Below, piece by piece: positions 1 through 64,000 of a stretch of DNA of 64,000 nucleotides. Each line of letters starts with the position of its first letter. Position 1 is the stretch's first letter. A program made the translations under genes and the position numbers. Below the pieces are notes generated by a model. The model saw nothing but the letters and a program-made list of their open reading frames with translations. It had not been told where the DNA came from and searched no databases. The DNA is from Nocardiopsis listeri NBRC 13360. GTDB taxonomy: Bacteria > Actinomycetota > Actinomycetes > Streptosporangiales > Streptosporangiaceae. The stretch is taken from the NCBI RefSeq assembly GCF_001570765.1, contig NZ_BCSH01000035.1, positions 1 to 64,000 of the forward strand, written 5' to 3'.

Positions 1-20
1 CCGGCCCCGGGTGGGGCCGG
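1..20. terminator. Stem-loop at the window edge, probable terminator
   Basis: CCGGCCCC (1-8) pairs perfectly with GGGGCCGG (13-20) around a GGGT loop. It lies downstream of the minus-strand ferredoxin gene, so it may end that transcript or one entering from outside the window. There is no U-tract, as is common in actinomycetes. Confidence 0.5.
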
Positions 21-96
21 CGCGACGCGTCACGTTCTGGTGGGCCTCATCACCACGCGACCTCTGCGCCAAGGGGAAGCCGTGGCGTCGTGGGCG

Positions 97-417
97 CTAC
101 TCCGCCTGCGGAGGAAGCTTGGCGATGATCGGGTGGTCGCGGTCGATCTTGCCGACCTTGGAGGCGCCGCCCGGAGAGCCCAGGTCGTCGAAGAAGTCGA
201 CGTTGGCCTTGTAGTACTCCGACCACTGCTCGGGCAGGTCGTCCTCGTAGTAGATGGCCTCGACGGGGCACACCGGCTCACACGCACCGCAGTCAACGCA
301 CTCGTCCGGGTGGATATAGAGCATGCGCTCGCCCTCGTAGATGCAGTCCACGGGGCACTCGTCAATGCACGCCTTGTCCAGCACATCAACACAGGGCTGC
401 GCGATGACGTAAGTCAC
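97..417 (-). CDS. fdxA: 7Fe (3Fe-4S/4Fe-4S) ferredoxin FdxA
   Basis: A 106-residue soluble electron carrier. The N-terminal half has Cys9, Cys17 and Cys21 (C-x7-C-x3-CP), the pattern of a 3Fe-4S site. It is followed by a full [12 protein letters not shown] motif for a 4Fe-4S site. The acidic C-terminal half without cysteines is typical of actinobacterial FdxA. The GTG start at 415-417 is preceded by AAGGAG six bases upstream. It is transcribed divergently from the small gene at 600. Family members carry low-potential electrons, for example to cytochromes P450; the partner cannot be read from this window. Confidence 0.95.
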
Positions 418-599
418 GTCGTACTCCTTGTCTCACCCCCGCTTGCCCACGGGGGAGGCGGGACTCCAGAGCCTCTCAGGGAAACGGACGACGTGCGGGC
501 GTCACCGGATCCGTGGAGCTCTGCAAGCTATTGGCACAGATGTCGTTCTCTTAGTATGGCGCTGGAGAACAGCCAGCGCACACTCGGGGGCCCGGATTC

Positions 600-845
600 A
601 TGCACATGCGCGGACGACTGGTCCACAGAATCACCCATGCCGACGTCGGTCGGCGTGTCTCACTGCGAATCATCCTCCCCGAAGGCGGCTTCACCGATAT
701 CGTCGGAGTCGTGGAGTCCTGGGCCGAAGGTGTTCTCACCCTACGTCGCCGAGACGACTCGACGGTCGAGGTCGCCGAACACGACATCGCCGCCAGTCGT
801 GTCGTTCCCCCCGTACCCCCAAGACGGCGCGGTAAGCGCCCCTAG
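600..845 (+). CDS. Small protein matching the N-terminal domain of an actinobacterial GNAT family
   Basis: 81 residues. The stretch from DVGRRVSLR through LTLRRRDDSTVEVAEHDI looks like a small beta-barrel. From memory it closely resembles the N-terminal domain of a family of longer actinobacterial GNAT acetyltransferases that often sits beside fdxA. Here the acetyltransferase part is absent: the frame ends in a short basic tail (RRRGKRP) and no GNAT motif follows. It could be a truncated relic or a stand-alone domain. ATG codons at 600 and 606 are both possible starts. No catalytic function is claimed. Confidence 0.6.
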   Translation: MHMRGRLVHRITHADVGRRVSLRIILPEGGFTDIVGVVESWAEGVLTLRRRDDSTVEVAEHDIAASRVVPPVPPRRRGKRP

Positions 846-1008
846 ACCCCACACGCAGGCATTCTTCGCCTCTTGCGGGGTAGAAGAGACTCAGCCCCGA
901 CCGCGGTTCCCCCCGACCGTGCCCTCGGGCCGACAACGAAGCACCACGCCCACACGTCCCGGTCCCCGGACGGACGGGCACAAGGCACGCGGGGAGGTGG
1001 CGCCCAAG

Positions 1009-2370
1009 ATGAGGGAGGCAGTCGCGTCCGCCCTCGCCGAACTGTCCCGGCGAGACGAGCGGGCCTCCGACATGGCCCGTCTGGCACTGGACACACTCGC
1101 CCCCGAGCAGGACCTGCAACGCCTCAACCAGCACATCGTCCAGCGGTTCTGCTGGTACGAACTGCCGGTCCGCTTCCAGAACTCCCCCGACGACCAGTTG
1201 TTCGCGGTGCGCTCCCTGGGTCACCTGTTCCAGCTGTTGCAGCTGTACCGCTACGCCAACGTGTGCTCCTCCCCCGAGACCACCACCCTGCTCAAGCTGT
1301 ACGAGAAGGACCACACCGCAGGGCTGGCCATGTTCGAACGGCTCATGTGGGAATCCGGGGTGGAGCCCCCCGACCTGCCGGAGCTGACCTGGGGCACCGC
1401 CGTGGGCGACGTGGAGCTGAGCGCGCGCAGGGCGACCGCGGCCGCCCTGGAACTGGCGATCTCGCTGGGCGACATCCGGCCGGGCAAGCGCGGCTGGCGG
1501 CCCGCCCAGGAGAGGTTCGCGCGTTCCTTCCTCACCCATCCGGACCATCGTGGTCTCAGCCGACTGGACCGGGTCCGGGAGGAGCGCGTTCGCGCCTGGT
1601 TGTCCTCCTCCGCCCACCCGCACCGGCAACGATTGTGGCCGCTGGTGGGACAGATCATCGCGGGCGCGGACGTGCCGCGTGACGTGGAGTCCGCCATGGC
1701 CCCGCTGTGTCGACTGCTCGACCTGGCCTCGGAAGGGATCGCCCTCACCCAGATCGGCTACATCTCTCCGAGCGTGGTGCGGAGCCTGTGCGAGGAGTTC
1801 GGTTGGCACGGCTCCCCGAACCCACCGCGCAGTGAGACCGACGCGACCCAGATCATCGCCTTGCACCAAGTGCTGCGCTCCATGCGCGCCGTGCGGCGTT
1901 CGGGGCGCCGGCTCGAACTGACCCGGCGGGGCCAGCGACTTCGTGAGGATCCCGAATCGCTGTGGCAGGCCGCGACCGAGACACTGTGCCGCACCGGCGG
2001 CATCCAGCAGGCCTCCGCCGAGACGCTCCTGGGCATCCTGTTGACCCGCTCGCCCCAGGGGCTGGGCTCGCACGCCCGACGTGGTGACTCGGACGCCGAG
2101 TCCGCCGAGCGGGTGCTCATCGAGTCCGGGTGGCGTCCGGTGGAACCTCCGATACCCGCCGGCAGGCACGCCGCGGCGCACCGTCGGGCCGCCGAGACGG
2201 CGTCGGACCAGGTACGCGCCATGGTGATGGCGGTGGGGTGGTTGTTGGAGGCGCTGGAGCTGGTCGTGGGCGATGAGAGCGTGGGGCGTCGGGAGCTCAC
2301 CCCAGTGGGCCGGGAGTTCGCGATCGCCTGTCTGCACAAGTCCGCCGTGGCTCCGCGCGCGGTGGTCTGA
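1009..2370 (+). CDS. Conserved hypothetical protein with a winged-helix-like segment
   Basis: About 453 residues; I do not recognise the family. It is mostly helical and charged, with no signal peptide or membrane helix. One segment, about two thirds along (RRSGRRLELTRRGQRLREDP followed by SLWQAATE), resembles a winged-helix or strand-turn-helix module found at the end of other actinobacterial proteins of unknown function. The start is uncertain. ATG 1009 has GGGGAGG about 11 bases upstream, and GTG 997 is also in frame. The open frame continues upstream to base 40, but that part overlaps fdxA and has no natural protein character. Confidence 0.7.
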   Translation: MREAVASALAELSRRDERASDMARLALDTLAPEQDLQRLNQHIVQRFCWYELPVRFQNSPDDQLFAVRSLGHLFQLLQLYRYANVCSSPETTTLLKLYEKDHTAGLAMFERLMWESGVEPPDLPELTWGTAVGDVELSARRATAAALELAISLGDIRPGKRGWRPAQERFARSFLTHPDHRGLSRLDRVREERVRAWLSSSAHPHRQRLWPLVGQIIAGADVPRDVESAMAPLCRLLDLASEGIALTQIGYISPSVVRSLCEEFGWHGSPNPPRSETDATQIIALHQVLRSMRAVRRSGRRLELTRRGQRLREDPESLWQAATETLCRTGGIQQASAETLLGILLTRSPQGLGSHARRGDSDAESAERVLIESGWRPVEPPIPAGRHAAAHRRAAETASDQVRAMVMAVGWLLEALELVVGDESVGRRELTPVGREFAIACLHKSAVAPRAVV

Positions 2371-2472
2371 GGCCGTCCTTGGGGTGCCCTTCGGGATACG
2401 GCACCCGCTGCTCGGGGGCCCCGAACAGGCCCTAACCTGGAGCGCGAACCACCCGCGACCAGCAGGAGCATC

Positions 2473-3522
2473 ATGCCCACGACCGAACCGCCCCACAAGG
2501 CGGAACCCGACGACGCGACCGTGACCGGCACCGAGGGCGAAGGCCCCGGTGACCAGGCACGCGCCGCGGACCCGTGGGAGCAGATGCCCGAGGACGCCCT
2601 GAACCGTGCCGGGGTCGGTGTGGACGGTTCGGCGGAGACCGAGGAGACCGAAGAGAACGGAGGAGGCGGGCGCCCCGAGGGGACCAAGGCCACGGGCTCC
2701 AAGGGCGGCGAGAAGGCTCCCGCCGCGCCGAGTCGGGCGGACTTCATGCCCAGCCCGTTGTTCGTCCTGGTGCTGGGCCTGGCCGGGTTCGCGGGTTGGC
2801 TGTCCTGGCGCGCCATCGAACTGGAATGGGCCGCGGAGGACACCGCGGTCACCCCGCTCATCCCGCCGCTGTTCATCCTGCTGGGCTGGATCGTGTCGGT
2901 GGCGGTGCACGAGTTCGGGCACGCCCTGACCGCCTACCTGGCCGGTGACCGTTCCCTGCGCGGCTCCGCCTACCCGCGGTTGAACCCGTTCGGGTACCGA
3001 CAGGCCTTCGGTGGGCTGGTCCTGCCCGTGGCCTACCTGGGTCTGGGCGGCTTCGGCCTGAACGGCCCACCCACCTACGTGGACTGGGACGCCATCCCGA
3101 ACCGGGGCCGCCGCGTCATGGTGGCGTTGGCCGGTCCCCTGGCGAGCCTGTTGCTGTCGGCCGTGCTCGCGCTCACCGTCACGCTGCTGGTGCCGGCCGG
3201 GCAGGACAGCGTCAACTGGGCGATCTCCTCGCTGGCCTTCCTGTCCTTCGCCAACATGACCAGCGCCCTGGTGAACCTGCTGCCGATCCCGGGCCTGGAC
3301 GGCTATCACGTCCTGGCGGCCTTCCGCGGCGCCAAGTGGACCGGGTTCGTGGCGGCCAACGGGCTGTTCTGCTCGATCGCCGTGTTCGCCGTGCTGTGGC
3401 TGCCGGGGGTCCGGGACCTGTTCGACACCCTCATCTACACGATGTTCGAGCAGATCCTGCCCAACCCGACCATCCCCGGGATGATGTTCCACGGCAAGCT
3501 GCTGCTTCAGTTCTGGGCCTGA
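2473..3522 (+). CDS. M50 (site-2 protease-like) membrane metalloprotease
   Basis: 349 residues. A polar Gly/Glu-rich N-terminal tail (1-90) precedes a multi-helix membrane core. Zinc motif HEFGH is at residues 146-150 inside a membrane helix, and the third ligand fits Asp276 in NLLPIPGLDGYH, the M50 signature. Family members cleave peptides within the membrane, often to release anti-sigma factors or other membrane-held regulators; the substrate here is unknown. AGGAG lies four to five bases before ATG 2473. Transcription converges on the DUF6113 gene, with a terminator stem between and inside the ends. Confidence 0.85.
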   Translation: MPTTEPPHKAEPDDATVTGTEGEGPGDQARAADPWEQMPEDALNRAGVGVDGSAETEETEENGGGGRPEGTKATGSKGGEKAPAAPSRADFMPSPLFVLVLGLAGFAGWLSWRAIELEWAAEDTAVTPLIPPLFILLGWIVSVAVHEFGHALTAYLAGDRSLRGSAYPRLNPFGYRQAFGGLVLPVAYLGLGGFGLNGPPTYVDWDAIPNRGRRVMVALAGPLASLLLSAVLALTVTLLVPAGQDSVNWAISSLAFLSFANMTSALVNLLPIPGLDGYHVLAAFRGAKWTGFVAANGLFCSIAVFAVLWLPGVRDLFDTLIYTMFEQILPNPTIPGMMFHGKLLLQFWA

Positions 3523-3562
3523 CCGGCCCACCGGTCGGCGCCCCCTGCTCCTTCGCGGGCGC

Positions 3563-4132
3563 TCAGTCCTTCGATCCGTCCGTGGGCGGATCGAAGGGGC
3601 TGTCGGGCGTTCCCGGCCTCAGGTCCGGCGGTGTCAGGTTGATCCTGCCGCTCGCCGTGGTCGCCCCCCGAGCGGCGGTCTGCTTCTCCCAGGGGATCGG
3701 CCCGGGCAGGGTGACGCTGCGCATCACCGCGGCGGCCAGGACGATCATGGACCCGAACAGGTACACGTAGTTGACCAACGCGGTGGAGAACACGATGTCC
3801 CCGCCCGGCAGGTAGCCGATCATGCCCAGCAGGGAAAGGACGTAGCCGACCGCGAACCCGGTGGCGCCGGACTGTCGGCGGCTGCCCCACGCCGCGAGCC
3901 GAGTGAGGGCGTACAGCAGCACCAGGAACACCACCACCCCGACGACGGCCCCGGCCTGAACGGGGAGGCCGAGCGGCCAGTGGTGGGAGAACCAGGACAG
4001 TCCGAACCCGGACGACACCCCCACCGCCGCACCGGTCGGAAGCAGGACGAGGAACGACAGGACGGTCATCGCCGAGGACAGGATGGCGGGCGGCCGGTTC
4101 CGGGTCCCCGCGACGGATTCAGGTGTGGTCAC
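3563..4132 (-). CDS. DUF6113-like integral membrane protein
   Basis: 189 residues with about four predicted membrane helices (roughly 18-45, 52-78, 90-115, 122-145) and a polar C-terminal tail of about 45 residues. It lies 58 bases downstream of mshB on the same strand. From memory, membrane proteins annotated DUF6113 often follow mshB in related genomes, so the call rests on context and topology. No catalytic motif is visible and its role is unknown. The GTG start at 4132 lacks a clear ribosome site. Confidence 0.7.
   Translation of the reverse strand: MTTPESVAGTRNRPPAILSSAMTVLSFLVLLPTGAAVGVSSGFGLSWFSHHWPLGLPVQAGAVVGVVVFLVLLYALTRLAAWGSRRQSGATGFAVGYVLSLLGMIGYLPGGDIVFSTALVNYVYLFGSMIVLAAAVMRSVTLPGPIPWEKQTAARGATTASGRINLTPPDLRPGTPDSPFDPPTDGSKD
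3568..3597. terminator. Bidirectional terminator embedded in a coding 3' end
   Basis: CCTTCGATCCG (3568-3578) and CGGATCGAAGG (3587-3597) form a perfect 11-bp stem with an 8-nt loop. It encodes the last residues of the DUF6113 protein while also sitting just after the convergent M50 protease gene, so it can serve both transcripts. Confidence 0.65.
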
Positions 4133-4190
4133 GAAAGACGAGGGTAGGCGCTCCCCGGGCGTGGACGTGGCCGGGGCCGGGAGCGGGCCC

Positions 4191-5057
4191 TCACAACCCG
4201 GAGAACAGGTCGCTCTCGTAACCGTCGGTGTCGGTCTTGGGCGGTGGCCCCATCAACAGCGTGAAGTGCTCGACCGCGTCGATCTCCTGGGCGATGTCGT
4301 TGGACAACGCGAATCGCTCCCCGTCCACGGTGATCTGGGTGGCGTGCGCGCGCATCGCCAGGGTCTTGGCCGCCCAGTGGTCGGTGGCGTCGATCCTGGT
4401 GGTGACGATCGAGTCGGGGGTGCCCCGGGCGATGTCGGAGACCTCGCGGGGAGGAGTGAAGGGCCCGACCTCCTCGTTCAGTCGGGCGATGGACTCCTCG
4501 ATCCGGGAGACCGGTTGGGCGATGGCGTAGAGCTTGTCGACCTTCCAGGGCGTTCCCGGCAGGGCTCGTTCGTTGGCCTTGGCACAGGCCCGACGGGTGA
4601 CCCGGTGGGCCTGGACGTGGTCGGGGTGCCCGTAACCGCCGTGCTCGTCGTAGGAGACCAGGACGTGCGGGCGCACCTCACGGATGATCTCGGCGAGCAG
4701 GCGGGCCGCCTCCTCCACGTCGGCGCCCCAGAAGGCCTTGGGGTGCTCGTTGGTGGGGCCGCCCATCATCCCGGAGTCTCGGTAGTGTCCGGGGCCGCCG
4801 AGGAACCGGTGGTCGCGTACGCCCAGCGCCACGCAGGCCTTGCCGAGCTCACCGATCCGGTACTCGCCGAGCGTGTCCTCGCGTTCGGAGACCAGGTGGT
4901 CGAGCCCGGGCGGGATCACCTCGCCCTCCTCGCCCAGGGTGCAGGTCACCAGGGTGACCTCGGCCCCTTCCGCCGCGTACTTCGCCAATGTCGCCCCCGT
5001 GACGATGCTCTCGTCGTCGGGGTGCGCGTGGACCATCATCAGTCGCCTGTCGCTCAC
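4191..5057 (-). CDS. mshB: N-acetyl-GlcN-Ins deacetylase (mycothiol biosynthesis)
   Basis: MshB is a zinc deacetylase that acts on GlcNAc-Ins, the second step to mycothiol, the main low-molecular-weight thiol of actinobacteria. The N-terminus carries MMVHAHPDDES, with the HPDD zinc/catalytic motif, and a later YDEHGGYGHPDHVQAHR segment carries the other zinc histidine. The length, 288 residues, is usual. I chose GTG 5057 because it gives the family N-terminus (VSDRRLMMVHAHPDD) and lies seven bases after TATCGT (minus strand, 5070-5065), a leaderless-type -10. An upstream in-frame GTG at 5102 has no ribosome site. Confidence 0.92.
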   Translation of the reverse strand: MSDRRLMMVHAHPDDESIVTGATLAKYAAEGAEVTLVTCTLGEEGEVIPPGLDHLVSEREDTLGEYRIGELGKACVALGVRDHRFLGGPGHYRDSGMMGGPTNEHPKAFWGADVEEAARLLAEIIREVRPHVLVSYDEHGGYGHPDHVQAHRVTRRACAKANERALPGTPWKVDKLYAIAQPVSRIEESIARLNEEVGPFTPPREVSDIARGTPDSIVTTRIDATDHWAAKTLAMRAHATQITVDGERFALSNDIAQEIDAVEHFTLLMGPPPKTDTDGYESDLFSGL

Positions 5058-5167
5058 GTGCCGAACGATACCTTCCAGATGGGGTTCTTTCCCGTAGAAC
5101 ACCCAGAACAGGGCAGGTCGGTCGACATTCGGAGCGCCCGGTGGATGCGATGGGACACAATCGGCCT

Positions 5168-7363
5168 ATGAGCTTTCCTCGCCAACAGGCCCGGACCCAA
5201 CGCTTCACGATCGGGGTCCCCCGTAACTTCCAGGTCTCCCCGCGGGGCGACCGCGTCACCTTCCTGCGCGGCCGGCACGGCACGGACAAGGCCACCTGTC
5301 TGTGGCAGTACCTGCCCGAGACCGGGACGTCGACGGTCCTGGCCGACCCCACCGCGCTCGGCGCCGACGACGAGAACCTTCCTCCCGAAGAGCGCGCCCG
5401 TCGGGAGCGGATGCGCGAACACGGTGGCGGCATCGTTTCGTACACGGTGGACGACGCCTTCACCCGCGCGGTCTTCACCCTGTCCGGCCGGGTGTTCTAC
5501 GTGGACCTGGTCGGTGACGACGCCTCCCCTCGCGAGCTCCCCGTGGCCGCCCCCGCCGTGGACCCCCGGATCAGCCCCGCCGGTGAACGGGTCGCCTACG
5601 TGCACAAGGGCGCGGTCCGAGTGATCGACATCGTCGACAACGGTGACGAGGACCGCGACCGTCTCCTCGTGGAGCCGGACGGCGAACACGTCACCTGGGG
5701 TCTGGCCGACCTCGTCTCCGCGGAGGAGATGAACCGGACGCGGGGCTTTTGGTGGTCGCCCGACGGCGCCTGCCTGGCCGTGAGCCGGGTCGACGAGTCC
5801 GAGGTGAACCGCTGGTTCGTCGGCGACCCCAACCGGCCCGACCAAGAGCCGCAGCCGCTGCGCTACCCGGCCGCCGGCACCGCCAACCCGGACGTTCACC
5901 TGGCCGTGATCGCGGTGCCCTCCCCCGTCGCCTACCGTCGCGACGGCCGCCCCGAGCCCACTCCGATCGAGTGGGACCGCGAAGAACTGCCGTACCTGCC
6001 CACCGTGGGCTGGACCGGTGGACCGGACGGCAACGCCACCCTGGTGTTCACCGCCCAGAGCCGGGACCAGCGAACCCTCGCCCTGTTCAGCGCCGACCCG
6101 GCGACCGGTCTGGTCTCGCGCACCCGCACCGAGAGCGACGGCGTGTGGGTGGAGCTCATGCCGGGCGTTCCGGACTTCACCGCCTCCGGTGCGTTGGTGT
6201 GGATCGGCCGGGAGAACGGCACCGGCGAACGTCGGGTCTACGTGGGCGACAAGGTGGTCAGTGGCGACTCCTACGTCCGCTCTGTGGTGGGAGTGGACGG
6301 CGACCGGGTGCTGTTCGCCGCCTCCCCCGCGGGCCGTCCCGGGGACCAGTCGTTGTGGCTGGCCGACACCCGCCAGGGCACGTGCGCGCCGGTGGAGCTG
6401 CCCGAGGGCACCGACGACGGCCACGGCGGTCTGCGTGCCGGTCGGCTACGCGGCGACACCCTCGTGCTCCAGCACAGGTCGATGGACTTCACCGGGGTGC
6501 GGACCTTCGTGGTGCGAGGCGCGAGCACCGAGACCCGCCGCACCCACGGGGAGATCGAGAGCGTCGCCGAGGTCCCGGACCTGCCGGAGCCGCGCGTGAG
6601 GACCTGGCTCGCCGGGGAACGGAAGATCCCCACGGCGTTGCTCCTGCCGTCCTGGTACCGCGAGGGTGAGGCGCCGTTGCCGGTGCTGATGGCGCCCTAT
6701 GGCGGTCCGCACGCGCAGCGGGTGCTCAACGCCCGTGGCGCCTACCTGTCCTCGCAGTGGTTCGCCGAGCAGGGCTTCGCCGTGCTCATCGCGGACGGCC
6801 GTGGCACCCCGGGCGTGGGCGTGGAGTGGGAGCAGGCGGTCCACCACGATCTCGCCGAGCCGGTACTGGCCGACCAGATCGAGGCGTTGGAGGACGCCGC
6901 CCGACGGTTCGATTGCCTGGACACCTCCCGGGTGGGCATCCACGGGTGGTCGTTCGGCGGTTACCTGTCGGCGTTGGCCGTGCTGCGTCGCCCGGACGTG
7001 TTCCACGCGGCGGTGGCGGGCGCCCCGGTGATCGACTGGACCCTGTACGACACCCACTACACCGAGCGCTATCTGGGCCTGCCACAGGAGCAGGAGGAGG
7101 CGTACACGGGTTCGTCGCTGCTCTCGGACGCCGCCAAGCTCGAACGTCCGCTGATGCTCGTCCACGGCCTCATCGACGACAACGTGGTGTTCGCGCACAC
7201 CCAGCGGATGTCGGAGGCGCTGTTGGCCGCGGGCCGCCCGCACACGGTGCTGCCGCTGGCCGGGGTGACGCACAGCCCGTCGGACCCGGTGACGGCGGAG
7301 AACCTGCTGTTGCTCCAGGTGGACTTCCTCAAGCAGAATCTCCAGGGCGACCAGGGGGTGTAG
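5168..7363 (+). CDS. S9 family prolyl oligopeptidase/dipeptidyl peptidase IV-like serine peptidase
   Basis: 731 residues. The N-terminal two thirds matches a DPP-IV-type beta-propeller, and the C-terminal alpha/beta-hydrolase domain begins near residue 490. The catalytic triad is readable: Ser595 in GWSFGGY, Asp670 in HGLIDDNVVF and His702 in GVTHSPS, with D-to-H spacing as in DPP-IV. A DPP-IV-like Glu-Glu pair is visible in DLVSAEEMNR. There is no signal peptide, so it is probably cytoplasmic and cleaves short peptides. It is divergent from mshB; no good ribosome site precedes ATG 5168. Confidence 0.92.
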   Translation: MSFPRQQARTQRFTIGVPRNFQVSPRGDRVTFLRGRHGTDKATCLWQYLPETGTSTVLADPTALGADDENLPPEERARRERMREHGGGIVSYTVDDAFTRAVFTLSGRVFYVDLVGDDASPRELPVAAPAVDPRISPAGERVAYVHKGAVRVIDIVDNGDEDRDRLLVEPDGEHVTWGLADLVSAEEMNRTRGFWWSPDGACLAVSRVDESEVNRWFVGDPNRPDQEPQPLRYPAAGTANPDVHLAVIAVPSPVAYRRDGRPEPTPIEWDREELPYLPTVGWTGGPDGNATLVFTAQSRDQRTLALFSADPATGLVSRTRTESDGVWVELMPGVPDFTASGALVWIGRENGTGERRVYVGDKVVSGDSYVRSVVGVDGDRVLFAASPAGRPGDQSLWLADTRQGTCAPVELPEGTDDGHGGLRAGRLRGDTLVLQHRSMDFTGVRTFVVRGASTETRRTHGEIESVAEVPDLPEPRVRTWLAGERKIPTALLLPSWYREGEAPLPVLMAPYGGPHAQRVLNARGAYLSSQWFAEQGFAVLIADGRGTPGVGVEWEQAVHHDLAEPVLADQIEALEDAARRFDCLDTSRVGIHGWSFGGYLSALAVLRRPDVFHAAVAGAPVIDWTLYDTHYTERYLGLPQEQEEAYTGSSLLSDAAKLERPLMLVHGLIDDNVVFAHTQRMSEALLAAGRPHTVLPLAGVTHSPSDPVTAENLLLLQVDFLKQNLQGDQGV

Positions 7364-7380
7364 CCCTGGGAGGGTTCGAC

Positions 7381-7415
7381 GCGGGTCCCGGCGCCGGGGG
7401 GACGCCGGGACCCGC
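7381..7415. terminator. Strong stem-loop between convergent genes
   Basis: GCGGGTCCCGGCG (7381-7393) pairs perfectly with 7403-7415 (13 bp, 9-nt loop). It directly abuts the stop of the pseudokinase gene and follows the S9 peptidase, so it can end both transcripts. Confidence 0.8.
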
Positions 7416-9200
7416 TCAGTGGCCGGGGTGTTCGGGGAGGATCTCCTCGTCGGTGGGCACCTGGGCGTCGACCGGCAGATCGAACCGGGCGAACTCGACC
7501 AGGTGGGTGAAGACCAGGGTCTCCCCGGTCTCGGCGATGGTCTCCTCGGTCTCCATGCGGCGTTCGAGGCGCAAGGGGTAGCCGGTCTCGTCGACCCAGA
7601 AGTCCAGGGTGGCCTCCAACGGCCCGTAGTCTCGGAAACCCTCCTGGACGTAGGTGGCCGTGTACCGGTGCCCGGTGCGTTCCGACAGGTCGCCGTCACC
7701 GAGGATCTCCGGGGGCAGATACTCGCTGGGCGCGGTACCGGTGCCCTGGTAACCGGGTTCGGCCATCTCCAACACCTGTCCGATCTCCTCGACGAGGTCC
7801 TCCCACTGCTCTCGGGGGTGCTCCAAGGGTTCCGAGCCCGTGTCGGAGTCCCGGTAGTGCAGCCGCTCCATCTCCTCCCCCGGCAGGACCTGGAGGTTCA
7901 CGACCTCTTGGAGGTCGGATCCCAAAGCCATGGCCCCCATCCCGGTCGGTCCCAGGTAGGAGGCCCGGGAGATCGCCGGGATCGGTTCGTCGGTTTGCAG
8001 GTAGTGCACCGGGGTCGTGTCGCCGACGCTGTTGTGATGGTGGTGCTCGAAGGTGGTGAAGCTGGAGGCTTCCAGGGCGAGTTCGATCGTCTCGGCCATC
8101 ACCGCATCGACGTTCTCGGGGGCCTCGGTAACAGTGGGGACGGAGGGTTCCTCCGCCACCGATCCCTCGGCGTCGGTCGAGGTGGTGTCCGTCGAATCCT
8201 CGGCTTCCCCGGCGGCGTCGTCCGCGTCCTCCCCCGCGTCCACGGCCAGCCACCCGGTGAGCAGCGCGGCGGCCAGTACGATCGTGGTCGCGCCCACCGA
8301 TACTGGGACGCGGGAACGACGGACCCGGCGCGGTTCGGGGACGGTCACCCCGGTCCAGGTCTCGGACAAAAACCCGGACACGGTCGCGCTCAGGTCGTCT
8401 TCGGACCGGCCGGTCAGCTCCTGCAAGAGGCGCTGCGCGGTCGGACGTTCTCCCGGCTCCTCCAGCAGCGCCTCGCGGACCAGCGGGGCCAGGGAGTCGG
8501 GAACGTCTCCGAGGTCGGGTTCGGTGACGGTGACCCCTGAAGGCTCCCAGCCGGTGGCGGCGAAGCGCACCAGGTGGCCCCAGGCGAACACGTCGGCGGA
8601 CCCGTTGGCCTCGGGCCCGCTCCCGCCCTGTTCGGGGGCCGCCCAGCGGGGGTTCCCGATCGGCCTCCCCACCGCCGAGGCGACCCCGAGATCCACCACC
8701 TTGGGCCCGGTCGGAGACAGGACGACCTTGTCCGGACCCAGGCCCAGATGGGCTCCGCCGAGGGCGTGCCAGGCGCTCAACGCCTCCGCCAGACCCACGG
8801 CCAGCGCGGTGAGCACGTCCCCGCGCAGCGGCCCGTGTTCGACAAGGTGCGTCGCGAGGGACCGTCCGGGCGCGTACTCGGTCGCGAGCCAGGGTTCGGC
8901 CGCCTGGATGTCGGAGCCCCGGTAGCCGGCTGCGCACACGACCCGCCCCCGAACGAGCCGGCCGACCTCCGCGGTGAGCCGGGCCCGCACGTTCGTGGCG
9001 TCGGCGACCTCGGCCGGGACGATCCGGACCGCCACCATGGTGCCGCCCGGATCCACGCCGAGCATGACCGTGCCCGCCGTGTCCCGGACGATCCGTCCGA
9101 TCAGCCGGTAGGGACCCACGGATTCCGGGTCCCTGCGGCCCGGTGGCGTCACCTCCGGAGGAAGGAGGTCACGGTCCGGGTGGGGCAGGTCGGTGGACAT
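7416..9200 (-). CDS. Receptor-type pseudokinase (degenerate Ser/Thr kinase) with extracytoplasmic domain
   Basis: 594 residues, built like its upstream neighbour: kinase fold (about 28-265), one membrane helix (about 298-320), then an acidic linker and an outer domain. All key kinase motifs are lost. The Gly-rich loop reads GRIVRDTAGTV, the ATP lysine is Arg59 (VAVR), HRDLKPGN has become HLGLGPDK so the catalytic Asp is gone, DFG is DLG (170-172), and the activation loop is about eight residues shorter. The outer domain (RYTATYVQ, ATLDFWVDETGYPLRLERR) resembles the LppX/LprG lipoprotein fold. Start ATG 9200 has a GAGAGAG-rich ribosome site. It is third in a row of kinases, 52 bases after the second. 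Confidence 0.85.
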   Translation of the reverse strand: MSTDLPHPDRDLLPPEVTPPGRRDPESVGPYRLIGRIVRDTAGTVMLGVDPGGTMVAVRIVPAEVADATNVRARLTAEVGRLVRGRVVCAAGYRGSDIQAAEPWLATEYAPGRSLATHLVEHGPLRGDVLTALAVGLAEALSAWHALGGAHLGLGPDKVVLSPTGPKVVDLGVASAVGRPIGNPRWAAPEQGGSGPEANGSADVFAWGHLVRFAATGWEPSGVTVTEPDLGDVPDSLAPLVREALLEEPGERPTAQRLLQELTGRSEDDLSATVSGFLSETWTGVTVPEPRRVRRSRVPVSVGATTIVLAAALLTGWLAVDAGEDADDAAGEAEDSTDTTSTDAEGSVAEEPSVPTVTEAPENVDAVMAETIELALEASSFTTFEHHHHNSVGDTTPVHYLQTDEPIPAISRASYLGPTGMGAMALGSDLQEVVNLQVLPGEEMERLHYRDSDTGSEPLEHPREQWEDLVEEIGQVLEMAEPGYQGTGTAPSEYLPPEILGDGDLSERTGHRYTATYVQEGFRDYGPLEATLDFWVDETGYPLRLERRMETEETIAETGETLVFTHLVEFARFDLPVDAQVPTDEEILPEHPGH

Positions 9201-9252
9201 GGAGCTCTCTCTTCCGGGTCGGGGGCGGAGGGGGCTCATCGGGCGGGGGACG

Positions 9253-11202
9253 CTAGTAGGGCGCCGCGGGGGCGTCCAGGATCCGAGATTCGTCGGGGAC
9301 CTCGATCGATACGGGCTGGTCGAAGCCGACCGCGATCACCTCCCAGCCTTCCGCGCCCTCGAATTCCCCACCCTCACCCGAGGTCTGCTCGCGGTAGTGC
9401 TCGTACCGCTGGAACCGCCCGTCCTCGCCGATCCACAGGTCGAACACGTACTCCCGAGCCGTCGGCTGCTCATCGAAGTGGCTCTCCATCGTGTAGGTAC
9501 CCGTGTAGTGGTGGGCCGGTCCGTGCTCGGGCCGGCCGTCGAAGTCGTTCCAGTCCCAAGCGGAGTCCGGCTGTACGGGTTCGACGACCCCCATGTAGTC
9601 GACCTGTGTATCGGATTCCGCTTCCAGCAACAGGGAGACGTACCACAGGAACGACCACTGCCCGGGGCCGAACTCGGCGGCGTAGTCCAGCGTGTTCGCG
9701 GGCTCGGGATCTCGGCCGTACGGTGCCGGATCCGGTTCCACGCCGGGCGGAGGGGTCATCGTGGTGCGGCCCAGACGCTCCACGCCCTCCCCGGTCAACA
9801 GGTCTCCCCCGAACGCCAGGAACTCGCTGTGGGTAGGGCCACCGTGGGAACCCTTGTAAAGGACCGGCCGCGGGTCCTCCGTGTACCGATGCACGAGGTA
9901 CTCACCGTGCGCGTCCGCCGTGGTACTGCGTTGGTAGGCCTCGAAGCTCCCCACCTCGTTGGCCTGCTCGATCGCCTCGGTGAGCACGGCCGCCATGTCC
10001 TCGGGGGTCATTTCGACCGCGGGGGCGGAGTCCGCGTCCCCAACCCCGGAACCCCTTTCTTCCGCGGCACCGGCGTCCGCGGCGTCGGCCCGATCGTCTC
10101 CATCCGCGGCCTCCGACCCTGGCCCTGGCAGGCCGAGCCCGGGCACCCCTGAACCCGGCCACACGAAGATCCCCCCGGCTACCAGCACGAGCGCCAGCAC
10201 GGCGGCGCCGACCCCCGGCCACGCCCACGAACGTTTCCGGCGCACCCGTGAGGTCTCCGGGGCGGAGATCCCCCGCCATTCGGTGGCGAGCAGGCCCGGT
10301 ACGACCTCGGTGGGGTCGGCGGCGGCCACCGGTTCCACTCGGGTGGCGTTCCAGGAACCGGTGAGCTCGGAGAGAACCTCGGCGGCGGTCGGGCGTTGGC
10401 CGGGATCCTTCGACATCGCCCGGCGCACCGGGTCGGCCAGGGGCTCGACCAGCGCGGACAGGTCGGGTTCCTCGTTACGGACACGGTAGGACAACACGTC
10501 CGCCTGTCCGGTGCCGAAGGGAGCCTCTCCGGTCGCGGCGAACAACACCAGCCCACCCCAGGCGAACATGTCGGAGTAGCCGGTCGCGTCCTGCCCCATG
10601 TACTGCTCCGGTGCCACCCAGCCGGGGGTTCCGAAGAGTCCGCCGGTCGCGGTGAGGGCGGTGCCGTCGGCGGCTCGTGCGATCCCGAAGTCCAGCACCT
10701 TGGGTCCGTCCGGCGCGAGGATCACGTTTCCGGGTTTGAGGTCGCGGTGCACGACACCGACGGAGTGGATGGCGTTGAGCGCCTCCGCCAGCCCCACGGC
10801 CAGCGCGACAAGCATGCCGCCGGAGAGCGGGCCGTTCTCGCGAACGTACTGGCGCAAGGTACGGCCCGGTACGTATTCGGTGGCCAACCAGGGGGTGGCG
10901 GCCCGGGTGTCTGCGCCCAGGAAAGCCGGAGTACACGTGGCTCGGACCCGAGCCACCATGTCCACCTCACGGGCGAACCGTGCCCGAAAGTCGGGGTCGG
11001 CGGCGAACTGCGGGTGGACCACCTTGACCGCGGCCGAGGAACCGTCTTCGGCCACTCCGGCGTAGACGGCGCCCATCCCGCCCGCGCCGATGCGGCCCAC
11101 GACCTGGTAGGTGCCCAGGGTCCGTGGGTCGGTACCGGTGGGGGGTTCCACTCCTTCGGGCAGGCGATCTTCACTGAAGGGAGGCTTCGGGTGGGGGGTC
11201 AC
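9253..11202 (-). CDS. Receptor-type Ser/Thr protein kinase (PknB-like) with LppX/LprG-like outer domain
   Basis: 649 residues. The kinase domain (about 31-282) is intact: GAGGMG loop, Lys60, HRDLKPGN with Asp154, DFG 171-173, a Thr-rich activation loop and GTPGWVAPEQ. One membrane helix lies at about 325-348, then an Asp/Ala/Glu-rich linker. The extracytoplasmic domain (about 395-649) includes HHYTGTYTMESHF and FDLWIGEDGRFQRYEHYREQ, which I read as LppX/LprAFG-like (LolA fold). It should phosphorylate cytoplasmic Ser/Thr in response to an outer ligand, possibly a lipid or lipoprotein; that is inference. GTG 11202 overlaps the stop of the upstream kinase (GTGA), with GGAG five bases before, implying coupled translation. 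Confidence 0.93.
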   Translation of the reverse strand: MTPHPKPPFSEDRLPEGVEPPTGTDPRTLGTYQVVGRIGAGGMGAVYAGVAEDGSSAAVKVVHPQFAADPDFRARFAREVDMVARVRATCTPAFLGADTRAATPWLATEYVPGRTLRQYVRENGPLSGGMLVALAVGLAEALNAIHSVGVVHRDLKPGNVILAPDGPKVLDFGIARAADGTALTATGGLFGTPGWVAPEQYMGQDATGYSDMFAWGGLVLFAATGEAPFGTGQADVLSYRVRNEEPDLSALVEPLADPVRRAMSKDPGQRPTAAEVLSELTGSWNATRVEPVAAADPTEVVPGLLATEWRGISAPETSRVRRKRSWAWPGVGAAVLALVLVAGGIFVWPGSGVPGLGLPGPGSEAADGDDRADAADAGAAEERGSGVGDADSAPAVEMTPEDMAAVLTEAIEQANEVGSFEAYQRSTTADAHGEYLVHRYTEDPRPVLYKGSHGGPTHSEFLAFGGDLLTGEGVERLGRTTMTPPPGVEPDPAPYGRDPEPANTLDYAAEFGPGQWSFLWYVSLLLEAESDTQVDYMGVVEPVQPDSAWDWNDFDGRPEHGPAHHYTGTYTMESHFDEQPTAREYVFDLWIGEDGRFQRYEHYREQTSGEGGEFEGAEGWEVIAVGFDQPVSIEVPDESRILDAPAAPY

Positions 11203-12926
11203 TGGTTCTCCGTGTCGTCGGTGTAGGCACAGCTCTCCAGGGGAGCGCCGTCGGTGAGTGTGGTGTCGTGGGGGCCGATGTCGTCCATCCCGGGGAAGGT
11301 GAGACCCGAGTCGGCACCGGGCGCCGCGACCAACCCGGAGTAGACGCAGAACCCACCCGGATAGTCGACGGCGTCCTGTGCCCGCTCCCTGGTCGAGTCG
11401 GGCACGTGATAGACCACCCTCACGTCGTAGAACGCCAGACGGACACTCTCGGTGGGGTTGTCCGGGTCGAGGCGGGCGAGTACACCGCTGTTGCCGGCGG
11501 GGGTGAAGTCGAGACCCTCTTGGCCGGGCGTGATGGCGGTGACACCGACGAACTCATTGCTGTGCACGTTCAGGGAACCGTGGTCGGGCAGGTACTCCAG
11601 CTCGACGGTCAGTCCGAAGTCCTGGAACTCCGCGGTGGCGGCGCTGTCGAAGGTCAGTCGCAGCTGGTCCAGCCCCTCGCCCTCCCCGGAGGCGGGTTCG
11701 AGGCGGCGTAGGAGCACGGGTTCGGTTTCGGAGACGGGTTCTACCACGATCTCACCGGTCTCGTAGAGCTCTTGGTACTCCTCGGGGGCGTCGTCAGGGA
11801 CGACGGCGTTCCCGACCGTCGCACCGCCCGGGGCGTCCGCATCGGCCGCGCCCGAGGTTTCCGATGGCCCCTCACCGAGCAGGGCGCGCAGCCCGAGTCC
11901 AGCGACCAGGACCATGACCGGCACCGCCGCGCCCAACCCCACGGCGAGCCGGTTCCGGCGGAACCGGCCCCGTCCGGGCGGGGCGATTCGACGCCAGTCC
12001 TGGTCCCCGATCGCCAGAACGGGCAGTCCGGCCCAAGCCCGACCCAGCAGTGCCCTGATATCCGCGGGAACCACGCCGCTCGGTGCCGCGACGTGCAGGG
12101 CACCGGTCATGATCCGCTGCAGTTCGGTGGCGGTGGGCCGCTGTTCGGGTTCCTTGCTCAGGGCCCGCTCCAGCACGTGGCGCAGGTGCGCGGGGACCCC
12201 GGTCAGGGAAGGTGGCCCGGAGAGGATGCGCGAGACGACGACGTCGGAGGGACCGGAACCGAAGGGACCCTGCCCGGTCGCGGCGTAGGCGACCAGCCCT
12301 GCCCAAGAGAAGATGTCGGAGTGCCCGGAGGCAGGGGCGCCACGGTACTGCTCCGGGGAGATCCAGCCCGGGGTACCGACCAGCCCGCCCGTCCGGGTGA
12401 GGGCGGTGCCGTCGATGGCGCGGGCGATCCCGAAGTCCAATACCTTCGGTCCGTCCGGGGCGAGGATCACGTTGCCCGGTTTCAGGTCCCGGTGCACCAC
12501 TCCGGCGGCGTGGACCGCGGCGAGCGCCTCGGCGACCCCGAGTGCGAAGGCGGTCAGGGCGTCCCCGCGCAACGGGCCGTGGATGCGCACGTACTCCCGC
12601 AAGGTCGGCCCGGGCACGTACTCGGTGGCCAACCAAGGGACCTCGGACTCGGCGTCCGCACTGTGGAAGGCGGGAACGCAGGCGGCCCGCACCCGGCGGA
12701 CCAGGTTCACCTCACGGGCGAAACGGTCCCGGAAATCGGCGTCGGAGGCCAGCGTCCGGTGCACGCACTTGACCGCCACCCGCCGGTCGCGACCGTCCAG
12801 GGCCGCGTACACCACACCCATGCCGCCGGATCCCAACCGTCCGAGGACGCGGAACGGGCCGAGGTGAGTGGGATCGTCGGGGACGAGGGGAGACACGCCC
12901 ACGGGCAGGGCGGTGGATCGGGGCAT
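11199..12926 (-). CDS. Receptor-type Ser/Thr protein kinase (PknB-like)
   Basis: 575 residues, first gene of a three-kinase operon. Intact kinase domain (about 22-280): GSGGMG loop, Lys53, HRDLKPGN with Asp147, DFG 164-166, GTPGWISPEQ. A membrane helix near 330-352 follows a basic stretch. The outer part (about 375-575) starts with an acidic linker. It differs from the other two: YDVRVVYHV and a two-cysteine C-terminus (GGFCVYSG, ESCAYT) that may form a disulfide. I cannot assign its fold. ATG 12926 has GGAA five bases upstream; longer in-frame starts add a stretch without protein character. Confidence 0.92.
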   Translation of the reverse strand: MPRSTALPVGVSPLVPDDPTHLGPFRVLGRLGSGGMGVVYAALDGRDRRVAVKCVHRTLASDADFRDRFAREVNLVRRVRAACVPAFHSADAESEVPWLATEYVPGPTLREYVRIHGPLRGDALTAFALGVAEALAAVHAAGVVHRDLKPGNVILAPDGPKVLDFGIARAIDGTALTRTGGLVGTPGWISPEQYRGAPASGHSDIFSWAGLVAYAATGQGPFGSGPSDVVVSRILSGPPSLTGVPAHLRHVLERALSKEPEQRPTATELQRIMTGALHVAAPSGVVPADIRALLGRAWAGLPVLAIGDQDWRRIAPPGRGRFRRNRLAVGLGAAVPVMVLVAGLGLRALLGEGPSETSGAADADAPGGATVGNAVVPDDAPEEYQELYETGEIVVEPVSETEPVLLRRLEPASGEGEGLDQLRLTFDSAATAEFQDFGLTVELEYLPDHGSLNVHSNEFVGVTAITPGQEGLDFTPAGNSGVLARLDPDNPTESVRLAFYDVRVVYHVPDSTRERAQDAVDYPGGFCVYSGLVAAPGADSGLTFPGMDDIGPHDTTLTDGAPLESCAYTDDTENQ

Positions 12927-13110
12927 GGAAATTCCGGGGGATCGATGCGGACGGGGGCATGGTGGAAGCACTCCGGGAGCTCTGATGCCACATTGCCACG
13001 GTGGGTTCGTCTCTTCGCCGTCCACTTCCGGCCACGTTCGGCCGAACCATCCGACCACTCGACGCCGTTCTCGGACGGCGCCCCGGCGCGAGGGGCGCCA
13101 CGGGCGGGCC

Positions 13111-13122
13111 TAGCCTGGGGAT
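13111..13122 (+). promoter_or_regulatory. Leaderless-type -10 for the DUF3054 gene
   Basis: TAGCCT (13111-13116) lies six bases before ATG 13123 with no Shine-Dalgarno sequence between. In actinobacteria this spacing places the transcription start at or beside the start codon. No clear -35 was found. Confidence 0.45.
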
Positions 13123-13521
13123 ATGCGTTCGTACATCCCACTCCTGGCCCTGATGGCCGACCTGGTCTGCGTGCTCGTCTTCGTCACGGTGGGCAAGGCC
13201 GACCACGCGACCGGGCTGACCCCGGCCGCGGTGGCCGGGACCGCGTGGCCGTTCGTGGCCGCGTTGCTCGCCGGTTGGCTCGCCACCCTGGCCTGGCGCT
13301 CGCCCGCCCGGATCTGGCCGACCGGAGTGTTCGTGTGGGCGGTGACCGTGGTCGGTGCGATGCCGTTGCGTCTGCTCACCGGGGAGGGAGCGCCACTCTC
13401 CTTCGTCGTGGTGACGTCGCTGTTCCTGGCCGCGACCATGCTCGGTTGGCGGGTCGTGACGCTGTTGGTCTCCCGGTGGAAGGGCCGGGCAGCGGCTCGA
13501 ACGGTGGGCCCGCAGGCGTGA
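13123..13521 (+). CDS. DUF3054 family integral membrane protein
   Basis: 132 residues with four membrane helices (about 5-25, 37-58, 65-85, 97-118) and short loops, matching the size and pattern of the DUF3054 family (GKADHATGLTPAAVAGTAWPF in the first loop). Function is unknown across the family. It is divergent from the kinase operon and followed by a tRNA/rRNA methyltransferase gene 67 bases on, which has its own -10 sequence. Confidence 0.85.
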   Translation: MRSYIPLLALMADLVCVLVFVTVGKADHATGLTPAAVAGTAWPFVAALLAGWLATLAWRSPARIWPTGVFVWAVTVVGAMPLRLLTGEGAPLSFVVVTSLFLAATMLGWRVVTLLVSRWKGRAAARTVGPQA

Positions 13522-13575
13522 GTCGGCCCCGGTCGCCGGTGACCTTCGTCGGGACGACCGGGTACGGACCGTTCG

Positions 13576-13588
13576 TAAGCTTGGTTCA
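13576..13588 (+). promoter_or_regulatory. Leaderless-type -10 for the SpoU methyltransferase gene
   Basis: TAAGCT (13576-13581) sits seven bases before ATG 13589, and no ribosome site lies in between. The pattern matches other genes in this window (mshB, ppc, deoD, lysR). Confidence 0.45.
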
Positions 13589-14293
13589 ATGAGCGAACAA
13601 CCGGTCCCAGAGGCCGACTCCGACACCACCACCATCACCAGTGGTGAGGACGAGGCGCGCGAGGTCGGGGTGGGGCCCTGGCCCGGTCCCTGGCCGGATG
13701 GCGACCACTACGATCCCGAGCTGCTCGCCCACGGCGACCGGCGCAATGTGGTCGACCACTACCGATACTGGCGCCGGGAGGCGATCGTGGCCGACCTGGA
13801 CATGGTCCGTCACGACTTCCACGTGGCCGTGGAGAACTGGTCGCACGACTTCAACATCGGATCGGTGGTGCGCACCGCCAACGCGTTCGGCTGCGCGGCC
13901 GTGCACATCGTGGGCAAGCGCCGTTGGAACCGACGGGGCGCCATGGTCACCGACCGTTACCAGCACGTGCACCACCACCCCGACACCGCTTCGCTGGTGG
14001 CCTGGGCCGGCGAGCACGACCTGACGCTGATCGGCGTGGACAACCTGCCGGGGGCCGTGCCGTTGGAGACCCACCCGTTGCCGCGCAACGCCGTACTGGT
14101 GTTCGGCCAGGAGGGCCCGGGGCTGTCGGAGGAGGTCCGTCAGGTGTGCGCGGCGGTCCTGTCCATCGCCCAGTTCGGTTCGACCCGGTCGATCAACGCG
14201 GGGGCCGCCGCGGCGATCGCCATGCACGCCTGGGTCCGGGCCCACGTGTTCGCGCAGCCCGTTCCCGACACGGCGACCACACCCACTCCGTGA
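13589..14293 (+). CDS. TrmH/SpoU family RNA 2'-O-methyltransferase
   Basis: 234 residues with the SPOUT signatures: NIGSVVRTANAFG (motif 1), VLVFGQEGPGLSEE (motif 2, knot and SAM site) and FGSTRSINAGAAAAIAMHAW (motif 3). A 75-residue N-terminal extension rich in acidic and aromatic residues precedes the domain. Family members methylate ribose 2'-OH in tRNA or rRNA using SAM; the target nucleotide cannot be told. It is downstream of DUF3054 with its own leaderless-type promoter. Confidence 0.9.
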   Translation: MSEQPVPEADSDTTTITSGEDEAREVGVGPWPGPWPDGDHYDPELLAHGDRRNVVDHYRYWRREAIVADLDMVRHDFHVAVENWSHDFNIGSVVRTANAFGCAAVHIVGKRRWNRRGAMVTDRYQHVHHHPDTASLVAWAGEHDLTLIGVDNLPGAVPLETHPLPRNAVLVFGQEGPGLSEEVRQVCAAVLSIAQFGSTRSINAGAAAAIAMHAWVRAHVFAQPVPDTATTPTP

Positions 14294-14345
14294 TTCCTCC
14301 GTGATCTAACATGAACGGATCGCCCCCTACCAGGAAGTAGCAAGG

Positions 14346-14981
14346 ATGAGTCCGATCGTCACGTCCGTCGCTCGCGCCGCCACACTGGACGACGTCCCCG
14401 ACCTCGCCCGTGTCCTCAGCCGTGCGCTGCACGACGACCCGCTCTTCCGCTGGCTCTTCCCCGACGACGAGAACCGTATGGCCAAGGTGCGGCGCTTCTT
14501 CGCCCTGACCACCGGCTTCGGCTACGTCCCCGGTGGGGACACCCGTCTGACCACCGTCGCCGACTCCAAGGATTCCGTCCCGGTCCCCCGCGCCGCCGCG
14601 CTGTGGGCGCCGCCCACGAGCAACCCCGAGGGGCCGCTGGTGTCACTGCGCACCTGGCCGCACTGGGCGTCCCTGCTCGGACGTGGCCGGGTCGCCGCGT
14701 TCGTCCGGGTCTTCGCCGAGTGGAAGATGGCCGCCCCTCAGGAACCCCACCTGTACCTGGCCGCTCTCGGGGTCGACCCGAGCGTGGCCGGCACCGGGGT
14801 CGGGGGCGGGCTGCTCGCCGCCGGGCTGGACGAGGCCGACTCCCAGGGGCTGCCGGTGTTCACCCAGACGCTCGACGACAAGAGCGTCGGTTTCTACGAA
14901 CGGTTCGGGTTCCGGCTCGTCCACGAGATCCCGCACGAGGACGTCGGAACCGGATACTTCCTGCTGCGGCAACCTTCCTGA
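14346..14981 (+). CDS. GNAT family N-acetyltransferase
   Basis: 211 residues. The C-terminal half carries the acetyl-CoA site: LYLAALGVDPSVAGTGVGGG with the Q/RxxGxG/A-type loop (AGTGVGGGLL), then a beta strand and FYERFGFRLVHE near the end. N-terminal helices (DVPDLARVLSRALHDDP) match the small-molecule acetyltransferase subgroup. Substrate unknown. AGGAAG/AAGG precedes ATG 14346. A second, similar GNAT lies at the right window edge. Confidence 0.88.
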   Translation: MSPIVTSVARAATLDDVPDLARVLSRALHDDPLFRWLFPDDENRMAKVRRFFALTTGFGYVPGGDTRLTTVADSKDSVPVPRAAALWAPPTSNPEGPLVSLRTWPHWASLLGRGRVAAFVRVFAEWKMAAPQEPHLYLAALGVDPSVAGTGVGGGLLAAGLDEADSQGLPVFTQTLDDKSVGFYERFGFRLVHEIPHEDVGTGYFLLRQPS

Positions 14982-15136
14982 CCGTTCCCACGGAACCGAG
15001 CCGGCCACGGACGGCCCCGTGGAAGGGTGGCGGTCATGCTGATCGTGTTCGCCGGGCCGCCCGGCTCCTCGGCATCGCGCGGGAGGTCGCCGAGGAGGAC
15101 GTCGAACCCTTGAAGCCCTCGCGCGGGTGAACGCGA

Positions 15137-15167
15137 AGGGGCCGCCTCCCGATGGGAGACGGCCCCT
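15137..15167. terminator. Bidirectional terminator between GNAT and sdhB
   Basis: AGGGGCCG (15137-15144) pairs with CGGCCCCT (15160-15167), and CTCCC/GGGAG extend the stem around a GAT loop with one internal mismatch. It lies just after the sdhB stop on the minus strand. Confidence 0.75.
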
Positions 15168-15195
15168 CGCTACGACCGGGGATCGGGGATCGTGA

Positions 15196-15942
15196 CTAGC
15201 CGATGCCCTTGCCGAGCGAGCCCAGCAGGTCGCGGTTGAGCTGGGAGATGGTGTCCAGCGGGATGCCCTTCGGGCAGACCGCGGCGCACTCACCGATGTT
15301 GGTGCAGCCGCCGAAGTCCTCTTCGTCCTGCTGGTTGATCATCTTCACCACGCGGGAGGCACGCTCGGGCTGTCCCTGCGGGAGCATGCCCAGGTGCGTG
15401 ACCTTCGCGGCGGTGAACAGCATGCTGGACGCGTTCGGGCAGGCCGCCACGCACGCGCCACAACCGATGCAGGTCGCGGCGTCGAACGCGCGGTCGGCGT
15501 CCGGCTTCGGGATCGGGTTGGCGTGGGCGTCCGGTGCGGTACCGGTGGGCGCGCTGATGAAACCGCCCGACTGGATGATGCGGTCGAACGCACCACGGTC
15601 GACGACGAGGTCCTTCACGACCGGGAACGCCTTGGCCCGCCACGGCTCGACCGTGATGGTGTCGCCGTCGTTGAAGCTGCGCATGTGCAGCTGACAGGTG
15701 GTCGTACGCTCGGGGCCGTGCGCCTCACCGTCGATCACGACGCCACAGGCACCACAGATGCCCTCGCGACAGTCGTGGTCGAAGGCGACCGGGTCCTCGT
15801 TCTCAAGCGTGAGCTTCTCGTTGAGAACGTCGAGCATCTCGAGGAAGGACATGTCCTCGGAGACGTCCGTGAGCTTGTACGTGACCATCCGGCCTTCGTC
15901 GTCACGGCCCTTCTGGCGCCAAACGCGCAGGGTGATGTTCAC
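15196..15942 (-). CDS. sdhB: Succinate dehydrogenase/fumarate reductase iron-sulfur subunit
   Basis: 248 residues. An N-terminal 2Fe-2S domain carries [15 protein letters not shown] and a later CQLHM cysteine. The C-terminal domain carries [13 protein letters not shown] and [15 protein letters not shown], supplying the 4Fe-4S and 3Fe-4S clusters. It passes electrons from the flavin of SdhA to quinone at the membrane. GTG 15942 overlaps the sdhA stop as GTGA, so translation is coupled. It is the last gene of sdhCAB, followed by a terminator. Confidence 0.96.
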
Positions 15943-17885
15943 TTGTAACTCCGCTGCTTCATCTCGACGTACTCGTACTCCAGGGCTTCCTTGTGGAGCA
16001 CGGGCTTGCTGTCAACGCCGGCGAACTCCCAGGCGGCGACGTAGGCGAACTCGTCGTCGTGACGCAGTGCCTCGCCGTCCTCGGTCTGGCTCTCCGCTCG
16101 GAAGTGACCACCGCAGGACTCGCGGCGGTGCAGGGCGTCGATGCACATGAGCTCACCGAGCTCCAGGAAGTCGGCCACGCGGTTGGCCTTCTCCAGAGCC
16201 TGGTTGAACTCCTCGTTGGTGCCGAGCACCTTGACGTCGCGCCAGAACTCGGCGCGCAGCTCACGGATGAGGTCGATGGCCTTGCGCAGGCCCTCTTCGC
16301 TGCGCTCCATGCCGCAGTAGTCCCACATGATGTGGCCGAGCTCCTTGTGGAAGGAGTCGACGGTGCGGGAACCGTTGGTGGAGAGCAGCTTGTCGATCCG
16401 GTTGGTGACCAGGTCCTTGGCCTTGACGGCTTCGGGGTGCTGCTCGTCGACCTTCTCGAACGGGCCGTCCGCCAGGTAGTCGTTGATGGTGTTCGGCAGG
16501 ACGAAGTAGCCGTCCGCCAGACCCTGCATCAGCGCGCTGGCGCCCAGGCGGTTGGCGCCATGGTCGGAGAAGTTGGCCTCACCGGTCACGAACAGGCCCG
16601 GGATGCTGCTCTGCAGGTCGTAGTCGACCCACAGTCCGCCCATGGTGTAGTGCACCGCCGGGTAGATGCGCATCGGAAGCTCGTACGGGTTCTCACCGGT
16701 GATGCGCTGGTACATGTCGAACAGGTTGCCGTACTTGGCCTCGACGGCATCCCGGCCCATGCGCTCGATGGCGGCCGTGAAGTCCAGGTACACACCCAGA
16801 CCACCGGGGCCGACTCCGCGGCCCTCGTCGCAGACGTTCTTGGCGGCGCGGGAGGCGATGTCACGCGGCACCAGGTTGCCGAAGGACGGGTAGATGCGCT
16901 CCAGGTAGTAGTCGCGCTCGTCCTCGGGGATCTGCCGCGGGTCGCGGTCGTCGCCGCCCTTCTTGGGCACCCAGATCCGACCGTCGTTACGGAGCGACTC
17001 GCTCATCAGGGTCAGCTTGGACTGGTAGTCGCCGCTGACCGGGATGCAGGTCGGGTGGATCTGCGTGTAGCAGGGGTTGGCGAAGTACGCGCCCTTGCGG
17101 TGCGCGCGCCAGGCGGCGGTGACGTTCGAACCCATCGCGTTGGTGGACAGGAAGAACACGTTGCCGTAACCACCGGTGGCCAGGACCACGGCGTCGGCGA
17201 AGTGCGTCTCGATCTCACCGGTGACCATGTCGCGGGCGATGATGCCGCGCGCCTTGCCGTCCACGATGATCAGTTCGAGCATCTCGTGCCGGGTGTGCAT
17301 CTTGACGGTGCCGGCGGCGATCTGCCGTTCCTGCGCCTGGTAGGCGCCGATCAGCAGCTGCTGACCCGTCTGGCCGCGGGCGTAGAAGGTACGGGAGACC
17401 TGCACGCCACCGAAGGAACGGTTGTCGAGCAGACCGCCGTATTCGCGGGCGAACGGGACACCCTGGGCGACGCACTGATCGATGATCTCGACGCTGGTCT
17501 GCGCGAGGCGGTAGACGTTCGACTCGCGGGAGCGGAAGTCACCGCCCTTGACCGTGTCGTAGAACAGTCGGTGGATGCTGTCGCCGTCGTTGCGGTAGTT
17601 CTTCGCGGCGTTGATGCCACCCTGCGCGGCGATGGAGTGCGCGCGCCGGGGGCTGTCCTGGTAGCAGAACGAGGAGACGTTGTAGCCCGCCTCGCCCAGG
17701 GTCGCCGCGGCGGATGCACCGGCCAGGCCGGTGCCGACGATGATGACGGAGAGCTTGCGCCGGTTCGCGGGGTTGACCAGCTTGGCCGAGAAACGGCGCT
17801 GGTCCCAGCGCTCGTTGATCGGCCCCTCGGGGGCCTTCTCGTCCCGGATCGGGGCGCCCTCGGTGTAAAGGTCGATGTCAGACAA
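15939..17885 (-). CDS. sdhA: Succinate dehydrogenase/fumarate reductase flavoprotein subunit
   Basis: 648 residues. The N-terminal dinucleotide fold ([20 protein letters not shown]) is followed by the covalent-FAD region [20 protein letters not shown]; the histidine in RAHSIAAQ is the usual flavin attachment residue. HPTCIP and the capping and C-terminal regions follow in normal order. It oxidises succinate to fumarate, or the reverse. The length fits the non-classical Sdh type whose cytochrome b is a single SdhC. TTG 17885 abuts the sdhC stop (TAATTG) with GGTGAG four bases upstream. Confidence 0.96.
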
Positions 17886-18593
17886 TTAACTCACCAGTCC
17901 AAAGGTGACCGCCAGGGGCGGAAGCAGGAACCCGACGGTCACGACCAGGGCGATCACCGTGGCGATCGAGTTCAGCACGGGCTGCCGACGAGCCTGGTTG
18001 ACGCCGAGAGTGGCCAGACCGCTCCAGATGCCGTGCCGCAGGTGGAAGCCCACGGCGATGACGGCGGCGACGTAGAACAGGGTCACGAACCAGAACTGGG
18101 GCTGGAACCCGTTCACGAGTCGCTCGTAGGGGCTGTCGGACGCACCACCCGGCGAGATGACGTTCACCGTCAGGTGCAGGATGTGGAAGATCACGAAGAG
18201 CGCGATCAACACTCCGCCCCAACGCATGGTGTAGGAGGCGTAGGTGCGGTGCACCCGCTTCTTCACCTGGTAGCGCTGGGAGGCCGGGCGAGCCCTGCGG
18301 GCACGGGCCCACAGCGCCACGGCCGAGTAGATGTGGATCAGGATGCTCGCGAGGAGAACGATCCGGAAGACCCACAGGAAGCCGCTCTCGGGCAGGAGAG
18401 GATAGCCGATCTCACGGAGTCCGTGAGCGTAGCCGTCGAAGGCCTCCTGGCCCGCGAAGACTTTCAGGTTGCCGTACATGTGCGCGATCAAATACAGCAC
18501 GAGGATCGCACCGGAGGTCGCCATTGCCGCCTTCAGCGCCACCGTGGATCCGTAGGCCGTAGACCGCTTCTTGGTCAAGGTACTGTTCGCCAC
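17886..18593 (-). CDS. sdhC: Succinate dehydrogenase cytochrome b subunit (b558 type)
   Basis: About 235 residues with five membrane helices and histidines inside helices (LIAHMYGNLK, ASILIHIYSAV, FVIFHILHLTVN, AVGFHLRHGIW), as in single-subunit dihaem anchors. It anchors SdhAB and exchanges electrons with quinone. I chose GTG 18593 because TAAAGT lies eight bases upstream, giving a leaderless-type promoter; TTG 18632 is an alternative. No separate sdhD is present, consistent with the b558 class. Confidence 0.93.
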   Translation of the reverse strand: MANSTLTKKRSTAYGSTVALKAAMATSGAILVLYLIAHMYGNLKVFAGQEAFDGYAHGLREIGYPLLPESGFLWVFRIVLLASILIHIYSAVALWARARRARPASQRYQVKKRVHRTYASYTMRWGGVLIALFVIFHILHLTVNVISPGGASDSPYERLVNGFQPQFWFVTLFYVAAVIAVGFHLRHGIWSGLATLGVNQARRQPVLNSIATVIALVVTVGFLLPPLAVTFGLVS

Positions 18594-18601
18594 AGCCTGC
18601 C

Positions 18602-18632
18602 ACTTTAAATTCGAGTTAAGCCCGACGTCCAA
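18602..18632 (-). promoter_or_regulatory. Probable sdhCAB promoter
   Basis: Reading the minus strand, TTGGAC (18632-18627) and TAAAGT (18607-18602) are spaced 19 nt apart and the -10 ends eight bases before the sdhC GTG. This would start transcription at or next to the start codon. The LysR-type box at 18653-18669 is then centred about 67 bases upstream of the start. Confidence 0.45.
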
Positions 18633-18652
18633 GTCATCACGACCCTAGTGTC

Positions 18653-18669
18653 CATAGCCTTAGGCTATG
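18653..18669. promoter_or_regulatory. Perfect LysR-type operator (T-N11-A box)
   Basis: CATAGCCTTAGGCTATG is a perfect 8-bp inverted repeat around a single T and contains the LysR consensus T-N11-A (TAGCCTTAGGCTA). It lies between divergent lysR and sdhC. It covers TAGGCT (18661-18666), the likely -10 of lysR, and sits near -67 of sdhC, the classical recognition-site position. It probably mediates autorepression of lysR and control of sdhCAB. Confidence 0.75.
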
Positions 18670-18673
18670 AAGC

Positions 18674-19675
18674 ATGCAGTTCCAGCAGCTCGCCTACTTC
18701 GTCGCGGTGGCCCGCACGCGCCATTTCACCCGTGCAGCCGAGCTTTCACGCGTCGCTCAGCCGAGTTTGAGCAAACAGATCCGCAGCCTTGAGAAGGAGC
18801 TGGGTGCGCCGTTATTCAGTCGTGCCCGGGGAAACATCACACTCACCCCGGCGGGCGAGGCGCTGCTTCCGCTCGCCCAACGCATCCTCACCGACCTGGA
18901 CACGGCCCGTCGTGAGGTGGCTGAACTGGCCGGCGTGCGGCGCGGCCGAGTGCGGCTGGGGGCGACCCCATCCCTGTGCGCGGGACTGCTGGCGGACGTT
19001 CTCGCCGACTTCCATACCCGCTTCCCCGGGATCGAACTCCACGTGGAGGAGAGCGGCTCGCGCGACCTCATCCGCAACCTGGGTCGCGGCGAACTCGACA
19101 TGGCCCTGATCATCCTCCCCCTGCAAAGCAGCGACCCGGACTTCTCCACCACCCCGATCCTGCGGGAGAACCTGGTGGTGGCCAGCCCCACGTCGGAGCC
19201 CGCGCCGAACGGGCGCGCCTCGATGCGCATCACCGAACTCCAGGGGCGTCCCCTGGTCATGTTCCGGCGGGGTTACGACGTTCGTGAGGCCACGCTGCGC
19301 GCCTGCCGCGCCGCCGGTTTCGAGCCGGAGTTGGCCGTGGAGGGCGGCGAGATGGACGCGGTGCTGAGGTTCGTCGAGGCCGGTCTGGGGTTGGCGGTGG
19401 TGCCCAGCATGGTGTTGCGCAACCGGCCCGGGCTGCGCGGCACCCCGCTGTCCCGTCCCCGTCTACTGCGTACCGTTGCGTTGGCCCGACGCAAGGACGT
19501 GGAGCCCTCGCACTCGGCGGACGCGTTCCGCCGGCACCTGCACGCGTACCTGCTGGCGATGGAACCACAGGACTTGGGCCCCGATCTGGAGGTCCTGATC
19601 TCCGCCACGGACGTCGGAGGGCCCCGCAACCGTCATGACGAGAGGAGGGACGACGGACTGTCCACGTCTCCCTGA
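18674..19675 (+). CDS. LysR family transcriptional regulator
   Basis: 333 residues. The N-terminal winged helix is textbook LysR (FQQLAYFVAVARTRHFTRAA, then QPSLSKQIRSLEKELGAPLF). A periplasmic-binding-protein-like effector domain follows (about 90-295). It is divergent from sdhCAB with a perfect LysR box between, so regulation of succinate dehydrogenase is the direct inference. From memory, similar LysR genes neighbour the second sdh cluster of Streptomyces. The ligand is unknown. No ribosome site precedes ATG 18674, but TAGGCT is seven bases upstream, so the mRNA is probably leaderless. Confidence 0.93.
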   Translation: MQFQQLAYFVAVARTRHFTRAAELSRVAQPSLSKQIRSLEKELGAPLFSRARGNITLTPAGEALLPLAQRILTDLDTARREVAELAGVRRGRVRLGATPSLCAGLLADVLADFHTRFPGIELHVEESGSRDLIRNLGRGELDMALIILPLQSSDPDFSTTPILRENLVVASPTSEPAPNGRASMRITELQGRPLVMFRRGYDVREATLRACRAAGFEPELAVEGGEMDAVLRFVEAGLGLAVVPSMVLRNRPGLRGTPLSRPRLLRTVALARRKDVEPSHSADAFRRHLHAYLLAMEPQDLGPDLEVLISATDVGGPRNRHDERRDDGLSTSP

Positions 19676-19793
19676 AGCACGCCTTCGAAAGCGCCTCCGC
19701 CACACCCCGGGTTCCGCACGGCCGGAATCGACGAGGCCGGGGAGGGGGCGGACCCGGACCCCGTGGGTTCGACGCGCTCCGCGGGGGCGCCGG

Positions 19794-20429
19794 TCAGAAG
19801 CCGCGTTGGGCCCAGCCCTCCAGGTGGGCGGCGGCCTCGGCGATCGTGGTGGACTCGCCGTGTCCGGGATGCACCACGGTGTCGCCCGGCAGGACCGCCA
19901 GCTGGTCACGGATGGAGGCGATGATGGTCGGGAAGTCCGACGACGGCTGGCCGGTGGCGCCGGGTCCGTCCGGGAAGAGCGTGTCCCCGCTGAACACCAC
20001 CCCGAGTTCGGGGGCGTACAGGGACACCCCGCCTGGCGTGTGCCCCGGGGTGTGCAGGATGGTCAACTCGATCCCGCCCGCGGTCAACGCCTCGCCGTGC
20101 AACAACGGGGCGTCGGGTTCGCGGTAGGGGTGCACCTGCTGCCAGAGCTCGGCGTCGTCGGGGTGCAGCAGGATCGGGGAATCGGTGAGGTCGGCCAAGG
20201 CCACCGCGGCGTCGATGTGATCGTTGTGTCCATGGGTGCACACGATCGCCATGAGCTCGCGATCCCCCAGACCTCGGGCTATTCGCTCATGGTCGTGGGC
20301 TGCGTCGATCACCACGGCGGTGTCGTCGTCGCCGACGATCCACACGTTGTTCTCGACATTGGACTCGGAACCTTCCAAACTGAAGATTCCCGAGGTACGT
20401 AGCCGCTGGACGGGCGACTGGGAACTCAC
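19794..20429 (-). CDS. MBL-fold metallo-hydrolase (glyoxalase II-like)
   Basis: 211 residues. The metal motif THGHNDHID (HxHxDH) is followed by the other ligands in HTPGHTPGG, FSGDTLF and HPGHGES, the order seen in glyoxalase II-like hydrolases. These usually hydrolyse thioesters; in this phylum mycothiol adducts are possible substrates, which is inference. GTG 20429 has a GGTGGTGAG sequence just upstream. It converges on lysR. Confidence 0.9.
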   Translation of the reverse strand: MSSQSPVQRLRTSGIFSLEGSESNVENNVWIVGDDDTAVVIDAAHDHERIARGLGDRELMAIVCTHGHNDHIDAAVALADLTDSPILLHPDDAELWQQVHPYREPDAPLLHGEALTAGGIELTILHTPGHTPGGVSLYAPELGVVFSGDTLFPDGPGATGQPSSDFPTIIASIRDQLAVLPGDTVVHPGHGESTTIAEAAAHLEGWAQRGF

Positions 20430-20524
20430 AGGCTCACCACCTGAACGTCTTACGGGGCAGGAGCTTCGAGCCTATCGGGCGCGGTCCCCTCGCACACGCT
20501 GTTCGCGTCGGCTTCCCCGGTGTG

Positions 20525-21520
20525 TCAAGGGTTCGGGGCGTCGAAGTCACGGCGCAGCGTGTAGGGCTGGATCAGTCCGAGACCGTGCGCGTGCCGGGCC
20601 CTGACCTGCACCACCTGGATCCCTTCCACCCCTTCGAGGCTCTCGGCGAGGGCGTCGTCGATGAGGACGGTCCCCGGTCGCGCGAAGGAGGTGAGCCGGC
20701 TGGATCGGTTGACCGTGGTGCCGAAGACGTCTCCGTGCAGGGTCAGCACCGGGCCGTAGGCCACGCCCACCCGTACGTCGGGGACCTCCACGTGGGTCTT
20801 GACGCCGGAGGCCAGGCGCAGTGCGATGTCGGCCGCCTGGGTGGGCGAATCCGCCACGAAGAGCACCTCGTCACCGAGGGTCTTGACCACCCGACCGCCC
20901 CCGGAGGCGACGATGTCGGCGGCGGTCGCCTCGAAGCCCTCCACCACACCGGCGAGCTCCATCTCGTCGAGCTCGCGGCTGAGCGTGGTGAAGGAGACCA
21001 GGTCGGCGAAGCCCACGATCAGCGGGTAGTAGTTCGGGATGGCGTCGTTGCCGTTGGACATCACGGCCAGCGTGCGCGCCGTGGACGCGGCCAGCTGCCG
21101 GCGCCAGATGTGCAGGAGCAGGCGTTCGACGTCCGGCAACAGCTCCTTGACCTGGTTCATCAGCGGGCTGTTGGCCGGGTCCTCCCCGCCGTCCTTGAAG
21201 ATGAGCGTGCTGAGGATGCTGGTCTGCCAGTCGGCCAGGCGGGCCATGGTCTGTCCCATCGCGCGAGCGAAGCGGACCACCCCCTCCTCGTCGAGGACGC
21301 CCTCGTCCAGCAGGGAGTGGGCGATGCGCAGGGCCTCGACGTCGCTCTCGGCGAAGATGATCGTGTCGTCGCCGAGGGTGGGAAAGCCCAGGGCACGCCA
21401 GACCCGGCCGGCGAGCTCGGGGTCGGCTCCGGAGAGCTCGACCGCCTGTTCCCTGGTGTAGACCGCTTCACCACCGAGTAGGGCGGACTCGATCGCTTTC
21501 GGGTCAGGACGCGACGGCAT
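20525..21520 (-). CDS. Class III adenylate cyclase with N-terminal regulatory domain
   Basis: 331 residues from ATG 21520. The N-terminal 150 residues match the adenylate-cyclase regulatory domain seen in mycobacterial Rv1264-type enzymes. The catalytic domain has both metal aspartates (VGFADLVSFT and the GDEVLFV loop), Lys in RVVKTLGDE and Asp in HGDVFGTTVNRSSRL for adenine selection, plus the Asn/Arg transition-state pair (NRSSR). It should make cAMP as a soluble homodimer. Mycobacterial relatives are pH-regulated through the N-terminal domain; whether this one is cannot be told. Confidence 0.92.
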   Translation of the reverse strand: MPSRPDPKAIESALLGGEAVYTREQAVELSGADPELAGRVWRALGFPTLGDDTIIFAESDVEALRIAHSLLDEGVLDEEGVVRFARAMGQTMARLADWQTSILSTLIFKDGGEDPANSPLMNQVKELLPDVERLLLHIWRRQLAASTARTLAVMSNGNDAIPNYYPLIVGFADLVSFTTLSRELDEMELAGVVEGFEATAADIVASGGGRVVKTLGDEVLFVADSPTQAADIALRLASGVKTHVEVPDVRVGVAYGPVLTLHGDVFGTTVNRSSRLTSFARPGTVLIDDALAESLEGVEGIQVVQVRARHAHGLGLIQPYTLRRDFDAPNP

Positions 21521-21540
21521 ACGTTCTCTCTCACGGGACC

Positions 21541-21561
21541 TTCCCCGCATGGCGGGGAGCA
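21541..21561 (-). promoter_or_regulatory. Small hairpin in the 5' leader of the cyclase gene
   Basis: TTCCCCGC-ATG-GCGGGGAG-type complementarity (about 21541-21559) gives an 8-bp stem about 20 bases before the cyclase start. It could affect translation or be an old terminator; nothing more can be said. Confidence 0.3.
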
Positions 21562-21651
21562 ATCACTATGGCACCGGCCCGGGGGCGCGGCCTTGGTTCC
21601 GGCTCCAGCCTACTCCCGCACCCCTCGGGGCACGGGTGACGAAACCACTGG

Positions 21652-22173
21652 TCAGACCGGTGGAACGGTCGGCTGATCCGGCCGCTGGGCCGAGTTGACC
21701 TGACGGTAGATCTCCGACTGGAACCACTGGGGTCGGGGCACCCTCTGAAGGACCATGCCCTCCTGTTCGGATGCCGACTGAATGGACAACGTTCCGTACC
21801 GCATGATCCGTTCCCACAGGGAGATGTTGAACGAGACGTCGTTCACTCTGGTGAGCGGCATGTCGCGGCCCTGTTTGGAGATGATGCCGTCGCGCATCAT
21901 GAGCCGCCGGTTGGTGAGGACGTAGACGGTGGTCGACCACTTGAGCATGGGGACGAACCAGAAGGCCAGCGCGGCGACGACCCCGACGGCCACCACGCCG
22001 CCCCCGGCGATGAGGCTCCAGTCCTCACTCCAGGGGATGAAGAACAGCGCCGTACCCACCACCGCGATGATGGCGAACAGCATCACGAACTCACCGGCGA
22101 GGACGGTCCAGTGTTGCCGTGCGACGTAGACGAGTTCCTCGTCGTCGGAGAGATAACGGTCCGCGATAGCCAT
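21652..22173 (-). CDS. PH-domain (bPH2/YdbT-like) membrane protein
   Basis: 173 residues: two membrane helices (about 25-45 and 52-72) followed by a bacterial PH-like domain. The signature region reads TTVYVLTNRRLMMRDGIISKQGRDMPLTRVNDVSF, broken here by the usual RxN/D turn. Such proteins are membrane-attached with a cytoplasmic PH domain; function is unknown. CATTAT lies seven bases before ATG 22173, again a possible leaderless -10. It is located between the cyclase and birA. Confidence 0.85.
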   Translation of the reverse strand: MAIADRYLSDDEELVYVARQHWTVLAGEFVMLFAIIAVVGTALFFIPWSEDWSLIAGGGVVAVGVVAALAFWFVPMLKWSTTVYVLTNRRLMMRDGIISKQGRDMPLTRVNDVSFNISLWERIMRYGTLSIQSASEQEGMVLQRVPRPQWFQSEIYRQVNSAQRPDQPTVPPV

Positions 22174-22246
22174 ACCGGTGATAATGACACAAGCTTCCGC
22201 GCCACGGGAGACGCCGAATGGTCCCTGTGGACAACTCCCCCGTGAC

Positions 22247-23089
22247 CTAACCGCCGGGACGCACGTGGACCACGTCGCCCACGTTCAGCGCCTTCTCCCC
22301 GGTCGGTCCGGCCACCACCAGCCTGGCCTGGGCGTCCACCCGGGCGGCGGTGCCCTCCAACAGGCGGTCCCCGGGCAGGTGGACCCGAACCCGACGGCCC
22401 AGCGTGACGCACACGCGGCGGTACTCGTCGGCCAGGCCACCGGCCTCGGCGTCCCCCGAGGCGGCGGTCCAGGCGACGTAGCGCTCCTCGAACGCGGCCA
22501 GGACGGCGCGCAGCAGTTCGTCGCGCCCCACCCGCGCCGTGCCCTCGGCCCGCAGCGAGGTGGCGGTCTCCACGGGCAGGTCGTCCCGCCGCTGGGAGAC
22601 GTTGAGACCCATGCCCACCACCACTCCCACCCGGTCGGGGTCGGAGAAGTCGGCCTCGGCGAGGATCCCGGCGAGTTTGCCGTCCCGCTCCTCACCCGGG
22701 ACCAGGACGTCGTTGGGCCACTTCAGCGCGGCCGGTACCCCGCTCACCTCTCGTACGGCGGCGACGGCGGCCACCCCCATCAACGGGGACACCCAGCCCA
22801 GGCGTTCGGAGGGGACGGACGGCCGCACCAGCAGCGAGAAGGTGAGGGCCACTCGCTCCGGGGTGGTGAACCCGCGCCCCAGCCGCCCCTTCCCGGCGGT
22901 CTGGTGCTCGGTCACCAACACGGTCCCCTCGGGAGCCCCGTCCTTGGAGCGGATGGCCAGGTCGGTGTTGGTGGACCCGGCCTCGGGCACCACTTCCACG
23001 CTCCGCCAGAGCCCCCCGGGACGCACGATGGCGTCGGTGAGGGCGGTCTGGTCCAGAGCGGGGATCTCGTCGCTGTGTTCGCCGGTCAT
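22247..23089 (-). CDS. birA: Biotin--[acetyl-CoA-carboxylase] ligase
   Basis: 280 residues from ATG 23089. It contains the biotin-adenylate loop TAGKGRLGRGF, the KWPNDV motif and the SH3-like C-terminal domain (RVRVHLPGDRLLEGTAARVD). There is no N-terminal helix-turn-helix, so this is a monofunctional ligase and not a repressor. It activates biotin with ATP and attaches it to the lysine of carboxyl-carrier domains. Its likely target, the alpha subunit at 28.7-30.5 kb, lies nearby. Confidence 0.94.
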   Translation of the reverse strand: MTGEHSDEIPALDQTALTDAIVRPGGLWRSVEVVPEAGSTNTDLAIRSKDGAPEGTVLVTEHQTAGKGRLGRGFTTPERVALTFSLLVRPSVPSERLGWVSPLMGVAAVAAVREVSGVPAALKWPNDVLVPGEERDGKLAGILAEADFSDPDRVGVVVGMGLNVSQRRDDLPVETATSLRAEGTARVGRDELLRAVLAAFEERYVAWTAASGDAEAGGLADEYRRVCVTLGRRVRVHLPGDRLLEGTAARVDAQARLVVAGPTGEKALNVGDVVHVRPGG

Positions 23090-23218
23090 AGCCCCATTAC
23101 AGCAGCGCCGGAATCTCCGATGGAAACACCTTCGCCTCGTGAGGACACGGGTTAGGCTGAAACCACCACATCGGTGATCGTGCACCGCTACGTTCAGCTA
23201 CCGGAGGTGACGCGACAC

Positions 23219-23827
23219 ATGACCATCGCGGAAGCGGAGACGGACGAAACGACGCCGTCCCCCTGGGAACTCGTGTTGCGCGCCTGGGAAGAGTTGGACG
23301 TGCCCGAGGGTTGGCGGGCCGAGATCATCGAAGGCGGTCTCTTCTTCGTGGCTCCCCCTACGATCGAGCACGCGCACATCGTCTCCACGATCCAGAAGGA
23401 GATCTACCGCAAGTCCTTCACCGACGACGGTGAACTCGCCGATTCCTCGATACATCAAACCGTTGACGTGCGGATACCCCTACGCTCTGGTGTCTTCATC
23501 CCGGACCTGTTGGTCCTTCCTTACGCGGCCTAGGCGTACGACCCCGAAACGATGATGTCCGATGCCCTGCTGGTGGTCGAGGTGACCTCCAAGAGCACGG
23601 CGAAAAGGGATCGCGGGCCCAAGCTGTGGGGCTACGCGCACGCCGGGGTGCCTCTGTACCTCCTGGTGGATCGCTGGGATCCGGACGGGGACAAGGGCGA
23701 GGTCACGCTCTTCTCCGACCCGGAGAACGGCCGCTACACGAGCATCACCAAGGTGCCCTTCGGTAAGGAACTCCTCCTTCCCGCCCCCTTCGACCTGACG
23801 CTGGACACGGGCGAGTTCCCCCTCTGA
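23219..23827 (+). pseudogene. Uma2 family endonuclease-like gene interrupted by an in-frame TAG
   Basis: One continuous frame of 203 codons with TAG at codon 105 (23531-23533). Upstream: GWRAEIIEGGLFFVAPPT and FIPDLLVLPYAA; downstream in the same frame: DALLVVEVTSKSTAKRDRGP and WGYAHAGVPLYLLVDRW. Both halves are typical Uma2/DUF820. The PD of the PD-(D/E)XK site is before the stop and the ExT-SxxT-RD-K part is after it, so the truncated product would lack half the active site. A strong GGAGGTGA lies eight bases before ATG 23219. ATG codons at 23552 and 23555 could restart translation. Either a recent pseudogene or readthrough. Confidence 0.8.
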
Positions 23828-23886
23828 CACGCCCTCGGACCCCGTACCCACGAGGGGTGCGAGGCCCGAGTGCGGTCGATGGCCGA

Positions 23887-26532
23887 TCAGCCGGTGTTCT
23901 GGAGGCCGGCGGCCACACCGTTGACGGACAGCAGGAGCAACCGCTCCAGGTGCTGGCCGTCCTGTTCCGACAGGGAGTCCGCTTCCTCGCCGCGCAGTGC
24001 CTCAAGGGCCCGCAGCTGTAGGTGGCTGAGCGCGTCCACGTACGGGTTGCGCAGGTCCACGGCGCGGGACAGGATCGCCCGGTTCTCCAGCAGACGGCTG
24101 TGCCCGGTCACCTGAAGGACGAGGCTCCGGGTCAGGTCGTACTCGTTCAGGACCTTCTCGGTGAGCTCGGGACGGCCACCCAACGCCAGATACCGCTCTG
24201 CGATGGTGCGGTCGGTCTTGGCCAGGCTCATCTCCGCGTTGTCCAGCAGCGAGGCGAACAGCGGCCACTCCCGGTAGGCGGCCCGCAGGGTGGGCAGGTC
24301 CGCGACGGCGGCCAGGCCGGTGCCGAGCCCGAACCAACCGGGCAGGTTGACGCGGGTCTGGGTCCAGGCGAACACCCACGGGATCGCCCTCAGGTCACCG
24401 AGGCCCTTGGCCGCCCCACGCCGGGAGGGGCGCGACCCGAGCCGCAGCTCTCCCAGTTCCTCCAACGGGCTGACCTGGGAGAACCACACCGCGAAGTCCT
24501 CGGTGCCGATCAGCTCCAGGTAGGCGTCCTGGGCGGCGGAGGCGATGGTGTCGGCGTGGGGACGGAAACGCTCGGCGGCGGCGCGTTCGCGTTCTTGCAC
24601 CTCATCGGTGGAGGCCATCAGGACGGCGTGGCCGACCTGTTCGATGTGGCGACGTGCGATGGCGGACTGCCCGTAGCGGGCGAAGATGACCTCGCCCTGT
24701 TCGGTGACCTTGAACCGGCCGTCGACCGAGCCCGGGGCCTGGGCCAACAGGGCACGGCTGGCCGGACCGCCACCACGGCCGAGGGAGCCGCCCCGACCGT
24801 GGAAGAGGGTCAGGCGCACGTCGTGTTCACGTGCCCACGAGGACAGTCGGGCCTGGGCGTCGTACAGACGCAGGGTCGCGCTGACCGGGCCGACGTCCTT
24901 GGCGGAGTCGCTGTAGCCGAGCATGACCTCCAGACGACGGTCGTTGTCGACCAGTCGCCGCCGCACCTGGGGCAGGTCGAGCATCCCGGCCAGGACCTGG
25001 GGCGAGGCCTCCAGGTCCGCACCGGTCTCGAACAGCGGGATGACGTCCAGGACCGGCACCCGCTTGGGCGGCAGGGCGTAGGTGGCCAGCTTGTACACGG
25101 CCTCGATGTCCTCGGCCGTACGGGTGAAGCTGACGATGTAGCGACGGCAGGCCTCCACGCCGAAGCGCTCCTGGATCCAGGAGATGGTGCGCAGGGTGGC
25201 CAGCACCTCTTCGGTGCGTTCGGACGGAGTGGTTCCCGCCTCCAATTCGGCGAGCGCCGCCGCGTGCACCTCGCTGTGCTGGCGGATCTCCAGCTCGGCC
25301 AGGTGGAAACCGAACGTCTGGGCCTGCCACACCACGTGCTGGAGCTCACCGTAGGCCTGTCGTGTGGCCCCGGCGGCGACCAGGGAGTCCTGCACCAGAC
25401 GCAGGTCGGCGAGGAACGCGTCGGCGTCGGGGTAGGCGAGGTCCGCGTCGCGTTCGCGGGTGGCGCGCAACCGCGCGGTGGCCAGGAGCAGCAGCTGGCG
25501 GTGGGGCTCGTTGGGCGAACGCTTGCCGACCTCGGCCATCAGCGTCGGGTAGGCGGCCTTGGCCTCGGTGAGGACGTCGAGAAGGCCCCGGCTCCCCGGG
25601 GTGAGGTTGGAGTAGGCGGTGAGGGTTCGTCCCACCTGTTCGCAGGCGTTCTCCAGGGCCCGTAGGACGTGTTCCGACTGGATCGTAATGGCCTCCCGGG
25701 TCACTTCGTGGGTGACGAACGGGTTGCCGTCGCGGTCGCCGCCGATCCAGCTGCCGTAACGGACGAAGGGGGTGGCGCGGGGAGCGCGGGTACCCGTGCC
25801 CTCGGGGTCGATGGCCGCGTCCAGGGTCCGGTACACCTTCGGCAGGGTCGAGAAGATCGTCTCGTCGAAGGCCGCGAGGGCGGTGCGCACCTCGTCCAGC
25901 GGGTCGAGCTTGGTGTAGCGGAGTTGCGAGGTGCGCCAGAGAAGGTCGACCTCCTCCAGCAGGCGACGGTGGGTCTCGGCAGCCGCGGTACTGCCCTCGT
26001 GGGCGACGTGCCAGGCGTCCAGCTGGGCGCTGATGCGCAGGATGGAGGTGGACACCGCGCGGCGGCGCGCCTCGGTGGGGTGGGCGGTCAGGACCGGGTG
26101 GAACTCCATGCCCTCGACCAGTTCGGTGAGCCGTTCCTCGCCACCCTCGCTCTCACGGATGGCGCGCACCGCGGCGGCCAGGGACTCGTGGGGCGGGTTC
26201 GCGGCGTCGTCGCGCTCGCGCAGGGCGCGCATGCGCTGGTGTTCCTCTGCCAGGTTGGCGAGGTGGAAGTAGACCGTGAACGCGCGGGCGACCTGCTTGG
26301 CGCGTTCCAGCGGCCAAGCGCCGACGATCGCGGTGATCTCCTCGGTGGGCACGGAGCCGTCGCGGGCCCCGATCACGGCGTGGCGGAGTTTCTCGACATC
26401 GGCGAGCAGTTCCTCACCGCCGCTTTCGGCGAGGACCGTTCCGAGCATCTCGCCGAGCAATTTGACGTCATTCCTGAGCTGCTCGGGAACTTCCTGCCGG
26501 GCACTGTCACGTTCTGCACTAACCGCTGTCAT
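23887..26532 (-). CDS. ppc: Phosphoenolpyruvate carboxylase
   Basis: 881 residues, full length for the bacterial enzyme. Key motifs are present: LTAHPTEARRR (catalytic His), GYSDSAKDVG, FHGRGGSLGRGGGP and the C-terminal QNTG. It makes oxaloacetate from PEP and bicarbonate, refilling the TCA cycle. ATG 26532 has no ribosome site, but TATCGT (minus strand, 26545-26540) sits seven bases upstream, giving a leaderless-type start. Upstream in-frame starts add a basic stretch without homology. It is divergent from the acyl-CoA carboxylase genes across a 263-bp AT-richer spacer. Confidence 0.96.
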   Translation of the reverse strand: MTAVSAERDSARQEVPEQLRNDVKLLGEMLGTVLAESGGEELLADVEKLRHAVIGARDGSVPTEEITAIVGAWPLERAKQVARAFTVYFHLANLAEEHQRMRALRERDDAANPPHESLAAAVRAIRESEGGEERLTELVEGMEFHPVLTAHPTEARRRAVSTSILRISAQLDAWHVAHEGSTAAAETHRRLLEEVDLLWRTSQLRYTKLDPLDEVRTALAAFDETIFSTLPKVYRTLDAAIDPEGTGTRAPRATPFVRYGSWIGGDRDGNPFVTHEVTREAITIQSEHVLRALENACEQVGRTLTAYSNLTPGSRGLLDVLTEAKAAYPTLMAEVGKRSPNEPHRQLLLLATARLRATRERDADLAYPDADAFLADLRLVQDSLVAAGATRQAYGELQHVVWQAQTFGFHLAELEIRQHSEVHAAALAELEAGTTPSERTEEVLATLRTISWIQERFGVEACRRYIVSFTRTAEDIEAVYKLATYALPPKRVPVLDVIPLFETGADLEASPQVLAGMLDLPQVRRRLVDNDRRLEVMLGYSDSAKDVGPVSATLRLYDAQARLSSWAREHDVRLTLFHGRGGSLGRGGGPASRALLAQAPGSVDGRFKVTEQGEVIFARYGQSAIARRHIEQVGHAVLMASTDEVQERERAAAERFRPHADTIASAAQDAYLELIGTEDFAVWFSQVSPLEELGELRLGSRPSRRGAAKGLGDLRAIPWVFAWTQTRVNLPGWFGLGTGLAAVADLPTLRAAYREWPLFASLLDNAEMSLAKTDRTIAERYLALGGRPELTEKVLNEYDLTRSLVLQVTGHSRLLENRAILSRAVDLRNPYVDALSHLQLRALEALRGEEADSLSEQDGQHLERLLLLSVNGVAAGLQNTG

Positions 26533-26781
26533 GTCGCCGACGATACCGAGATCGCCCCTGCGCACCCACGGTCGGGGGTGTGTTCTGGCCCGCTTTGCCA
26601 TCACGTTAACAATTGTGTCCGAGGCGGGTGAATTCACAGCGACTCACGCATTTTTCGGCATATCGGATGGCTTTCCCGCCCTGCCCGACCCGACGCTCCC
26701 GCCTGACTCCGAGTCCACCCGGAACCACCCGAACCGACACGTAAGCGAGGGGCACCCTCGGGCCCACGGGATCCTCGGAGC

Positions 26782-26795
26782 TACCCTGAACAGTT
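26782..26795 (+). promoter_or_regulatory. Leaderless-type -10 for the carboxylase beta gene
   Basis: TACCCT (26782-26787) is eight bases before ATG 26796. The only Shine-Dalgarno-like GGAG lies 15 bases away, too far to be typical. Confidence 0.4.
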
Positions 26796-28406
26796 ATGGC
26801 CACCGAAGCCCCAGAACCGCTCTCCGCCTCCGAGATCGACATACACACGACCGCCGGCAAGCTCGCGGACCTGCAACGACGTAGGTACGAAGCCGTGCAC
26901 GCCGGGTCCGAGCGCGCTGTGGAAAAGCAGCACGCGAAGGGCAAGATGACCGCACGCGAGCGGATCGACGCACTACTCGATCCCGGCTCGTTCGTGGAGT
27001 TCGACGCCCTGGCCCGCCACCGCTCGACCAGCTTCGGGCTGGACGCCGACCGCCCCTACGGCGACGGCGTCGTGACCGGGTACGGAACAGTGGACGGGCG
27101 CCCGATCGCGGTGTTCAGCCAGGACGTCACCGTCTTCGGCGGATCACTGGGCGAGGTCTACGGTGAGAAGATCTGTAAAGCCCTCGACCACGCCCTCACC
27201 AACGGGTGCCCGGTGGTGGGCATCAACGAGGGTGGCGGCGCCCGCATCCAGGAGGGTGTGGTCGCGCTCGGCCTGTACGCCGAGATCTTCAAGCGCAACA
27301 CCCACGCCTCCGGTGTGATCCCGCAGATCTCCCTGATCATGGGGGCCACCGCGGGCGGGCACGTGTACTCGCCGGCCCTGACCGACTTCGTGGTGATGGT
27401 CGACAAGACCTCCCAGATGTTCATCACCGGCCCCGACGTGATCAAGACCGTCACCGGTGAGGACGTGTCCATGGAGGAGTTGGGCGGCGCCGCCACCCAC
27501 TCCGGGACGTCGGGCGTGGCCCACTACATGGGCGCCGACGAACAGGACGCCATCGACTACGTCAAGACGCTCCTGTCGCACCTGCCGGACAACAACCTCG
27601 AGGACCCGCCCGGTCTGGCCCCCGAGGAGGACCTCGGCGACGAGGTCACCGACGACGACCTGGCCCTGGACACCTTCATCCCGGACTCGGCCAACCAGCC
27701 CTACGACATCAAGCGGGTCATCGAGGCCGTCCTGGACGACGGTGACTTCCTGGAGGTGCACGAGCGCTTCGCGACCAACATCGTGGTGGGCTACGGCCGG
27801 GTCGACGGACGGTCCGTCGGCATCGTCGCCAACCAGCCGATGAGCTTCGCGGGTTGCCTGAACATCGACGCCTCCGAGAAGGCCGCCCGGTTCGTACGCA
27901 CCTGCGACGCCTTCAACATCCCGGTGCTGACCTTCGTGGACGTGCCCGGCTTCCTGCCCGGCACCGACCAGGAATGGGACGGCATCATCCGTCGCGGCGC
28001 CAAGCTCCTGTACGCCTACGCCGAGGCCACGGTCCCCTTGATCACGGTGATCACCCGCAAGGCCTTCGGCGGTGCCTACGACGTGATGGGCTCCAAGCAC
28101 CTGGGCGCGGACATCAACCTGGCCTGGCCCACCGCGCAGATCGCGGTCATGGGCGCCCAGGGCGCGGTGAACATCCTGCACCGGCGCACCCTGGCCGCGG
28201 CCGAGGACGTCGAGGCCGAGCGGACCCGTCTGGTGGGCGAGTACGAGGACACCCTGTTGAACCCGTACGCGGCGGCCGAGCGCGGCTACGTCGACGGGGT
28301 CATCATGCCCTCCGAGACGCGGACCCAGATCGCCAAGGCTCTCAAGGCTCTGCGTAACAAGCGCAAGCAGCTCCCGCCCAAGAAGCACGGGAACATTCCG
28401 CTGTGA
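26796..28406 (+). CDS. Acyl-CoA (propionyl-CoA) carboxylase beta subunit
   Basis: 536 residues with both crotonase-like carboxyltransferase halves. The N-terminal half carries [17 protein letters not shown] and GGGARIQEG; the C-terminal half carries [10 protein letters not shown] and [19 protein letters not shown]. It transfers carboxyl from biotin to acyl-CoA, making malonyl- or methylmalonyl-CoA. With the epsilon and alpha genes that follow it forms an actinobacterial acyl-CoA carboxylase. Acetyl versus propionyl preference cannot be fixed by eye. A GTGA overlap joins it to the epsilon gene. Confidence 0.94.
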
Positions 28407-28642
28407 GCGCGCCGAAGCCTCCATCGGACAGACCACCGCACCTGGTCGTGGTGCGCGGTGAACCCTCCACCGAGGAGCTCGCCGCGCTCACGGCCGTGCT
28501 CACCGCCCGCGCGGCGGCGGCCCGTGCCGCGACCGAGAAGGACGAACCCGCGCGGTCCACGTCCGGATGGCGCGACCGGTCACGCGGTATGCGCACCCCC
28601 TTGCGCCCCGGCCCCGGCGCCTGGCGCATGAGCTCGAGATGA
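28403..28642 (+). CDS. Acyl-CoA carboxylase epsilon subunit
   Basis: 79 residues. The core [21 protein letters not shown] is the hallmark of the small epsilon subunits that stabilise actinobacterial acyl-CoA carboxylases, followed by an Ala-rich helix and a conserved Trp near the basic C-terminus ([10 protein letters not shown]). GTG 28403 overlaps the beta-subunit stop by four bases, so the two are co-translated. Epsilon is not found outside this phylum, which supports the taxonomic call. Confidence 0.9.
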
Positions 28643-28730
28643 GCTTCGACGTGCTCCTTCGTTCCCTAGACTCTTCGTTGAGCGGTCGGCGCGTGATCCG
28701 CTCCGCGCCCCAGCTGGAGGTTTTCCCATC

Positions 28731-30488
28731 GTGCGCAAAGTTCTGATCGCCAATCGTGGCGAGATCGCCGTACGCATCGCCCGTGCCTGCCGTGACGCCG
28801 GTATCGAGAGCGTGGCCGTCTACGCCGAACCCGACCTGGACGCCCTGCACGTCAAGATCGCCGACCAGGCCCACTCGTTGGGCGGGTCCACCCCGGCCGA
28901 CTCCTACCTGGACATCGACAAGCTCCTGGCCATCGCCGCCACCGCCGGTGCCGACGCCGTGCACCCCGGCTACGGGTTCCTGGCCGAGAACGCCGACTTC
29001 GCCCAGGCCGTCATCGACGCCGGGCTGACCTGGATCGGTCCGCCCCCGGCGGCGATCACCGCGCTGGGCGACAAGGTCCAGGCCCGTCACATCGCCCAGA
29101 AGGTCGGCGCTCCTTTGGTGGCCGGCACCCCCGACCCGGTCACCTCCGCCGAGGAGGTGGTGGCCTTCGCCCAGGAGCACGGACTACCGATCGCGATCAA
29201 GGCCGCCTTCGGTGGTGGCGGGCGCGGACTGAAGGTGGCCCACACCCTGGAAGAGGTCCCCGACGCCTATGAGTCGGCCGTGCGCGAGGCTGTGACGGCG
29301 TTCGGGCGGGGTGAGTGCTTCGTGGAGCGCTACCTGGACAAGCCCCGGCACGTGGAGACCCAGTGCCTGGCCGACACCCACGGCAACGTCGTGGTCGTCT
29401 CCACCCGTGACTGCTCACTACAGCGCCGCCACCAGAAACTGGTGGAGGAGGCCCCCGCCCCGTTCCTCACCCAGGACCAGGTGGAACGCCTGTACGCCTC
29501 CTCCAAGGCCATCCTCACAGAGGCCGGGTACGTGGGCGCGGGCACCTGTGAGTTCCTGGTCGGTGTCGACGGCACCATCTCCTTCCTGGAAGTCAACACC
29601 CGCCTACAGGTCGAGCACCCCGTCACCGAGGAGGTGACCGGTATCGACCTGGTACGGGAGATGTTCCGTATCGCCGACGGTGAGGAGCTGGGTTACGACG
29701 ACCCGGCCGTGCGCGGCCACTCCTTCGAGTTCCGGATCAACGCCGAGGACCCGGGCCGGGGCTTCATGCCCGCCCCCGGCACCATCACCGAGCTGGCCCT
29801 GCCCACCGGCCCGGGGGTGCGGGTGGACACCGGTTGCGAGGCCGGGTTCACCGTGCCGCAGGCCTTCGACTCGATGGTGGCCAAGCTGATCGTGACCGGC
29901 CGCACCCGCGCCGAGGCGTTGCAGCGCTCCAGGCGGGCGTTGACCGAGTTCACCGTCGGTGGGATGCCCACCGTGATCCCCTTCCACCAGGCCGTGGTGA
30001 CCGACGAGGCGTTCGCCCCCGCCGACCCCGACCAGGAGTTCGGGGTCTACACCCGCTGGATCGAGACCGAGTTCGAGAACACGATCGCCCCGTGGGAAGG
30101 CGAGGCGGGTTCCGCCGAGCCGGCCGAGCGGGAGACCGTGACCGTGGAGGTCGGCGGTAAGCGCGTGGAGGTGGTCCTGCCCGCTTCCCTGGGCGTGGCC
30201 GCGGCCCCCGCCACCGACGGCAGGAGGAAGCGCGCCTCCCGTAAGGGCGGCGGCGCGGCGGTGGTCGGCGGTGACGCGTTGGTCTCACCGATGCAGGGCA
30301 CCGTGGTCAAGGTCGTGGCCGAGGAGGGCGCCCAGGTCGCCGAGGGTGACACGGTGGTGGTCATCGAGGCGATGAAGATGGAGCAGCCGTTGAGCGCGCA
30401 CAAGGCCGGTGCGGTGACCGGGTTGAAGGTCGCCCCGGGCGAGACCGTGGGCAACGGCGCCATCATCTGCGAGGTCAAGGACGCCTAG
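28731..30488 (+). CDS. Acetyl/propionyl-CoA carboxylase alpha subunit (biotin carboxylase + BCCP)
   Basis: 585 residues. An ATP-grasp biotin carboxylase domain (1-445) shows [31 protein letters not shown] and [17 protein letters not shown] linker and C-terminal carboxyl-carrier domain follow, with the biotin site EAMKMEQ, Lys549. It carboxylates its own biotin with ATP and bicarbonate and passes the group to the beta subunit. GTG 28731 lies 88 bases after the epsilon gene, with GGAGG about 11 bases upstream. It should be biotinylated by the BirA encoded at 22.2-23.1 kb. Confidence 0.95.
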
Positions 30489-30504
30489 CCACGAGGTTCG
30501 TTCC

Positions 30505-30537
30505 AGGGGCATCGCCGGTGGATCCGGCGGTGCCCCT
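30505..30537. terminator. Terminator after the carboxylase genes
   Basis: AGGGGCATCGCCGG (30505-30518) pairs with 30524-30537 (14 bp, one G-U) around a 5-nt loop, followed by TTCGCC. It lies between convergent carboxylase and Uma2 genes. Confidence 0.8.
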
Positions 30538-30569
30538 TCGCCGTTCGGGGCTCCCTTCTCGAGGTGGGC

Positions 30570-31181
30570 TCAGTAGTACCGGCGGATCCGGGTCAGGTCG
30601 ATGTCCAGCGCACAGGGTGCGGTCACCCCGAGCCGCCCTCGATGGCTGCGAAGATTCGCGTACACCTTGTTGAGCGGATCGAGTTCGTATGTGTGAACGA
30701 CCGGCTCCCCCTCGCTCTCCTCTTCGATCAGCCAGAAGTGGGGGATGCCCGCCTCCGCGTAGATCTGCGGTTTGCGCTCGATGTCCCGTACCTCGGATTC
30801 GGGTGAGACCACCTCGACCACGAGTTCGACCACGTGTGGCTCGACCCAGGTGTTGTGGAGGGCCTTCCGCTCCTCGGCCCGAATGAGCATGAGATCGGGT
30901 TCCGGACGTTGCCGCTCCCCGATTCTGACCGTCATCTCCCGGTAGGTACGCAGTTCTTGGGGGATCTGTGCGTCGAGTCGCTGTTCGAGGAGCTTGAGCA
31001 CGAACATGTGGAAGCGCCGCTGAGGGGTCACCAGGACCAGACTTCCGTCGATGAGTTCGGTATGCGGCGGAAGACCCGGGATCCGGTCGAGGTCCTCGGC
31101 AGTGAAGCCTCCCTGCGGGGGCAGGGGAATCGACACCCGAGTGCCGAAGACCATGGGGTCGTCCGTGGCGGGAACGGACAT
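30570..31181 (-). CDS. Uma2 family endonuclease-like protein
   Basis: 203 residues, intact relative of the broken gene at 23.2 kb. The PD-(D/E)XK-like core reads RPEPDLMLIRAEE, then VELVVEVVSPESEVRDIERKPQIYAEAGIPHFWLI; the Asp, Glu and Lys positions are kept. Uma2/DUF820 genes are numerous in actinomycetes and cyanobacteria and their role is poorly known. ATG 31181 has GGAG five to six bases upstream. Nothing nearby suggests a defence island. Confidence 0.8.
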   Translation of the reverse strand: MSVPATDDPMVFGTRVSIPLPPQGGFTAEDLDRIPGLPPHTELIDGSLVLVTPQRRFHMFVLKLLEQRLDAQIPQELRTYREMTVRIGERQRPEPDLMLIRAEERKALHNTWVEPHVVELVVEVVSPESEVRDIERKPQIYAEAGIPHFWLIEEESEGEPVVHTYELDPLNKVYANLRSHRGRLGVTAPCALDIDLTRIRRYY

Positions 31182-31457
31182 GTCGTCTCCGTTCGTCGGA
31201 TCGTTCTCGTCTCCCACAGTGGCCGACCGCCTCGCCTCGTAACGGTGCTTTCGCCGAATCCTCTCATCGTCCCGGGCCGTGCTCGTGGAGCGTTCTCCCC
31301 CAGGCGGGTACGGACGCCCGCCCGGGGCTTTCGGGTGATCCTCATCGCCCTCCAAAGCGGGAAGATCCAGCACAGCAAGGCTTCTGGTCAGGGGTGGCAC
31401 GGAAAACATCCGGGGGAGTATGGAAAAGGTAAGGAAACCGGACTAAGGTGCCTGATC

Positions 31458-31532
31458 GTGACGAATATTTGGGGACTGACACGAAGGTGGCACATCGACC
31501 TGTGCCGCTTCGCCAGCCACGCGTGTAGCTAG
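31458..31532 (+). CDS. 24-residue cysteine-containing leader peptide
   Basis: GTG 31458 to TAG 31530-31532, with AAGGTG seven bases upstream. The C-terminal part reads RRWHIDLCRFASHACS, matching from memory the RRHxDLCRxxSxxC pattern of actinobacterial putative leader peptides found ahead of sulfur/cysteine transport and assimilation genes. Cys codons (TGC, TGT) sit near the end. It lies 155 bases before the DAACS symporter gene, with a GC-rich hairpin between, so ribosome stalling at Cys codons could control the transporter. This is too short for routine gene calling. Confidence 0.7.
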   Translation: MTNIWGLTRRWHIDLCRFASHACS

Positions 31533-31538
31533 GTCCAC

Positions 31539-31561
31539 GCGCGCCCGTCCGGGCTGCGCGC
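31539..31561 (+). promoter_or_regulatory. GC-rich hairpin just after the leader peptide
   Basis: GCGCG (39-43 of this hundred) pairs with CGCGC (57-61), and CCC with GGG around GTCC, leaving a small bulge. It starts seven bases after the leader stop codon, where a stalled ribosome would change its folding. It lacks a U-tract, so any attenuation would be Rho-dependent or act through downstream pairing. Confidence 0.45.
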
Positions 31562-31687
31562 CGCCACGCCTTTCCCGTCGTCGCCCTCCTTTCCGGTGAC
31601 ACCCACCCGTTTCCCCTAGCCGGAGTCCTCGTACGCCCGCACACCGTGGCGTGCCCTCGTTCCGGCATCTCGCTTGGAGCCACTTCC

Positions 31688-33142
31688 GTGTCCACTCAGA
31701 CCGACCAGGTCAAGAAGAGGCGGCGTTTTCCGCTTCCGTCCTTCGGGGTCCAGGTCCTCCTCGGCCTCGTCCTCGGCCTCGCCCTCGGTGTGGTCGCCCT
31801 CCAGATCGGACCGGTGGGCGACGGTGAGCCGAACTGGCTCGCCACCACCCTGGAGACCATCGGCAGCACCTTCGTCACCCTGCTGCGCACGATCGTGCCG
31901 CCGCTGATCGTCCTCGCCGTCATCTCCTCCATCGCCAACCTGCGCAACGTCACCAACGCCGCGCGTCTGGCCTGGAAGACCCTTCTGTGGTTCGCGATCA
32001 CCGCGCTGGTCTCGGTGGCCATCGCCATCACCCTGGGTCTGGTGATCCGTCCCGGCCTCAACAGCGCCGTGGACGACTCCACCCTGGCCGAACCGTCCAG
32101 CCACGGTTCCTGGCTCGCGTTCATCGAGAGCCTGGTGCCGGCCAACTTCCTGGGTCTGGCCGCCGACACCAACGCCGACGACCTGAGCACCTCCCTCAGC
32201 TTCAACGCCCTACAGCTGATCGTCATCGCGGTCGTGTTGGGCATCGCCGCCATCAAGGTCGGCAAGCCGGCCGAGCCCTTCATCAACTTCACCGAGTCGA
32301 CCCTTCAGGTCGTGCTCAAGGCGCTGTGGTGGGTCATCCGTCTGGCTCCGATCGGCACCGTGGGTCTGCTGGGCAACGCCGTCTACAGCTACGGCTGGAC
32401 CACCATCGGCGCGCTCGGCAAGTTCACGATCACCATCTACGTCGGCCTGGCTCTGGTGCTGTTCGTCGTCTACCCGCTCGTGACCCTGGTCAACGGGCTG
32501 TCGCCCGCCAAGTACTTCTCCGGGGTGTGGCCCGCGGTCCAGCTGGGCTTCGTGTCCCGCTCCTCGATGGGCACCATGCCCGTCACCCAGCGGGTCACCG
32601 AGCAGAACCTGGGTGTGCCCCGCTACTACTCGGCGTTCGCGGTGCCGTTCGGCGCGACCACCAAGATGGACGGTTGCGCCGCGATCTACCCGGCGATCTC
32701 GGCGATCTTCGTCGCCCAGTTCTTCGGGATCGAGATGGCGTTCACCGACTACCTGCTGATCGTGTTCGTCTCGGTCATCGGTTCGGCCGCGACCGCGGGC
32801 ACCACCGGTGCCACGGTCATGCTCACCCTGACCCTGTCCACGGTGGGCCTGCCCCTGGAGGGCGTGGGCCTGCTGCTGGCCGTCGACCCGATCCTGGACA
32901 TGGGCCGCACCGCGACCAACGTCGCGGGTCAGGCCCTGATCCCGGCCGTCGTCGCCAAGCGCGAGGGCATCCTCGACCTGGTCCGCTACAACGCACGTCG
33001 GGGTTCCACCGGCTTCGTCCCGCTGGACGAGCCGGGCACCCTGGCCGCCGAGGAGCGGTCCGCCGAGGCCGCGACCGACGAGGCCGAGGAGCGCGACCCC
33101 GAGTCCGAACGCGCCACCGCCGGTACGAGCGCGAAGAGCTAG
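31688..33142 (+). CDS. Dicarboxylate/amino acid:cation symporter (DAACS), possible cystine transporter
   Basis: 484 residues from GTG 31688 (GGAG eight bases upstream). The multi-helix DAACS fold is clear: VTLLRTIVPPLIVLAVISS, SRSSMGTMPVT (Ser-rich hairpin), FAVPFGATTKMDGCAA and SAATAGTTGATVML. The family takes up glutamate, C4-dicarboxylates or cystine by Na+/H+ symport. Sequence alone does not decide, but the upstream Cys leader peptide suggests a cystine or cysteine-linked substrate (TcyP-like). The acidic C-terminal tail is cytoplasmic. It is followed by a strong terminator. Confidence 0.9.
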   Translation: MSTQTDQVKKRRRFPLPSFGVQVLLGLVLGLALGVVALQIGPVGDGEPNWLATTLETIGSTFVTLLRTIVPPLIVLAVISSIANLRNVTNAARLAWKTLLWFAITALVSVAIAITLGLVIRPGLNSAVDDSTLAEPSSHGSWLAFIESLVPANFLGLAADTNADDLSTSLSFNALQLIVIAVVLGIAAIKVGKPAEPFINFTESTLQVVLKALWWVIRLAPIGTVGLLGNAVYSYGWTTIGALGKFTITIYVGLALVLFVVYPLVTLVNGLSPAKYFSGVWPAVQLGFVSRSSMGTMPVTQRVTEQNLGVPRYYSAFAVPFGATTKMDGCAAIYPAISAIFVAQFFGIEMAFTDYLLIVFVSVIGSAATAGTTGATVMLTLTLSTVGLPLEGVGLLLAVDPILDMGRTATNVAGQALIPAVVAKREGILDLVRYNARRGSTGFVPLDEPGTLAAEERSAEAATDEAEERDPESERATAGTSAKS

Positions 33143-33147
33143 CTTCC

Positions 33148-33209
33148 GTACTCGAACCGGTCAAGAGGCCCGTCGAAGGTGTTTCGGCGGGCCTCTTCGC
33201 GTCGAGTAC
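33148..33209. terminator. Nested stem-loop terminator after the symporter
   Basis: An outer GTACTCGA/TCGAGTAC pair (33148-33155, 33202-33209) encloses an inner AAGAGGCCCGTCGAA-type arm (33163-33177) pairing with 33182-33197 around GGTG, with one wobble and slight offset. Confidence 0.75.
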
Positions 33210-33318
33210 CCGTGTGACCTGGCGAACCCCATAGAGAAACCGAACACAACGGTCCCCCTTCGGGAACTGAGCGGGTCTCCTGTTCGTCACCGTGGATAAG
33301 GGAGGCGAGAGGAACCAC

Positions 33319-34602
33319 ATGTCGCACCGCTTGGTAATACCCACAGTGCTGACCGCCGGACTCGCGGCGGCGGTGATGACCGCGGCGGCGATACCCGCGG
33401 CGGCCGACACCGAGATCGAGGCACCCACCACCCAGGAGATCGTCGAGGAGCTGGAGGGCGACGGCGTCTTCATCGACCCGTCCATCGAGCAGATCTCCGC
33501 CGCCGACGAGGGGGCCCTGGAAGCCGCGGCAGAGTCCGCGGACTCCCCCGTCTACTACGTGATCCTGCCCTTCGAGGCCGCCACTTCCGAAGCCGGAATC
33601 GACACGCTCATGGCCCCCGTCATGTCCGAGGTCGGTGACGGTGCCTACGGGGTCCTGGGCGGTAGCGACCACTTCTACGTCACCTCCCCGAACCTGGACG
33701 AGACCGAGGCGATCCGGGAGACCGCGCTCAACGAGGGCGGCAACCAGATCGACACCCTCGCGGCGGTGCCACAGGCCGTGGAGACCACCGAGGCCCCGGA
33801 CCAAGCGCCCGGCGGTGGCGGTTCCGGGCTGGTGATGCTGGTCATCCTCGCGTTGGTCGTCGCGGCCGGCGGCTGGTACGTGTACAAGAGCCGGCAGAGG
33901 CGCGAGGCCGAGAAGGCCAAGCAGCTCCAGGAGATCAAGCAGATGGCCACCGAGGACGTCGTACGCCTCGGCGAGGACGTCGCCCGACTGGAGATCGACC
34001 TCTCGGCGGTGGACGACGCCACCCGCAACGACTACTCGCGGGCCATGGACTCCTACGACCAGGCCAAGTCGCTGCTGGACACCATCCAGGAACCGGAGCA
34101 GATCAAGACGGTCACCGGTGCGCTGGAGGACGGCCGGTACTACATGACGGCCACCCGGGCCCGGATGAACGGCGACCCGGTCCCCGCGCGGCGCGGCCCC
34201 TGCTTCTTCAACCCACAGCACGGTCCGTCCAGCGAGGACGTCACCTGGGCACCGCCCGGCGGCTCTCCCCGCTCGGTCACCGCGTGTCCCGTGTGCGCTC
34301 AGGCGGTGCGCACCGGCGGGCAGCCGGACGTGCGCATGGTGGAGGTCGACGGTGACCGTCGTCCCTACTACGAAGCCGGTCCGGCCTACGCCCCCTACGC
34401 GGGCGGCTACTTCGGCATGAACATGATGATGGGCATGTTCACCGGCATGATGATGGGCTCCATGATGGGGTCGATGATGGGCGCCGGGATGATGGGCGCG
34501 GGCATGGAGGACGCCGGCGGCGACCTCGGTGGTGGCGACTTCGGCGGAGGGGACTTCGGCGGCGGTGGCGACTTCGGGGACTTCGGCGGCTTCGACTTCT
34601 GA
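33319..34602 (+). CDS. Secreted-then-membrane protein, TPM/YgcG-like layout with Met/Gly-rich tail
   Basis: 427 residues. Signal peptide (1-33, ending near AAA), an extracytoplasmic domain of about 140 residues, a GGGGSG linker, one membrane helix (about 173-193), a cytoplasmic coiled-coil-like helix (REAEKAKQLQEIKQM) and a domain with CFF...CPVC cysteines. The C-terminus is low-complexity: nine or more Met within a GMFTGMMMGSMMGSMMG-type run, then GGGDFGG repeats ending in FGGFDF. The outer part resembles TPM-domain proteins loosely. Function unknown. AGAGGA precedes ATG 33319. Confidence 0.75.
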   Translation: MSHRLVIPTVLTAGLAAAVMTAAAIPAAADTEIEAPTTQEIVEELEGDGVFIDPSIEQISAADEGALEAAAESADSPVYYVILPFEAATSEAGIDTLMAPVMSEVGDGAYGVLGGSDHFYVTSPNLDETEAIRETALNEGGNQIDTLAAVPQAVETTEAPDQAPGGGGSGLVMLVILALVVAAGGWYVYKSRQRREAEKAKQLQEIKQMATEDVVRLGEDVARLEIDLSAVDDATRNDYSRAMDSYDQAKSLLDTIQEPEQIKTVTGALEDGRYYMTATRARMNGDPVPARRGPCFFNPQHGPSSEDVTWAPPGGSPRSVTACPVCAQAVRTGGQPDVRMVEVDGDRRPYYEAGPAYAPYAGGYFGMNMMMGMFTGMMMGSMMGSMMGAGMMGAGMEDAGGDLGGGDFGGGDFGGGGDFGDFGGFDF

Positions 34603-34611
34603 CGCCTGACG

Positions 34612-34665
34612 GCGAACGAGGGCCTCGATGAGCGGTTCGACACCGCCGCGGGGCCCTTCGTCGTC
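34612..34665. terminator. Imperfect terminator stem between convergent genes
   Basis: GAACGAGGGCC...CG and the downstream CGGGGCCCTTCGTC region are complementary with bulges, immediately before the stop of the minus-strand kinase-like gene. Confidence 0.5.
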
Positions 34666-35310
34666 TCATTCGGTGGGAACGAACATCTCCGCCCGTTCGA
34701 GCACCCACCGGCGCACCGCCTCAGCGGTCTCCGCCGGGGGCCTGTCCGTGGTGTCCAGCAGGGTCAGCGGTGCTTCGAGCCGGTCGGCCTCGGCCACCAG
34801 CCACTCCTGGTACTCCAGGGTCTCGTCGACACGTTCCCGGTCCCAGTCCCGCCAGGCCGGTCGGGACAGCAGCCGTCGGGTGAGGACCTCCGGTTCGCAG
34901 GTGAGCACCAGGTAGTGCACATCGTCGAACAGGGCCCGCTCGGGCAGGTACTCCAACTCCGGCGGGGCCACCGTCCCGCACAGCACGACGGGCCGCCCGC
35001 TCTGTTGCACCATGGCGGCGGTACGCAGCCAGGTGGAACGGAACAGACGGTGGTCGTCGGTGGGGTCCCGGAGGCCGCCCACCCACAGCAGGTCCTGTTC
35101 GAGGACGACGAAACGGTCGCTCACCCCGGCCAGCAGGGCACGGGCCACGGTGGACTTCCCGGTGCCGCTGGGTCCGGCCACACACAGCAACGGCAGCCGC
35201 TGGAAGGGGCGGGTGTGCCCGCAGGAGGCACAACGCAGCAGGTGCGGTCCCGCGCTCGTGTCCGGCTCGGGGTCCCACTCGCCGCAGCGTCCGCAGATCA
35301 AGGGGTGCAT
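34666..35310 (-). CDS. Zinc-ribbon plus P-loop nucleotide kinase-like protein
   Basis: 214 residues. An N-terminal ribbon (CGRCGEWD ... CASCGH, residues 6-33) precedes a P-loop domain with Walker A GPSGTGKST, a switch Asp in LEQDLLWVGG, and Arg-rich lid segments (LTRRLLSRPAWRDWDRERVD). The layout resembles small-molecule or zeta-toxin-type kinases. Substrate unknown. There is no partner antitoxin, so a toxin role is not supported. It lies 19 bases after another zinc-ribbon gene on the same strand. ATG 35310 is preceded by GGTGAG. Confidence 0.75.
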   Translation of the reverse strand: MHPLICGRCGEWDPEPDTSAGPHLLRCASCGHTRPFQRLPLLCVAGPSGTGKSTVARALLAGVSDRFVVLEQDLLWVGGLRDPTDDHRLFRSTWLRTAAMVQQSGRPVVLCGTVAPPELEYLPERALFDDVHYLVLTCEPEVLTRRLLSRPAWRDWDRERVDETLEYQEWLVAEADRLEAPLTLLDTTDRPPAETAEAVRRWVLERAEMFVPTE

Positions 35311-35329
35311 GGTCGACTCACCACCCGGA

Positions 35330-35662
35330 TCAATCGAAGAGCTGTTCCAGGAAACCCTTGCGCCGACGGCGGTAGGGCCGGGGCGAGTCACGGTAGCCGC
35401 GGTATCCACGTGGGGAGTCCGGTCGGTAACCACCCGGAGAGTCGGGATAGGCGCCGCGGCCGCGGCTCGGTCCGTAGGGGTCCGGGGGCGGCGGCATGGT
35501 CGGAGCGGACGGCGCGATGCCGTAGTGGCGCTCTTCGGCGGTGACGATGCGCTCCAGTTCACCCCGGTCGAGGAAGATGCCCTGGCAACCGTCGCAGCGT
35601 TCGATATGGACGCCTTGACGGTCGAAGGTGCGCATTGGACTTTGGCATTTCGGGCAGATCAC
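35330..35662 (-). CDS. TFIIB-type zinc-ribbon protein
   Basis: 110 residues. CPKC (3-6) and CDGCQGIFLDRGELERI (24-40) make the zf-TFIIB ribbon family signature. The rest is a Pro/Arg/Tyr/Gly-rich disordered tail with PDSPxGYR-like repeats, ending in a basic RRRRKGFLEQLFD. Relatives are small proteins of unknown role. GTG 35662 lies six bases after TAGCCT (minus strand, 35674-35669), a leaderless-type start. Operon with the zinc-ribbon kinase downstream is likely. Confidence 0.82.
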   Translation of the reverse strand: MICPKCQSPMRTFDRQGVHIERCDGCQGIFLDRGELERIVTAEERHYGIAPSAPTMPPPPDPYGPSRGRGAYPDSPGGYRPDSPRGYRGYRDSPRPYRRRRKGFLEQLFD

Positions 35663-35710
35663 GCCCGAAGGCTAGGAGGAGTCTCGTCAAGAACGATTAA
35701 AGCCCTGACC

Positions 35711-35757
35711 GGAACCCGCCGTGTGTCCTGTACAGATCCACACGGCGGGCGGGTTCC
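35711..35757. terminator. Terminator downstream of lpdA
   Basis: GGAACCCGCC-GTGTG (35711-35725) pairs with CACACGGCGGGCGGGTTCC (about 35739-35757), the right arm having a 4-nt insertion. It ends a few bases before the lpdA stop. Confidence 0.65.
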
Positions 35758-35761
35758 ATGG

Positions 35762-37144
35762 TTATTCGGGAGAGGCCAGCATGAGGGAGCGGGCGGCCTC
35801 GGTGACGCTGCCGGACAGCGACGGGTACACGGAGAAGGTGTGCGCGATGTCGTCCACCGTCAGGCGCTGCTGGACCGCTATCGACACACCCAGGATGAGC
35901 TCACTGGCGCGCGGGCCGACGATGACGCCGCCCAGGACGATGCCGGTGTGCTGACGACAGATGAGCTTGACGAAGCCCTCCTTGACCTGGGTCATCTTGG
36001 CACGCGGGTTGGTGTTGAGCGGCAGGGTCACGATCCGGCCGTCCACCCGACCGCTGCGGATGTCGTCCTCGCTGACGCCGACCGCGGCCAGTTCGGGGTG
36101 GGTGAACACGGTGGAGGCGACGGTGGACAGCTGGAGCGGGGCCACGGCCTCGCCCAGGGCGTGCCACATGGCGATGCGTCCCTGCATCGCGGCCACGGAC
36201 GCCAGCATGTTCACACCGGTGCAGTCACCGGCGGCGTAGACACCGGGGACGGTGGTGCGGGAGACCCGGTCCACCTCGACGAAACCGCCGTCGCCCAGAC
36301 CGACCCCGGCCTCCTCCAGGCCCAGTCCGTCGGTGTTGGGGATCATGCCGACGGTCATGAGGCAGTGGCTGCCATCGACCGTGCGACCGTCGGAGAGGGT
36401 GACGCGCACGCCGTCCTCTGTGCGCACCACCGACTCGGCGCGGGTCTGGCTGAGAACCGTCATGCCACGGCGGGCGAAGACGCCCTCCAACACCTGGGCG
36501 GCGTCGGAGTCCTGGGTGGGCATGACCAGTTTGCGCGAGGAGACGAGGGTGACGTCGGAACCCAGCGCCTGGTAGGCGCTAGCGAACTCGGCCCCGGTGA
36601 CACCGGAACCGACCACGATGAGCCGCTCGGGAAGTTCCTCGAGGTCGTAGAGGTGTCGCCACGTGAGGATGCGCTCCCCGTCCGGCGCCGCGGTGGGCAG
36701 CTCACGGGGGTGGGCTCCCGTGGCCAGCAGGATGACGTCGGCGCGGATGCGCTGGTCGCCGACGGCCACGATGTGCGGGTCGACCAGGCGTGCCTCGCCC
36801 ACCAGGACGTCGACCCCCTCCTTGGCCAGTCGCGCTCGGGTGTCCTCGGACTGGGCTCGGGCCAGGCGCTTGATCCGACCGTTCACGTGCCGGATGTCGA
36901 CCTCTACCGCCTGCTCGCCCTCCGCGACCTCGGGGATGTTGATGCCCAGGAACGACGACTCGCGTACATAGGTGGTACGGGTGGAGGTGGCGATGAGGCT
37001 CTTGGAGGGAACGCAGTCGGTGAGGACGCAGGCGCCGCCGATGCCGTCGCGTTCCACCACCGTCACGTCCGCGCCGAGCTGCGCTGCGACCAATGCCGCC
37101 TCGTAGCCCCCGGGCCCGCCACCGATGATCACGACCTTCGTCAC
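35762..37144 (-). CDS. lpdA: NAD(P)H-quinone dehydrogenase, LpdA-type flavoprotein disulfide reductase
   Basis: 460 residues. FAD fold VVIIGGGPGGYEAALVAAQLG, the redox segment GGACVLTDCVPSK (Cys-x4-Cys), NAD(P) fold VVGSGVTGAEFASAYQALG and the second FAD Asp (VYAAGDC). The GGACVL-DCVPSK segment matches mycobacterial LpdA (Rv3303c), known to reduce quinones and not to serve the pyruvate dehydrogenase complex. At the C-terminus the usual HxHPxxSE of true lipoamide dehydrogenases is absent (ALMLASPE). Neighbouring deoD and add genes match the mycobacterial order. Confidence 0.9.
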   Translation of the reverse strand: MTKVVIIGGGPGGYEAALVAAQLGADVTVVERDGIGGACVLTDCVPSKSLIATSTRTTYVRESSFLGINIPEVAEGEQAVEVDIRHVNGRIKRLARAQSEDTRARLAKEGVDVLVGEARLVDPHIVAVGDQRIRADVILLATGAHPRELPTAAPDGERILTWRHLYDLEELPERLIVVGSGVTGAEFASAYQALGSDVTLVSSRKLVMPTQDSDAAQVLEGVFARRGMTVLSQTRAESVVRTEDGVRVTLSDGRTVDGSHCLMTVGMIPNTDGLGLEEAGVGLGDGGFVEVDRVSRTTVPGVYAAGDCTGVNMLASVAAMQGRIAMWHALGEAVAPLQLSTVASTVFTHPELAAVGVSEDDIRSGRVDGRIVTLPLNTNPRAKMTQVKEGFVKLICRQHTGIVLGGVIVGPRASELILGVSIAVQQRLTVDDIAHTFSVYPSLSGSVTEAARSLMLASPE

Positions 37145-37495
37145 GCTGCCTCACTCCCTCTGTCGGCGATGCGCCATGCCCGTTCCCGGTCCGGGTAGAC
37201 ATTCGGGCACGACAGGACACCACCAGGATGTATCGCTTTCCTCCATTGTCGGCCATACGGACCGCCGAAAACCGCAGGCGCCCCGCACGTCACCGCCCCG
37301 CCCGCAGGTGGTCGCTCGCGTCCGAACCCATGACCTGCCCGGACGCGACGAACACCACCCGTCGACGCCCGGAGAGTTCACGACGGTGACCGGTTCGTTC
37401 ACCTCCGTTCCGACTCAGAACGCCCACCACGCCGACACCACCACAGAGCGTTGCGTTCCGGAGTTATGTGATGACCCAGCGATAGCATCCGACTT
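37145..37495. other. Divergent intergenic region lpdA/deoD
   Basis: A 351-bp stretch with no credible gene. The right end holds TAGCAT (37483-37488), seven bases before the deoD GTG, a leaderless-type -10. The remainder is moderately AT-richer than coding sequence; no repeat or palindrome of note was found. Confidence 0.5.
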
Positions 37496-38314
37496 GTGAG
37501 TGAATCAGAGCAACGGACGACCGGTGACGCGAAGGCGCTGGCGACGGAGGCGGCCAAGGAGCTGCTCACCCGGGCCGGCGCCGACAGTTTCGACGCCCTG
37601 GTGGTACTCGGCTCCGGCTGGACCGGGGCGGTCGACACCCTGGGTTCGGCGGACATCGAGTTCGACGCCGTCGAACTACCCGGGTTCGTGGAACCCACCG
37701 CCGGAGGACACAGCGGACGCGTCCGCAGCATGTGGGTGGGCGACAAGCGCGTCGTCGCGTTCATGGGACGAGTCCACACGTACGAGGGGTACGACGCGAT
37801 GACGGTCGCGCACGCCGTGCGCACCGGAATCGCCGCCGGTGCCGAGGTGGCCGTACTCACCGGGTCATCCGGTTCCCTGCGCACCGACTTCGCGCCCGGG
37901 CAACCGGTGATCCTGCGCGACCACATCAACCTGACCGGGCGGTCACCCCTGGTGGGTCCCGACTTCGTGGACATGAGCGCGGCCTACAGCACGCGACTGC
38001 GCGAGATCACCCGCGAAGTGGACGCGTCGCTGCCCGAAGGCGTGTACGTGGCGACTTCGGGCCCGCAGCTACAGACCCCGGCCGAACTCAAGATCCTGCA
38101 CCAGGCGGGCGCGGACGTGGTGGGGCGGTCGATCGCCCTGGAGGCCATCGCGGCCGTGGAGATGGGCGCCGAGGTCCTCGGGCTGACCATCGTCAGCAAC
38201 GACGCGGCCGGAGCGGTGTTCGAGCCGTTCGAGGAGGAGAGGGCGCTGGAGATCGTCGAGCGGCGTTCCCACCGCCTCGGCGAACTCATCAACCGCGTCC
38301 TGGTGTCCTTCTGA
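37496..38314 (+). CDS. Purine-nucleoside phosphorylase
   Basis: 272 residues of the trimeric class II type. Phosphate and purine site motifs are present: LGSGWTG, GHSGRV, GRVHTYEGY, the LTGSSGSLRTDF segment, and SIALEAIAAVEMGAEVLGLTIVSNDAAG with the purine-binding Asn. It splits purine nucleosides with phosphate for salvage. It sits in the same neighbourhood as adenosine deaminase, which supplies inosine. GTG 37496 has no ribosome site and follows TAGCAT by seven bases. Confidence 0.92.
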   Translation: MSESEQRTTGDAKALATEAAKELLTRAGADSFDALVVLGSGWTGAVDTLGSADIEFDAVELPGFVEPTAGGHSGRVRSMWVGDKRVVAFMGRVHTYEGYDAMTVAHAVRTGIAAGAEVAVLTGSSGSLRTDFAPGQPVILRDHINLTGRSPLVGPDFVDMSAAYSTRLREITREVDASLPEGVYVATSGPQLQTPAELKILHQAGADVVGRSIALEAIAAVEMGAEVLGLTIVSNDAAGAVFEPFEEERALEIVERRSHRLGELINRVLVSF

Positions 38315-38325
38315 TCCCGCTGAAC

Positions 38326-38383
38326 ACGAGGCGCAAAACGAGAGGGACCGGTCGTGACCGGTCCCTCTCGTTTTGCGCCTCGT
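38326..38383. terminator. 28-bp perfect palindrome, strong bidirectional terminator
   Basis: Bases 38326-38353 are the exact reverse complement of 38356-38383, with only GT between. It starts 12 bases after the purine-nucleoside phosphorylase stop. The stem has G+C-rich ends and an AAAA/TTTT block inside. Perfect 28-bp arms are longer than any other terminator in the window. It can end transcripts from either side. Confidence 0.85.
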
Positions 38384-38403
38384 ACCAGAGGTGGGGTTCA
38401 GGG

Positions 38404-38502
38404 CACCTCCGACCGGAACCGACGTGGTCGGTACCGGCGTGGCGAGCGTACACCCCGAGGCCATGGGGTGGACGGTACCGACCCTGGTTCCGGTCGGAGG
38501 TG
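38404..38502. repeat. Nested inverted-repeat element (possible structured RNA)
   Basis: Three co-axial pairings: outer 17 bp (38404-38420 with 38486-38502), middle 11 bp (38426-38436 with 38473-38483) and apical CACCCC/GGGGTG (38451-38456, 38465-38470). The outer and middle stems are separated by an asymmetric internal loop. It lies in the gene-free stretch between the phosphorylase and the PH-domain gene. Confidence 0.65.
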
Positions 38503-38671
38503 GTGCTTTCCCCGGTGTGCCGCCGCGCGGGATCCCCGCAGACCCCGTTGGACTCGCGACGGGCGACACCTCTTACTTCCCGTTATTCAGTTGAACCGCG
38601 CGCGTGCCCTGGGAAGAAGGTCCGGGTGGGCGACCATCCGCGCGAAGTCCACCCACCCGGAACACTCTCCC

Positions 38672-38714
38672 TTAGGCATGCCTAACCTAACCAGAACTTC
38701 CAGGGGCGCGTCAA
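38672..38714 (-). promoter_or_regulatory. Candidate minus-strand promoter overlapped by an IdeR/DmdR-like iron box
   Basis: TTAGGCATGCCTAACCTAA (38672-38690) matches 16 of 19 positions of the DtxR/IdeR consensus TTAGGTTAGSCTAACCTAA. On the minus strand a TTGACG -35 (38714-38709) and TAGGTT -10 (38689-38684) are spaced 19 nt, the -10 lying inside the box. A transcript would run left through the structured element to the 28-bp palindrome. No clear gene lies there; a 21-codon GTG frame (38652-38587) is the best open frame. Confidence 0.5.
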
Positions 38715-38734
38715 CCCCGAAATCGACAAAGACG

Positions 38735-38768
38735 GAACCCGGCCGCCCGCCGAGCGGGGACCGGGTTC
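38735..38768. terminator. Terminator downstream of the PH-domain gene
   Basis: GAACCCGG (38735-38742) pairs with CCGGGTTC (38761-38768), and an inner CCCGC/GCGGG (38746-38750, 38754-38758) closes the loop. It ends the add-PH minus-strand transcript. Confidence 0.75.
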
Positions 38769-38787
38769 GATCCGGGGAAAGCCTGAC

Positions 38788-39435
38788 TCAGGTCAGCAGC
38801 AGGACCGCCACGAACTGCACCACGGCGGCCACCCCGACCACGATCACCTCCAGGGGGACCATCGTCTGCGGTCGGTCCTCGGCGCCCAACGCGGCGGGGC
38901 CCTCCTCGGCGACCACCTTGATGGGTCCGGGCAGCGGACGCGCCTTGTACCGCTCGGCGTCCTGACGCAGGTCCCGCGCGACCAGTTCCACCGGGCGCAT
39001 CTTGGTGGGATCCTCGTCCTCGCCCGGGTCCAGGTATCCGGAGTCCCGACGCAGGTTCTCCCTGACCTTGGCCCGTTTGGTCTCCCGCAGCGGCCAGGAA
39101 CGGAACTCGCCCTCGGGCGTGTGCACCCGCAGAACGTCCACGACGTCCACCCACACCACGGACGCCCAGGGCACGAACGTCTCCCGGAACGGATTGACCA
39201 TCCTGATCCCCCGGGGGGTGGAGACCACCCTGGGGCGCAGCCAGGCCAGGTAGACGCACGCGACGGTCAGCAGCAGCACCGAACCGGCGATCCAGGCCGT
39301 CCGGTCGCTGCCCCGCAGCACCAGGTCGACCAACAGCAGGGTCGCTATGACGATCCACACGATCGCCATCACCCGGGAGGAGGTGGACGCGTGGGTGACG
39401 GTGGTGCCCTGGGCGTCGTCCCTACCGGATGTCAT
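38788..39435 (-). CDS. PH domain-containing membrane protein
   Basis: 215 residues. Two N-terminal membrane helices (about 22-40 and 46-65), a PH-like domain (RVVSTPRGIRMVNPFRETFVPW, VDVVDVLRVHTPEG), a polar region and a C-terminal helix (VPLEVIVVGVAAVVQFVAVLLL). Function unknown. Its ATG (39435-39433, minus strand) shares one base with the add stop (TGATG), so the two are translationally coupled. Longer in-frame starts would overlap add and lack protein character. Confidence 0.85.
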   Translation of the reverse strand: MTSGRDDAQGTTVTHASTSSRVMAIVWIVIATLLLVDLVLRGSDRTAWIAGSVLLLTVACVYLAWLRPRVVSTPRGIRMVNPFRETFVPWASVVWVDVVDVLRVHTPEGEFRSWPLRETKRAKVRENLRRDSGYLDPGEDEDPTKMRPVELVARDLRQDAERYKARPLPGPIKVVAEEGPAALGAEDRPQTMVPLEVIVVGVAAVVQFVAVLLLT

Positions 39436-40532
39436 CAGTTCGTCGCCCACTTCAGCTGCGCGAACCCCGGCTTGATGATCCCGTTGATCAGCGACAATCG
39501 CTCGTCGAAGGGCAGGAACGCCGACTTCATGGCGTTGACCGTGAACCACTGCAGGTCGTCCCAGCCGTAGCCGAACGCCTCGCTGAGCTTGGCGAACTCC
39601 TCCGACAGGGTGACGCCGCTCTGGAGACGGTTGTCGGTGTTGACGGTGACCCGGAAGCGCAGGTCGCGCAGCAGCCCGATCGGGTGTTCGGCGATGGACT
39701 CGGCGGCACCGGTCTGGATGTTGGAACTCGGGCACATCTCCAACGGCACCCGCTTGTCGCGCACGTACTGGGCCAACCGGCCCAGGCGCGGGGCGCCGTT
39801 CTCCTCGACGGTGATGTCGTCGATGATGCGCACGCCATGGCCGAGACGGTCACAGCCGCACCACTGGAGTGCCTCCCAGATGGAGGGCAACCCGAACGCC
39901 TCACCGGCGTGGATGGTGAAGTGGAAGTTCTCCCGGCGCAGGTACTCGAACGCGTCCAGGTGGCGGGTGGGCGGGTTGCCGGCCTCCGCGCCCGCGATGT
40001 CGAAACCGGACACGCCGTGGTCGCGGTAGCGGACCGCCAACTCGGCGATCTCCGAGGAGCGCGCCGCGTGCCGCATCGCGGTCACCAGCTGCCCGGTACG
40101 GATGTCGTTCCCGGCGTCGGCCGCACGCTTGCGTCCCAGCTCCAGTCCCTCCTGGACGGCCTCGACGACCTCCTCCAGGCTGAGCCCGGCATCCAGGTGC
40201 TGCTCGGGAGCGTAGCGCTGCTCGGCGTAGACCACGCCGTCTGCGGCCAGGTCCTCGGCCGCCTCCGCGGCGACCCGCACCAGGGACTCACGGGTCTGCA
40301 TGACCGCCGTGGTGTGGGCGAAGGTCTCCAGGTACCGTTCCAGCGAGCCGGAGTCGGAGGCCTCCCGGAACCAGTGGCCCAGTTCCTCCGCGTCGTAGGT
40401 GGGCAGTCCCTTGTAACCCGTCTCACGGGCCAGTTCCACCACCGTGGACGGACGAAGACCGCCATCGAGGTGGTCGTGGAGGAGCACCTTCGGCGCCCTC
40501 CGGATCTGTTCGACAGTCAGTGGCTGATTCAT
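39435..40532 (-). CDS. add: Adenosine deaminase
   Basis: 365 residues. The zinc-site motifs are all present: HDHLDG near the N-terminus, TIHAGE, LGHGVRI and the VNTDNR segment, with a SxxPxS-like FAKLSEAFG tail. It deaminates (deoxy)adenosine to (deoxy)inosine, which the nearby purine-nucleoside phosphorylase can split, giving a local purine-salvage pair. First gene of a two-gene unit with the PH-domain protein. Confidence 0.94.
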
Positions 40533-40622
40533 CTCATCAGGATGCCACCGGGAGGTGAGCGCACCCGACGGGGCGGCACGAAGTTGCCGAGAATCCGGCA
40601 GAAGCCACTGATCGGGTACTTG

Positions 40623-41858
40623 TCAGGCGAGCGCCTCTCGGTCCACGCGCACGCCCTCGCGGGTGATGTCCCACAGCGCGGTGAGCGCGGTGGTGACCAT
40701 GAAGCGGGTGCCCACGCCGATGGCGCGCTCGTCCACGTCGAAGGTGCCCCGGTGCAGATCGAGCATGGGACCGTCCCAGTCCGGGGAGTGGGTGCCCAGC
40801 CGGGCCAGCGCACCGGGAGCGTGCTCCAGGTACCAGGCGAAGTCCTCCCCGCCCAGGCTCTGCGCGGTGGGTGCGACCGCGTCGGAGCCCAATGCCAGGG
40901 TGACGGCCTCGCGCATGATGTCGACGCTGCCGGCCTCGTTGATGGTGGGCGGCACCCCGCGACGGTAGGTGACCTCGGCGTCGGCTCCGTAGGCGGACGT
41001 CACCGACTCCACCAACCCCTTGACGATGTCGGGGGCCTGGTGCCAGGCCTCGTCGTCCAGGCAGCGCACGGTGCCCTCGGCCACGGCGTCGTCGGGGATG
41101 ACGTTGGGGGCCGAACCGGCGCTGATGCGACCCCAGACCAGGCTGAACCCGGCCCGTGGGTCGATGCGTCGGGACAGCACCGCGGGAAGTTCGGTGACCA
41201 CCTTGCCCAGGGCGTAGACCAGGTCGGAGGTCAGGTGCGGACGGGCGGTGTGGCCGCCCGGTCCGGACAGACGGACCAGGAGTTGGTCGCAGGCGGCGGT
41301 GATGCCGCCGGTGCGCAGTCCCACCCTGCCGACCGTCAGACGGGGGTCGCAGTGCAGGGCGAAGACGCGCTGTACGTCCTCCATCCCGCCGGCGTTGACC
41401 ACCTCCACCGCTCCGCCGGGCAGTTCCTCGGCCGGCTGGAAGAGGAGCCGCACCCGGCCCGGCAACGCACCCGCACGGGCCTGCTGGGCGAGGAAGATCC
41501 CCGTGGCCAGCAGGACCGTGGTGTGCACGTCGTGTCCGCAGGCGTGCGCGGCGCCCGGGACGGTGGAGCGGTAGGGGACGTCCTTCTCGTCCGCCAAGGG
41601 GAGGGCGTCGATGTCGGCGCGAAGGGCGACCAGGGGGCCGGGGCCCTCACCGACGTCACAGATCAGACCGGTGCCCTGGGGCAGTTCCTTGGGTTCCAGA
41701 CCGACCGCGCGGAGACGTTCGGCGAGACGACCCGTGGTGCGGTGCTCGGCGAACGCGAGCTCCGGGTGCATGTGCAGGTCCCGGCGGAAACCCGTGAGCT
41801 CCCGTTCATGGCGCGCCAGAAAAGCGGTCAACTGTTCCGGCAGGTCACGTCCCCGCAT
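40623..41858 (-). CDS. M20 family amidohydrolase (N-acyl amino acid/hippurate hydrolase-like)
   Basis: 411 residues. Metal-site motifs of the M20D subfamily are present: RADIDALPLADEK, HACGHDVH, QPAEELPGGA and a late GGEDFAWYLEHAPG. A dimerisation domain interrupts the catalytic domain in the usual place (about 185-300). It should remove acyl groups from amino acids or small peptides; substrate unknown. Genes of this type neighbour deoD/add in mycobacteria (AmiA/AmiB). AGGGGA lies six bases before ATG 41858. Confidence 0.92.
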   Translation of the reverse strand: MRGRDLPEQLTAFLARHERELTGFRRDLHMHPELAFAEHRTTGRLAERLRAVGLEPKELPQGTGLICDVGEGPGPLVALRADIDALPLADEKDVPYRSTVPGAAHACGHDVHTTVLLATGIFLAQQARAGALPGRVRLLFQPAEELPGGAVEVVNAGGMEDVQRVFALHCDPRLTVGRVGLRTGGITAACDQLLVRLSGPGGHTARPHLTSDLVYALGKVVTELPAVLSRRIDPRAGFSLVWGRISAGSAPNVIPDDAVAEGTVRCLDDEAWHQAPDIVKGLVESVTSAYGADAEVTYRRGVPPTINEAGSVDIMREAVTLALGSDAVAPTAQSLGGEDFAWYLEHAPGALARLGTHSPDWDGPMLDLHRGTFDVDERAIGVGTRFMVTTALTALWDITREGVRVDREALA

Positions 41859-41888
41859 GGAGGGTCCCCTCTACTACTTCACACGTCG

Positions 41889-43061
41889 TTATCGTGCGCC
41901 GGCTCCGTCACCGACGCCGACCGTGGCACGGGTGGGGTCCGCGTCGAACTCACCGGCGAGCAGGTCCACGACGTCCTGGAGCGAGCCTCCCTGGGAGACG
42001 ACCGCACGCTGGCGTTCGTAGGAGGCGCCCTTGTCCAGGATCTCGGAGATCAGGTCCAGGTCCTCCGCGCAGCCCAGGCGGGCGGCGACCGGGGTCAACT
42101 CGCGGACCAGCTCGTACAGGTCGTCCCGGATCGGAACGGTGGTTCCGTACGAGTCCGTGATGACACGAGCATCGAGTCCGTAACGGGTGGCCCGCCACTT
42201 GTTGTCGTTCACCACCCAGGACGGCGGGCTGGGCAATCCGTACCCGCGGTCGAGCTGGTGATCGAACAACTCCACCAGGCTCTGGGAGAGAGCGGCGGCC
42301 ATTCCCACCTCGCGCAAGGTGGGAATCCCGTCGAACATCCGGATCTCGATGGTGCCGAAGTCCGGGTGTGGACGGATGTCCCACCACACTTCCTTGATAG
42401 AGGCGATGGTACCTGCCTTGAGAAGGGTTTCGAGGTATTCCTCGAAAGCCGGCCAACCAGGGAGGTTGGGCGGCGGACCGGACGTGGGGAGGGCACCGAA
42501 GACAATGGACCGAGCGGAGGCCAGTCCCGTGTCATATCCGCCCCAGAATGGGGACGAAGCACTCAAAGCCAGAAAATGGGGGATGTACTTCGCGAGCGCG
42601 TTCACGATCGGAATGGCCTTCTCCTGGTCGCGCACGCCGACGTGCACATGAACGCCACAGGTGAGGATCCGCCGGGCCAGCCACTGCATCTGCTCCACCA
42701 GCTCGCCGTAGCGCTCGCCCGGACTGAGCGACTGGTCCTGCCAGTGGTCCATCGGATGGGTACCCGAACACGTCAGGACGGCGCCACGGGGCTCCAGCAC
42801 CTCACGCATCCGGCCGACGTTGCGGGCGAGGTCGCGCTTGGCCTCGTCCACCGTTTCGCAGATCCCCGTCACCACCTCGATCTGGGACTGCATGAGTTCG
42901 TGGCGCAGCGGGGGTACCGCCGCGTCGGCACTGAGGTCCGGGAGTTCCGCGAGGAGTTCTTGGGCCTCCTGCCGCAGGTGACGACTGTGCCGATCGACGA
43001 TCTGGAGTTCCCACTCCACTCCTAACGTCGCACGCTCGGATGACTTGAATGCGATTCCCAT
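41889..43061 (-). CDS. YbdK-type carboxylate-amine ligase (GCS2 family)
   Basis: 390 residues of the glutamate-cysteine ligase 2 fold: TLGVEWELQIVD at the N-terminus, CSGTHPMDHWQDQ, CGVHVHVGV and EIRMFDGIPTL. YbdK proteins have weak gamma-glutamylcysteine ligase activity in vitro and no settled role; mycothiol producers do not need glutathione. The Ala/Gly-rich C-terminus is unstructured. GGAGG lies four to five bases before ATG 43061. It is only 30 bases upstream of the amidohydrolase gene, so the two are probably co-transcribed. Confidence 0.88.
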   Translation of the reverse strand: MGIAFKSSERATLGVEWELQIVDRHSRHLRQEAQELLAELPDLSADAAVPPLRHELMQSQIEVVTGICETVDEAKRDLARNVGRMREVLEPRGAVLTCSGTHPMDHWQDQSLSPGERYGELVEQMQWLARRILTCGVHVHVGVRDQEKAIPIVNALAKYIPHFLALSASSPFWGGYDTGLASARSIVFGALPTSGPPPNLPGWPAFEEYLETLLKAGTIASIKEVWWDIRPHPDFGTIEIRMFDGIPTLREVGMAAALSQSLVELFDHQLDRGYGLPSPPSWVVNDNKWRATRYGLDARVITDSYGTTVPIRDDLYELVRELTPVAARLGCAEDLDLISEILDKGASYERQRAVVSQGGSLQDVVDLLAGEFDADPTRATVGVGDGAGAR

Positions 43062-43195
43062 CTGCCCTCCGCAAGGTGTGGACGGCCCTCGGCCGTCTCA
43101 CCGCTCAGCCCGGCGCACCGATCGACCGGGACACGGGAGGACTACCCGCGGTAAGCGTCGCGCATACGGACTTCAGGGCCAATAAACGGAGGAAA

Positions 43196-44329
43196 TCACC
43201 CGATGGAATCCTTTTTCACGGACTCTCCATCCCGACCGCGTCGCATTACCGAAGCCGCCCCGATCGCGGTGGCGCCCGCCCCCATCAGTGACAATCCATA
43301 GGCGAGGGTCCGGCGGGCCCATCTACGCTCGGCCAGTTCCTTCTCGTTCGGGCGCAGCACCGGGGTCGGTCGTGTCCAGTCCACCCCGGTCTCGTCCGGG
43401 CTCGGCAACGAACCCGTGTACGGCGGCGGTATCGGCAGCCAGGTCGCCGTCCATGCGGCGCTGAACATCACCACGCGCATGACCAGGTTGATCCAGACCA
43501 ACAACCCCACCAGGACCGCGAAGGACGCGTACACCGGGTTGGAGAGCGTTCCCGCCAGCAACGTCGCCGCCAGGGTCTTGAGCACCTCGAACCCGATCGC
43601 GCCCAGCAGGGCACCCCGCCACATCATCCGGGTAGGCCGCCCCGTCCCCGACAACAGCGTGAACACCAGCAGGAACAGGCACGTGTTCACGGCGATGGCG
43701 ATCACCAGCGCCAAGGCCCGCAGCAGGAGGTTGGCCGGCAACGACGCGTCCAGCTCCACCAGGGACAGCAGCCGGACCGTCGCGGTCTGCATGACGCCGG
43801 TGAAGGCCACCGTGAACAGCAACGCCATGCCGAGCCCGAGCATCACCAGCAGATCGCCCAGCTTGCGCAACACGGCGTTGGGGCCCTGTTTGACGCTCTT
43901 CAGCCAGATCGAGTGCAGCGCCTCGCGCAACGCCGCGACCGAGTTCAGCCCCGCGTACAGCAGACCGAGCGCGCCGATCACACTCGCGCCCACACGGGCG
44001 TCCGCGATCTGGTCCATGGGCAGCTGCCGAGACAGCCCCGGCAGCACCTCGTCGAGCGCGCCCTCCAGGTAGTGGGTGAGCTCCACCTGACGGGCCGCCA
44101 GGAAACCCACGACCGCGAAGGCCAACGCCAACAGCGGGAAGAAGGACAGGAACGCGAAGTAGGTGACCGCGCCGGCCAACTGGTTGCCGTTGCGGTCCGT
44201 GTAACGCTCGTTGGCGCGCACCAGGTGGTCGAAGGCCGGAGAACGGTGCCGCAGCCCCCAGTAGGCGTCCATCGCCATGTTCCGGTAGCGACCGGCCATG
44301 TCCTTGGCCCGGTCCAAGACGCCGACCAT
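43196..44329 (-). CDS. YihY/virulence factor BrkB family membrane protein
   Basis: 377 residues with six membrane helices in the YihY pattern: GNQLAGAVTYFAFLSFFPLLAL, then GLNSVAALREALHSIW and NPVYASFAVLVGLLVWINLVMRVVMFSAAW. A hydrophilic C-terminus includes a further hydrophobic segment (TLAYGLSLMGAGATAIGAASV). Function is unsettled; the old RNase BN label for relatives is wrong. It is divergent from the galactokinase-like gene. Confidence 0.9.
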   Translation of the reverse strand: MVGVLDRAKDMAGRYRNMAMDAYWGLRHRSPAFDHLVRANERYTDRNGNQLAGAVTYFAFLSFFPLLALAFAVVGFLAARQVELTHYLEGALDEVLPGLSRQLPMDQIADARVGASVIGALGLLYAGLNSVAALREALHSIWLKSVKQGPNAVLRKLGDLLVMLGLGMALLFTVAFTGVMQTATVRLLSLVELDASLPANLLLRALALVIAIAVNTCLFLLVFTLLSGTGRPTRMMWRGALLGAIGFEVLKTLAATLLAGTLSNPVYASFAVLVGLLVWINLVMRVVMFSAAWTATWLPIPPPYTGSLPSPDETGVDWTRPTPVLRPNEKELAERRWARRTLAYGLSLMGAGATAIGAASVMRRGRDGESVKKDSIG

Positions 44330-44524
44330 CGTCCTCCCCGCTTGTTCTGGGCCTCCGCCGGCGCTTCGGCGTGTTCGGGCGGCCGAACGGACACCCCCGT
44401 GGTCCCCGATGGATCCGCAACCCTAGCCTTGCCCGAGCCGGCAGGGGAAAACCCCACGCCCGAGCGGTACCGAACGCACGGCAGACTTGGAACCTGGATC
44501 GGCGGAGGCGACGGAGGTCAGGAC

Positions 44525-45646
44525 GTGGGTTTCACCGGGGCGCGGTTGCGCGCGGTGTTGGGTGCGGGCGAGGGCGGCCCGGTCGGGACGTGGCCGGAGG
44601 CCGCGCCCGGACCCACCGCGCTGACGGCCGGGTTCGTGAAGTGGTTCGGCGTCGAACCCTCCGGGCTCTGGCACGCGCCGGGACGTGTGGCGTTGTTGGG
44701 CGAGCACAACGCCGCCGCCGGGGGGCCCGCACTGTTCGCCGCACTTCCGTGGGGGATCACCGCGGCGATCGACGTCTCCGACGACGGACGCACGCGAACG
44801 GCGACGCCGAACGGCCCGCTGAGCGATCGACACCGGGCCGCACGTGAGGTGGCGGCCGTCGCGGCGTCCGCACGCGCCTGCGGCCGGCTGGGCGACGGGC
44901 AGGGGATCAGGGTGGTGTTCGGCGCGGATCTGCCCGCGCACGCCTCCCTCGGACACTCCGCGGCGCTGGGCGCGGCCGTGACCCTCGCGCTGGCGGACCT
45001 GTCCGGGTCCGACCTGCCCGAGGAGGTACCGGTCTCCAGGCGCGTGTGCTTGGAGGCCGAGGCCGGCCGGGTCGTCCGGGTGAACCAGGGCAGCGGCCGC
45101 ACCGCGCTCTTCCCCTTCGACCTGGCCGCGGCCGATCTGCGCCTGGTCGTCGTCGACACCGGCGCGCTCCCCCGGCGCGACCTCAGGCCGGTCCGCGCGG
45201 CCGAACTGTCCCGGGCCCAGGAACTCCTGGGTCCGCTCCGGGCGATCCAGGACCTGAGAGCGGCCCTGCGCCGGCTCCAGAACCCCGTGCTGCGCGACCG
45301 GGTGGAGTTCGCCGTCACCGAGACGCACCGGCTCAACGCGGCGGTCGGGCTGCTGCGGACCGACCGCTTCGGCGAGGTCGGTCCGATCCTGTCCTCGTCC
45401 CACCTGTCCCTGCGCAAGTTCGACCTGCCGCTGCCTGCGGCGGAGGTGGCCGTGGAGGCCGCCGCGCTCGCGGGCGCCCGCGGTGCCCGGGTGACCGGTT
45501 GGGCGGGAACCTGCTTCGCCTTGGTCCCGTCCGAGCGGGTGGCGGACGTCACCCACGGAGTGCTCGAAGCGTTCCGCCGCCGAGGCCGTCCCGAGCCCCG
45601 CGTAAGGGTGGCCCTGCCTTCGGGGGGCGCTCGCAGGGTGGCCTGA
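44525..45646 (+). CDS. Galactokinase-like GHMP protein with degenerate active site
   Basis: 373 residues from GTG 44525 (GGAGG seven bases upstream). The order of GHMP motifs is kept: APGRVALLGEHN (50-62), ASLGHSAALGAAV (140-151), and a C-terminal GARVTGWAGTCFALVP. But GEHTDYN of galactokinases is GEHNAAA, so the sugar-binding Asp is lost, and the catalytic MDQ is VNQ with Asn187 in place of Asp. It is therefore probably inactive as a sugar kinase, perhaps a binding or regulatory protein. No galT or galE lies beside it. Confidence 0.75.
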   Translation: MGFTGARLRAVLGAGEGGPVGTWPEAAPGPTALTAGFVKWFGVEPSGLWHAPGRVALLGEHNAAAGGPALFAALPWGITAAIDVSDDGRTRTATPNGPLSDRHRAAREVAAVAASARACGRLGDGQGIRVVFGADLPAHASLGHSAALGAAVTLALADLSGSDLPEEVPVSRRVCLEAEAGRVVRVNQGSGRTALFPFDLAAADLRLVVVDTGALPRRDLRPVRAAELSRAQELLGPLRAIQDLRAALRRLQNPVLRDRVEFAVTETHRLNAAVGLLRTDRFGEVGPILSSSHLSLRKFDLPLPAAEVAVEAAALAGARGARVTGWAGTCFALVPSERVADVTHGVLEAFRRRGRPEPRVRVALPSGGARRVA

Positions 45647-45782
45647 CCGCGACCTCCGGGAGAGGCCGTCTCCTCCGTCCATCCTTGACCGGGATCGAAG
45701 CGAACCGGAATACCCTGTCAGCGATCACAAGGGACATAGGACATCAAGAGCGACACACGGCGCGGACCAGATAGGCGAACCC

Positions 45783-47036
45783 ATGGCTGACCGACGACAT
45801 CGGGGGGAACCCGGCTCGACCGGCGAACACGACAGGGGTGGCGTCTTCCGACGTGCCGGCGACCCCGAAAAGCCGGACGCTTTCGAGAAGCTCTACCGCT
45901 CGCGCGAGTCCGAGCAGCGCGTGGTGGGCGAGACCCGTCGCCTTCCCCCCGCCGACCAGGTGCCCCCGCACCGCCCTCGCAAGAGACGCACCCACAGCGG
46001 CGGACGCGAGTACGACGGCCGCGGCATCCAGCGTCGCGCGAAGGAGCAGCGCAAGAAGCGCTTGCGCAACACCCTGGTCGTCCTGTTGGTCCTGCTGCTG
46101 GTGGTGCCCGGAGGCTTCTACCTGTGGGCGAACTCGCGGCTGGAGCGTGTGGAGGCCTTGCAGGACTACGAGGGCCGTCCGGACAGCGCTCGCGGCACCA
46201 CGTACATGATCGTGGGCTCCGACAGCCGAGAGGGCATGGACGAGGAACAGATGCGGGAGTTGGCCACCGGCAACGCCGAGGGCCGCCGCACCGACACCAT
46301 CATGATCCTGTACGTGCCGCGCGACGGCGAACCCACGATCGTGAGCGTGCCCCGCGACTCCTACGTCCCGATGCCCATCCCCGGCTACGCGGACAACAAG
46401 ATCAACACGGCCTTCGCCGACTCGGTGTGCGGCGCCGACGAGGAGGGCGAGGAGGTCTGCGGTGGTCCCGCTCCCCTGGTCCAGGCCTTCGAACAGGCCT
46501 CGAACGTGCGGATCGACCACTACGTCGAGATCGGCATGGGCGGCTTCGTCGACCTGGTCGACGCCGTAGGCGGCGTGGAGCTGTGCCCCGAGGAACCGAT
46601 GGCGGACCCGAAGGCGGGCCTCGACATCGAGGCGGGCTGCCAGGAGATGGACGGCGGCACCGCGCTGGGTTACGTCCGTACCCGAGCCACCCCCCGTGCC
46701 GACCTGGACCGGATCCAGCGTCAGCGCGAGTTCTTCTCGGCGTTGATCCAGGAGGCCAGTGCCCCCTCCACGATCTTCAACCCCTTCCAGTCCGTCCCCC
46801 TGGTGCTCGCCGGCACCGACACGTTCATGGTCGACGAGGGCGACAAGCTGCGTCATCTGGCGACGATGCTGCTGGCGATGCGTGGCGGCACCCAGACCAC
46901 GGCGGTACCGGTCGGTGAGACCCCCACCCTGGACGGCGTGGGTTCGGTCGTGCTGTGGGACGAGAGCCGGTCGCAGCTGATGTTCGACGCCATGAACGAG
47001 GGCGAGCCGATCCCCGAGGAGGCCATGCAGGACTGA
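45783..47036 (+). CDS. LytR-CpsA-Psr (LCP) family glycopolymer ligase
   Basis: 417 residues. A basic cytoplasmic N-terminus (1-94), one membrane helix (about 95-115) and an extracytoplasmic LCP domain: IVGSDSREG, GRRTDTIMILYV, SVPRDSYVPMP, ADNKINTAFA, DHYVEIGMGGFVDLVDAVGGV and RTRATPRADLDRIQRQREF. Conserved Asp and Arg residues of the polyprenyl-phosphate site are present. LCP proteins attach wall teichoic acid, arabinogalactan or capsule to peptidoglycan. A polysaccharide operon lies 7.5 kb on. Confidence 0.92.
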   Translation: MADRRHRGEPGSTGEHDRGGVFRRAGDPEKPDAFEKLYRSRESEQRVVGETRRLPPADQVPPHRPRKRRTHSGGREYDGRGIQRRAKEQRKKRLRNTLVVLLVLLLVVPGGFYLWANSRLERVEALQDYEGRPDSARGTTYMIVGSDSREGMDEEQMRELATGNAEGRRTDTIMILYVPRDGEPTIVSVPRDSYVPMPIPGYADNKINTAFADSVCGADEEGEEVCGGPAPLVQAFEQASNVRIDHYVEIGMGGFVDLVDAVGGVELCPEEPMADPKAGLDIEAGCQEMDGGTALGYVRTRATPRADLDRIQRQREFFSALIQEASAPSTIFNPFQSVPLVLAGTDTFMVDEGDKLRHLATMLLAMRGGTQTTAVPVGETPTLDGVGSVVLWDESRSQLMFDAMNEGEPIPEEAMQD

Positions 47037-47193
47037 GCCGGATCGGCGACATCGTCGCGTCCTCGCGCCCGGCCCCGTCACCGTCGTGGCAATCCCCCGA
47101 TTCCACGGCCGGTACGGGGCCGGTGCGCGTCCGGGGCAGTACGGCGGAAAACCCGTTCGGGGTTTCGGGGTTCGGGGGTTTGTGGAGAAAGTC

Positions 47194-47225
47194 GAAGGGC
47201 CCGTCACCGGAGTGACGGGCCCTTC
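47194..47225 (+). terminator. Terminator after the LCP gene
   Basis: GAAGGGCCCGTCAC (47194-47207) pairs perfectly with 47212-47225 around CGGA, a 14-bp stem with a stable tetraloop, followed by TTCG. Confidence 0.88.
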
Positions 47226-47371
47226 TTCGTGACGTTCCGTACTGTGCGCGCCTACCCCCCAGCGGGCGCACGGCCGGCACGTCGGCTCGTGGTGGCCGAG
47301 GGGCGCGAAACCCGCTCTGGCCTGCCGATTCTCACCGGCGTGTCTCCACCATAAGTCAAAGTTCACCAAAG

Positions 47372-47404
47372 GTGCGAATCGTATGTACGTGTCATACGTC
47401 GCAC
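47372..47404. promoter_or_regulatory. Two-part palindrome, possible operator
   Basis: GTGCGA (47372-47377) pairs with TCGCAC (47399-47404) and CGTATG (47380-47385) with CATACG (47393-47398), a 12-bp dyad with a 2-nt bulge and 7-nt centre. No start codon follows within a plausible distance on either strand, so its target is unclear. Confidence 0.4.
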
Positions 47405-47594
47405 TAGGGCCGGGAACTCCCTCTCGACACCATCATCTTCCCACCACCGACGCTTCCATGGGGTCCGAACAGAGGAAACACGCCGGGTGAGTTCATCGAT
47501 TGCGCGAACTCGAAACCCCATGAAAACGGCATTTCATCGCGTATCGACCCGGCTTCCCGAGCCCGCGCTCACGACCGACCCCGGAGACGACGAG

Positions 47595-47624
47595 GCCCGG
47601 GTGTCCCCTGGGGGCCACCCGGGC
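47595..47624. terminator. Terminator downstream of icd
   Basis: GCCCGGGTG (47595-47603) pairs with CACCCGGGC (47616-47624), a 9-bp perfect stem about 65 bases past the icd stop on the minus strand. Confidence 0.75.
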
Positions 47625-47688
47625 GTGAGCGGTGTCTCAGCGTGGGCGCCGGCTCAAGACGCCCTCGTGAGGAACCCTCCGCTCCTGC

Positions 47689-48906
47689 CTAGCCGAGACG
47701 CTTGCTCAGGTTCTCGTCCAGCGCGGCGAGGAACTGCTCGGTGGTCAGCCACTCCTGCTCGGAGCCGACCAGCAGAGCGAGGTCCTTGGTCATCTGGCCA
47801 CCCTCGACGGTCTTGACGACGACGTCCTCGAGGGTGTTGGCGAACTCGATGACCTTCGGGGTGTTGTCCAGCTTGCCCCGGTGCTCCAGACCGCGGGTCC
47901 ACGCGAAGATGGAGGCGATCGGGTTGGTCGAGGTGGGCTTGCCCTGCTGGTGCTGACGGTAGTGACGGGTCACGGTGCCGTGGGCGGCCTCGGCCTCGAC
48001 GGTACGGCCGTCCGCGGTGCGCAGCACCGAGGTCATCAGGCCGAGCGAGCCGTAGCCCTGGGCGACGGTGTCGGACTGGACGTCACCGTCGTAGTTCTTG
48101 CACGCCCAGACGTAGCCGCCCTCCCACTTGAGCGCGGCCGCGACCATGTCGTCGATCAGACGGTGCTCGTAGCTGATGCCCGCGGCGGCGAACTTGTCCT
48201 TGAACTCCGTCTCGAAGACCTCCTCGAACACGTCCTTGAACATGCCGTCGTAGGCCTTGAGGATGGTGTTCTTGGTGGACAGGTAGACCGGGTAGTTGCG
48301 GTCCAGGCCGTAGTTGAGGCTGGCGCGCGCGAAGTCCTCGATGGACTTGCGGTAGTTGTACATGCCCATCGCGACACCGCCCGCCTCGGGGAAGTTCGCG
48401 ACGTCGAACTCGACCGGCTGGCTGCCGTCGGCCGGGGTGTAGGTCATGGTGACCGTGCCGGGGCCGGGCACCTTGAAGTCGGTGGCCTTGTACTGGTCGC
48501 CGTGGGCGTGACGGCCGATGATGACCGGCTTGGTCCAGCCCGGCACCAGCCGCGGCACGTTCTCGCAGATGATGGGCTCGCGGAAGACGACGCCGCCGAG
48601 GATGTTGCGGATGGTGCCGTTGGGCGACCGCCACATCTTCTTCAGGCCGAACTCCTCGACCCGGGCCTCGTCCGGCGTGATGGTGGCGCACTTGACGCCG
48701 ACACCGTGCTCCTTGATGGCGTTGGCCGCGTCGACGGTGATCTGGTCGTCGGTACGGTCACGCTCCTCGATGCCCAGGTCGTAGTACTTCAGGTCGACGT
48801 CGAGGTACGGCAGGATCAGACGGTCCTTGATGAAGGACCAGATGATCCGGGTCATCTCGTCGCCGTCGAGCTCGACTACGGGGTTCTCGACCTTGATCTT
48901 GGCCAT
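47689..48906 (-). CDS. icd: NADP-dependent isocitrate dehydrogenase (homodimeric type)
   Basis: 405 residues of the eukaryote-like type II subfamily: [56 protein letters not shown] and [11 protein letters not shown], with substrate Arg and metal Asp positions kept. It oxidises isocitrate to 2-oxoglutarate and is a main NADPH source. The long 5' region (48907-49093) contains a palindrome that may be its control site. It ends at a terminator. Confidence 0.95.
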
Positions 48907-49058
48907 GGCTGTGTGGCTGTCCCTTCAGTCTTCGCTACCGCCTCATGTCGCGCGGGGCCCTCCGTCGGTTCGTGACCGACGTTCGGGCCGACGCGCGCAC
49001 GGCGATCCCCTGATCCCGCCGGGTGTCCGTGCCACCCGGGGAGGCGGTGCTTTTTCGG

Positions 49059-49076
49059 TGTCGAGGTATCTCGACA
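49059..49076. promoter_or_regulatory. Palindrome upstream of icd, possible operator
   Basis: TGTCGAG (49059-49065) and CTCGACA (49070-49076) form a perfect 7-bp dyad around GTAT, continuing into ATCAAGC. It lies about 150 bases before the icd ATG and 18 bases past the DUF3017 stop. The sequence recalls TCTCGACATCAAG-like motifs I associate with TCA-cycle genes in actinomycetes, but I cannot name the regulator. Confidence 0.4.
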
Positions 49077-49093
49077 TCAAGCTTATTAGACGC

Positions 49094-49447
49094 TCATGAG
49101 GAGAGTTGCGGCGCCACCCAGGCCAACACGATCAGCAGGACCGCGAGGGCCGTCAATGTGGCCAGATCGACCCAACGGCGGCGCACCGCCAGCAGGCCGA
49201 TCCAGTCCCTGGGCAGGAACAGGCGGAAGGTCGCCGCGAGCAACAGGGCACCGGCGATGATGGCCGGTCCGCGTTTGAAGTAGGCCGCGGCGACGACCAC
49301 GATCCCCGCCGCCAAGGCGGACAACACGAGGGCGTAGGGCACCTGGGAGAGCCAATACGGCACCTTCTCCCCTGGTGTGTCCTCACCTCCGTCATCGGGG
49401 ACGTTCCCGTCCGATCCCGCAACCTCAGCCTGCTCCGCGTCGTTCAC
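49094..49447 (-). CDS. DUF3017 membrane protein
   Basis: 117 residues from GTG 49447. An acidic N-terminus is followed by three membrane helices (about 38-56, 60-78, 92-112) with the family segment FRLFLPRDWIGLLAVRRRWVDL. DUF3017 genes typically lie close to folD in actinobacteria, as here. Function unknown. The open frame extends upstream to 49702, but that part is Arg/Pro-rich without family similarity; the true start could also be slightly different. Confidence 0.8.
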   Translation of the reverse strand: MNDAEQAEVAGSDGNVPDDGGEDTPGEKVPYWLSQVPYALVLSALAAGIVVVAAAYFKRGPAIIAGALLLAATFRLFLPRDWIGLLAVRRRWVDLATLTALAVLLIVLAWVAPQLSS

Positions 49448-49861
49448 CGCGTTCCGACCTGTTCGCTTTCCGGGTTTCCTGGCCGCCGCGCGGCTCGTCC
49501 TCAAGGTCTCCCCCGGTCGCCGGCACGGACCGGCCACCGGACGGGACGAACGCTGTCCGAAACGGAAAGACGCTCCCCCGTGGCTCATGTTCCTGGCGTT
49601 TTCGATCGGCCCCGTTGAGATACGGGTTCCGACACCGGGAGGGACCGCGCCCATTGTAGTCTCCGTCCCCGCCGACACCTCAGGGCTCACGGATACGGAC
49701 ACGGCGCGCTCGGAGAGTGATCACGACCGTTTCCCACTTCCGAGGGGGCCACAAGACCGTATTTCCAGGCCTTATCCCTCTAACTCCCAAGTAAGCGCGT
49801 AGAACACGTACCAGTCGGGTAACCCAGCCAGAGATGAGCGCACCGGTGAGCGAGGACCCCC
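49448..49861. other. Divergent gene-free region before the FHA gene
   Basis: A 414-bp stretch between DUF3017 and the FHA-HTH gene. Bases 49740-49830 are the most AT-rich and probably hold the FHA-gene promoter, but no confident -35/-10 pair or palindrome was seen. Confidence 0.4.
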
Positions 49862-50575
49862 ATGAAGCCCACACCACGTGTAGACGGAACCGTCACCCCC
49901 CGACAAGCACCCCTCCCACACCGACGCTCGTATCCACATCGACCGCGCACGGCCGGTACTGGAGGAGTCACCTTGGAGGGTCCCTACCTACGGGTCGAGG
50001 AAAGCGGAGAGGTGTGTCCGCTCTCCGGTGAGGTCACCACCGTCGGCCGTGGCGAGGGGGCGGATATCCGCCTGGACGACCGCAGCGTCTCCCAGCTGCA
50101 CGCCGAACTGATCCGCCGCGGACCCTACGTCTACGTGGTGGACCTCGGACTGTCCCGCAACGGCACCCGGGTCAACGGGCGCCCCATCGCCCGCCGCGTC
50201 CTGGAGGAAGGAGACGTGGTGAGCTTCGGCATCGCCCGCTGCCGGATCGGCGGTCTGCCCAAGGAACAGCTGAGCCCCGACAAGGTGCTGCGCCGTGGCG
50301 CGGCCCCCGAACTCACCCGCCGCGAACTGGACGTGCTCACCGCCCTGTGCAGGCCGGCGCTCTCGGAGGAGGCGTTCGTGGCCCCGGCCACCGCGCGCGA
50401 CATCGCCGAGGCCCTGGTCGTCACCGAGGCGGCGGTCAAACAGCACCTGCTACGGCTCTACCAGAAGTTCCGTATCCCGGAGGGGCAGAACCGGCGCACC
50501 CGCCTGGCCAACGAGGTGGTGGCGCTGGGTCTGGTCCGACCGATGCCGGTCGGCCACGCCCGCCGCGCCGGCTGA
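49862..50575 (+). CDS. FHA domain protein with C-terminal helix-turn-helix
   Basis: 237 residues. A basic N-terminal segment (1-38), a canonical FHA domain (about 40-130: VGRGEGADIRLDD, SVSQLHAEL, LSRNGTRVNGRPI) with the phosphothreonine-binding Arg, Ser, His and Asn, then a winged-helix/LuxR-like effector domain (TRRELDVLTALCRP, ATARDIAEALVVTEAAVKQHL). It should bind a phosphothreonine partner and DNA, making it a plausible transcription factor under Ser/Thr kinase control. GAGGA lies five bases before ATG 49862. Confidence 0.88.
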   Translation: MKPTPRVDGTVTPRQAPLPHRRSYPHRPRTAGTGGVTLEGPYLRVEESGEVCPLSGEVTTVGRGEGADIRLDDRSVSQLHAELIRRGPYVYVVDLGLSRNGTRVNGRPIARRVLEEGDVVSFGIARCRIGGLPKEQLSPDKVLRRGAAPELTRRELDVLTALCRPALSEEAFVAPATARDIAEALVVTEAAVKQHLLRLYQKFRIPEGQNRRTRLANEVVALGLVRPMPVGHARRAG

Positions 50576-50592
50576 CGCGACGGGCGGGCCAA

Positions 50593-50610
50593 AGCGCCGG
50601 CGGCGGCGCT
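50593..50610. terminator. Short stem between convergent FHA and folD genes
   Basis: AGCGCC (50593-50598) pairs with GGCGCT (50605-50610) around GGCGGC, 18 bases past the FHA-gene stop and touching the folD stop. Confidence 0.5.
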
Positions 50611-51469
50611 AAACGGTAGAAACGGCTTGGCGTTCGGCGGCCTCGACCACGTTGACCAGCAGCATCGCGCGGGTCATCGGGCCCACTCCGCCCGGGTTCG
50701 GGGACATGTACCCGGCGACCTCGGGGACGTCGAGGGCGACGTCCCCGACCAGGCCGTCGTCGGTGCGCGAGACACCCACGTCCAGCACCGCGGCACCCGG
50801 CTTGACCATGTCCTTGGTGATGAGCCCGGGCACGCCCGCGCCGGCGACGATGACGTCGGCCTTGCGGGTGTGCTCGGCCAGGTCACGGGTGCCCGTGTGG
50901 CACAGGGTGACGGTGGCGTTCTCCGATCGGCGGGTCAGCAGCAGGCCGAGGGGGCGGCCCACGGTCACGCCACGGCCCACCACGACGACCTCGGCGCCCT
51001 TGATCGGCACCTCGTAGCGGCGCAGCAGCTCCACGATGCCGCGCGGGGTGCACGGCAGCGGGGCCTTCTCCATGAGGACGAGCTTGCCCAGGTTGACCGG
51101 CTGGAGGCCGTCGGCGTCCTTGACCGGGTCGATCAGGCCGAGCACCCGGTTCTCGTCGAGTCCCTTGGGCAGCGGCAGCTGCACGATGTAACCGGTACAG
51201 GCCGGATCCTCGTTGAGCTCGTGGACGGCCTGCTCCACCTGCTCCTGGGAGGCGTCGGCGGGCAGGTCGCGGCGGATGCTCGCGATGCCCACCTGCGCGC
51301 AGTCGCGGTGCTTGCCGCGCACGTAGGAGTGGCTGCCCGGGTCATCACCGACCAGGACGGTGCCCAGCCCGGGGGTGACGCCCTTGGCGTGCAGCTTCGC
51401 CACCCGCTCCGTCAGTTCCTCGCGAATGGCCTTCGCGGTGGCCTTTCCGTCCAGAACGATCGCGCTCAT
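50609..51469 (-). CDS. folD: Bifunctional methylenetetrahydrofolate dehydrogenase/cyclohydrolase
   Basis: 286 residues. Conserved FolD motifs: [14 protein letters not shown] (with the catalytic-site Tyr and Lys), [22 protein letters not shown], the NADP fold [17 protein letters not shown] and [17 protein letters not shown]. It interconverts methylene-, methenyl- and formyl-tetrahydrofolate. It lies nine bases after purH on the same strand, and its product 10-formyl-THF is the donor for both PurN and PurH, so the three genes form a functional operon. Confidence 0.96.
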
Positions 51470-51478
51470 GTGTTTCCC

Positions 51479-53044
51479 CTAGTGGAAGAAGTGGCGGGTG
51501 CCGGTGAGGTACATGGTGACCCCCACGGCCTCGGCGGCGGCGATGACCTCGTCGTCGCGCACGGAACCGCCCGGCTGGACGACGGCGCTCACCCCGGCCT
51601 CGGTGAGGATCTCCAGGCCGTCCGCGAACGGGAAGAACGCGTCGCTGGCCGCGACCGAACCCTTGACCCGGTCGGCGGCGCGGGTGACCGCCAGGCGCGC
51701 GGAGTCGACGCGGTTGACCTGACCCATGCCCACACCGATGGTCGCACCGTCGGTGGCGAGGAGGATCGCGTTGGACTTGACCGCACGCACGGCCTTCCAG
51801 GCGAAGGCGAGGTCGGCGAGGATGGCCTCGTCGGCGGGGGTGCCGGTGGCCAGGGTCCAGGTGAAGGGGTCATCGCCCTGGGCGTCGATGACGTCGGTGT
51901 CCTGGACCAGCAGGCCGCCACTGATCTGACGGGTCTCCTGACGGGAGCCCCGCGCCGGGTCGGCGACGACCAGCAGGCGGATGTTCTTCTTCTTGGAGAG
52001 GGTGGCGACGGCCTCGTCGGTGAACGCGGGGGCGACCACGACCTCGGTGAAGATCTCGGAGATCTGCGCGGCCAACTCGGCGCCGACCTCGCGGTTGGTG
52101 GCGATCACACCACCGAACGCGGACACCGGGTCGCAGGCGTGTGCCTTGCGGTGGGCCTCGGCGTTGTCGACGCCCACGGCGATCCCGCAGGGGTTGGCGT
52201 GCTTGATGATGGCCACGCACGGCTGTTCGAAGTCGTAGGCGGCGCGCAGGGCGGCGTCGGAGTCGACGTAGTTGTTGTACGACATCGCCTTGCCGTGCAG
52301 CTGCTCCGCGCCGGCCAGACCACCGCTCGCACCGGTCTCGGTGTAGAGCGCGGCCTTCTGGTGCGGGTTCTCCCCGTAGCGCAGGGTGTCCTGTCGGCTG
52401 TACACCGAAGCGCGGAAGTCCGGCCAACCGGTCTCCGTCGCCTCACCGTCGGGGGCGTAGGTGGAAGCGAACCAGTCGGCGACCGCGGCGTCGTAGGCCG
52501 CGGTGTGCTGGAAGGCCTTCCCGGCCAGGGCCTTGCGCCGATCGAGGGTGAACCCGCCGCCACGCACGTCCTCCAGCACCGTGTCGTAGGCGGTCGGGTC
52601 GACCACGATCGCCACGCTGGCGTGGTTCTTGGCGGAGGCGCGGACCATGGCGGGGCCACCGATGTCGATCTTCTCGATGCAGTCGGCCTCGGAGGCGCCC
52701 GAGGCGACGGTGTCGGAGAAGGGATAGAGGTTGACCACGACCAGGTCGAAGGGGGCGATGCCCAGCTCGTCGATCTTGGCGACGTGCTCGGGGTTGCCCT
52801 GGTCGGCGAGCAGTCCGGCGTGGACCGCGGGGTGGAGGGTCTTGACCCGACCCTCCATGATCTCGGGGAAGCCCGTGACGTCCTCGACCGGGGTGACGGC
52901 GACACCCGCCTCGGTGAGCTTGGCCGCGGTCGAGCCGGTGGAGACGATCTCCACCCCGGCAGCGGCCAGGCCGGCGCCCAGCTCCGTCAGACCGGTCTTG
53001 TCGTACACACTGATCAACGCACGCCTGATGGCCTGTCGGGTCAC
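51479..53044 (-). CDS. purH: Bifunctional AICAR formyltransferase/IMP cyclohydrolase
   Basis: 521 residues. The N-terminal IMP cyclohydrolase domain ([32 protein letters not shown]) is followed by the AICAR transformylase domain ([28 protein letters not shown] and the C-terminal [15 protein letters not shown]). It catalyses the last two steps of IMP synthesis. GTG 53044 overlaps the purN stop as GTGA, so the two are translationally coupled. Confidence 0.97.
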
Positions 53045-53682
53045 CGGTTCTCCTCTGTGTCGGTGCGGCCGAACCGCACGTGCCTACCGTCGATGGTCCA
53101 GCCCTCGCGGGCGAGCCGGCCGACCGTGTCGACCAGCATGCGCCGCTCCACGACCTTGATCCGTTCGTGGAGGGCGGACTCGTCGTCACCGTCCTCGACG
53201 GGCACCGTGAACTGGTCGATGATCGGACCGGAGTCGACGCCCTCGTCGAGGAAGTGGATGGTGGTGCCGGTGATGCGGACACCATGGGCGAGCGCGTCGC
53301 GTACCGCGTGCGCGCCGGGAAAGGAGGGGAGCAGGGCCGGGTGGATGTTGACCGCTTGGTGGCGGCCCACCACGGCGGGGCCGAGGATGCGCATGAATCC
53401 GGCGGAGACGACCAGGTCGGGCTCGTGCTCGGCGATCCGGTCGGACATGGCGGTGTCCCACTCGGCGCGGTCGGTGTAGGCGCGGAAGGGCACCACGAAC
53501 GTGGGTACGCCCGCGGCCTCGGCCACCTCCACCCCGCGGGTTCCTTCACGGTCGGCGCCGACGGCGACGATCTCCGCCCCGTAGGCGGGGTCCTTCGCGG
53601 CTTCCATCAGGGCGGCCATGTTGCTGCCCGTCCCCGATATGAGAACCACCACTCGCGCGGACAAAGCGTGCTTCTCCCTCAT
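53041..53682 (-). CDS. purN: Phosphoribosylglycinamide formyltransferase
   Basis: 213 residues from ATG 53682. Motifs: [18 protein letters not shown] (phosphate loop), [18 protein letters not shown] with catalytic Asn and His, and the [12 protein letters not shown] segment with catalytic Asp. It formylates GAR with 10-formyl-THF in purine synthesis. An in-frame extension to 53793 is Arg-rich and lacks similarity. No ribosome site is obvious. First gene of purN-purH-folD. Confidence 0.95.
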
Positions 53683-53948
53683 GTGTAGAAGAACGGTGTG
53701 GGAACACCGGGTCCCCACTTCCGGGGGCGCCGGGGGACGGCGCAGCATCCGGAAAAATCGCGTACGCCGGGCATGATCGACTGGCATGGGCACAGTCGGC
53801 CCGTCCGCGCTCCCACCCTATCGGGCCGGGTAGCGTCTACCCCACGCGGACCTTGAGTTCCCCGCACACACGAAGAGCCCCGCCTCCGTCCCGGCGGAGG
53901 CGGTCCACGGCGCCCCACCTGCACCGGCGCCACCGAAGGAGTGAACCT

Positions 53949-54341
53949 GTGACCGACAACAGCCCGGAGACCCAGGCCGACGACCGTTCCCCGAAGGTCG
54001 AGCGAGGCGGCCTGTGGGGTCTGTTCCTGGGCCTGGCGGGCCTGTTGTTCCCGCCCTATAGCGGTGTGCTGTCCGCGATGGGCGTGGTGCAGGGTCTGCG
54101 GGCCCGTCGGGCCGCGCGGACCAACGCTTCCGAGGCCCCGGGGGCCCTGTCGAGCATGGTCCTCGGCGTGGTCGGTGTGGTCATCTCCGCGTCGATGCTC
54201 TCCGTCCTGTTCGTCTACAACGACCAGGTCACCGAGTACCGGGACTGCGCGGCGCGTGCGCACACGGTCTCCTCGCAGAAAGCGTGCGACGAGGCATGGG
54301 AGTCCGGCACCGGCCTTCCCCCGGTGGTCGTCGGAGGGTAG
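53949..54341 (+). CDS. Small membrane protein, DUF4190-like
   Basis: 130 residues from GTG 53949 (AAGGAG seven bases upstream). A polar acidic N-terminus, two membrane helices (about 22-45 and 70-95) separated by a basic loop (RARRAARTNASEA), and a short outer tail with two cysteines (RDCAARA, KACDEAW). The layout resembles DUF4190-type proteins. Function unknown. It is divergent from purN and followed by a strong terminator that isolates it from the polysaccharide operon. Confidence 0.72.
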   Translation: MTDNSPETQADDRSPKVERGGLWGLFLGLAGLLFPPYSGVLSAMGVVQGLRARRAARTNASEAPGALSSMVLGVVGVVISASMLSVLFVYNDQVTEYRDCAARAHTVSSQKACDEAWESGTGLPPVVVGG

Positions 54342-54384
54342 CTCCGGCCTCCCGCATCACGGGGGTGCCCGTTCACGTTCGGTG

Positions 54385-54413
54385 AGGGGCGGCGGGATGA
54401 TCCCGCCGCCCCT
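54385..54413 (+). terminator. Terminator upstream of the polysaccharide operon
   Basis: AGGGGCGGCGGGAT (54385-54398) pairs perfectly with 54400-54413, 14 bp around a single G, followed by TTTCCTGT. It is the most intrinsic-like terminator in the window. Confidence 0.85.
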
Positions 54414-54540
54414 TTCCTGTGCCCATAGGCCGAACACCCGACTTATCCCCACAGATCTTCCCTGGTCGAACCAGTTTCCGGACACCTTCGACAAGAAAAA
54501 GGGTTGTTTCTCAAACCACCAGGCGCACCCAAAGGGATTA

Positions 54541-54570
54541 CACTTAGTATGCAATCGTTTACTAAAAGTG
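54541..54570. promoter_or_regulatory. AT-rich inverted repeat before the polysaccharide operon
   Basis: CACTTAGTA (54541-54549) faces TACTAAAAGTG (54560-54570), an inverted repeat with a 2-nt insertion. It lies 28 bases before the first gene in the most AT-rich stretch of the region, so it may be promoter or operator. Confidence 0.4.
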
Positions 54571-54597
54571 CTGCCATGTCTGCGTGGAGAGGACCCG

Positions 54598-56262
54598 ATG
54601 GACACCGACGTCCCCGGATCGTCCGGACCGGAACTGAAGGAGTACACCGCACTGTTGAGGCGCCGGCGGCGCCTCGTGTGCGTCGGCGTGCTCGGCGGCC
54701 TGGTCCTCGCCACCGCCGGAGCTCTCGCGGTGCCCTCCACCTACACCTCGGTCGCGTCGGTCCAGGTCCACCCCACCGAGATGGCGGAGTTCACCGGAGA
54801 ACGATCCGGTCGGCTGACCGGCGAGGTCAACCTCGACAGCGAGGCCCAGATCGTGCTCTCGGAGCGGGTGACCGGAACCACCGCCGAGGAGCTCCCCGGA
54901 TCACTCACCGCTGAGGACGTGCGCGAGAGCACCGAAGTGACCGTTCCGCCCAACAGCAACATCCTGGAACTGGGCTACTCCGCGGGCAGCCCGGAACTGG
55001 CACGCGAGGGCGCCGATTCCCTCGCCGACGCTTACCTGGCGCAGCGGGAAGCCCAGGCCCACGCCGTCATCGAGGGTCGGCTGGAGGCCCTGCGCGCCGA
55101 ACAACAGGACCGTTACGACGAACTGGCCGAATCGACCGGGGCGGCACCGGGGACCGCCGGTACGGACTCCGACACCGAAGCCCTGCGCCAGGAGATCGCC
55201 GACATCGGCAACGGCATCACCCCGCTGAGCGCACTGCGCGAGACGGTCTCCCCCGGCCGGGTCATCACCCCCGCGACCCTTCCCGAGTCGCCCTCCTCAC
55301 CGATCCTGACTTTGTGGGTCGTCGCGGGAACCGCGCTCGGTCTGCTGGCCGGGCTCTTGGCCGCCGTGATCCGGGACCGGGTGGACCCACGCCTGCGGGA
55401 CATCGAGGAGACCGAACGGATCGGTGCCCTGCCCGTCCTGCTCGACCTGTCCGACCCCGAGAAGCGCTCCGATCGTTCACCCGGACTGCTCGACGACACC
55501 ACCCCGGCCGGGCAGCGGGCCAACGAGTTCGCGCACCTGGTCCGCGCCCGAACGGCAGAGACCGACGGAGCCGCCGAGGCCGGCGAACCCGCCCCTGGGC
55601 GGGTGATCGTGGTCACCGGAACCACCCCCGGGCGCGCCGGTACCGTCGCCGCGGTGAACCTTGCCGCCGCGCTGGGCCGCGGCGGCGCCGACACGCTGTT
55701 GGTCTGCGCGGACCCGCGCACCGACTCCGCCCGGGAACTCCTCGGGCTGCCCGACGGTCCCGGTCTGGCCGACGTCCTCGCCGATGGAGAGGACCCCGCC
55801 GAGTTGGCGACGCAGCCCGCCCACACACCCAGGCTGCGAGTGCTGCGGCATGGGTCCACCGGTGCCGTGGCTCCTCTTCAGGGCGGCGCCGCCGAACTCG
55901 TCGACCTGCTGCGTTCGCGCGCGGACTTCGTGGTCGTGGCCACGGCCTCCGCCGGGGAGCGCGCCGACGTCCACGCCCTCGCCGCCTCCGCCGACCTCCT
56001 GTTGCCGGTGGTGGAGCTGGGTCTGAGCACGCGCTCGGACCTGACCGACCTGGTCACCGCGGGAACCCGATTCGGAGTGACCGTCCCCGGTTCGATCACG
56101 GTTCCGCGCCAACCCGGCCCCGAACCCGTCCCGACGCCGCGCACGCCGCTGCCGCCCGCGCCTCGGCCGCCCAGTGAATCCGAGGCCACCTCCACCCACC
56201 GGTCGCACGAGTCGGCGCTGCCGGCCGCCGGTGGGACCGCGTCCGTCGGACCCCGGCGTTGA
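54598..56262 (+). CDS. Wzz-type chain-length/BY-kinase-like polysaccharide protein with degenerate Walker A
   Basis: 554 residues. Wzz layout: membrane helix 1 (about 26-45), extracytoplasmic region with a helical stretch, membrane helix 2 (about 236-257), then a cytoplasmic P-loop-like domain. The Walker A region reads GTTPGRAGTVAAVNLAAALG (341-360) where BY-kinases have PGEGKS/T: the Lys is gone. There is a Pro-rich tail in place of a Tyr cluster. It probably regulates export or chain length without kinase activity. AGAGGA precedes ATG 54598. First gene of the operon; its stop overlaps the next start. Confidence 0.85.
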   Translation: MDTDVPGSSGPELKEYTALLRRRRRLVCVGVLGGLVLATAGALAVPSTYTSVASVQVHPTEMAEFTGERSGRLTGEVNLDSEAQIVLSERVTGTTAEELPGSLTAEDVRESTEVTVPPNSNILELGYSAGSPELAREGADSLADAYLAQREAQAHAVIEGRLEALRAEQQDRYDELAESTGAAPGTAGTDSDTEALRQEIADIGNGITPLSALRETVSPGRVITPATLPESPSSPILTLWVVAGTALGLLAGLLAAVIRDRVDPRLRDIEETERIGALPVLLDLSDPEKRSDRSPGLLDDTTPAGQRANEFAHLVRARTAETDGAAEAGEPAPGRVIVVTGTTPGRAGTVAAVNLAAALGRGGADTLLVCADPRTDSARELLGLPDGPGLADVLADGEDPAELATQPAHTPRLRVLRHGSTGAVAPLQGGAAELVDLLRSRADFVVVATASAGERADVHALAASADLLLPVVELGLSTRSDLTDLVTAGTRFGVTVPGSITVPRQPGPEPVPTPRTPLPPAPRPPSESEATSTHRSHESALPAAGGTASVGPRR

Positions 56263-57665
56263 CGGCCCTGGGCGCGGCCTCTCAGGGGGCGCGTTCGGCG
56301 AGTGTGACCTGGCAGGCCACCGCACGATCCAGAGCCACCCCGGTGACCGGGTGGCCGCTCATCTGGTTGTTGGTCGGGTACCCGCTGTGGTGGGCACTCG
56401 GGATGGGACAGTTCGCCTACTGGCTGTTCGCGGTGCCGATGCTCGCCGAACTTGTGCGCCGGCACCGCACGGTGGGCCTGCGGGTACCGCCGTGGTTCTG
56501 GTTGTGGGCCCTGTTCCTGGTGTGGACGGTGCTCGGTTCGGTATTGGTGTCGGTGGAGATGCCCGGGACGGTGCCCGACAGCGGCGGCTACCCCGGCGCG
56601 ATGCTGCGGGTGATCAACTACCTGGTGCTCACCGTGGTGATGCTCTACGTCGGCAACCTCACCGAACGTGAACTGCCGGTCCGTCTGGTGGCGGGGTCGT
56701 TGGCCGTGCTGTGCCTGGTCACCATCGCCGGCGGTTACCTGGGGATGCTCGCGCCGACCTTCGAGTTCATCGCTCCACTGGAATACCTGATGCCGGGCGC
56801 CCTGGTGTCCGACCCTTACATGCAGACGCTGATCCACCCCGCGTCGGCACAGGTCATGGACATCTTCGGATACGAGTCGGCCCGCCCGAAGGCCCCTTGG
56901 GAGTACACCAACATCTGGGGCTACATGCTCTCCCTGCTGCTGGTGTGGCTGATGGTGGCCTGGGTGGTCCAGGGGGCCGGCTGGGCGCGTTGGGGCGCGC
57001 TTCTCGCGACCGCGGTGTCGGTGGCCCCGATCGTGTACTCGCTGAACCGCGCCCTGTGGGCCGGCCTGGTGCTCTCGCTGGCCTTCGGTGCCGCTCAGGC
57101 GCTGCGTCGGGGTCGAGTGGTGCTGGTGGGCGCCGGCGTGGTCACCACCATCGCGCTGTTGCTCACGCTGGCGGTGTCCCCGCTGGCGGACGTGGTGCGC
57201 GAGCGGGCCGAGAACCCGCACAGCGACGACGGGCGCGCGGCCACCAACGCCGCGGCGGTGGAGGCCGCCGACCTGTCGCCGATCGTGGGTTGGGGCACCA
57301 CCCGTGAGGGGTTGGGCAGCTCCGACTCGATCGCCATCGGCCCGAGCCCCGAGTGCCCGGGCTGTGGCCAGCACGTGATCGGCAACGCCGGTCAGCTGTG
57401 GATGACGCTCATCGCCTCCGGGTGGGTGGGCACGTCCCTGTTCGTGGCGTTCTTCGCGCTGGTGGCCTGGCGGTATCGGGCCGCGATGACCGTGGTCGGG
57501 CAGGCCGCCCTGCTCACCGTGCTGCTTCTGTTCTGGTACATGTTCTTCTACGTCGCGCTCATGTCCCCGCTCGCCGTCACCATGATCTCCGTCGCCCTGC
57601 TGTGGCGGGTCGAGGAACCGCTGGTGGCCGGGCGTCGGGCGGCGCGGGCCGGGGGTGCCTGGTGA
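56259..57665 (+). CDS. O-antigen ligase/polymerase-like (Wzy/WaaL) membrane protein
   Basis: Up to 468 residues with about ten membrane helices and a large outer loop (about 185-230, then 310-370 with PECPGCGQHVIGN). The distribution fits the Wzy_C/O-antigen-ligase superfamily (SLNRALWAGLVLSLAFG, GWGTTREG in the loop). It likely polymerises or transfers the repeat unit outside the membrane. TTG 56259 overlaps the upstream stop (TTGA); GTG 56304 is an alternative start. It overlaps the next gene by GTGA. Confidence 0.85.
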   Translation: MTALGAASQGARSASVTWQATARSRATPVTGWPLIWLLVGYPLWWALGMGQFAYWLFAVPMLAELVRRHRTVGLRVPPWFWLWALFLVWTVLGSVLVSVEMPGTVPDSGGYPGAMLRVINYLVLTVVMLYVGNLTERELPVRLVAGSLAVLCLVTIAGGYLGMLAPTFEFIAPLEYLMPGALVSDPYMQTLIHPASAQVMDIFGYESARPKAPWEYTNIWGYMLSLLLVWLMVAWVVQGAGWARWGALLATAVSVAPIVYSLNRALWAGLVLSLAFGAAQALRRGRVVLVGAGVVTTIALLLTLAVSPLADVVRERAENPHSDDGRAATNAAAVEAADLSPIVGWGTTREGLGSSDSIAIGPSPECPGCGQHVIGNAGQLWMTLIASGWVGTSLFVAFFALVAWRYRAAMTVVGQAALLTVLLLFWYMFFYVALMSPLAVTMISVALLWRVEEPLVAGRRAARAGGAW

Positions 57666-58885
57666 GGGCCGAGACCACCTACCTGACCGACCTGGCCGCC
57701 GTACTGTGGCCGTGCGGCGGACTACTCGGGCAGGGAGACGGCAGTGTGCTGCGCATGGCTCCCCGCGACCGGGGCAACCAGTACCTTCCGGTACCCAACG
57801 CGAACAACCCGCGGGTGATCCTGCCCGCGGGCAACCGCTCGGTGGCGACCCGGGGCATCACCTCGTTCGCGCAGGGCCACTCCCTCAAGGAGCGGCTGCG
57901 CACCCTGGTGCTGGCGGGAGCCTTCGCCACCGGGGTGGCGCCGCTGCTACTGCGCGACCGCCTCTACGTGGGTGCGGGTCCGGGCATCGAACACGCGCTC
58001 ACCGCCGCGCTCGACCGCGAACTCGCCATCGCCATCCACGTGGGGCCACCGCGCGCCAACCGCAAACCGGTCCTGCTGCTGCTCACTCCGGGCGGGCGGA
58101 CCGTCGGATACGCCAAGGTCGCCATCAACGAACTCACCGGACGGCTGGTGCGGGCCGAGACCCGGGCGCTGCGTCACCTGGCGGAGAGACCGATGCGGGA
58201 CGTGACCGTCCCCCGTCTGCTCTACGACGGCGAGTGGAACGGCCAACCCCTGCTGGTGCAGGAAGCCCTGCCCGTCGGTGACCAGACCGACCGGCCCACC
58301 CGCCGCCAACTGCTGCGCTGCGTCACCCAGATCGTCTCCCTCGTCCCGATCCGAGAGCGTCGCCTGTCGGCGAGCCCCTACCGGCGTTCCCTGGACGAAC
58401 GCATCGCCAAGCTGGGTTCGCGCCCGGAGGTCGCGCCCCTGCGCGCCGCGCTGCACCGGCTTCCCGACGTACTACTGCCCTTCGGCGCCTGGCACGGCGA
58501 CCTGACCCGGTGGAACATCGCCGGTACGGCGCGGCGCGCGTTCGTATGGGACTGGGAACGCCTGGCCATGGACGCGCCCGCCGGGTTCGACGCGCTGCAC
58601 TACAACCTCAACGAGTGCGTCCAGGCGGGGGTCCATCCGGGGGTGCACCGCTGGTTGGACAGCGGTTCACGACTACTGCGCGACCCCCTCATGGCCGAGC
58701 TCGGGTTGCGTCCGCACACGGTGTCCACGGTGATGGCGCTGTACCTGATCGACCTGGCCACCCGCTACCTGCATGACCGACAGGCGGAGAGCGGTGGCCA
58801 CCTCGCCGCGGTCGACGACTGGTTGCTCCCCGCGTTGGAGGGTCTCCAGGAGAGAGCCGCACACGAAGCCGTCCACGCCGGCTGA
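57662..58885 (+). CDS. Aminoglycoside-phosphotransferase-fold protein of the polysaccharide operon
   Basis: 407 residues. The C-terminal half carries the APH kinase core: GAWHGDLTRWNIAG (catalytic loop HGDxxxxN) and AFVWDWERLAMDAPAGFDALHY (metal Asp region). An ATP-lobe Lys is plausible in GYAKVAINELTG. The N-terminal 130 residues are unlike known APHs. Within this operon it might phosphorylate a sugar or lipid carrier, but that is inference; it is not a resistance gene call. GTG 57662 overlaps the upstream stop by four bases. Confidence 0.78.
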   Translation: MRAETTYLTDLAAVLWPCGGLLGQGDGSVLRMAPRDRGNQYLPVPNANNPRVILPAGNRSVATRGITSFAQGHSLKERLRTLVLAGAFATGVAPLLLRDRLYVGAGPGIEHALTAALDRELAIAIHVGPPRANRKPVLLLLTPGGRTVGYAKVAINELTGRLVRAETRALRHLAERPMRDVTVPRLLYDGEWNGQPLLVQEALPVGDQTDRPTRRQLLRCVTQIVSLVPIRERRLSASPYRRSLDERIAKLGSRPEVAPLRAALHRLPDVLLPFGAWHGDLTRWNIAGTARRAFVWDWERLAMDAPAGFDALHYNLNECVQAGVHPGVHRWLDSGSRLLRDPLMAELGLRPHTVSTVMALYLIDLATRYLHDRQAESGGHLAAVDDWLLPALEGLQERAAHEAVHAG

Positions 58886-58949
58886 GCCGGCACGGTCACA
58901 CCCCGCTGACACCTTCTTCGACATCCACCTCTCACCGAAGGAAATCGTG

Positions 58950-59825
58950 ATGCCTCGGGCCACCTCCGCGTTGATTCGCCTGGCCGTACCGGCCAAGCGT
59001 GTCCTGCTGCCCATCGCCGACGGGCTGGGCGGCATGACCCGCCAAGCCAGGGCGCTGCCGGACTTCCTCATCTGTGGCGCCCAACGTTCGGGGACCACCT
59101 CCCTGTTCAAGGCGTTGAACCTGCACCCCGCGGCCACCGGTCCGGTCCTGCGCAAGGGTGTCCACTACTTCGACACCGGACACCACAACGGCCTGGACTG
59201 GTACCGGTCGCACTTTCCCCTGCGCAACGGCCTGCGCGCCCGATGGGGCCGACCCCGGGTCCGGGTGTTCGAGTCCAGCCCCTACTACCTGTTCCATCCC
59301 CTCGCGGCGGAGCGGATCGCCCGTGAGCTGCCGGAGACGAAGGTGGTGGTGATCCTGCGCGACCCGGTGGAGCGGGCGTATTCGGCGCACGCCCACGAGA
59401 CCGCGCGAGGGTTCGAGACCGAATCGTTCGCGCGCGCGATCGAGCTGGAGGATCGGCGGCTTCGTGGGGCGGAGGAACGGCTGGTCGCCGACCCGACCCA
59501 CTACTCGCGTTCGCACCAGCACCACGGCTACGTGGCGCGGGGGAACTACGTGGACCAGTTGATCCGAATGGAACGTCACCTCGGCCGTGAGCGGATGCAC
59601 GTGGTGGACTACGCCGACCTGTTCGACGGCACCTCCAGGACGGTGGCGGAGATCATCCGTTTCCTGGAGCTGCCGTCGGTCTCGATGGAACCACCCGGAC
59701 GGCACAACGCCCGCAAGAGGGCGATGATGCCCGAGTCCCTGCGAGCGGAGCTCACCTCCAGGTTCGCCGAGAACGACGCCCGGTTGGCCCATTGGTGGGG
59801 GCGAACCCCCTCGTGGTGCCGGTGA
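58950..59825 (+). CDS. Sulfotransferase (PAPS-dependent)
   Basis: 291 residues. The 5'-phosphosulfate loop is FLICGAQRSGTTSLFKAL, and the 3'-phosphate site is VVVILRDPVERAYSAHAHE, followed by the RGNYVDQLIRMERHLG segment typical of heparan-sulfate-type sulfotransferases. It should transfer sulfate from PAPS to a sugar hydroxyl of the polysaccharide. AAGGA lies seven bases before ATG 58950. It overlaps the flippase gene by GTGA. Confidence 0.9.
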   Translation: MPRATSALIRLAVPAKRVLLPIADGLGGMTRQARALPDFLICGAQRSGTTSLFKALNLHPAATGPVLRKGVHYFDTGHHNGLDWYRSHFPLRNGLRARWGRPRVRVFESSPYYLFHPLAAERIARELPETKVVVILRDPVERAYSAHAHETARGFETESFARAIELEDRRLRGAEERLVADPTHYSRSHQHHGYVARGNYVDQLIRMERHLGRERMHVVDYADLFDGTSRTVAEIIRFLELPSVSMEPPGRHNARKRAMMPESLRAELTSRFAENDARLAHWWGRTPSWCR

Positions 59826-61357
59826 GGACTTCCGAGCGCCGGTCCGACGGGGGGCTGCGGAGCGTTCTGCGCGGCGGTGTGGTGAACATGGTCGGCGCGG
59901 TGGTGGGCGCCGCGCTCAACCTCGCGTTGATCGTGGCGATCACCCGGGCCTTCTCACAGGAGACCGCCGGGTTGCTGTTCTCCGCCACCTCGGTGTTCCT
60001 CATCATGGCGGCGGTGGCCGGCCTGGGCGCCCCGGACGGGCTGGTGTACTTCATCGCCCGAATGCGGTTGTTCGGCCGGGCCGGGGGTGTTCCGGCGCTG
60101 CTACGGACCGCCATGGGGCCGGCGGTGGTGCTGTCGCTGGTGGTGGCGCTGCTGCTGTTCGTGTTCGCCCGCCCCCTGGCCGAGGTCCTGGGCCCGGAGG
60201 AGGCGGCCGCGTACCTGCGCCTACTCGCCGTGTTCCTGCCGTTCGCCGTGCTCACGGACTCCGCCCTGGCCGCCACCCGCGCCCACCACGACATGGTGAC
60301 GACGGCACTGGTGGACAAGGTCGGTCGGCCCTGCGCGCAGCTGGCGCTGGTGGGGTCGATCGTGTTGAGCGGCTCGGCGGGACTACTCGCTCTGGCGTGG
60401 GCCGGACCGTATCTGCCGGCGGCGGTGCTGGCCTGGTTCTGGTTGGGCAGGATCGTCCGCCGGGTGGGTCCCGAACAGTCGCCCCCCGATCGGACGGCCC
60501 CCGTTCCGGACGGTGCGTCGGATCGGGCGGAGACGCCGCCGGAACGGATCGCCCCGGTGACGTTCTGGTCCTTCGCACTGCCCCGGGCCCTGGGCGGGGT
60601 GGCCCAGATGGGCGTGCAGCGCGGCGGCGTGGTGATGGTGGCGCTGTTGAGCGGGTTGACCGGCGCCGCGGTCTTCACCGCCGCCACGCGGATCATGGTG
60701 GTGGGGCAGTTCGGGACCCAGGCGGTGCTGAACGCCGCCCAACCGCGCTTCGCCGAACTGTTGGCCTCGCGCGACCACACCGGGGTCCGTTCCCTGTACC
60801 AGGCGGGAACGGCCTGGCTGGTGTGCCTGAACTGGCCGCTCTACCTGTCGGTGCTGGTGTTCGCGCCCGAGGTGATGCGGCTGTTCGGCGCCGGATACGG
60901 CACCGGCGCGACCGTGCTGGTGATCGTCTGCGCCGGGCAACTCGCCGCGTCCGTCCTGGGGATGGGCGACCTGGTCCTCACCATGACCGGACGCACCGGG
61001 CTGAACCTGCTGAACAACCTGCTCTCCCTCCTGGCCAACGTGGGTGTGTGCGTGCTGCTCGTGCCCTCCCACGGGGCACCCGGCGCCGCCGTGGCACTGG
61101 TGTCGGCCGTCCTGCTGCGCAAGGTCCTGCCGCTGTGGCAGCTACGGACCACGGTGGCTCTGCACCCGGTGAGCAGGCCGGTGTCGGTGGCCGTCGGCGC
61201 AACCCTGGTGTGGTTCGGCGCGCTGCCGGTATTGGCCGAGGCGGTTCTCGGTGGCGGACTGCCCACCCTGACCCTCGCCGTGGGCGTGGGCGCACTCGGC
61301 CACCTGGCCTCGCTCTGGTGGGCGCGCGACCATCTGGAACTCCACCTACGGAAGTGA
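59822..61357 (+). CDS. Polysaccharide flippase (Wzx-like, MOP superfamily)
   Basis: 511 residues with about 12-14 membrane helices and a polar central loop (about 215-245, rich in Pro, Asp and Arg). Segment GGVVNMVGAVVGAALNLALIV near the N-terminus and FGAGYGTGATVLVIVCAGQLA later are typical of oligosaccharide flippases. It should move the lipid-linked repeat unit across the membrane for the Wzy-like protein. GTG 59822 overlaps the sulfotransferase stop; a weaker upstream start exists at 59792. Confidence 0.9.
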   Translation: MRTSERRSDGGLRSVLRGGVVNMVGAVVGAALNLALIVAITRAFSQETAGLLFSATSVFLIMAAVAGLGAPDGLVYFIARMRLFGRAGGVPALLRTAMGPAVVLSLVVALLLFVFARPLAEVLGPEEAAAYLRLLAVFLPFAVLTDSALAATRAHHDMVTTALVDKVGRPCAQLALVGSIVLSGSAGLLALAWAGPYLPAAVLAWFWLGRIVRRVGPEQSPPDRTAPVPDGASDRAETPPERIAPVTFWSFALPRALGGVAQMGVQRGGVVMVALLSGLTGAAVFTAATRIMVVGQFGTQAVLNAAQPRFAELLASRDHTGVRSLYQAGTAWLVCLNWPLYLSVLVFAPEVMRLFGAGYGTGATVLVIVCAGQLAASVLGMGDLVLTMTGRTGLNLLNNLLSLLANVGVCVLLVPSHGAPGAAVALVSAVLLRKVLPLWQLRTTVALHPVSRPVSVAVGATLVWFGALPVLAEAVLGGGLPTLTLAVGVGALGHLASLWWARDHLELHLRK

Positions 61358-61413
61358 TCCGCACGCCCGCGAGGATCCCTCGATCCCCCTTCGTTCATCA
61401 CCCACAGCAATGA

Positions 61414-61884
61414 ATGGAGTACGCATTGCCCGCGCGACCGGTTCTCCTGGTGGCCTCCAGCGGCGGCCACCTCACCCAGTTGTGCTCGCTACGCCCCTGG
61501 TGGCGGGGGAAGGAGCGGGTGTGGGTCACCTTCCGCACCCCCGACGCCGAGTCCGTGCTCGGTGACGAGTCGGTCCGTTGGGCTCACCATCCCACCACCC
61601 GCAACGTCGGCAACCTGCTGCGCAACACCTGGCTCGCCCTGCGAACGATGCGCGAACGGCGCCCGTCGGTGGTGGTCAGCACCGGGGCCGGGGTGGCCCT
61701 GCCGTTCTTCGTCCTGGCGTGGTTGCTGCGGATCCCGACCGTCTACATCGAGGTCTACGACCGCATCGACACTCCCACGCTCACCGCACGGCTCTGCAAG
61801 CCGTTCACCCGTCTGTTCCTCGCCCAGTGGGAGGAACAGCGCTCGTTCATGCCGACCGCGATCACCGTAGGACCGCTCCTGTGA
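61414..61884 (+). CDS. Alg14/PssD-like glycosyltransferase subunit
   Basis: 156 residues. VLLVASSGGHLTQLCSL and a later VVVSTGAGVALPFFVLAWLLRIPTVYIE match Alg14/PssD proteins, the membrane-attached acceptor half of a two-part GT. It needs an Alg13-like donor-binding partner, supplied by the first domain of the next protein. ATG 61414 has no ribosome site. TTG 61426 has GGAG six bases upstream and may be the real start. The stop overlaps the next gene's GTG. Confidence 0.88.
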   Translation: MEYALPARPVLLVASSGGHLTQLCSLRPWWRGKERVWVTFRTPDAESVLGDESVRWAHHPTTRNVGNLLRNTWLALRTMRERRPSVVVSTGAGVALPFFVLAWLLRIPTVYIEVYDRIDTPTLTARLCKPFTRLFLAQWEEQRSFMPTAITVGPLL

Positions 61885-63383
61885 CCGAACAGACCACATC
61901 CGACCGCCACCACCGCGGGGACGACAACGACCATCTCGACGTGGTCGTCAGTGTCGGAACCGACCACCACGCGTTCGACCGCCTCGTGCGCTGGGTCGAC
62001 GACTACGTCCGCCGCCACCCCGACCTGCGCGTTCTCGTCCAGCACGGGCACAGCGCGGCCCCGTCGCGGGCCACGGGTTCGCCGTTCCTGCCCGGGAACG
62101 AACTGTCCGAGGCCATGGGACGCGCCGGGGTGGTGGTGTGCCACGGCGGTCCCGGCACCATCATCCAGGCCCGGGCCGCGGGGCACCTGCCGATCGTGGT
62201 GGCGCGCGACCCGGAGCTGGACGAACACGTCGACGCCCATCAACTCCTGTTCGCCGACCGGTTGGAGGAGGCGGGGCGGGCCCGCGTCTGCTCGACCGCC
62301 CAGCAGTTGCACGCCCTCATCGACAAGGCGCTGTCCTCGCCGACGGACTTCCGGGTGGACCCGGCCACCGACAGTGGCCCGGGTGAGGCGGCCGAACGCG
62401 CCGGGACGCTCATCGACCTGCTCAGCGAGCAGGAGGAGCCCAAGCCCCGGACCGATCCGATGGACGCCGGCGAGGAGTGGCCACGGGTGACCGTGGTGGT
62501 GCCCACACGAGACCGTCCCGAGCTGCTGCGTCGTACGCTCCGGGCGGTGGCCGAACAGGACTACCCGGGGCGGATCACCGCCATCGTGGTCTTCGACAAC
62601 AGCCGACCCGACGACTCGTTGGCCCGGGAGGAGGGCGAACGGCCCGTCCGGGTGGTGACCAATTCGCTCACTCCGGGGCTGGCCGGGGCGCGGAACACCG
62701 GAGTCCTGGCCGCCGACACCGAACTCGTGGCGTTCTGCGACGACGACGACACCTGGATGCCCGGCAAGCTGCGCACCCAGGTCGAGATCCTGCGGGCCGA
62801 ACCGGAGACCGAGATGGTGTGCTGCGGCATCCGGGTGGTCTACGACAAGGTCGAGACCGAACGGGTCCTGGACCGCACCCACGTCACCTATCGGGACCTG
62901 TTGGCGTCGCGCCTGACCGAGCTGCATCCCTCCTCGTTCCTCATCCGCCGGTCCGCCATGGTGGACGGCTGCGGCACGGTGAGCGAGGAGATCCCGGGCA
63001 GCTACGCCGAGGACTACGAGCTGTTGCTGCGGCTGGCCAAGCGGGCCCCGATCCGCAACGTCCCCGAGGCGGGGGTGCGGGTGCTGTGGCACCGCAAGTC
63101 GTTCTTCTCCGAGCGTTGGCAGACCATCTCCACCGCGCTGCGCTGGCTGCTGGAGAAGTACCCCGAGTTCCGGGTGGTGCCGCGCGGGTACGCCCGCGTC
63201 GCCGGACAGATCGCCTTCGCCGAGGCCTCGGCCGGGCGCCGTGGGCCGGCGCTGAGGTGGATCGGCACCACCCTGCGCACCCGCCCACTCGAAGGACGCG
63301 CCCATGTGGCGTTCCTGGTGGTCTGCGGAGTGCCGCCGGGATGGATCCTGCGTCTGCTGCACCTGCGCGGCAAGGGGGTCTGA
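61881..63383 (+). CDS. Fusion of Alg13/PssE-like domain and GT2 glycosyltransferase
   Basis: 500 residues. Domain 1 (about 15-175) is Alg13/GT28-C-like: VVVSVGTDHHAFDRLVRWVDD, VVVCHGGPGTIIQARAAGHLPIVV. Domain 2 (about 198-430) is a GT-A family 2 transferase: RVTVVVPTRDRPELLRRTLRAV, NTGVLAADTELVAFCDDDD (metal site) and SYAEDYELLLRLA. It would pair with the Alg14-like protein for one linkage and make a second linkage itself. A C-terminal hydrophobic helix (VAFLVVCGVPPGWILRLL) may touch the membrane. GTG 61881 overlaps the upstream stop by four bases. Confidence 0.88.
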   Translation: MTEQTTSDRHHRGDDNDHLDVVVSVGTDHHAFDRLVRWVDDYVRRHPDLRVLVQHGHSAAPSRATGSPFLPGNELSEAMGRAGVVVCHGGPGTIIQARAAGHLPIVVARDPELDEHVDAHQLLFADRLEEAGRARVCSTAQQLHALIDKALSSPTDFRVDPATDSGPGEAAERAGTLIDLLSEQEEPKPRTDPMDAGEEWPRVTVVVPTRDRPELLRRTLRAVAEQDYPGRITAIVVFDNSRPDDSLAREEGERPVRVVTNSLTPGLAGARNTGVLAADTELVAFCDDDDTWMPGKLRTQVEILRAEPETEMVCCGIRVVYDKVETERVLDRTHVTYRDLLASRLTELHPSSFLIRRSAMVDGCGTVSEEIPGSYAEDYELLLRLAKRAPIRNVPEAGVRVLWHRKSFFSERWQTISTALRWLLEKYPEFRVVPRGYARVAGQIAFAEASAGRRGPALRWIGTTLRTRPLEGRAHVAFLVVCGVPPGWILRLLHLRGKGV

Positions 63384-63385
63384 GC

Positions 63386-63424
63386 ACCGCCGGGGCGCGC
63401 TCCCGCACCGCGCCCCGGCGGTGT
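63386..63424 (+). terminator. Terminator closing the polysaccharide operon
   Basis: CACCGCCGGGGCGCG (63386-63400) pairs perfectly with 63410-63424 (15 bp, 9-nt loop), two bases after the last stop codon. Confidence 0.88.
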
Positions 63425-63521
63425 CACCCACTCGGTAAAAGACGTGGTCTCCGCCGAAGGCGGACGGATAGTCTCCGTTCATCGGGGCCGGCACACGGCC
63501 GAGCGAGAGCGAGGGGCGCAC

Positions 63522-64000
63522 ATGATCAGAGAGGCCACCGACGAGGACGTCGCGACGGCGGCGGACACGTTGGCCGCGGCGTTCGCGGACTATCCCTTCA
63601 CCAGGCACACCATCTCCGCCGACGACCACCTCACCCGGCTCCGGGAGTTCCAACGGATCTTCCTCGCCGAGATCGGCCTGCCGCACGGGCGCGTGTGGGT
63701 CAGCGAGGACCTGGCCGCGGTCGCCGTGTGGTCCACACCGGACTCCGGCGGAGCCGACGTGGTCATGGAACGGCTGCTGCCGACCCTGGCCGAGCTGGCC
63801 GGGGACCGAGCCGAGGCGTACGCGTCGGCCGAGGAGACCATGGAGCGCCATCGTCCCGCCGGAACGGCCTGGTTCCTGGGCAGCGTCGGCGTGCGTCCCG
63901 AGGCCCGTGGACGCGGACTGGGCCGTCGTGTCATCGAGGTCGGTCTGCGCGAGGCGGACCACGCGGGCGTCCCCGCCTTCCTGGAGACCTCGGCCGACGC
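63522..64000 (+). CDS. GNAT family N-acetyltransferase, cut by the window end
   Basis: 159 codons are visible from ATG 63522 (GAGGGGC upstream) and the frame stays open to the edge. It starts MIREATDEDVATAADTLAAAF, and the acetyl-CoA motif SVGVRPEARGRGLGRRVIEVG is present near residues 124-145. Most of the domain is seen; the C-terminal strand is missing. Substrate unknown. It resembles the GNAT at 14.3 kb in layout. Confidence 0.85.
   Translation, partial: MIREATDEDVATAADTLAAAFADYPFTRHTISADDHLTRLREFQRIFLAEIGLPHGRVWVSEDLAAVAVWSTPDSGGADVVMERLLPTLAELAGDRAEAYASAEETMERHRPAGTAWFLGSVGVRPEARGRGLGRRVIEVGLREADHAGVPAFLETSAD

Follow-up and report, generated by a model that had tools for sequence, protein, structure and literature searches.

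A putative receptor pseudokinase with a predicted LprG-like outer head in a kinase array of Nocardiopsis

Can a membrane receptor be kept by a bacterium when its kinase domain has lost catalytic residues, and what could it then do? This question is raised by a gene of Nocardiopsis listeri NBRC 13360, hereafter P1, carried by the window, i.e. the whole stretch of 64,000 nucleotides that was analysed (contig NZ_BCSH01000035.1, positions 1 to 64,000). P1 (7416-9200, minus strand) is a full-length frame of 594 residues, as the earlier note on this DNA had stated, running from a start Met at 9200 to a stop at 7416. A further in-frame ATG lies at 9239, and the sequence upstream of the P1 start reads GGAAGAGAGAGCTCC in the window and GGAAGCGAGAGCTCC in the same-genus genome G036. 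The predicted protein starts with a cytoplasmic kinase-like domain (about residues 29-264; 8409-9116, minus strand), delimited by Pfam PF00069, AlphaFold2 (AF2) and Foldseek. It is followed by a single hydrophobic segment, located by the hydropathy maximum and predicted to span the membrane (residues 302-320; 8241-8297, minus strand), and by an outer domain of 244 residues (residues 351-594; 7419-8150, minus strand) characterised with AF2, Foldseek and VIA-align. The membrane helix and the outer domain were therefore found to remain, as claimed before.

P1 is preceded on the minus strand by P3 (11199-13058) and P2 (9253-11202), two active-looking receptor kinases with all kinase motifs intact; the outer head of P2 is of the P1 class and the outer domain of P3 is unlike that of P1. 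The coordinates give an overlap of 4 bp for P3 and P2 and a spacing of 52 nt from P2 to P1. These genes fill a slot flanked on the left by an S9 peptidase gene (5141-7363, plus strand) and on the right by a DUF3054 gene (13123-13521, plus strand), both identified by Pfam and slot comparison. Folding energy highlighted a strong hairpin (7377-7418, minus strand) where P1 and the S9 gene converge; the segment 7364-7418 folds at -40.2 kcal/mol, with z = -4.8 relative to 200 shuffled sequences. The hairpin, which has no T run, is a possible terminator. This hairpin was absent from the output of the consensus terminator scan, and consensus promoter and terminator scans gave nothing usable. The location of P1 at the end of a kinase operon is confirmed in the window, where the order P3-P2-P1 is followed by the hairpin and the convergent S9 gene, but it is not conserved in relatives.

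The state of the active site was analyzed by translation and by alignment with orthologues and active siblings. The codon of the ATP-binding Lys is replaced by that of Arg59 (9024-9026, minus strand), and HRD by His151-Leu152-Gly153 (HLG; 8742-8750, minus strand), in which Gly153 stands for the catalytic Asp. Arg is present in 9/9 orthologues and Lys in 39/39 active relatives; the loss of the HRD Asp is likewise common to the nine orthologues, and the residue is kept in the 39 active relatives (alignment A3, 46 of 72 references). Since the two losses are shared in this way, they are not due to chance. The Gly loop (RIVRDTAGTVM versus RIGAGGMGAVY in the active form) is replaced in all nine P1 copies, the catalytic loop (HLGLGPDK versus HRDLKPGN) has lost its Lys and Asn besides the Asp, and much of the activation loop is missing, including the Thr-rich segment of the active siblings. 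These defects are in agreement with those listed in the earlier note, to which the losses of the catalytic-loop Lys and Asn and of helix alphaG have to be added; the AF2 model and motif alignment place the alphaG deletion in the stretch GWEPSG...DLG (residues 217-231; 8508-8552, minus strand). The change of DFG to DLG (Asp170-Leu171-Gly172; 8685-8693, minus strand) was however only half a loss: the motif is altered but the metal-binding Asp is still there, as in eight of the nine copies, that of G010 having GLG. The helix-C Glu78 is also present in P1 and, with Arg59 and His151, is invariant among seven aligned copies, in which no invariant substitute Lys was found in the N-lobe. Judged from these motifs, the P1 kinase domain is presumably catalytically dead.

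The kinase fold itself appears to be retained. Against Pfam Pkinase, the P1 domain scored 36.4 bits, above the cut-off of 31.7, whereas its two neighbours reached 120.4 and 125.9 bits. AF2 built a kinase fold over residues 25-295 with a mean pLDDT of 89.5, and the best Foldseek match of this domain was S. aureus PknB (4eqm, E = 2.4e-15), the other top matches including mycobacterial PknA, PknI and PknB as well as many eukaryotic kinases. Pfam, motifs, AF2 and Foldseek thus describe the combination of a kinase fold and a lost catalytic residue that characterises a bacterial Ser/Thr pseudokinase. PknB-type receptor Ser/Thr kinases share with P1 a kinase domain, one membrane helix and an outer sensor, whereas P1 has lost the catalytic residues and its head is not of PASTA type.

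P1 was compared to the actinobacterial pseudokinase families in the available text of O'Boyle et al. 2025 (PMC12599244). ActPs1, a family placed near the Act1 kinases, resembles P1 by its actinobacterial origin, its substituted active-site residues and the absence of helix G from about 60% of its members; it is described with all three catalytic residues substituted, whereas the DFG Asp is kept in 8/9 P1 copies, and with a PQQ-type domain in many members instead of the LprG-like head, and P1, unlike ActPs1, branches with a clade of active siblings from the array in which it lies. ActPs2 has the same beta3 Lys to Arg change and a transmembrane segment after the kinase domain, but it is reported with an HRD Asp to Asn substitution, a DFG deletion and long insertions, while the P1 group has Gly or Ala at this position (Gly153 in the window), DLG and no insertions. 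The pseudokinase domain of MviN (ActPs3) is, like P1, actinobacterial, membrane-bound and deleted in the activation loop; the accessible description gives it a beta3 Thr and the loss of all three motifs, in contrast to the beta3 Arg and retained DFG Asp of P1, which has a receptor layout with an outer head and no transporter part. Because a defining feature of each family, as far as these descriptions go, is not found in P1, it is filed on its sequence in none of ActPs1, ActPs2 and ActPs3.

To know whether such a gene is maintained, the dN/dS check proposed with the earlier note was carried out by pairwise codon models on 6 of the 21 possible P1 pairs, with kinase-domain dS of at least 1.5, near saturation, in 4 of these 6. 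Omega ranged from 0.108 to 0.252 in the P1 kinase domains and each pair rejected omega = 1 (likelihood ratio of at least 19); seven pairs of active siblings gave 0.025 to 0.102. Between the window's genome (G000) and G036, omega was 0.215 (0.130-0.354) for P1, 0.037 (0.018-0.067) for P2 and 0.078 (0.047-0.128) for P3. Intervals overlapped for G010-G020 (0.138-0.507 for P1 versus 0.025-0.337 for P3b) and for G032-G036 (0.066-0.178 for P1 versus 0.040-0.109 for P2b). In neutral simulations at 0.2 substitutions per site (n = 500), 0.4% of the sequences were free of stop codons, so that neutral evolution would be expected to have interrupted the P1 frame. P1 is under purifying selection, which is weaker than in its active siblings, and it evolves faster. 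Simple decay is disfavoured by the rejection of omega = 1 in 6/6 tested pairs, and the claim that P1 is maintained and not decaying is supported against it by this selection and by dead motifs in nine copies of nine.

The slot flanked by the S9 peptidase and DUF3054 genes was then read in 40 genomes of the genus, that of the window included. It holds P1 in 9, kinases with no P1 seen in 18 (G014, G018 and G019 being only partly visible), nothing in 11 and a remnant in one (G017), and it is not visible in G031. Six P1 copies are complete and uninterrupted over deep divergence, that of G032 is open until the contig end, and those of G021 and G009 are frame-broken. The array P1-P2-P3 of the window is found again in G036, whereas P1 lies upstream of an active P3-P2 pair, and not at the end, in G010 and G020, and the active pair is present without P1 in G013. 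In Nocardiopsis alkaliphila YIM 80379 (G005), G009 and G021, the slot contains no kinase gene other than P1, with the usual flanks on the same contig, and P1 bears the only head of the P1 kind of the genome at E<=1e-8 (the G009 assembly being 84% complete). This lone P1 is intact in N. alkaliphila only; the G021 copy is interrupted once, at a C7 run, and the G009 copy is broken, as is the S9 gene next to it. The frameshifts in close relatives that had been named as a sign of simple decay were therefore encountered in part (the G017 remnant, the C7 break of G021 and the broken copy of G009), next to six uninterrupted copies. Because of this remnant and these two broken copies, P1 is dispensable in some lineages.

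Several slots carry pieces of receptor genes. In the G017 remnant (L066:8050-8664), the start of P1 is joined to the end of the outer head by an internal deletion, and a kinase fragment lies nearby. The otherwise empty slot of G034 contains an outer-head piece (L081:4566-5384), suggesting that the array was lost there. Just upstream of P1, P3-type kinase fragments were detected in G010 (L047:13128-13454) and G020 (L054:13266-13439), which fits an older and longer array. The slot of N. coralli HNM0947 (G007, L044:3333-17312) comprises seven kinase domains and a head-bearing frame of 325 residues without kinase domain.

Outside the genus, no P1 was found in 120 genomes of the family, a sample of the larger group. 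At 1e-70, the non-genus matches of this sample stop at or before position 384 of the 596 of the model, so that the head is uncovered, and no dead candidate was flagged among the kinase domains assessed in these loci. The scan of named genomes gave no match with P1 alone as query; with alignment A1, two peptide patterns were used and at least 79 loci were obtained. Among the matches listed, 7 of the 121 kinase domains of at least 180 residues in loci L093-L189 appeared to lack a catalytic residue: three only because they are cut at the locus edge, and four are P1 copies (two the window's own, the others of G032 and N. alkaliphila).

The origin of P1 was examined in a tree of 78 kinase domains, picked by length and genome subset among 108. 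The eight P1 kinase domains that could be used group together as a single clade (100/100), which belongs to the clade of P2-type kinases (100/99) and sits at the end of a long stem (0.71); a position nested in P2 and a position beside P2 were not distinguished (AU p = 0.43). For G000 and G036 respectively, tip lengths were 0.17 and 0.15 for P1, 0.023 and 0.042 for P2, and 0.083 and 0.072 for P3. A quick tree with midpoint root, of 72 of 87 domains (at least 190 residues) and leaving out the other kinases of the window's genome, set P1 apart from all other slot kinases; the placement of P1 with P2 rests on the larger 78-row tree. A distant source of P1 is disfavoured, as P1 branches with the P2-type kinases of its own slot.

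The heads have a different history. The P1 of G002 is 64% identical to the window P1 in the kinase domain and 30% in the head, and respectively 47% and 50% identical to the P2 of G010. In a tree of 41 of the 44 heads, the G002 P1 head falls among P2 heads (98/96), and the head of the G002 P4 kinase joins those of the G036 and G017 P1 copies (100/99). The AU test rejected one common clade for the P1 heads (p = 1.7e-34, and 1.5e-90 without G002 P1). The P4 kinases of G010 and G020 are 96% identical in the kinase domain and 45% in the head. Sensor heads have been exchanged between the dead and live kinases of the array, suggesting that the two kinds of receptor make similar use of the sensor.

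What could this head perceive? AF2 modelled the P1 head with a mean pLDDT of 92.8, and the top PDB match by Foldseek was LprG bound to PIM (3mha, E = 8.8e-6). VIA-align gave a Z of 12.2 with LprG 3mh8 (175 aligned residues, rmsd 4.4), 11.5 with LprF, 10.9 with LppX, 9.6 with a Bacteroides LolA-like protein, 9.1 with RseB and 7.9 with MucB, a Z below 8 being weak on its own. Identity with the nearest PDB matches was 7-11%, with TM-scores near 0.45. The model displays the half-barrel typical of the LppX/LprAFG lipid-binding fold, and an LprG/LppX/RseB-like, also LolA-like, fold is thus confidently predicted; on the basis of this fold, the signal perceived by the head would probably be a lipid or envelope stress. 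The same fold is predicted for the heads as in the LprG/LppX/LprF lipoproteins, RseB/MucB and the SCO4651 family, but P1-type heads are fused to a kinase or pseudokinase whereas these proteins are free lipoproteins or sigma-factor regulators. No earlier description of an LprG-headed receptor pseudokinase was met in the open-access literature searched.

Sequence comparisons of the head were less telling. The PDB search with the head profile returned chance-level matches only and the Pfam search nothing useful. The SCO4651 lipoprotein family NF053532 matched weakly (E<=0.1) in 31 of the 40 heads, with a best E of 3.3e-6; the window P1 head reached 18 bits, below the curated cut-off of 65, and no head of the 40 was reported as passing. 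In the accessible part of PMC6767563, sco4651 is tabulated in the envelope-stress regulon that sigma-E controls in S. coelicolor. The P2 head is homologous to that of P1 (E = 5.2e-10; 32% identity in the window). The 44 matches obtained with the P1 head at E<=1e-4, of which 40 form alignment A2, do not include the outer domain of P3. Frames of about 290-345 residues outside the slot matched the sensor head weakly and partially (G032:C133:3660-3950, G010:C1:2102052-2102330, G020:C1:7676624-7676899, G023:C165:23663-23935 and G007:C9:67046-67318); they are perhaps SCO4651-type lipoproteins.

In our judgement, there is about an even chance that P1 is a maintained receptor pseudokinase derived from a P2-type duplication and acting as a non-catalytic co-receptor, which modulates live kinases or recruits a binding protein. 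A P2-type active receptor kinase would have been duplicated in the tandem array to give P1, the outer head of which would sense a lipid or envelope-stress signal, while the inner domain would keep the kinase fold without phosphate transfer. As for the dimer partner of P1 and the direction of its effect, we infer that P1 would pair with kinase domains that are live, whether these belong to the array or are found elsewhere in the cell, and would shift their activity allosterically; alternatively, it may recruit a binding protein. Helix G serves the front-to-front contact of kinases. As alphaG and the activation loop are gone, P1 is unlikely to enter the front-to-front arrangement, in which a kinase phosphorylates a kinase, and a back-to-back contact would be the likely one. 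Both types of PknB dimers appear in the available text of PMC6428115. A precedent for a dead partner in a receptor-kinase pair is provided by PknD: in heterodimers with an inactive mutant, the wild-type domains are still phosphorylated, according to the accessible part of PMC7464533. The effect proposed for P1 can also be compared to the dead ChrS of C. glutamicum, which, in the portion of PMC9491836 available, raises heme tolerance through its live paralogue; ChrS is however a laboratory-evolved histidine kinase, and the same portion reports no significant heterodimer in two-hybrid tests.

Instead of modulating its partners, P1 could be a dominant-negative decoy that competes with P2 and P3 for the ligand or forms dead heterodimers. 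The presence of the three genes in one array in the window and G036 and the P2-class head of P1, replaced by a truly P2-type head in the dead receptor of G002, are compatible with this proposal, but no active kinase with such a head was found in three of the nine P1 genomes, the window P1 and P2 heads are only distantly alike and the P3 head is different, and a decoy seems unlikely. A fixed decoy role for two neighbours is not general, because P1 is alone in G005, G009 and G021 and upstream of the pair in G010 and G020. The earlier suggestion that P1 could be a partner or a decoy of P2 and P3 in signalling was thereby weakened, a partner role being possible where the genes co-occur or with kinases encoded elsewhere. 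An actinobacterial membrane pseudokinase, mycobacterial MviN, is described in the available text of PMC12599244 as phosphorylated by an active kinase and recruiting an FHA-type protein, and it shares the activation-loop deletion with P1. Such a phospho-scaffold is nevertheless quite improbable for P1, which lacks the Thr-rich activation-loop segment of its active siblings and shows no invariant Ser/Thr between kinase domain and membrane in seven aligned copies.

That P1 is a decaying duplicate on its way out would agree with its faster evolution, the 11 empty slots of 40, the internal deletion of the G017 remnant and the frame break of G021. The omega values of 0.11-0.25, with neutrality rejected in the six tested pairs, and the six complete copies over deep divergence, with a seventh open to the contig end, make it most unlikely, and in the G009 assembly the S9 gene is broken as well as P1. 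It is also very unlikely that P1 still binds nucleotide or has gained another enzymatic activity: the Gly loop is replaced in every copy, the Asp, Lys and Asn of the catalytic loop are lost, no invariant N-lobe Lys takes over and even the DFG Asp is gone in G010, although a salt bridge could persist between the invariant Arg59 and Glu78, the DFG Asp subsists in the eight other copies, and some Lys to Arg pseudokinases still bind ATP according to the part of a review available (PMC12599244).

The non-catalytic co-receptor remains the preferred reading, and a wider one may tentatively be drawn from it, in which we place somewhat less trust: Nocardiopsis arrays would repeatedly turn a live member into a receptor pseudokinase by similar amputations (helix G, activation loop), heads would move between dead and live receptors, and a dead receptor could outlive the live ones as sole signal reader, i.e. 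as a stand-alone non-catalytic receptor. In the accessible text of PMC12599244, bacterial receptor pseudokinases appear in surveys and a role is known for few. This one slot offers natural "experiments", with genomes having dead and live receptors, live only, dead only or none, and the exchange of heads permits a direct test of signal transmission by a catalytically dead bacterial receptor. The same genome encodes a second dead receptor, in which helix G was likewise lost; this suggests a common non-catalytic mode of action.

This second dead-looking receptor kinase (G000:C25:88579-90594; L069:2580-4595, minus strand) lies in another kinase array. It shows HGSLWPDG and DPG, keeps the Lys, has lost helix G and scores 29.4 bits with Pkinase, just under the cut-off; its outer part has WD40/propeller-type matches and it comes after two active siblings with similar outer parts. 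In the 12 loci fetched for this family, that of the window's genome included, the motif reads HGSLWPDG in 10, HGSLWPDS in one and HAALWPDG in one, and the catalytic Asp and helix G are absent from all, L201 having an internal stop. The 1.5-kb flank contains a whole active kinase domain in 7/12 loci and a cut kinase-domain piece in the other five. The family groups with propeller kinases in the 78-row tree, and the AU test speaks against a common origin with P1 (p = 0.011, moderate evidence as long branches are present); the second dead receptor is probably of separate origin. A further kinase-like ORF of the genome (G000:C6:163460-163732; L073:3188-5014, plus strand), with HGGLGPRS and no beta3 Lys, is followed by PASTA repeats and a CBM_5_12 domain and is perhaps a dead PASTA receptor. 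Other degenerate kinase-like ORFs of the same genome are found at C61:9322-10041 (HGSLRPRE/ECA), C40:29023-29739 (HHGVEPAN) and C25:70298-71017 (HNDVCPGN/GFG).

Follow-up and report, generated by a model that had tools for sequence, protein, structure and literature searches.

A conserved cysteine-containing leader peptide and candidate attenuator upstream of a TcyP-like symporter gene in Nocardiopsis listeri

The symporter locus, its leader frame and its promoter

The window analysed here, a stretch of 64,000 nucleotides of the Nocardiopsis listeri genome, contains a symporter gene of the DAACS/SDF family, the only SDF-family gene found in the genome, together with a short upstream frame, a promoter-like region and a structured spacer. 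The features are as follows.

31422-31427, + strand: -35-like element GGAAAA (GGAA[T/A/C]A in relatives)
31444-31449, + strand: -10-like element TAAGGT (TATTGT in relatives), overlapping AAGGTG at 31445-31450
31458-31532, + strand: leader peptide frame MTNIWGLTRRWHIDLCRFASHACS, 24 codons; NF042934 at 25.1 bits; found at all 30 loci of the genus and also in other families
31524-31526, + strand: terminal cysteine codon UGU, the likely sensing codon
31533-31673, + strand: C-rich, G-poor, rut-like spacer, with C exceeding G in 92/92 leader-gene gaps
31538-31560, + strand: predicted GC-rich hairpin H1, with 93.6% of alignment cells paired, no compensatory change and no U-tract
31580-31600, + strand: predicted hairpin H2, GUCGCC/GGUGAC, with the six inner pairs preserved in almost all of 33 rows
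31619-31666, + strand: predicted hairpin H3, GCCGGAG/UUCCGGC, whose 3' end lies just upstream of the Shine-Dalgarno sequence, with 92.4% of cells paired
31674-31679, + strand: symporter Shine-Dalgarno sequence TTGGAG, its TGGAG invariant in the 33-row alignment
31688-33142, + strand: DAACS/SDF symporter of the KMDGCA clade with a TcyP-like site (PF00375, E 7.7e-100)

The symporter starts with the GTG at 31688, eight bases downstream of TTGGAG. Downstream of its stop codon lies a long, near-perfect inverted repeat (33160-33205, GAGGCCCGTCGAA...TTTCGGCGGGCCTC), which suggests a single-gene unit.

The leader frame runs from a GTG at 31458 to a TAG stop at 31530-31532 and encodes a 24-residue peptide, exactly where an earlier note on this DNA had placed it. 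A protein search recovered the symporter from 39 of 40 genus genomes, and in all 30 loci retrieved, residues 1-17 of the leader (VTNIWGLTRRWHIDLCR) are invariant and lie upstream of the symporter; further named Nocardiopsis and Streptomonospora loci carry the leader too. All differences within codons 1-17 are synonymous over 33 distinct aligned rows, and the C-terminal tail appears in the genus loci as FASHACS, RRGCQACS, FDSHACS, RSSQACS or CGCQACS. In the wider family and class, altered forms (TERRHVDLCRVASQACR, VGRLHVDLCRLNGDLCR, TERLHVDLRRQASAVCPG, ARLHVDLCRCMSAVCCR, TQRRHVDLLRTCSAACRP, TRRLVVDLGRTQSTRCR) stand upstream of the orthologues, and this extends to many other actinobacterial families. 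The strict leader motif was found in 132 of 190 loci, a count that includes duplicates, and degenerate forms such as VRRDVDYRRVASALCR in 8 additional ones. The core RxHVDLxRxxxxxC is kept across families and the N-terminal part has diverged between them; outside RxHxDLxR...C, both sequence and length vary freely. Among the 190 loci, no leader was recognised before the symporters of Kocuria, Rothia, Brachybacterium, Micrococcus, Corynebacterium and others (L117-L161). The leader also harbours an invariant internal palindrome of 7 bp (31490-31508, GGCACA-UCGACC-UGUGCC), formed by the WHIDLC codons. At the positions flanking it, two Nocardiopsis groups differ by double changes from A-U to C-G, and the palindrome is probably not preserved in leaders with DLRR.

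The promoter of the window reads GGAAAA-N16-TAAGGT. Over 51 distinct Nocardiopsaceae-type loci, GGAA at -36 to -33 and A at -31, numbered from the GTG, are 98-100% conserved, and the -10-like element is conserved to 92-100% at -14 to -12 and -10 to -9 and to 82% at -11. The spacing of the two elements (-36 to -31 and -14 to -9) puts the predicted transcript start at about the GTG, suggesting that the leader is probably translated from a leaderless mRNA. The AAGGTG at 31445-31450, which had been taken for the leader's own Shine-Dalgarno site, exists in the sequence but is not conserved as such: its slot is that of the promoter -10, with TATTGT in relatives, and the reading as a ribosome site was rejected.

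We also compared these promoters with the consensus of SigR (SigH) thiol-stress promoters, GGAAT-N18/19-GTT (PMC9205884, PMC2375139). The window promoter shares the -35-like GGAA but, like its family, has TAAGGT or TATTGT as -10, and departs from the consensus; no match to it is seen in Streptomyces-type, Micromonospora-type or Nocardiopsaceae-type promoters either (the labels "Streptomyces-type" and "Streptosporangium-type" are inferred assignments). In other families the leader-symporter unit does have the consensus: of the 49 leader loci not of the Nocardiopsaceae type, 26 carry it upstream (12/12 in set f17, 9/11 in the Streptosporangium-type set and 5/9 in others). It also lies upstream of 10 of the 51 clade members that lack the strict leader motif, and before none of 33 paralogues; a whole-genome scan gave 34 matches. 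Some symporter loci without a recognisable leader (L132, L138 and L149, within L117-L161) still have GGAAT-N18-GTT, which suggests that the two elements come and go independently of each other. In the Streptomyces-type loci (L183-L198), a near-perfect palindrome, CTTTGAGGTTCTCAAAG, lies upstream of GTGTTAACGT, some 60-100 bases ahead of the leader motif, and looks like the operator of a dimeric regulator acting on the symporter.

Cysteine codons, spacer RNA and a candidate mechanism

The leader of the window contains two separate cysteine codons and no run. All 30 genus loci retain the terminal cysteine. Of 93 unique leaders, 86 encode it with TGT, a count that shared ancestry keeps from being one of independent trials and that, as the search required a cysteine, does not alone show that cysteine is universal. 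TGT is the minority cysteine codon in the seven coding sequences of the window (4 TGT versus 18 TGC), and the last cysteine codon of the leaders strongly prefers UGU over UGC despite the GC-rich genomes. The first cysteine is not conserved across families, where DLRR, DLLR or DLGR is found instead, and a single cysteine is present in 19 of the 93 unique leaders. Of the cysteine codons that the earlier note proposed as sensors, the terminal one, mostly UGU, is conserved in relatives, as is the frame itself, but the first is replaced in other families. With two separate cysteine codons, and one only in 19/93 leaders, pausing upon starvation may be weak compared with that at the published cysteine runs.

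The RNA between leader and gene was then assessed by folding and alignment. The GC-rich hairpin of the earlier note, described as beginning seven bases after the frame, is present as H1 but starts five bases 3' of the leader stop. No covariation of H1 was detected over the 33 rows, and no intrinsic terminator-like site (GC stem plus U-tract) was found between leader and gene, the missing U-tract ruling out H1 in this role. Changes in H2 are mostly one-sided over the same rows, with almost no compensatory change, whereas H3 (31619-31625 with 31660-31666) covaries, with both-sided changes in five of seven pairs. A pairing of the cysteine-codon region with the spacer, H0 (GCGUG/CACGC), was set aside as well: its positions hardly vary, which leaves the alignment uninformative, and across families the cysteine region pairs with downstream RNA no better than shuffles do. 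Masking of the cysteine codons, or a stalled ribosome, barely shifts the predicted accessibility of the Shine-Dalgarno sequence (mean 0.19 free versus 0.20-0.22 stalled), so that simple folding gives no support to unmasking by a stalled ribosome. A switch built on the GC hairpin is therefore not borne out. The composition of the spacer is distinctive: 31533-31674 contains 67 C and 36 G, and (C-G)/(C+G) is above zero in all 92 distinct leader-gene gaps, with a median of 0.30 versus 0.06 in 33 paralogue controls. Such a C-rich spacer looks like a Rho entry region, which makes Rho a good candidate.

In the best-supported reading, which we consider likely, a cysteine-responsive attenuator precedes a TcyP-like symporter at this locus, the substrate probably being cystine or a related sulfur amino acid; the response to cysteine, the pausing, the direction of control and the substrate are what we infer. 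Transcription from the promoter at 31422-31449 would begin at the GTG or right beside it, and the 24-codon frame would be translated leaderless. When Cys-tRNA is scarce, the ribosome would pause at the terminal UGU, two codons before the stop, and shield the start of the C-rich spacer, allowing transcription through the spacer and/or translation of the symporter. With plentiful cysteine, the ribosome would finish and leave, and on the bare spacer either Rho would stop transcription or the leader RNA would keep the ribosome site closed. We give output through Rho-type control a nearly even chance and hold control at the ribosome site to be possible, if tentatively; another output seems unlikely. 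The leader's scores under both NCBIfam cutoffs, and the lineages whose symporter lacks a recognisable leader, weigh against the attenuator reading.

An arrest peptide similar to TnaC has a smaller but appreciable chance of explaining the pause. Here the nascent RxHxDLxR in the exit tunnel, and not simply a lack of Cys-tRNA, would set the pause, and the terminal cysteine or the thiol state would be read at the peptidyl-transferase centre. The purely synonymous change within the invariant residues 1-17 is in keeping with this, as are the persistence across families of RxHVDLxRxxxxxC but not of the first cysteine, and the 19/93 leaders with one cysteine only. The N-terminal part, however, varies between families, and the high nucleotide identity, including that of the internal 7-bp palindrome, could reflect constraints on RNA or DNA.

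The symporter and its probable substrate

In the tree, the symporter clade has its own support of 100/100 and lies neither inside TcyP nor inside DctA/GltP; a placement within TcyP was not recovered, and the placement next to GltP/DctA is weakly supported (94/71). The clade nevertheless has in common with the TcyP (YdjN) cystine/sulfocysteine symporters, to which identity is ~33%, a one-residue insertion in TM7 (GCAxxYPA; signature GC[AG]x[YF]PA). Each of the nine clade members shown carries this insertion, in L200 as GCGxYPA, and so do the four TcyP references (E. coli, Cytobacillus, Enterococcus and Salinivibrio); it is absent from the GltP, DctA, SstT and archaeal types in the alignment. 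The TM8 motif [DE]P[LI][IL]DMxRT is likewise common to TcyP and most of the clade and absent from GltP and DctA, the deepest clade members (e.g. L200) having DR instead of DP. Unlike TcyP, the clade has KMDG and not GQNG in TM7, and NVxG is followed by Gln in the clade, by Ser or Ala in TcyP, by Asn in GltP/DctA and by Asp in others. In blastp searches, the window protein scored highest with E. coli TcyP (191 bits, 33% identity), followed by GltP (172) and DctA (163), a weak ranking because GltP is the slightly better-scoring match for some distant members of the clade.

The insertion in TM7 and the motif in TM8 common to TcyP make cystine-type transport by the symporter plausible, and a reasonable expectation. 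The earlier reading of the gene as a TcyP-like and not a dicarboxylate carrier is supported by the binding site, which has features found only in TcyP and none of DctA/GltP; in the tree the protein falls outside the TcyP clade. We regard it as unlikely that the leader instead controls a carrier of glutamate/aspartate or dicarboxylates and that the transporter is not of the cystine type. TM8 does retain D-x-x-R-T-x-x-N, a motif known from carriers of acidic amino acids, but so does TcyP itself; the closest solved structure is that of an aspartate transporter, and the tree sets the clade beside GltP/DctA, yet GCAxxYPA and [DE]P..DM.RT are missing from these two. The distribution of the leader also speaks against such a carrier, as it was found before 0/33 DctA/GltP-type paralogues from the same class, and all leader-bearing genes in this comparison set have the TM7 signature G[AS]TTKMDGCA, which supports a leader specific to the KMDGCA symporter clade.

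The leader family and its biological meaning

The earlier assignment to the cysteine-type leader peptides of actinobacteria was borne out: the leader is conserved and related to the families NF042934 and Ms5788A. It matches NCBIfam NF042934 ("putative leader peptide") with 25.1 bits (E 9.6e-6), under the curated cutoff of 27 bits, and aligns to profile positions 2-19 of 19, with the core RxHxDLxR and a near-terminal cysteine present. It thus spans nearly the whole profile of this cis_reg_atten entry, for which a symporter context is documented here. A search of Rfam gave no relevant match. The Nocardiopsis listeri genome contains four such leaders, the window leader and three further credible ones, of which two pass the NF042934 cutoff (30 and 27.9 bits). 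The sister leaders precede genes for a rhodanese, a nitrite/sulfite reductase and an NADPH-dependent FMN reductase, which is consistent with several operons sharing a single type of leader. The leader before the FMN reductase gene is LLVQRLHVDLRRQASALCRS (G000:C21:20977-21030, L004), and this reductase is possibly an SsuE/MsuE-type sulfonate gene.

Several known systems resemble this arrangement. The mycobacterial Ms5788A family (NF042933) likewise consists of short, probably leaderless, cysteine-containing frames upstream of sulfur genes, and one sister leader precedes a rhodanese gene; the profile match of the window leader is weak (17.2 bits, far under the cutoff of 45), and, unlike this family, the window leader has no cysteine run, precedes a symporter and has a conserved peptide core with a terminal UGU codon. 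According to Canestrari (2020), as cited in PMC9094748 and PMC13236596, the mycobacterial polycysteine leaderless frames are cysteine-responsive attenuators. Seliverstov (2005; PMC1262725) predicted actinobacterial cysteine leaders without terminators and suggested Rho; those candidates resemble the window in the cysteine leader, the absence of an intrinsic terminator and a possible Rho site, but they precede cys and cbs biosynthesis genes and carry cysteine runs. The 'metL' leader before metNIQ in S. lividans (PMC8079986, Table 4) ends in RCMCRRMCAF and, with three cysteine codons, could be a cysteine and not a methionine leader.

A role of the frame product as a functional small protein, and not as a cis-acting leader, is very improbable: the amino acid sequence is under strong purifying selection, but related frames are always found immediately upstream of the symporter or, in the Nocardiopsis listeri genome, of other sulfur-type genes, and length and sequence are free to vary beyond RxHxDLxR...C. 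A chance frame retained merely through overlapping sequence features has next to no credibility, since the short frame, although it sits within a longer GTG-started frame (30834-31532) in a locus of high nucleotide identity throughout, encodes an invariant peptide while third positions change synonymously, recurs in other families at low DNA identity and is missing before the 33 paralogues; the frame is real, far beyond chance.

It is tempting to speculate, with rather little confidence, that RxHxDLxR...C(UGU) is a nascent-peptide sensor shared phylum-wide by many operons, which would report cysteine or thiol state by ribosome arrest and not by Cys-codon starvation alone, and that the SigR-type promoters coupled to it in several families would give a cystine-type importer both thiol-stress and cysteine inputs.

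The leader-symporter pair, conserved across many actinobacteria, would add an uptake gene to the targets of an established type of cysteine control, and it links a leader family labelled only "putative" to a clade that databases call dicarboxylate/amino acid symporter, the substrate class being predicted from regulation and binding-site features jointly. The pair also offers a simple test of codon starvation versus conserved peptide as the working principle. Such a reading would name a cystine-type uptake gene in antibiotic-producing actinobacteria, with thiol-stress promoters in several families.
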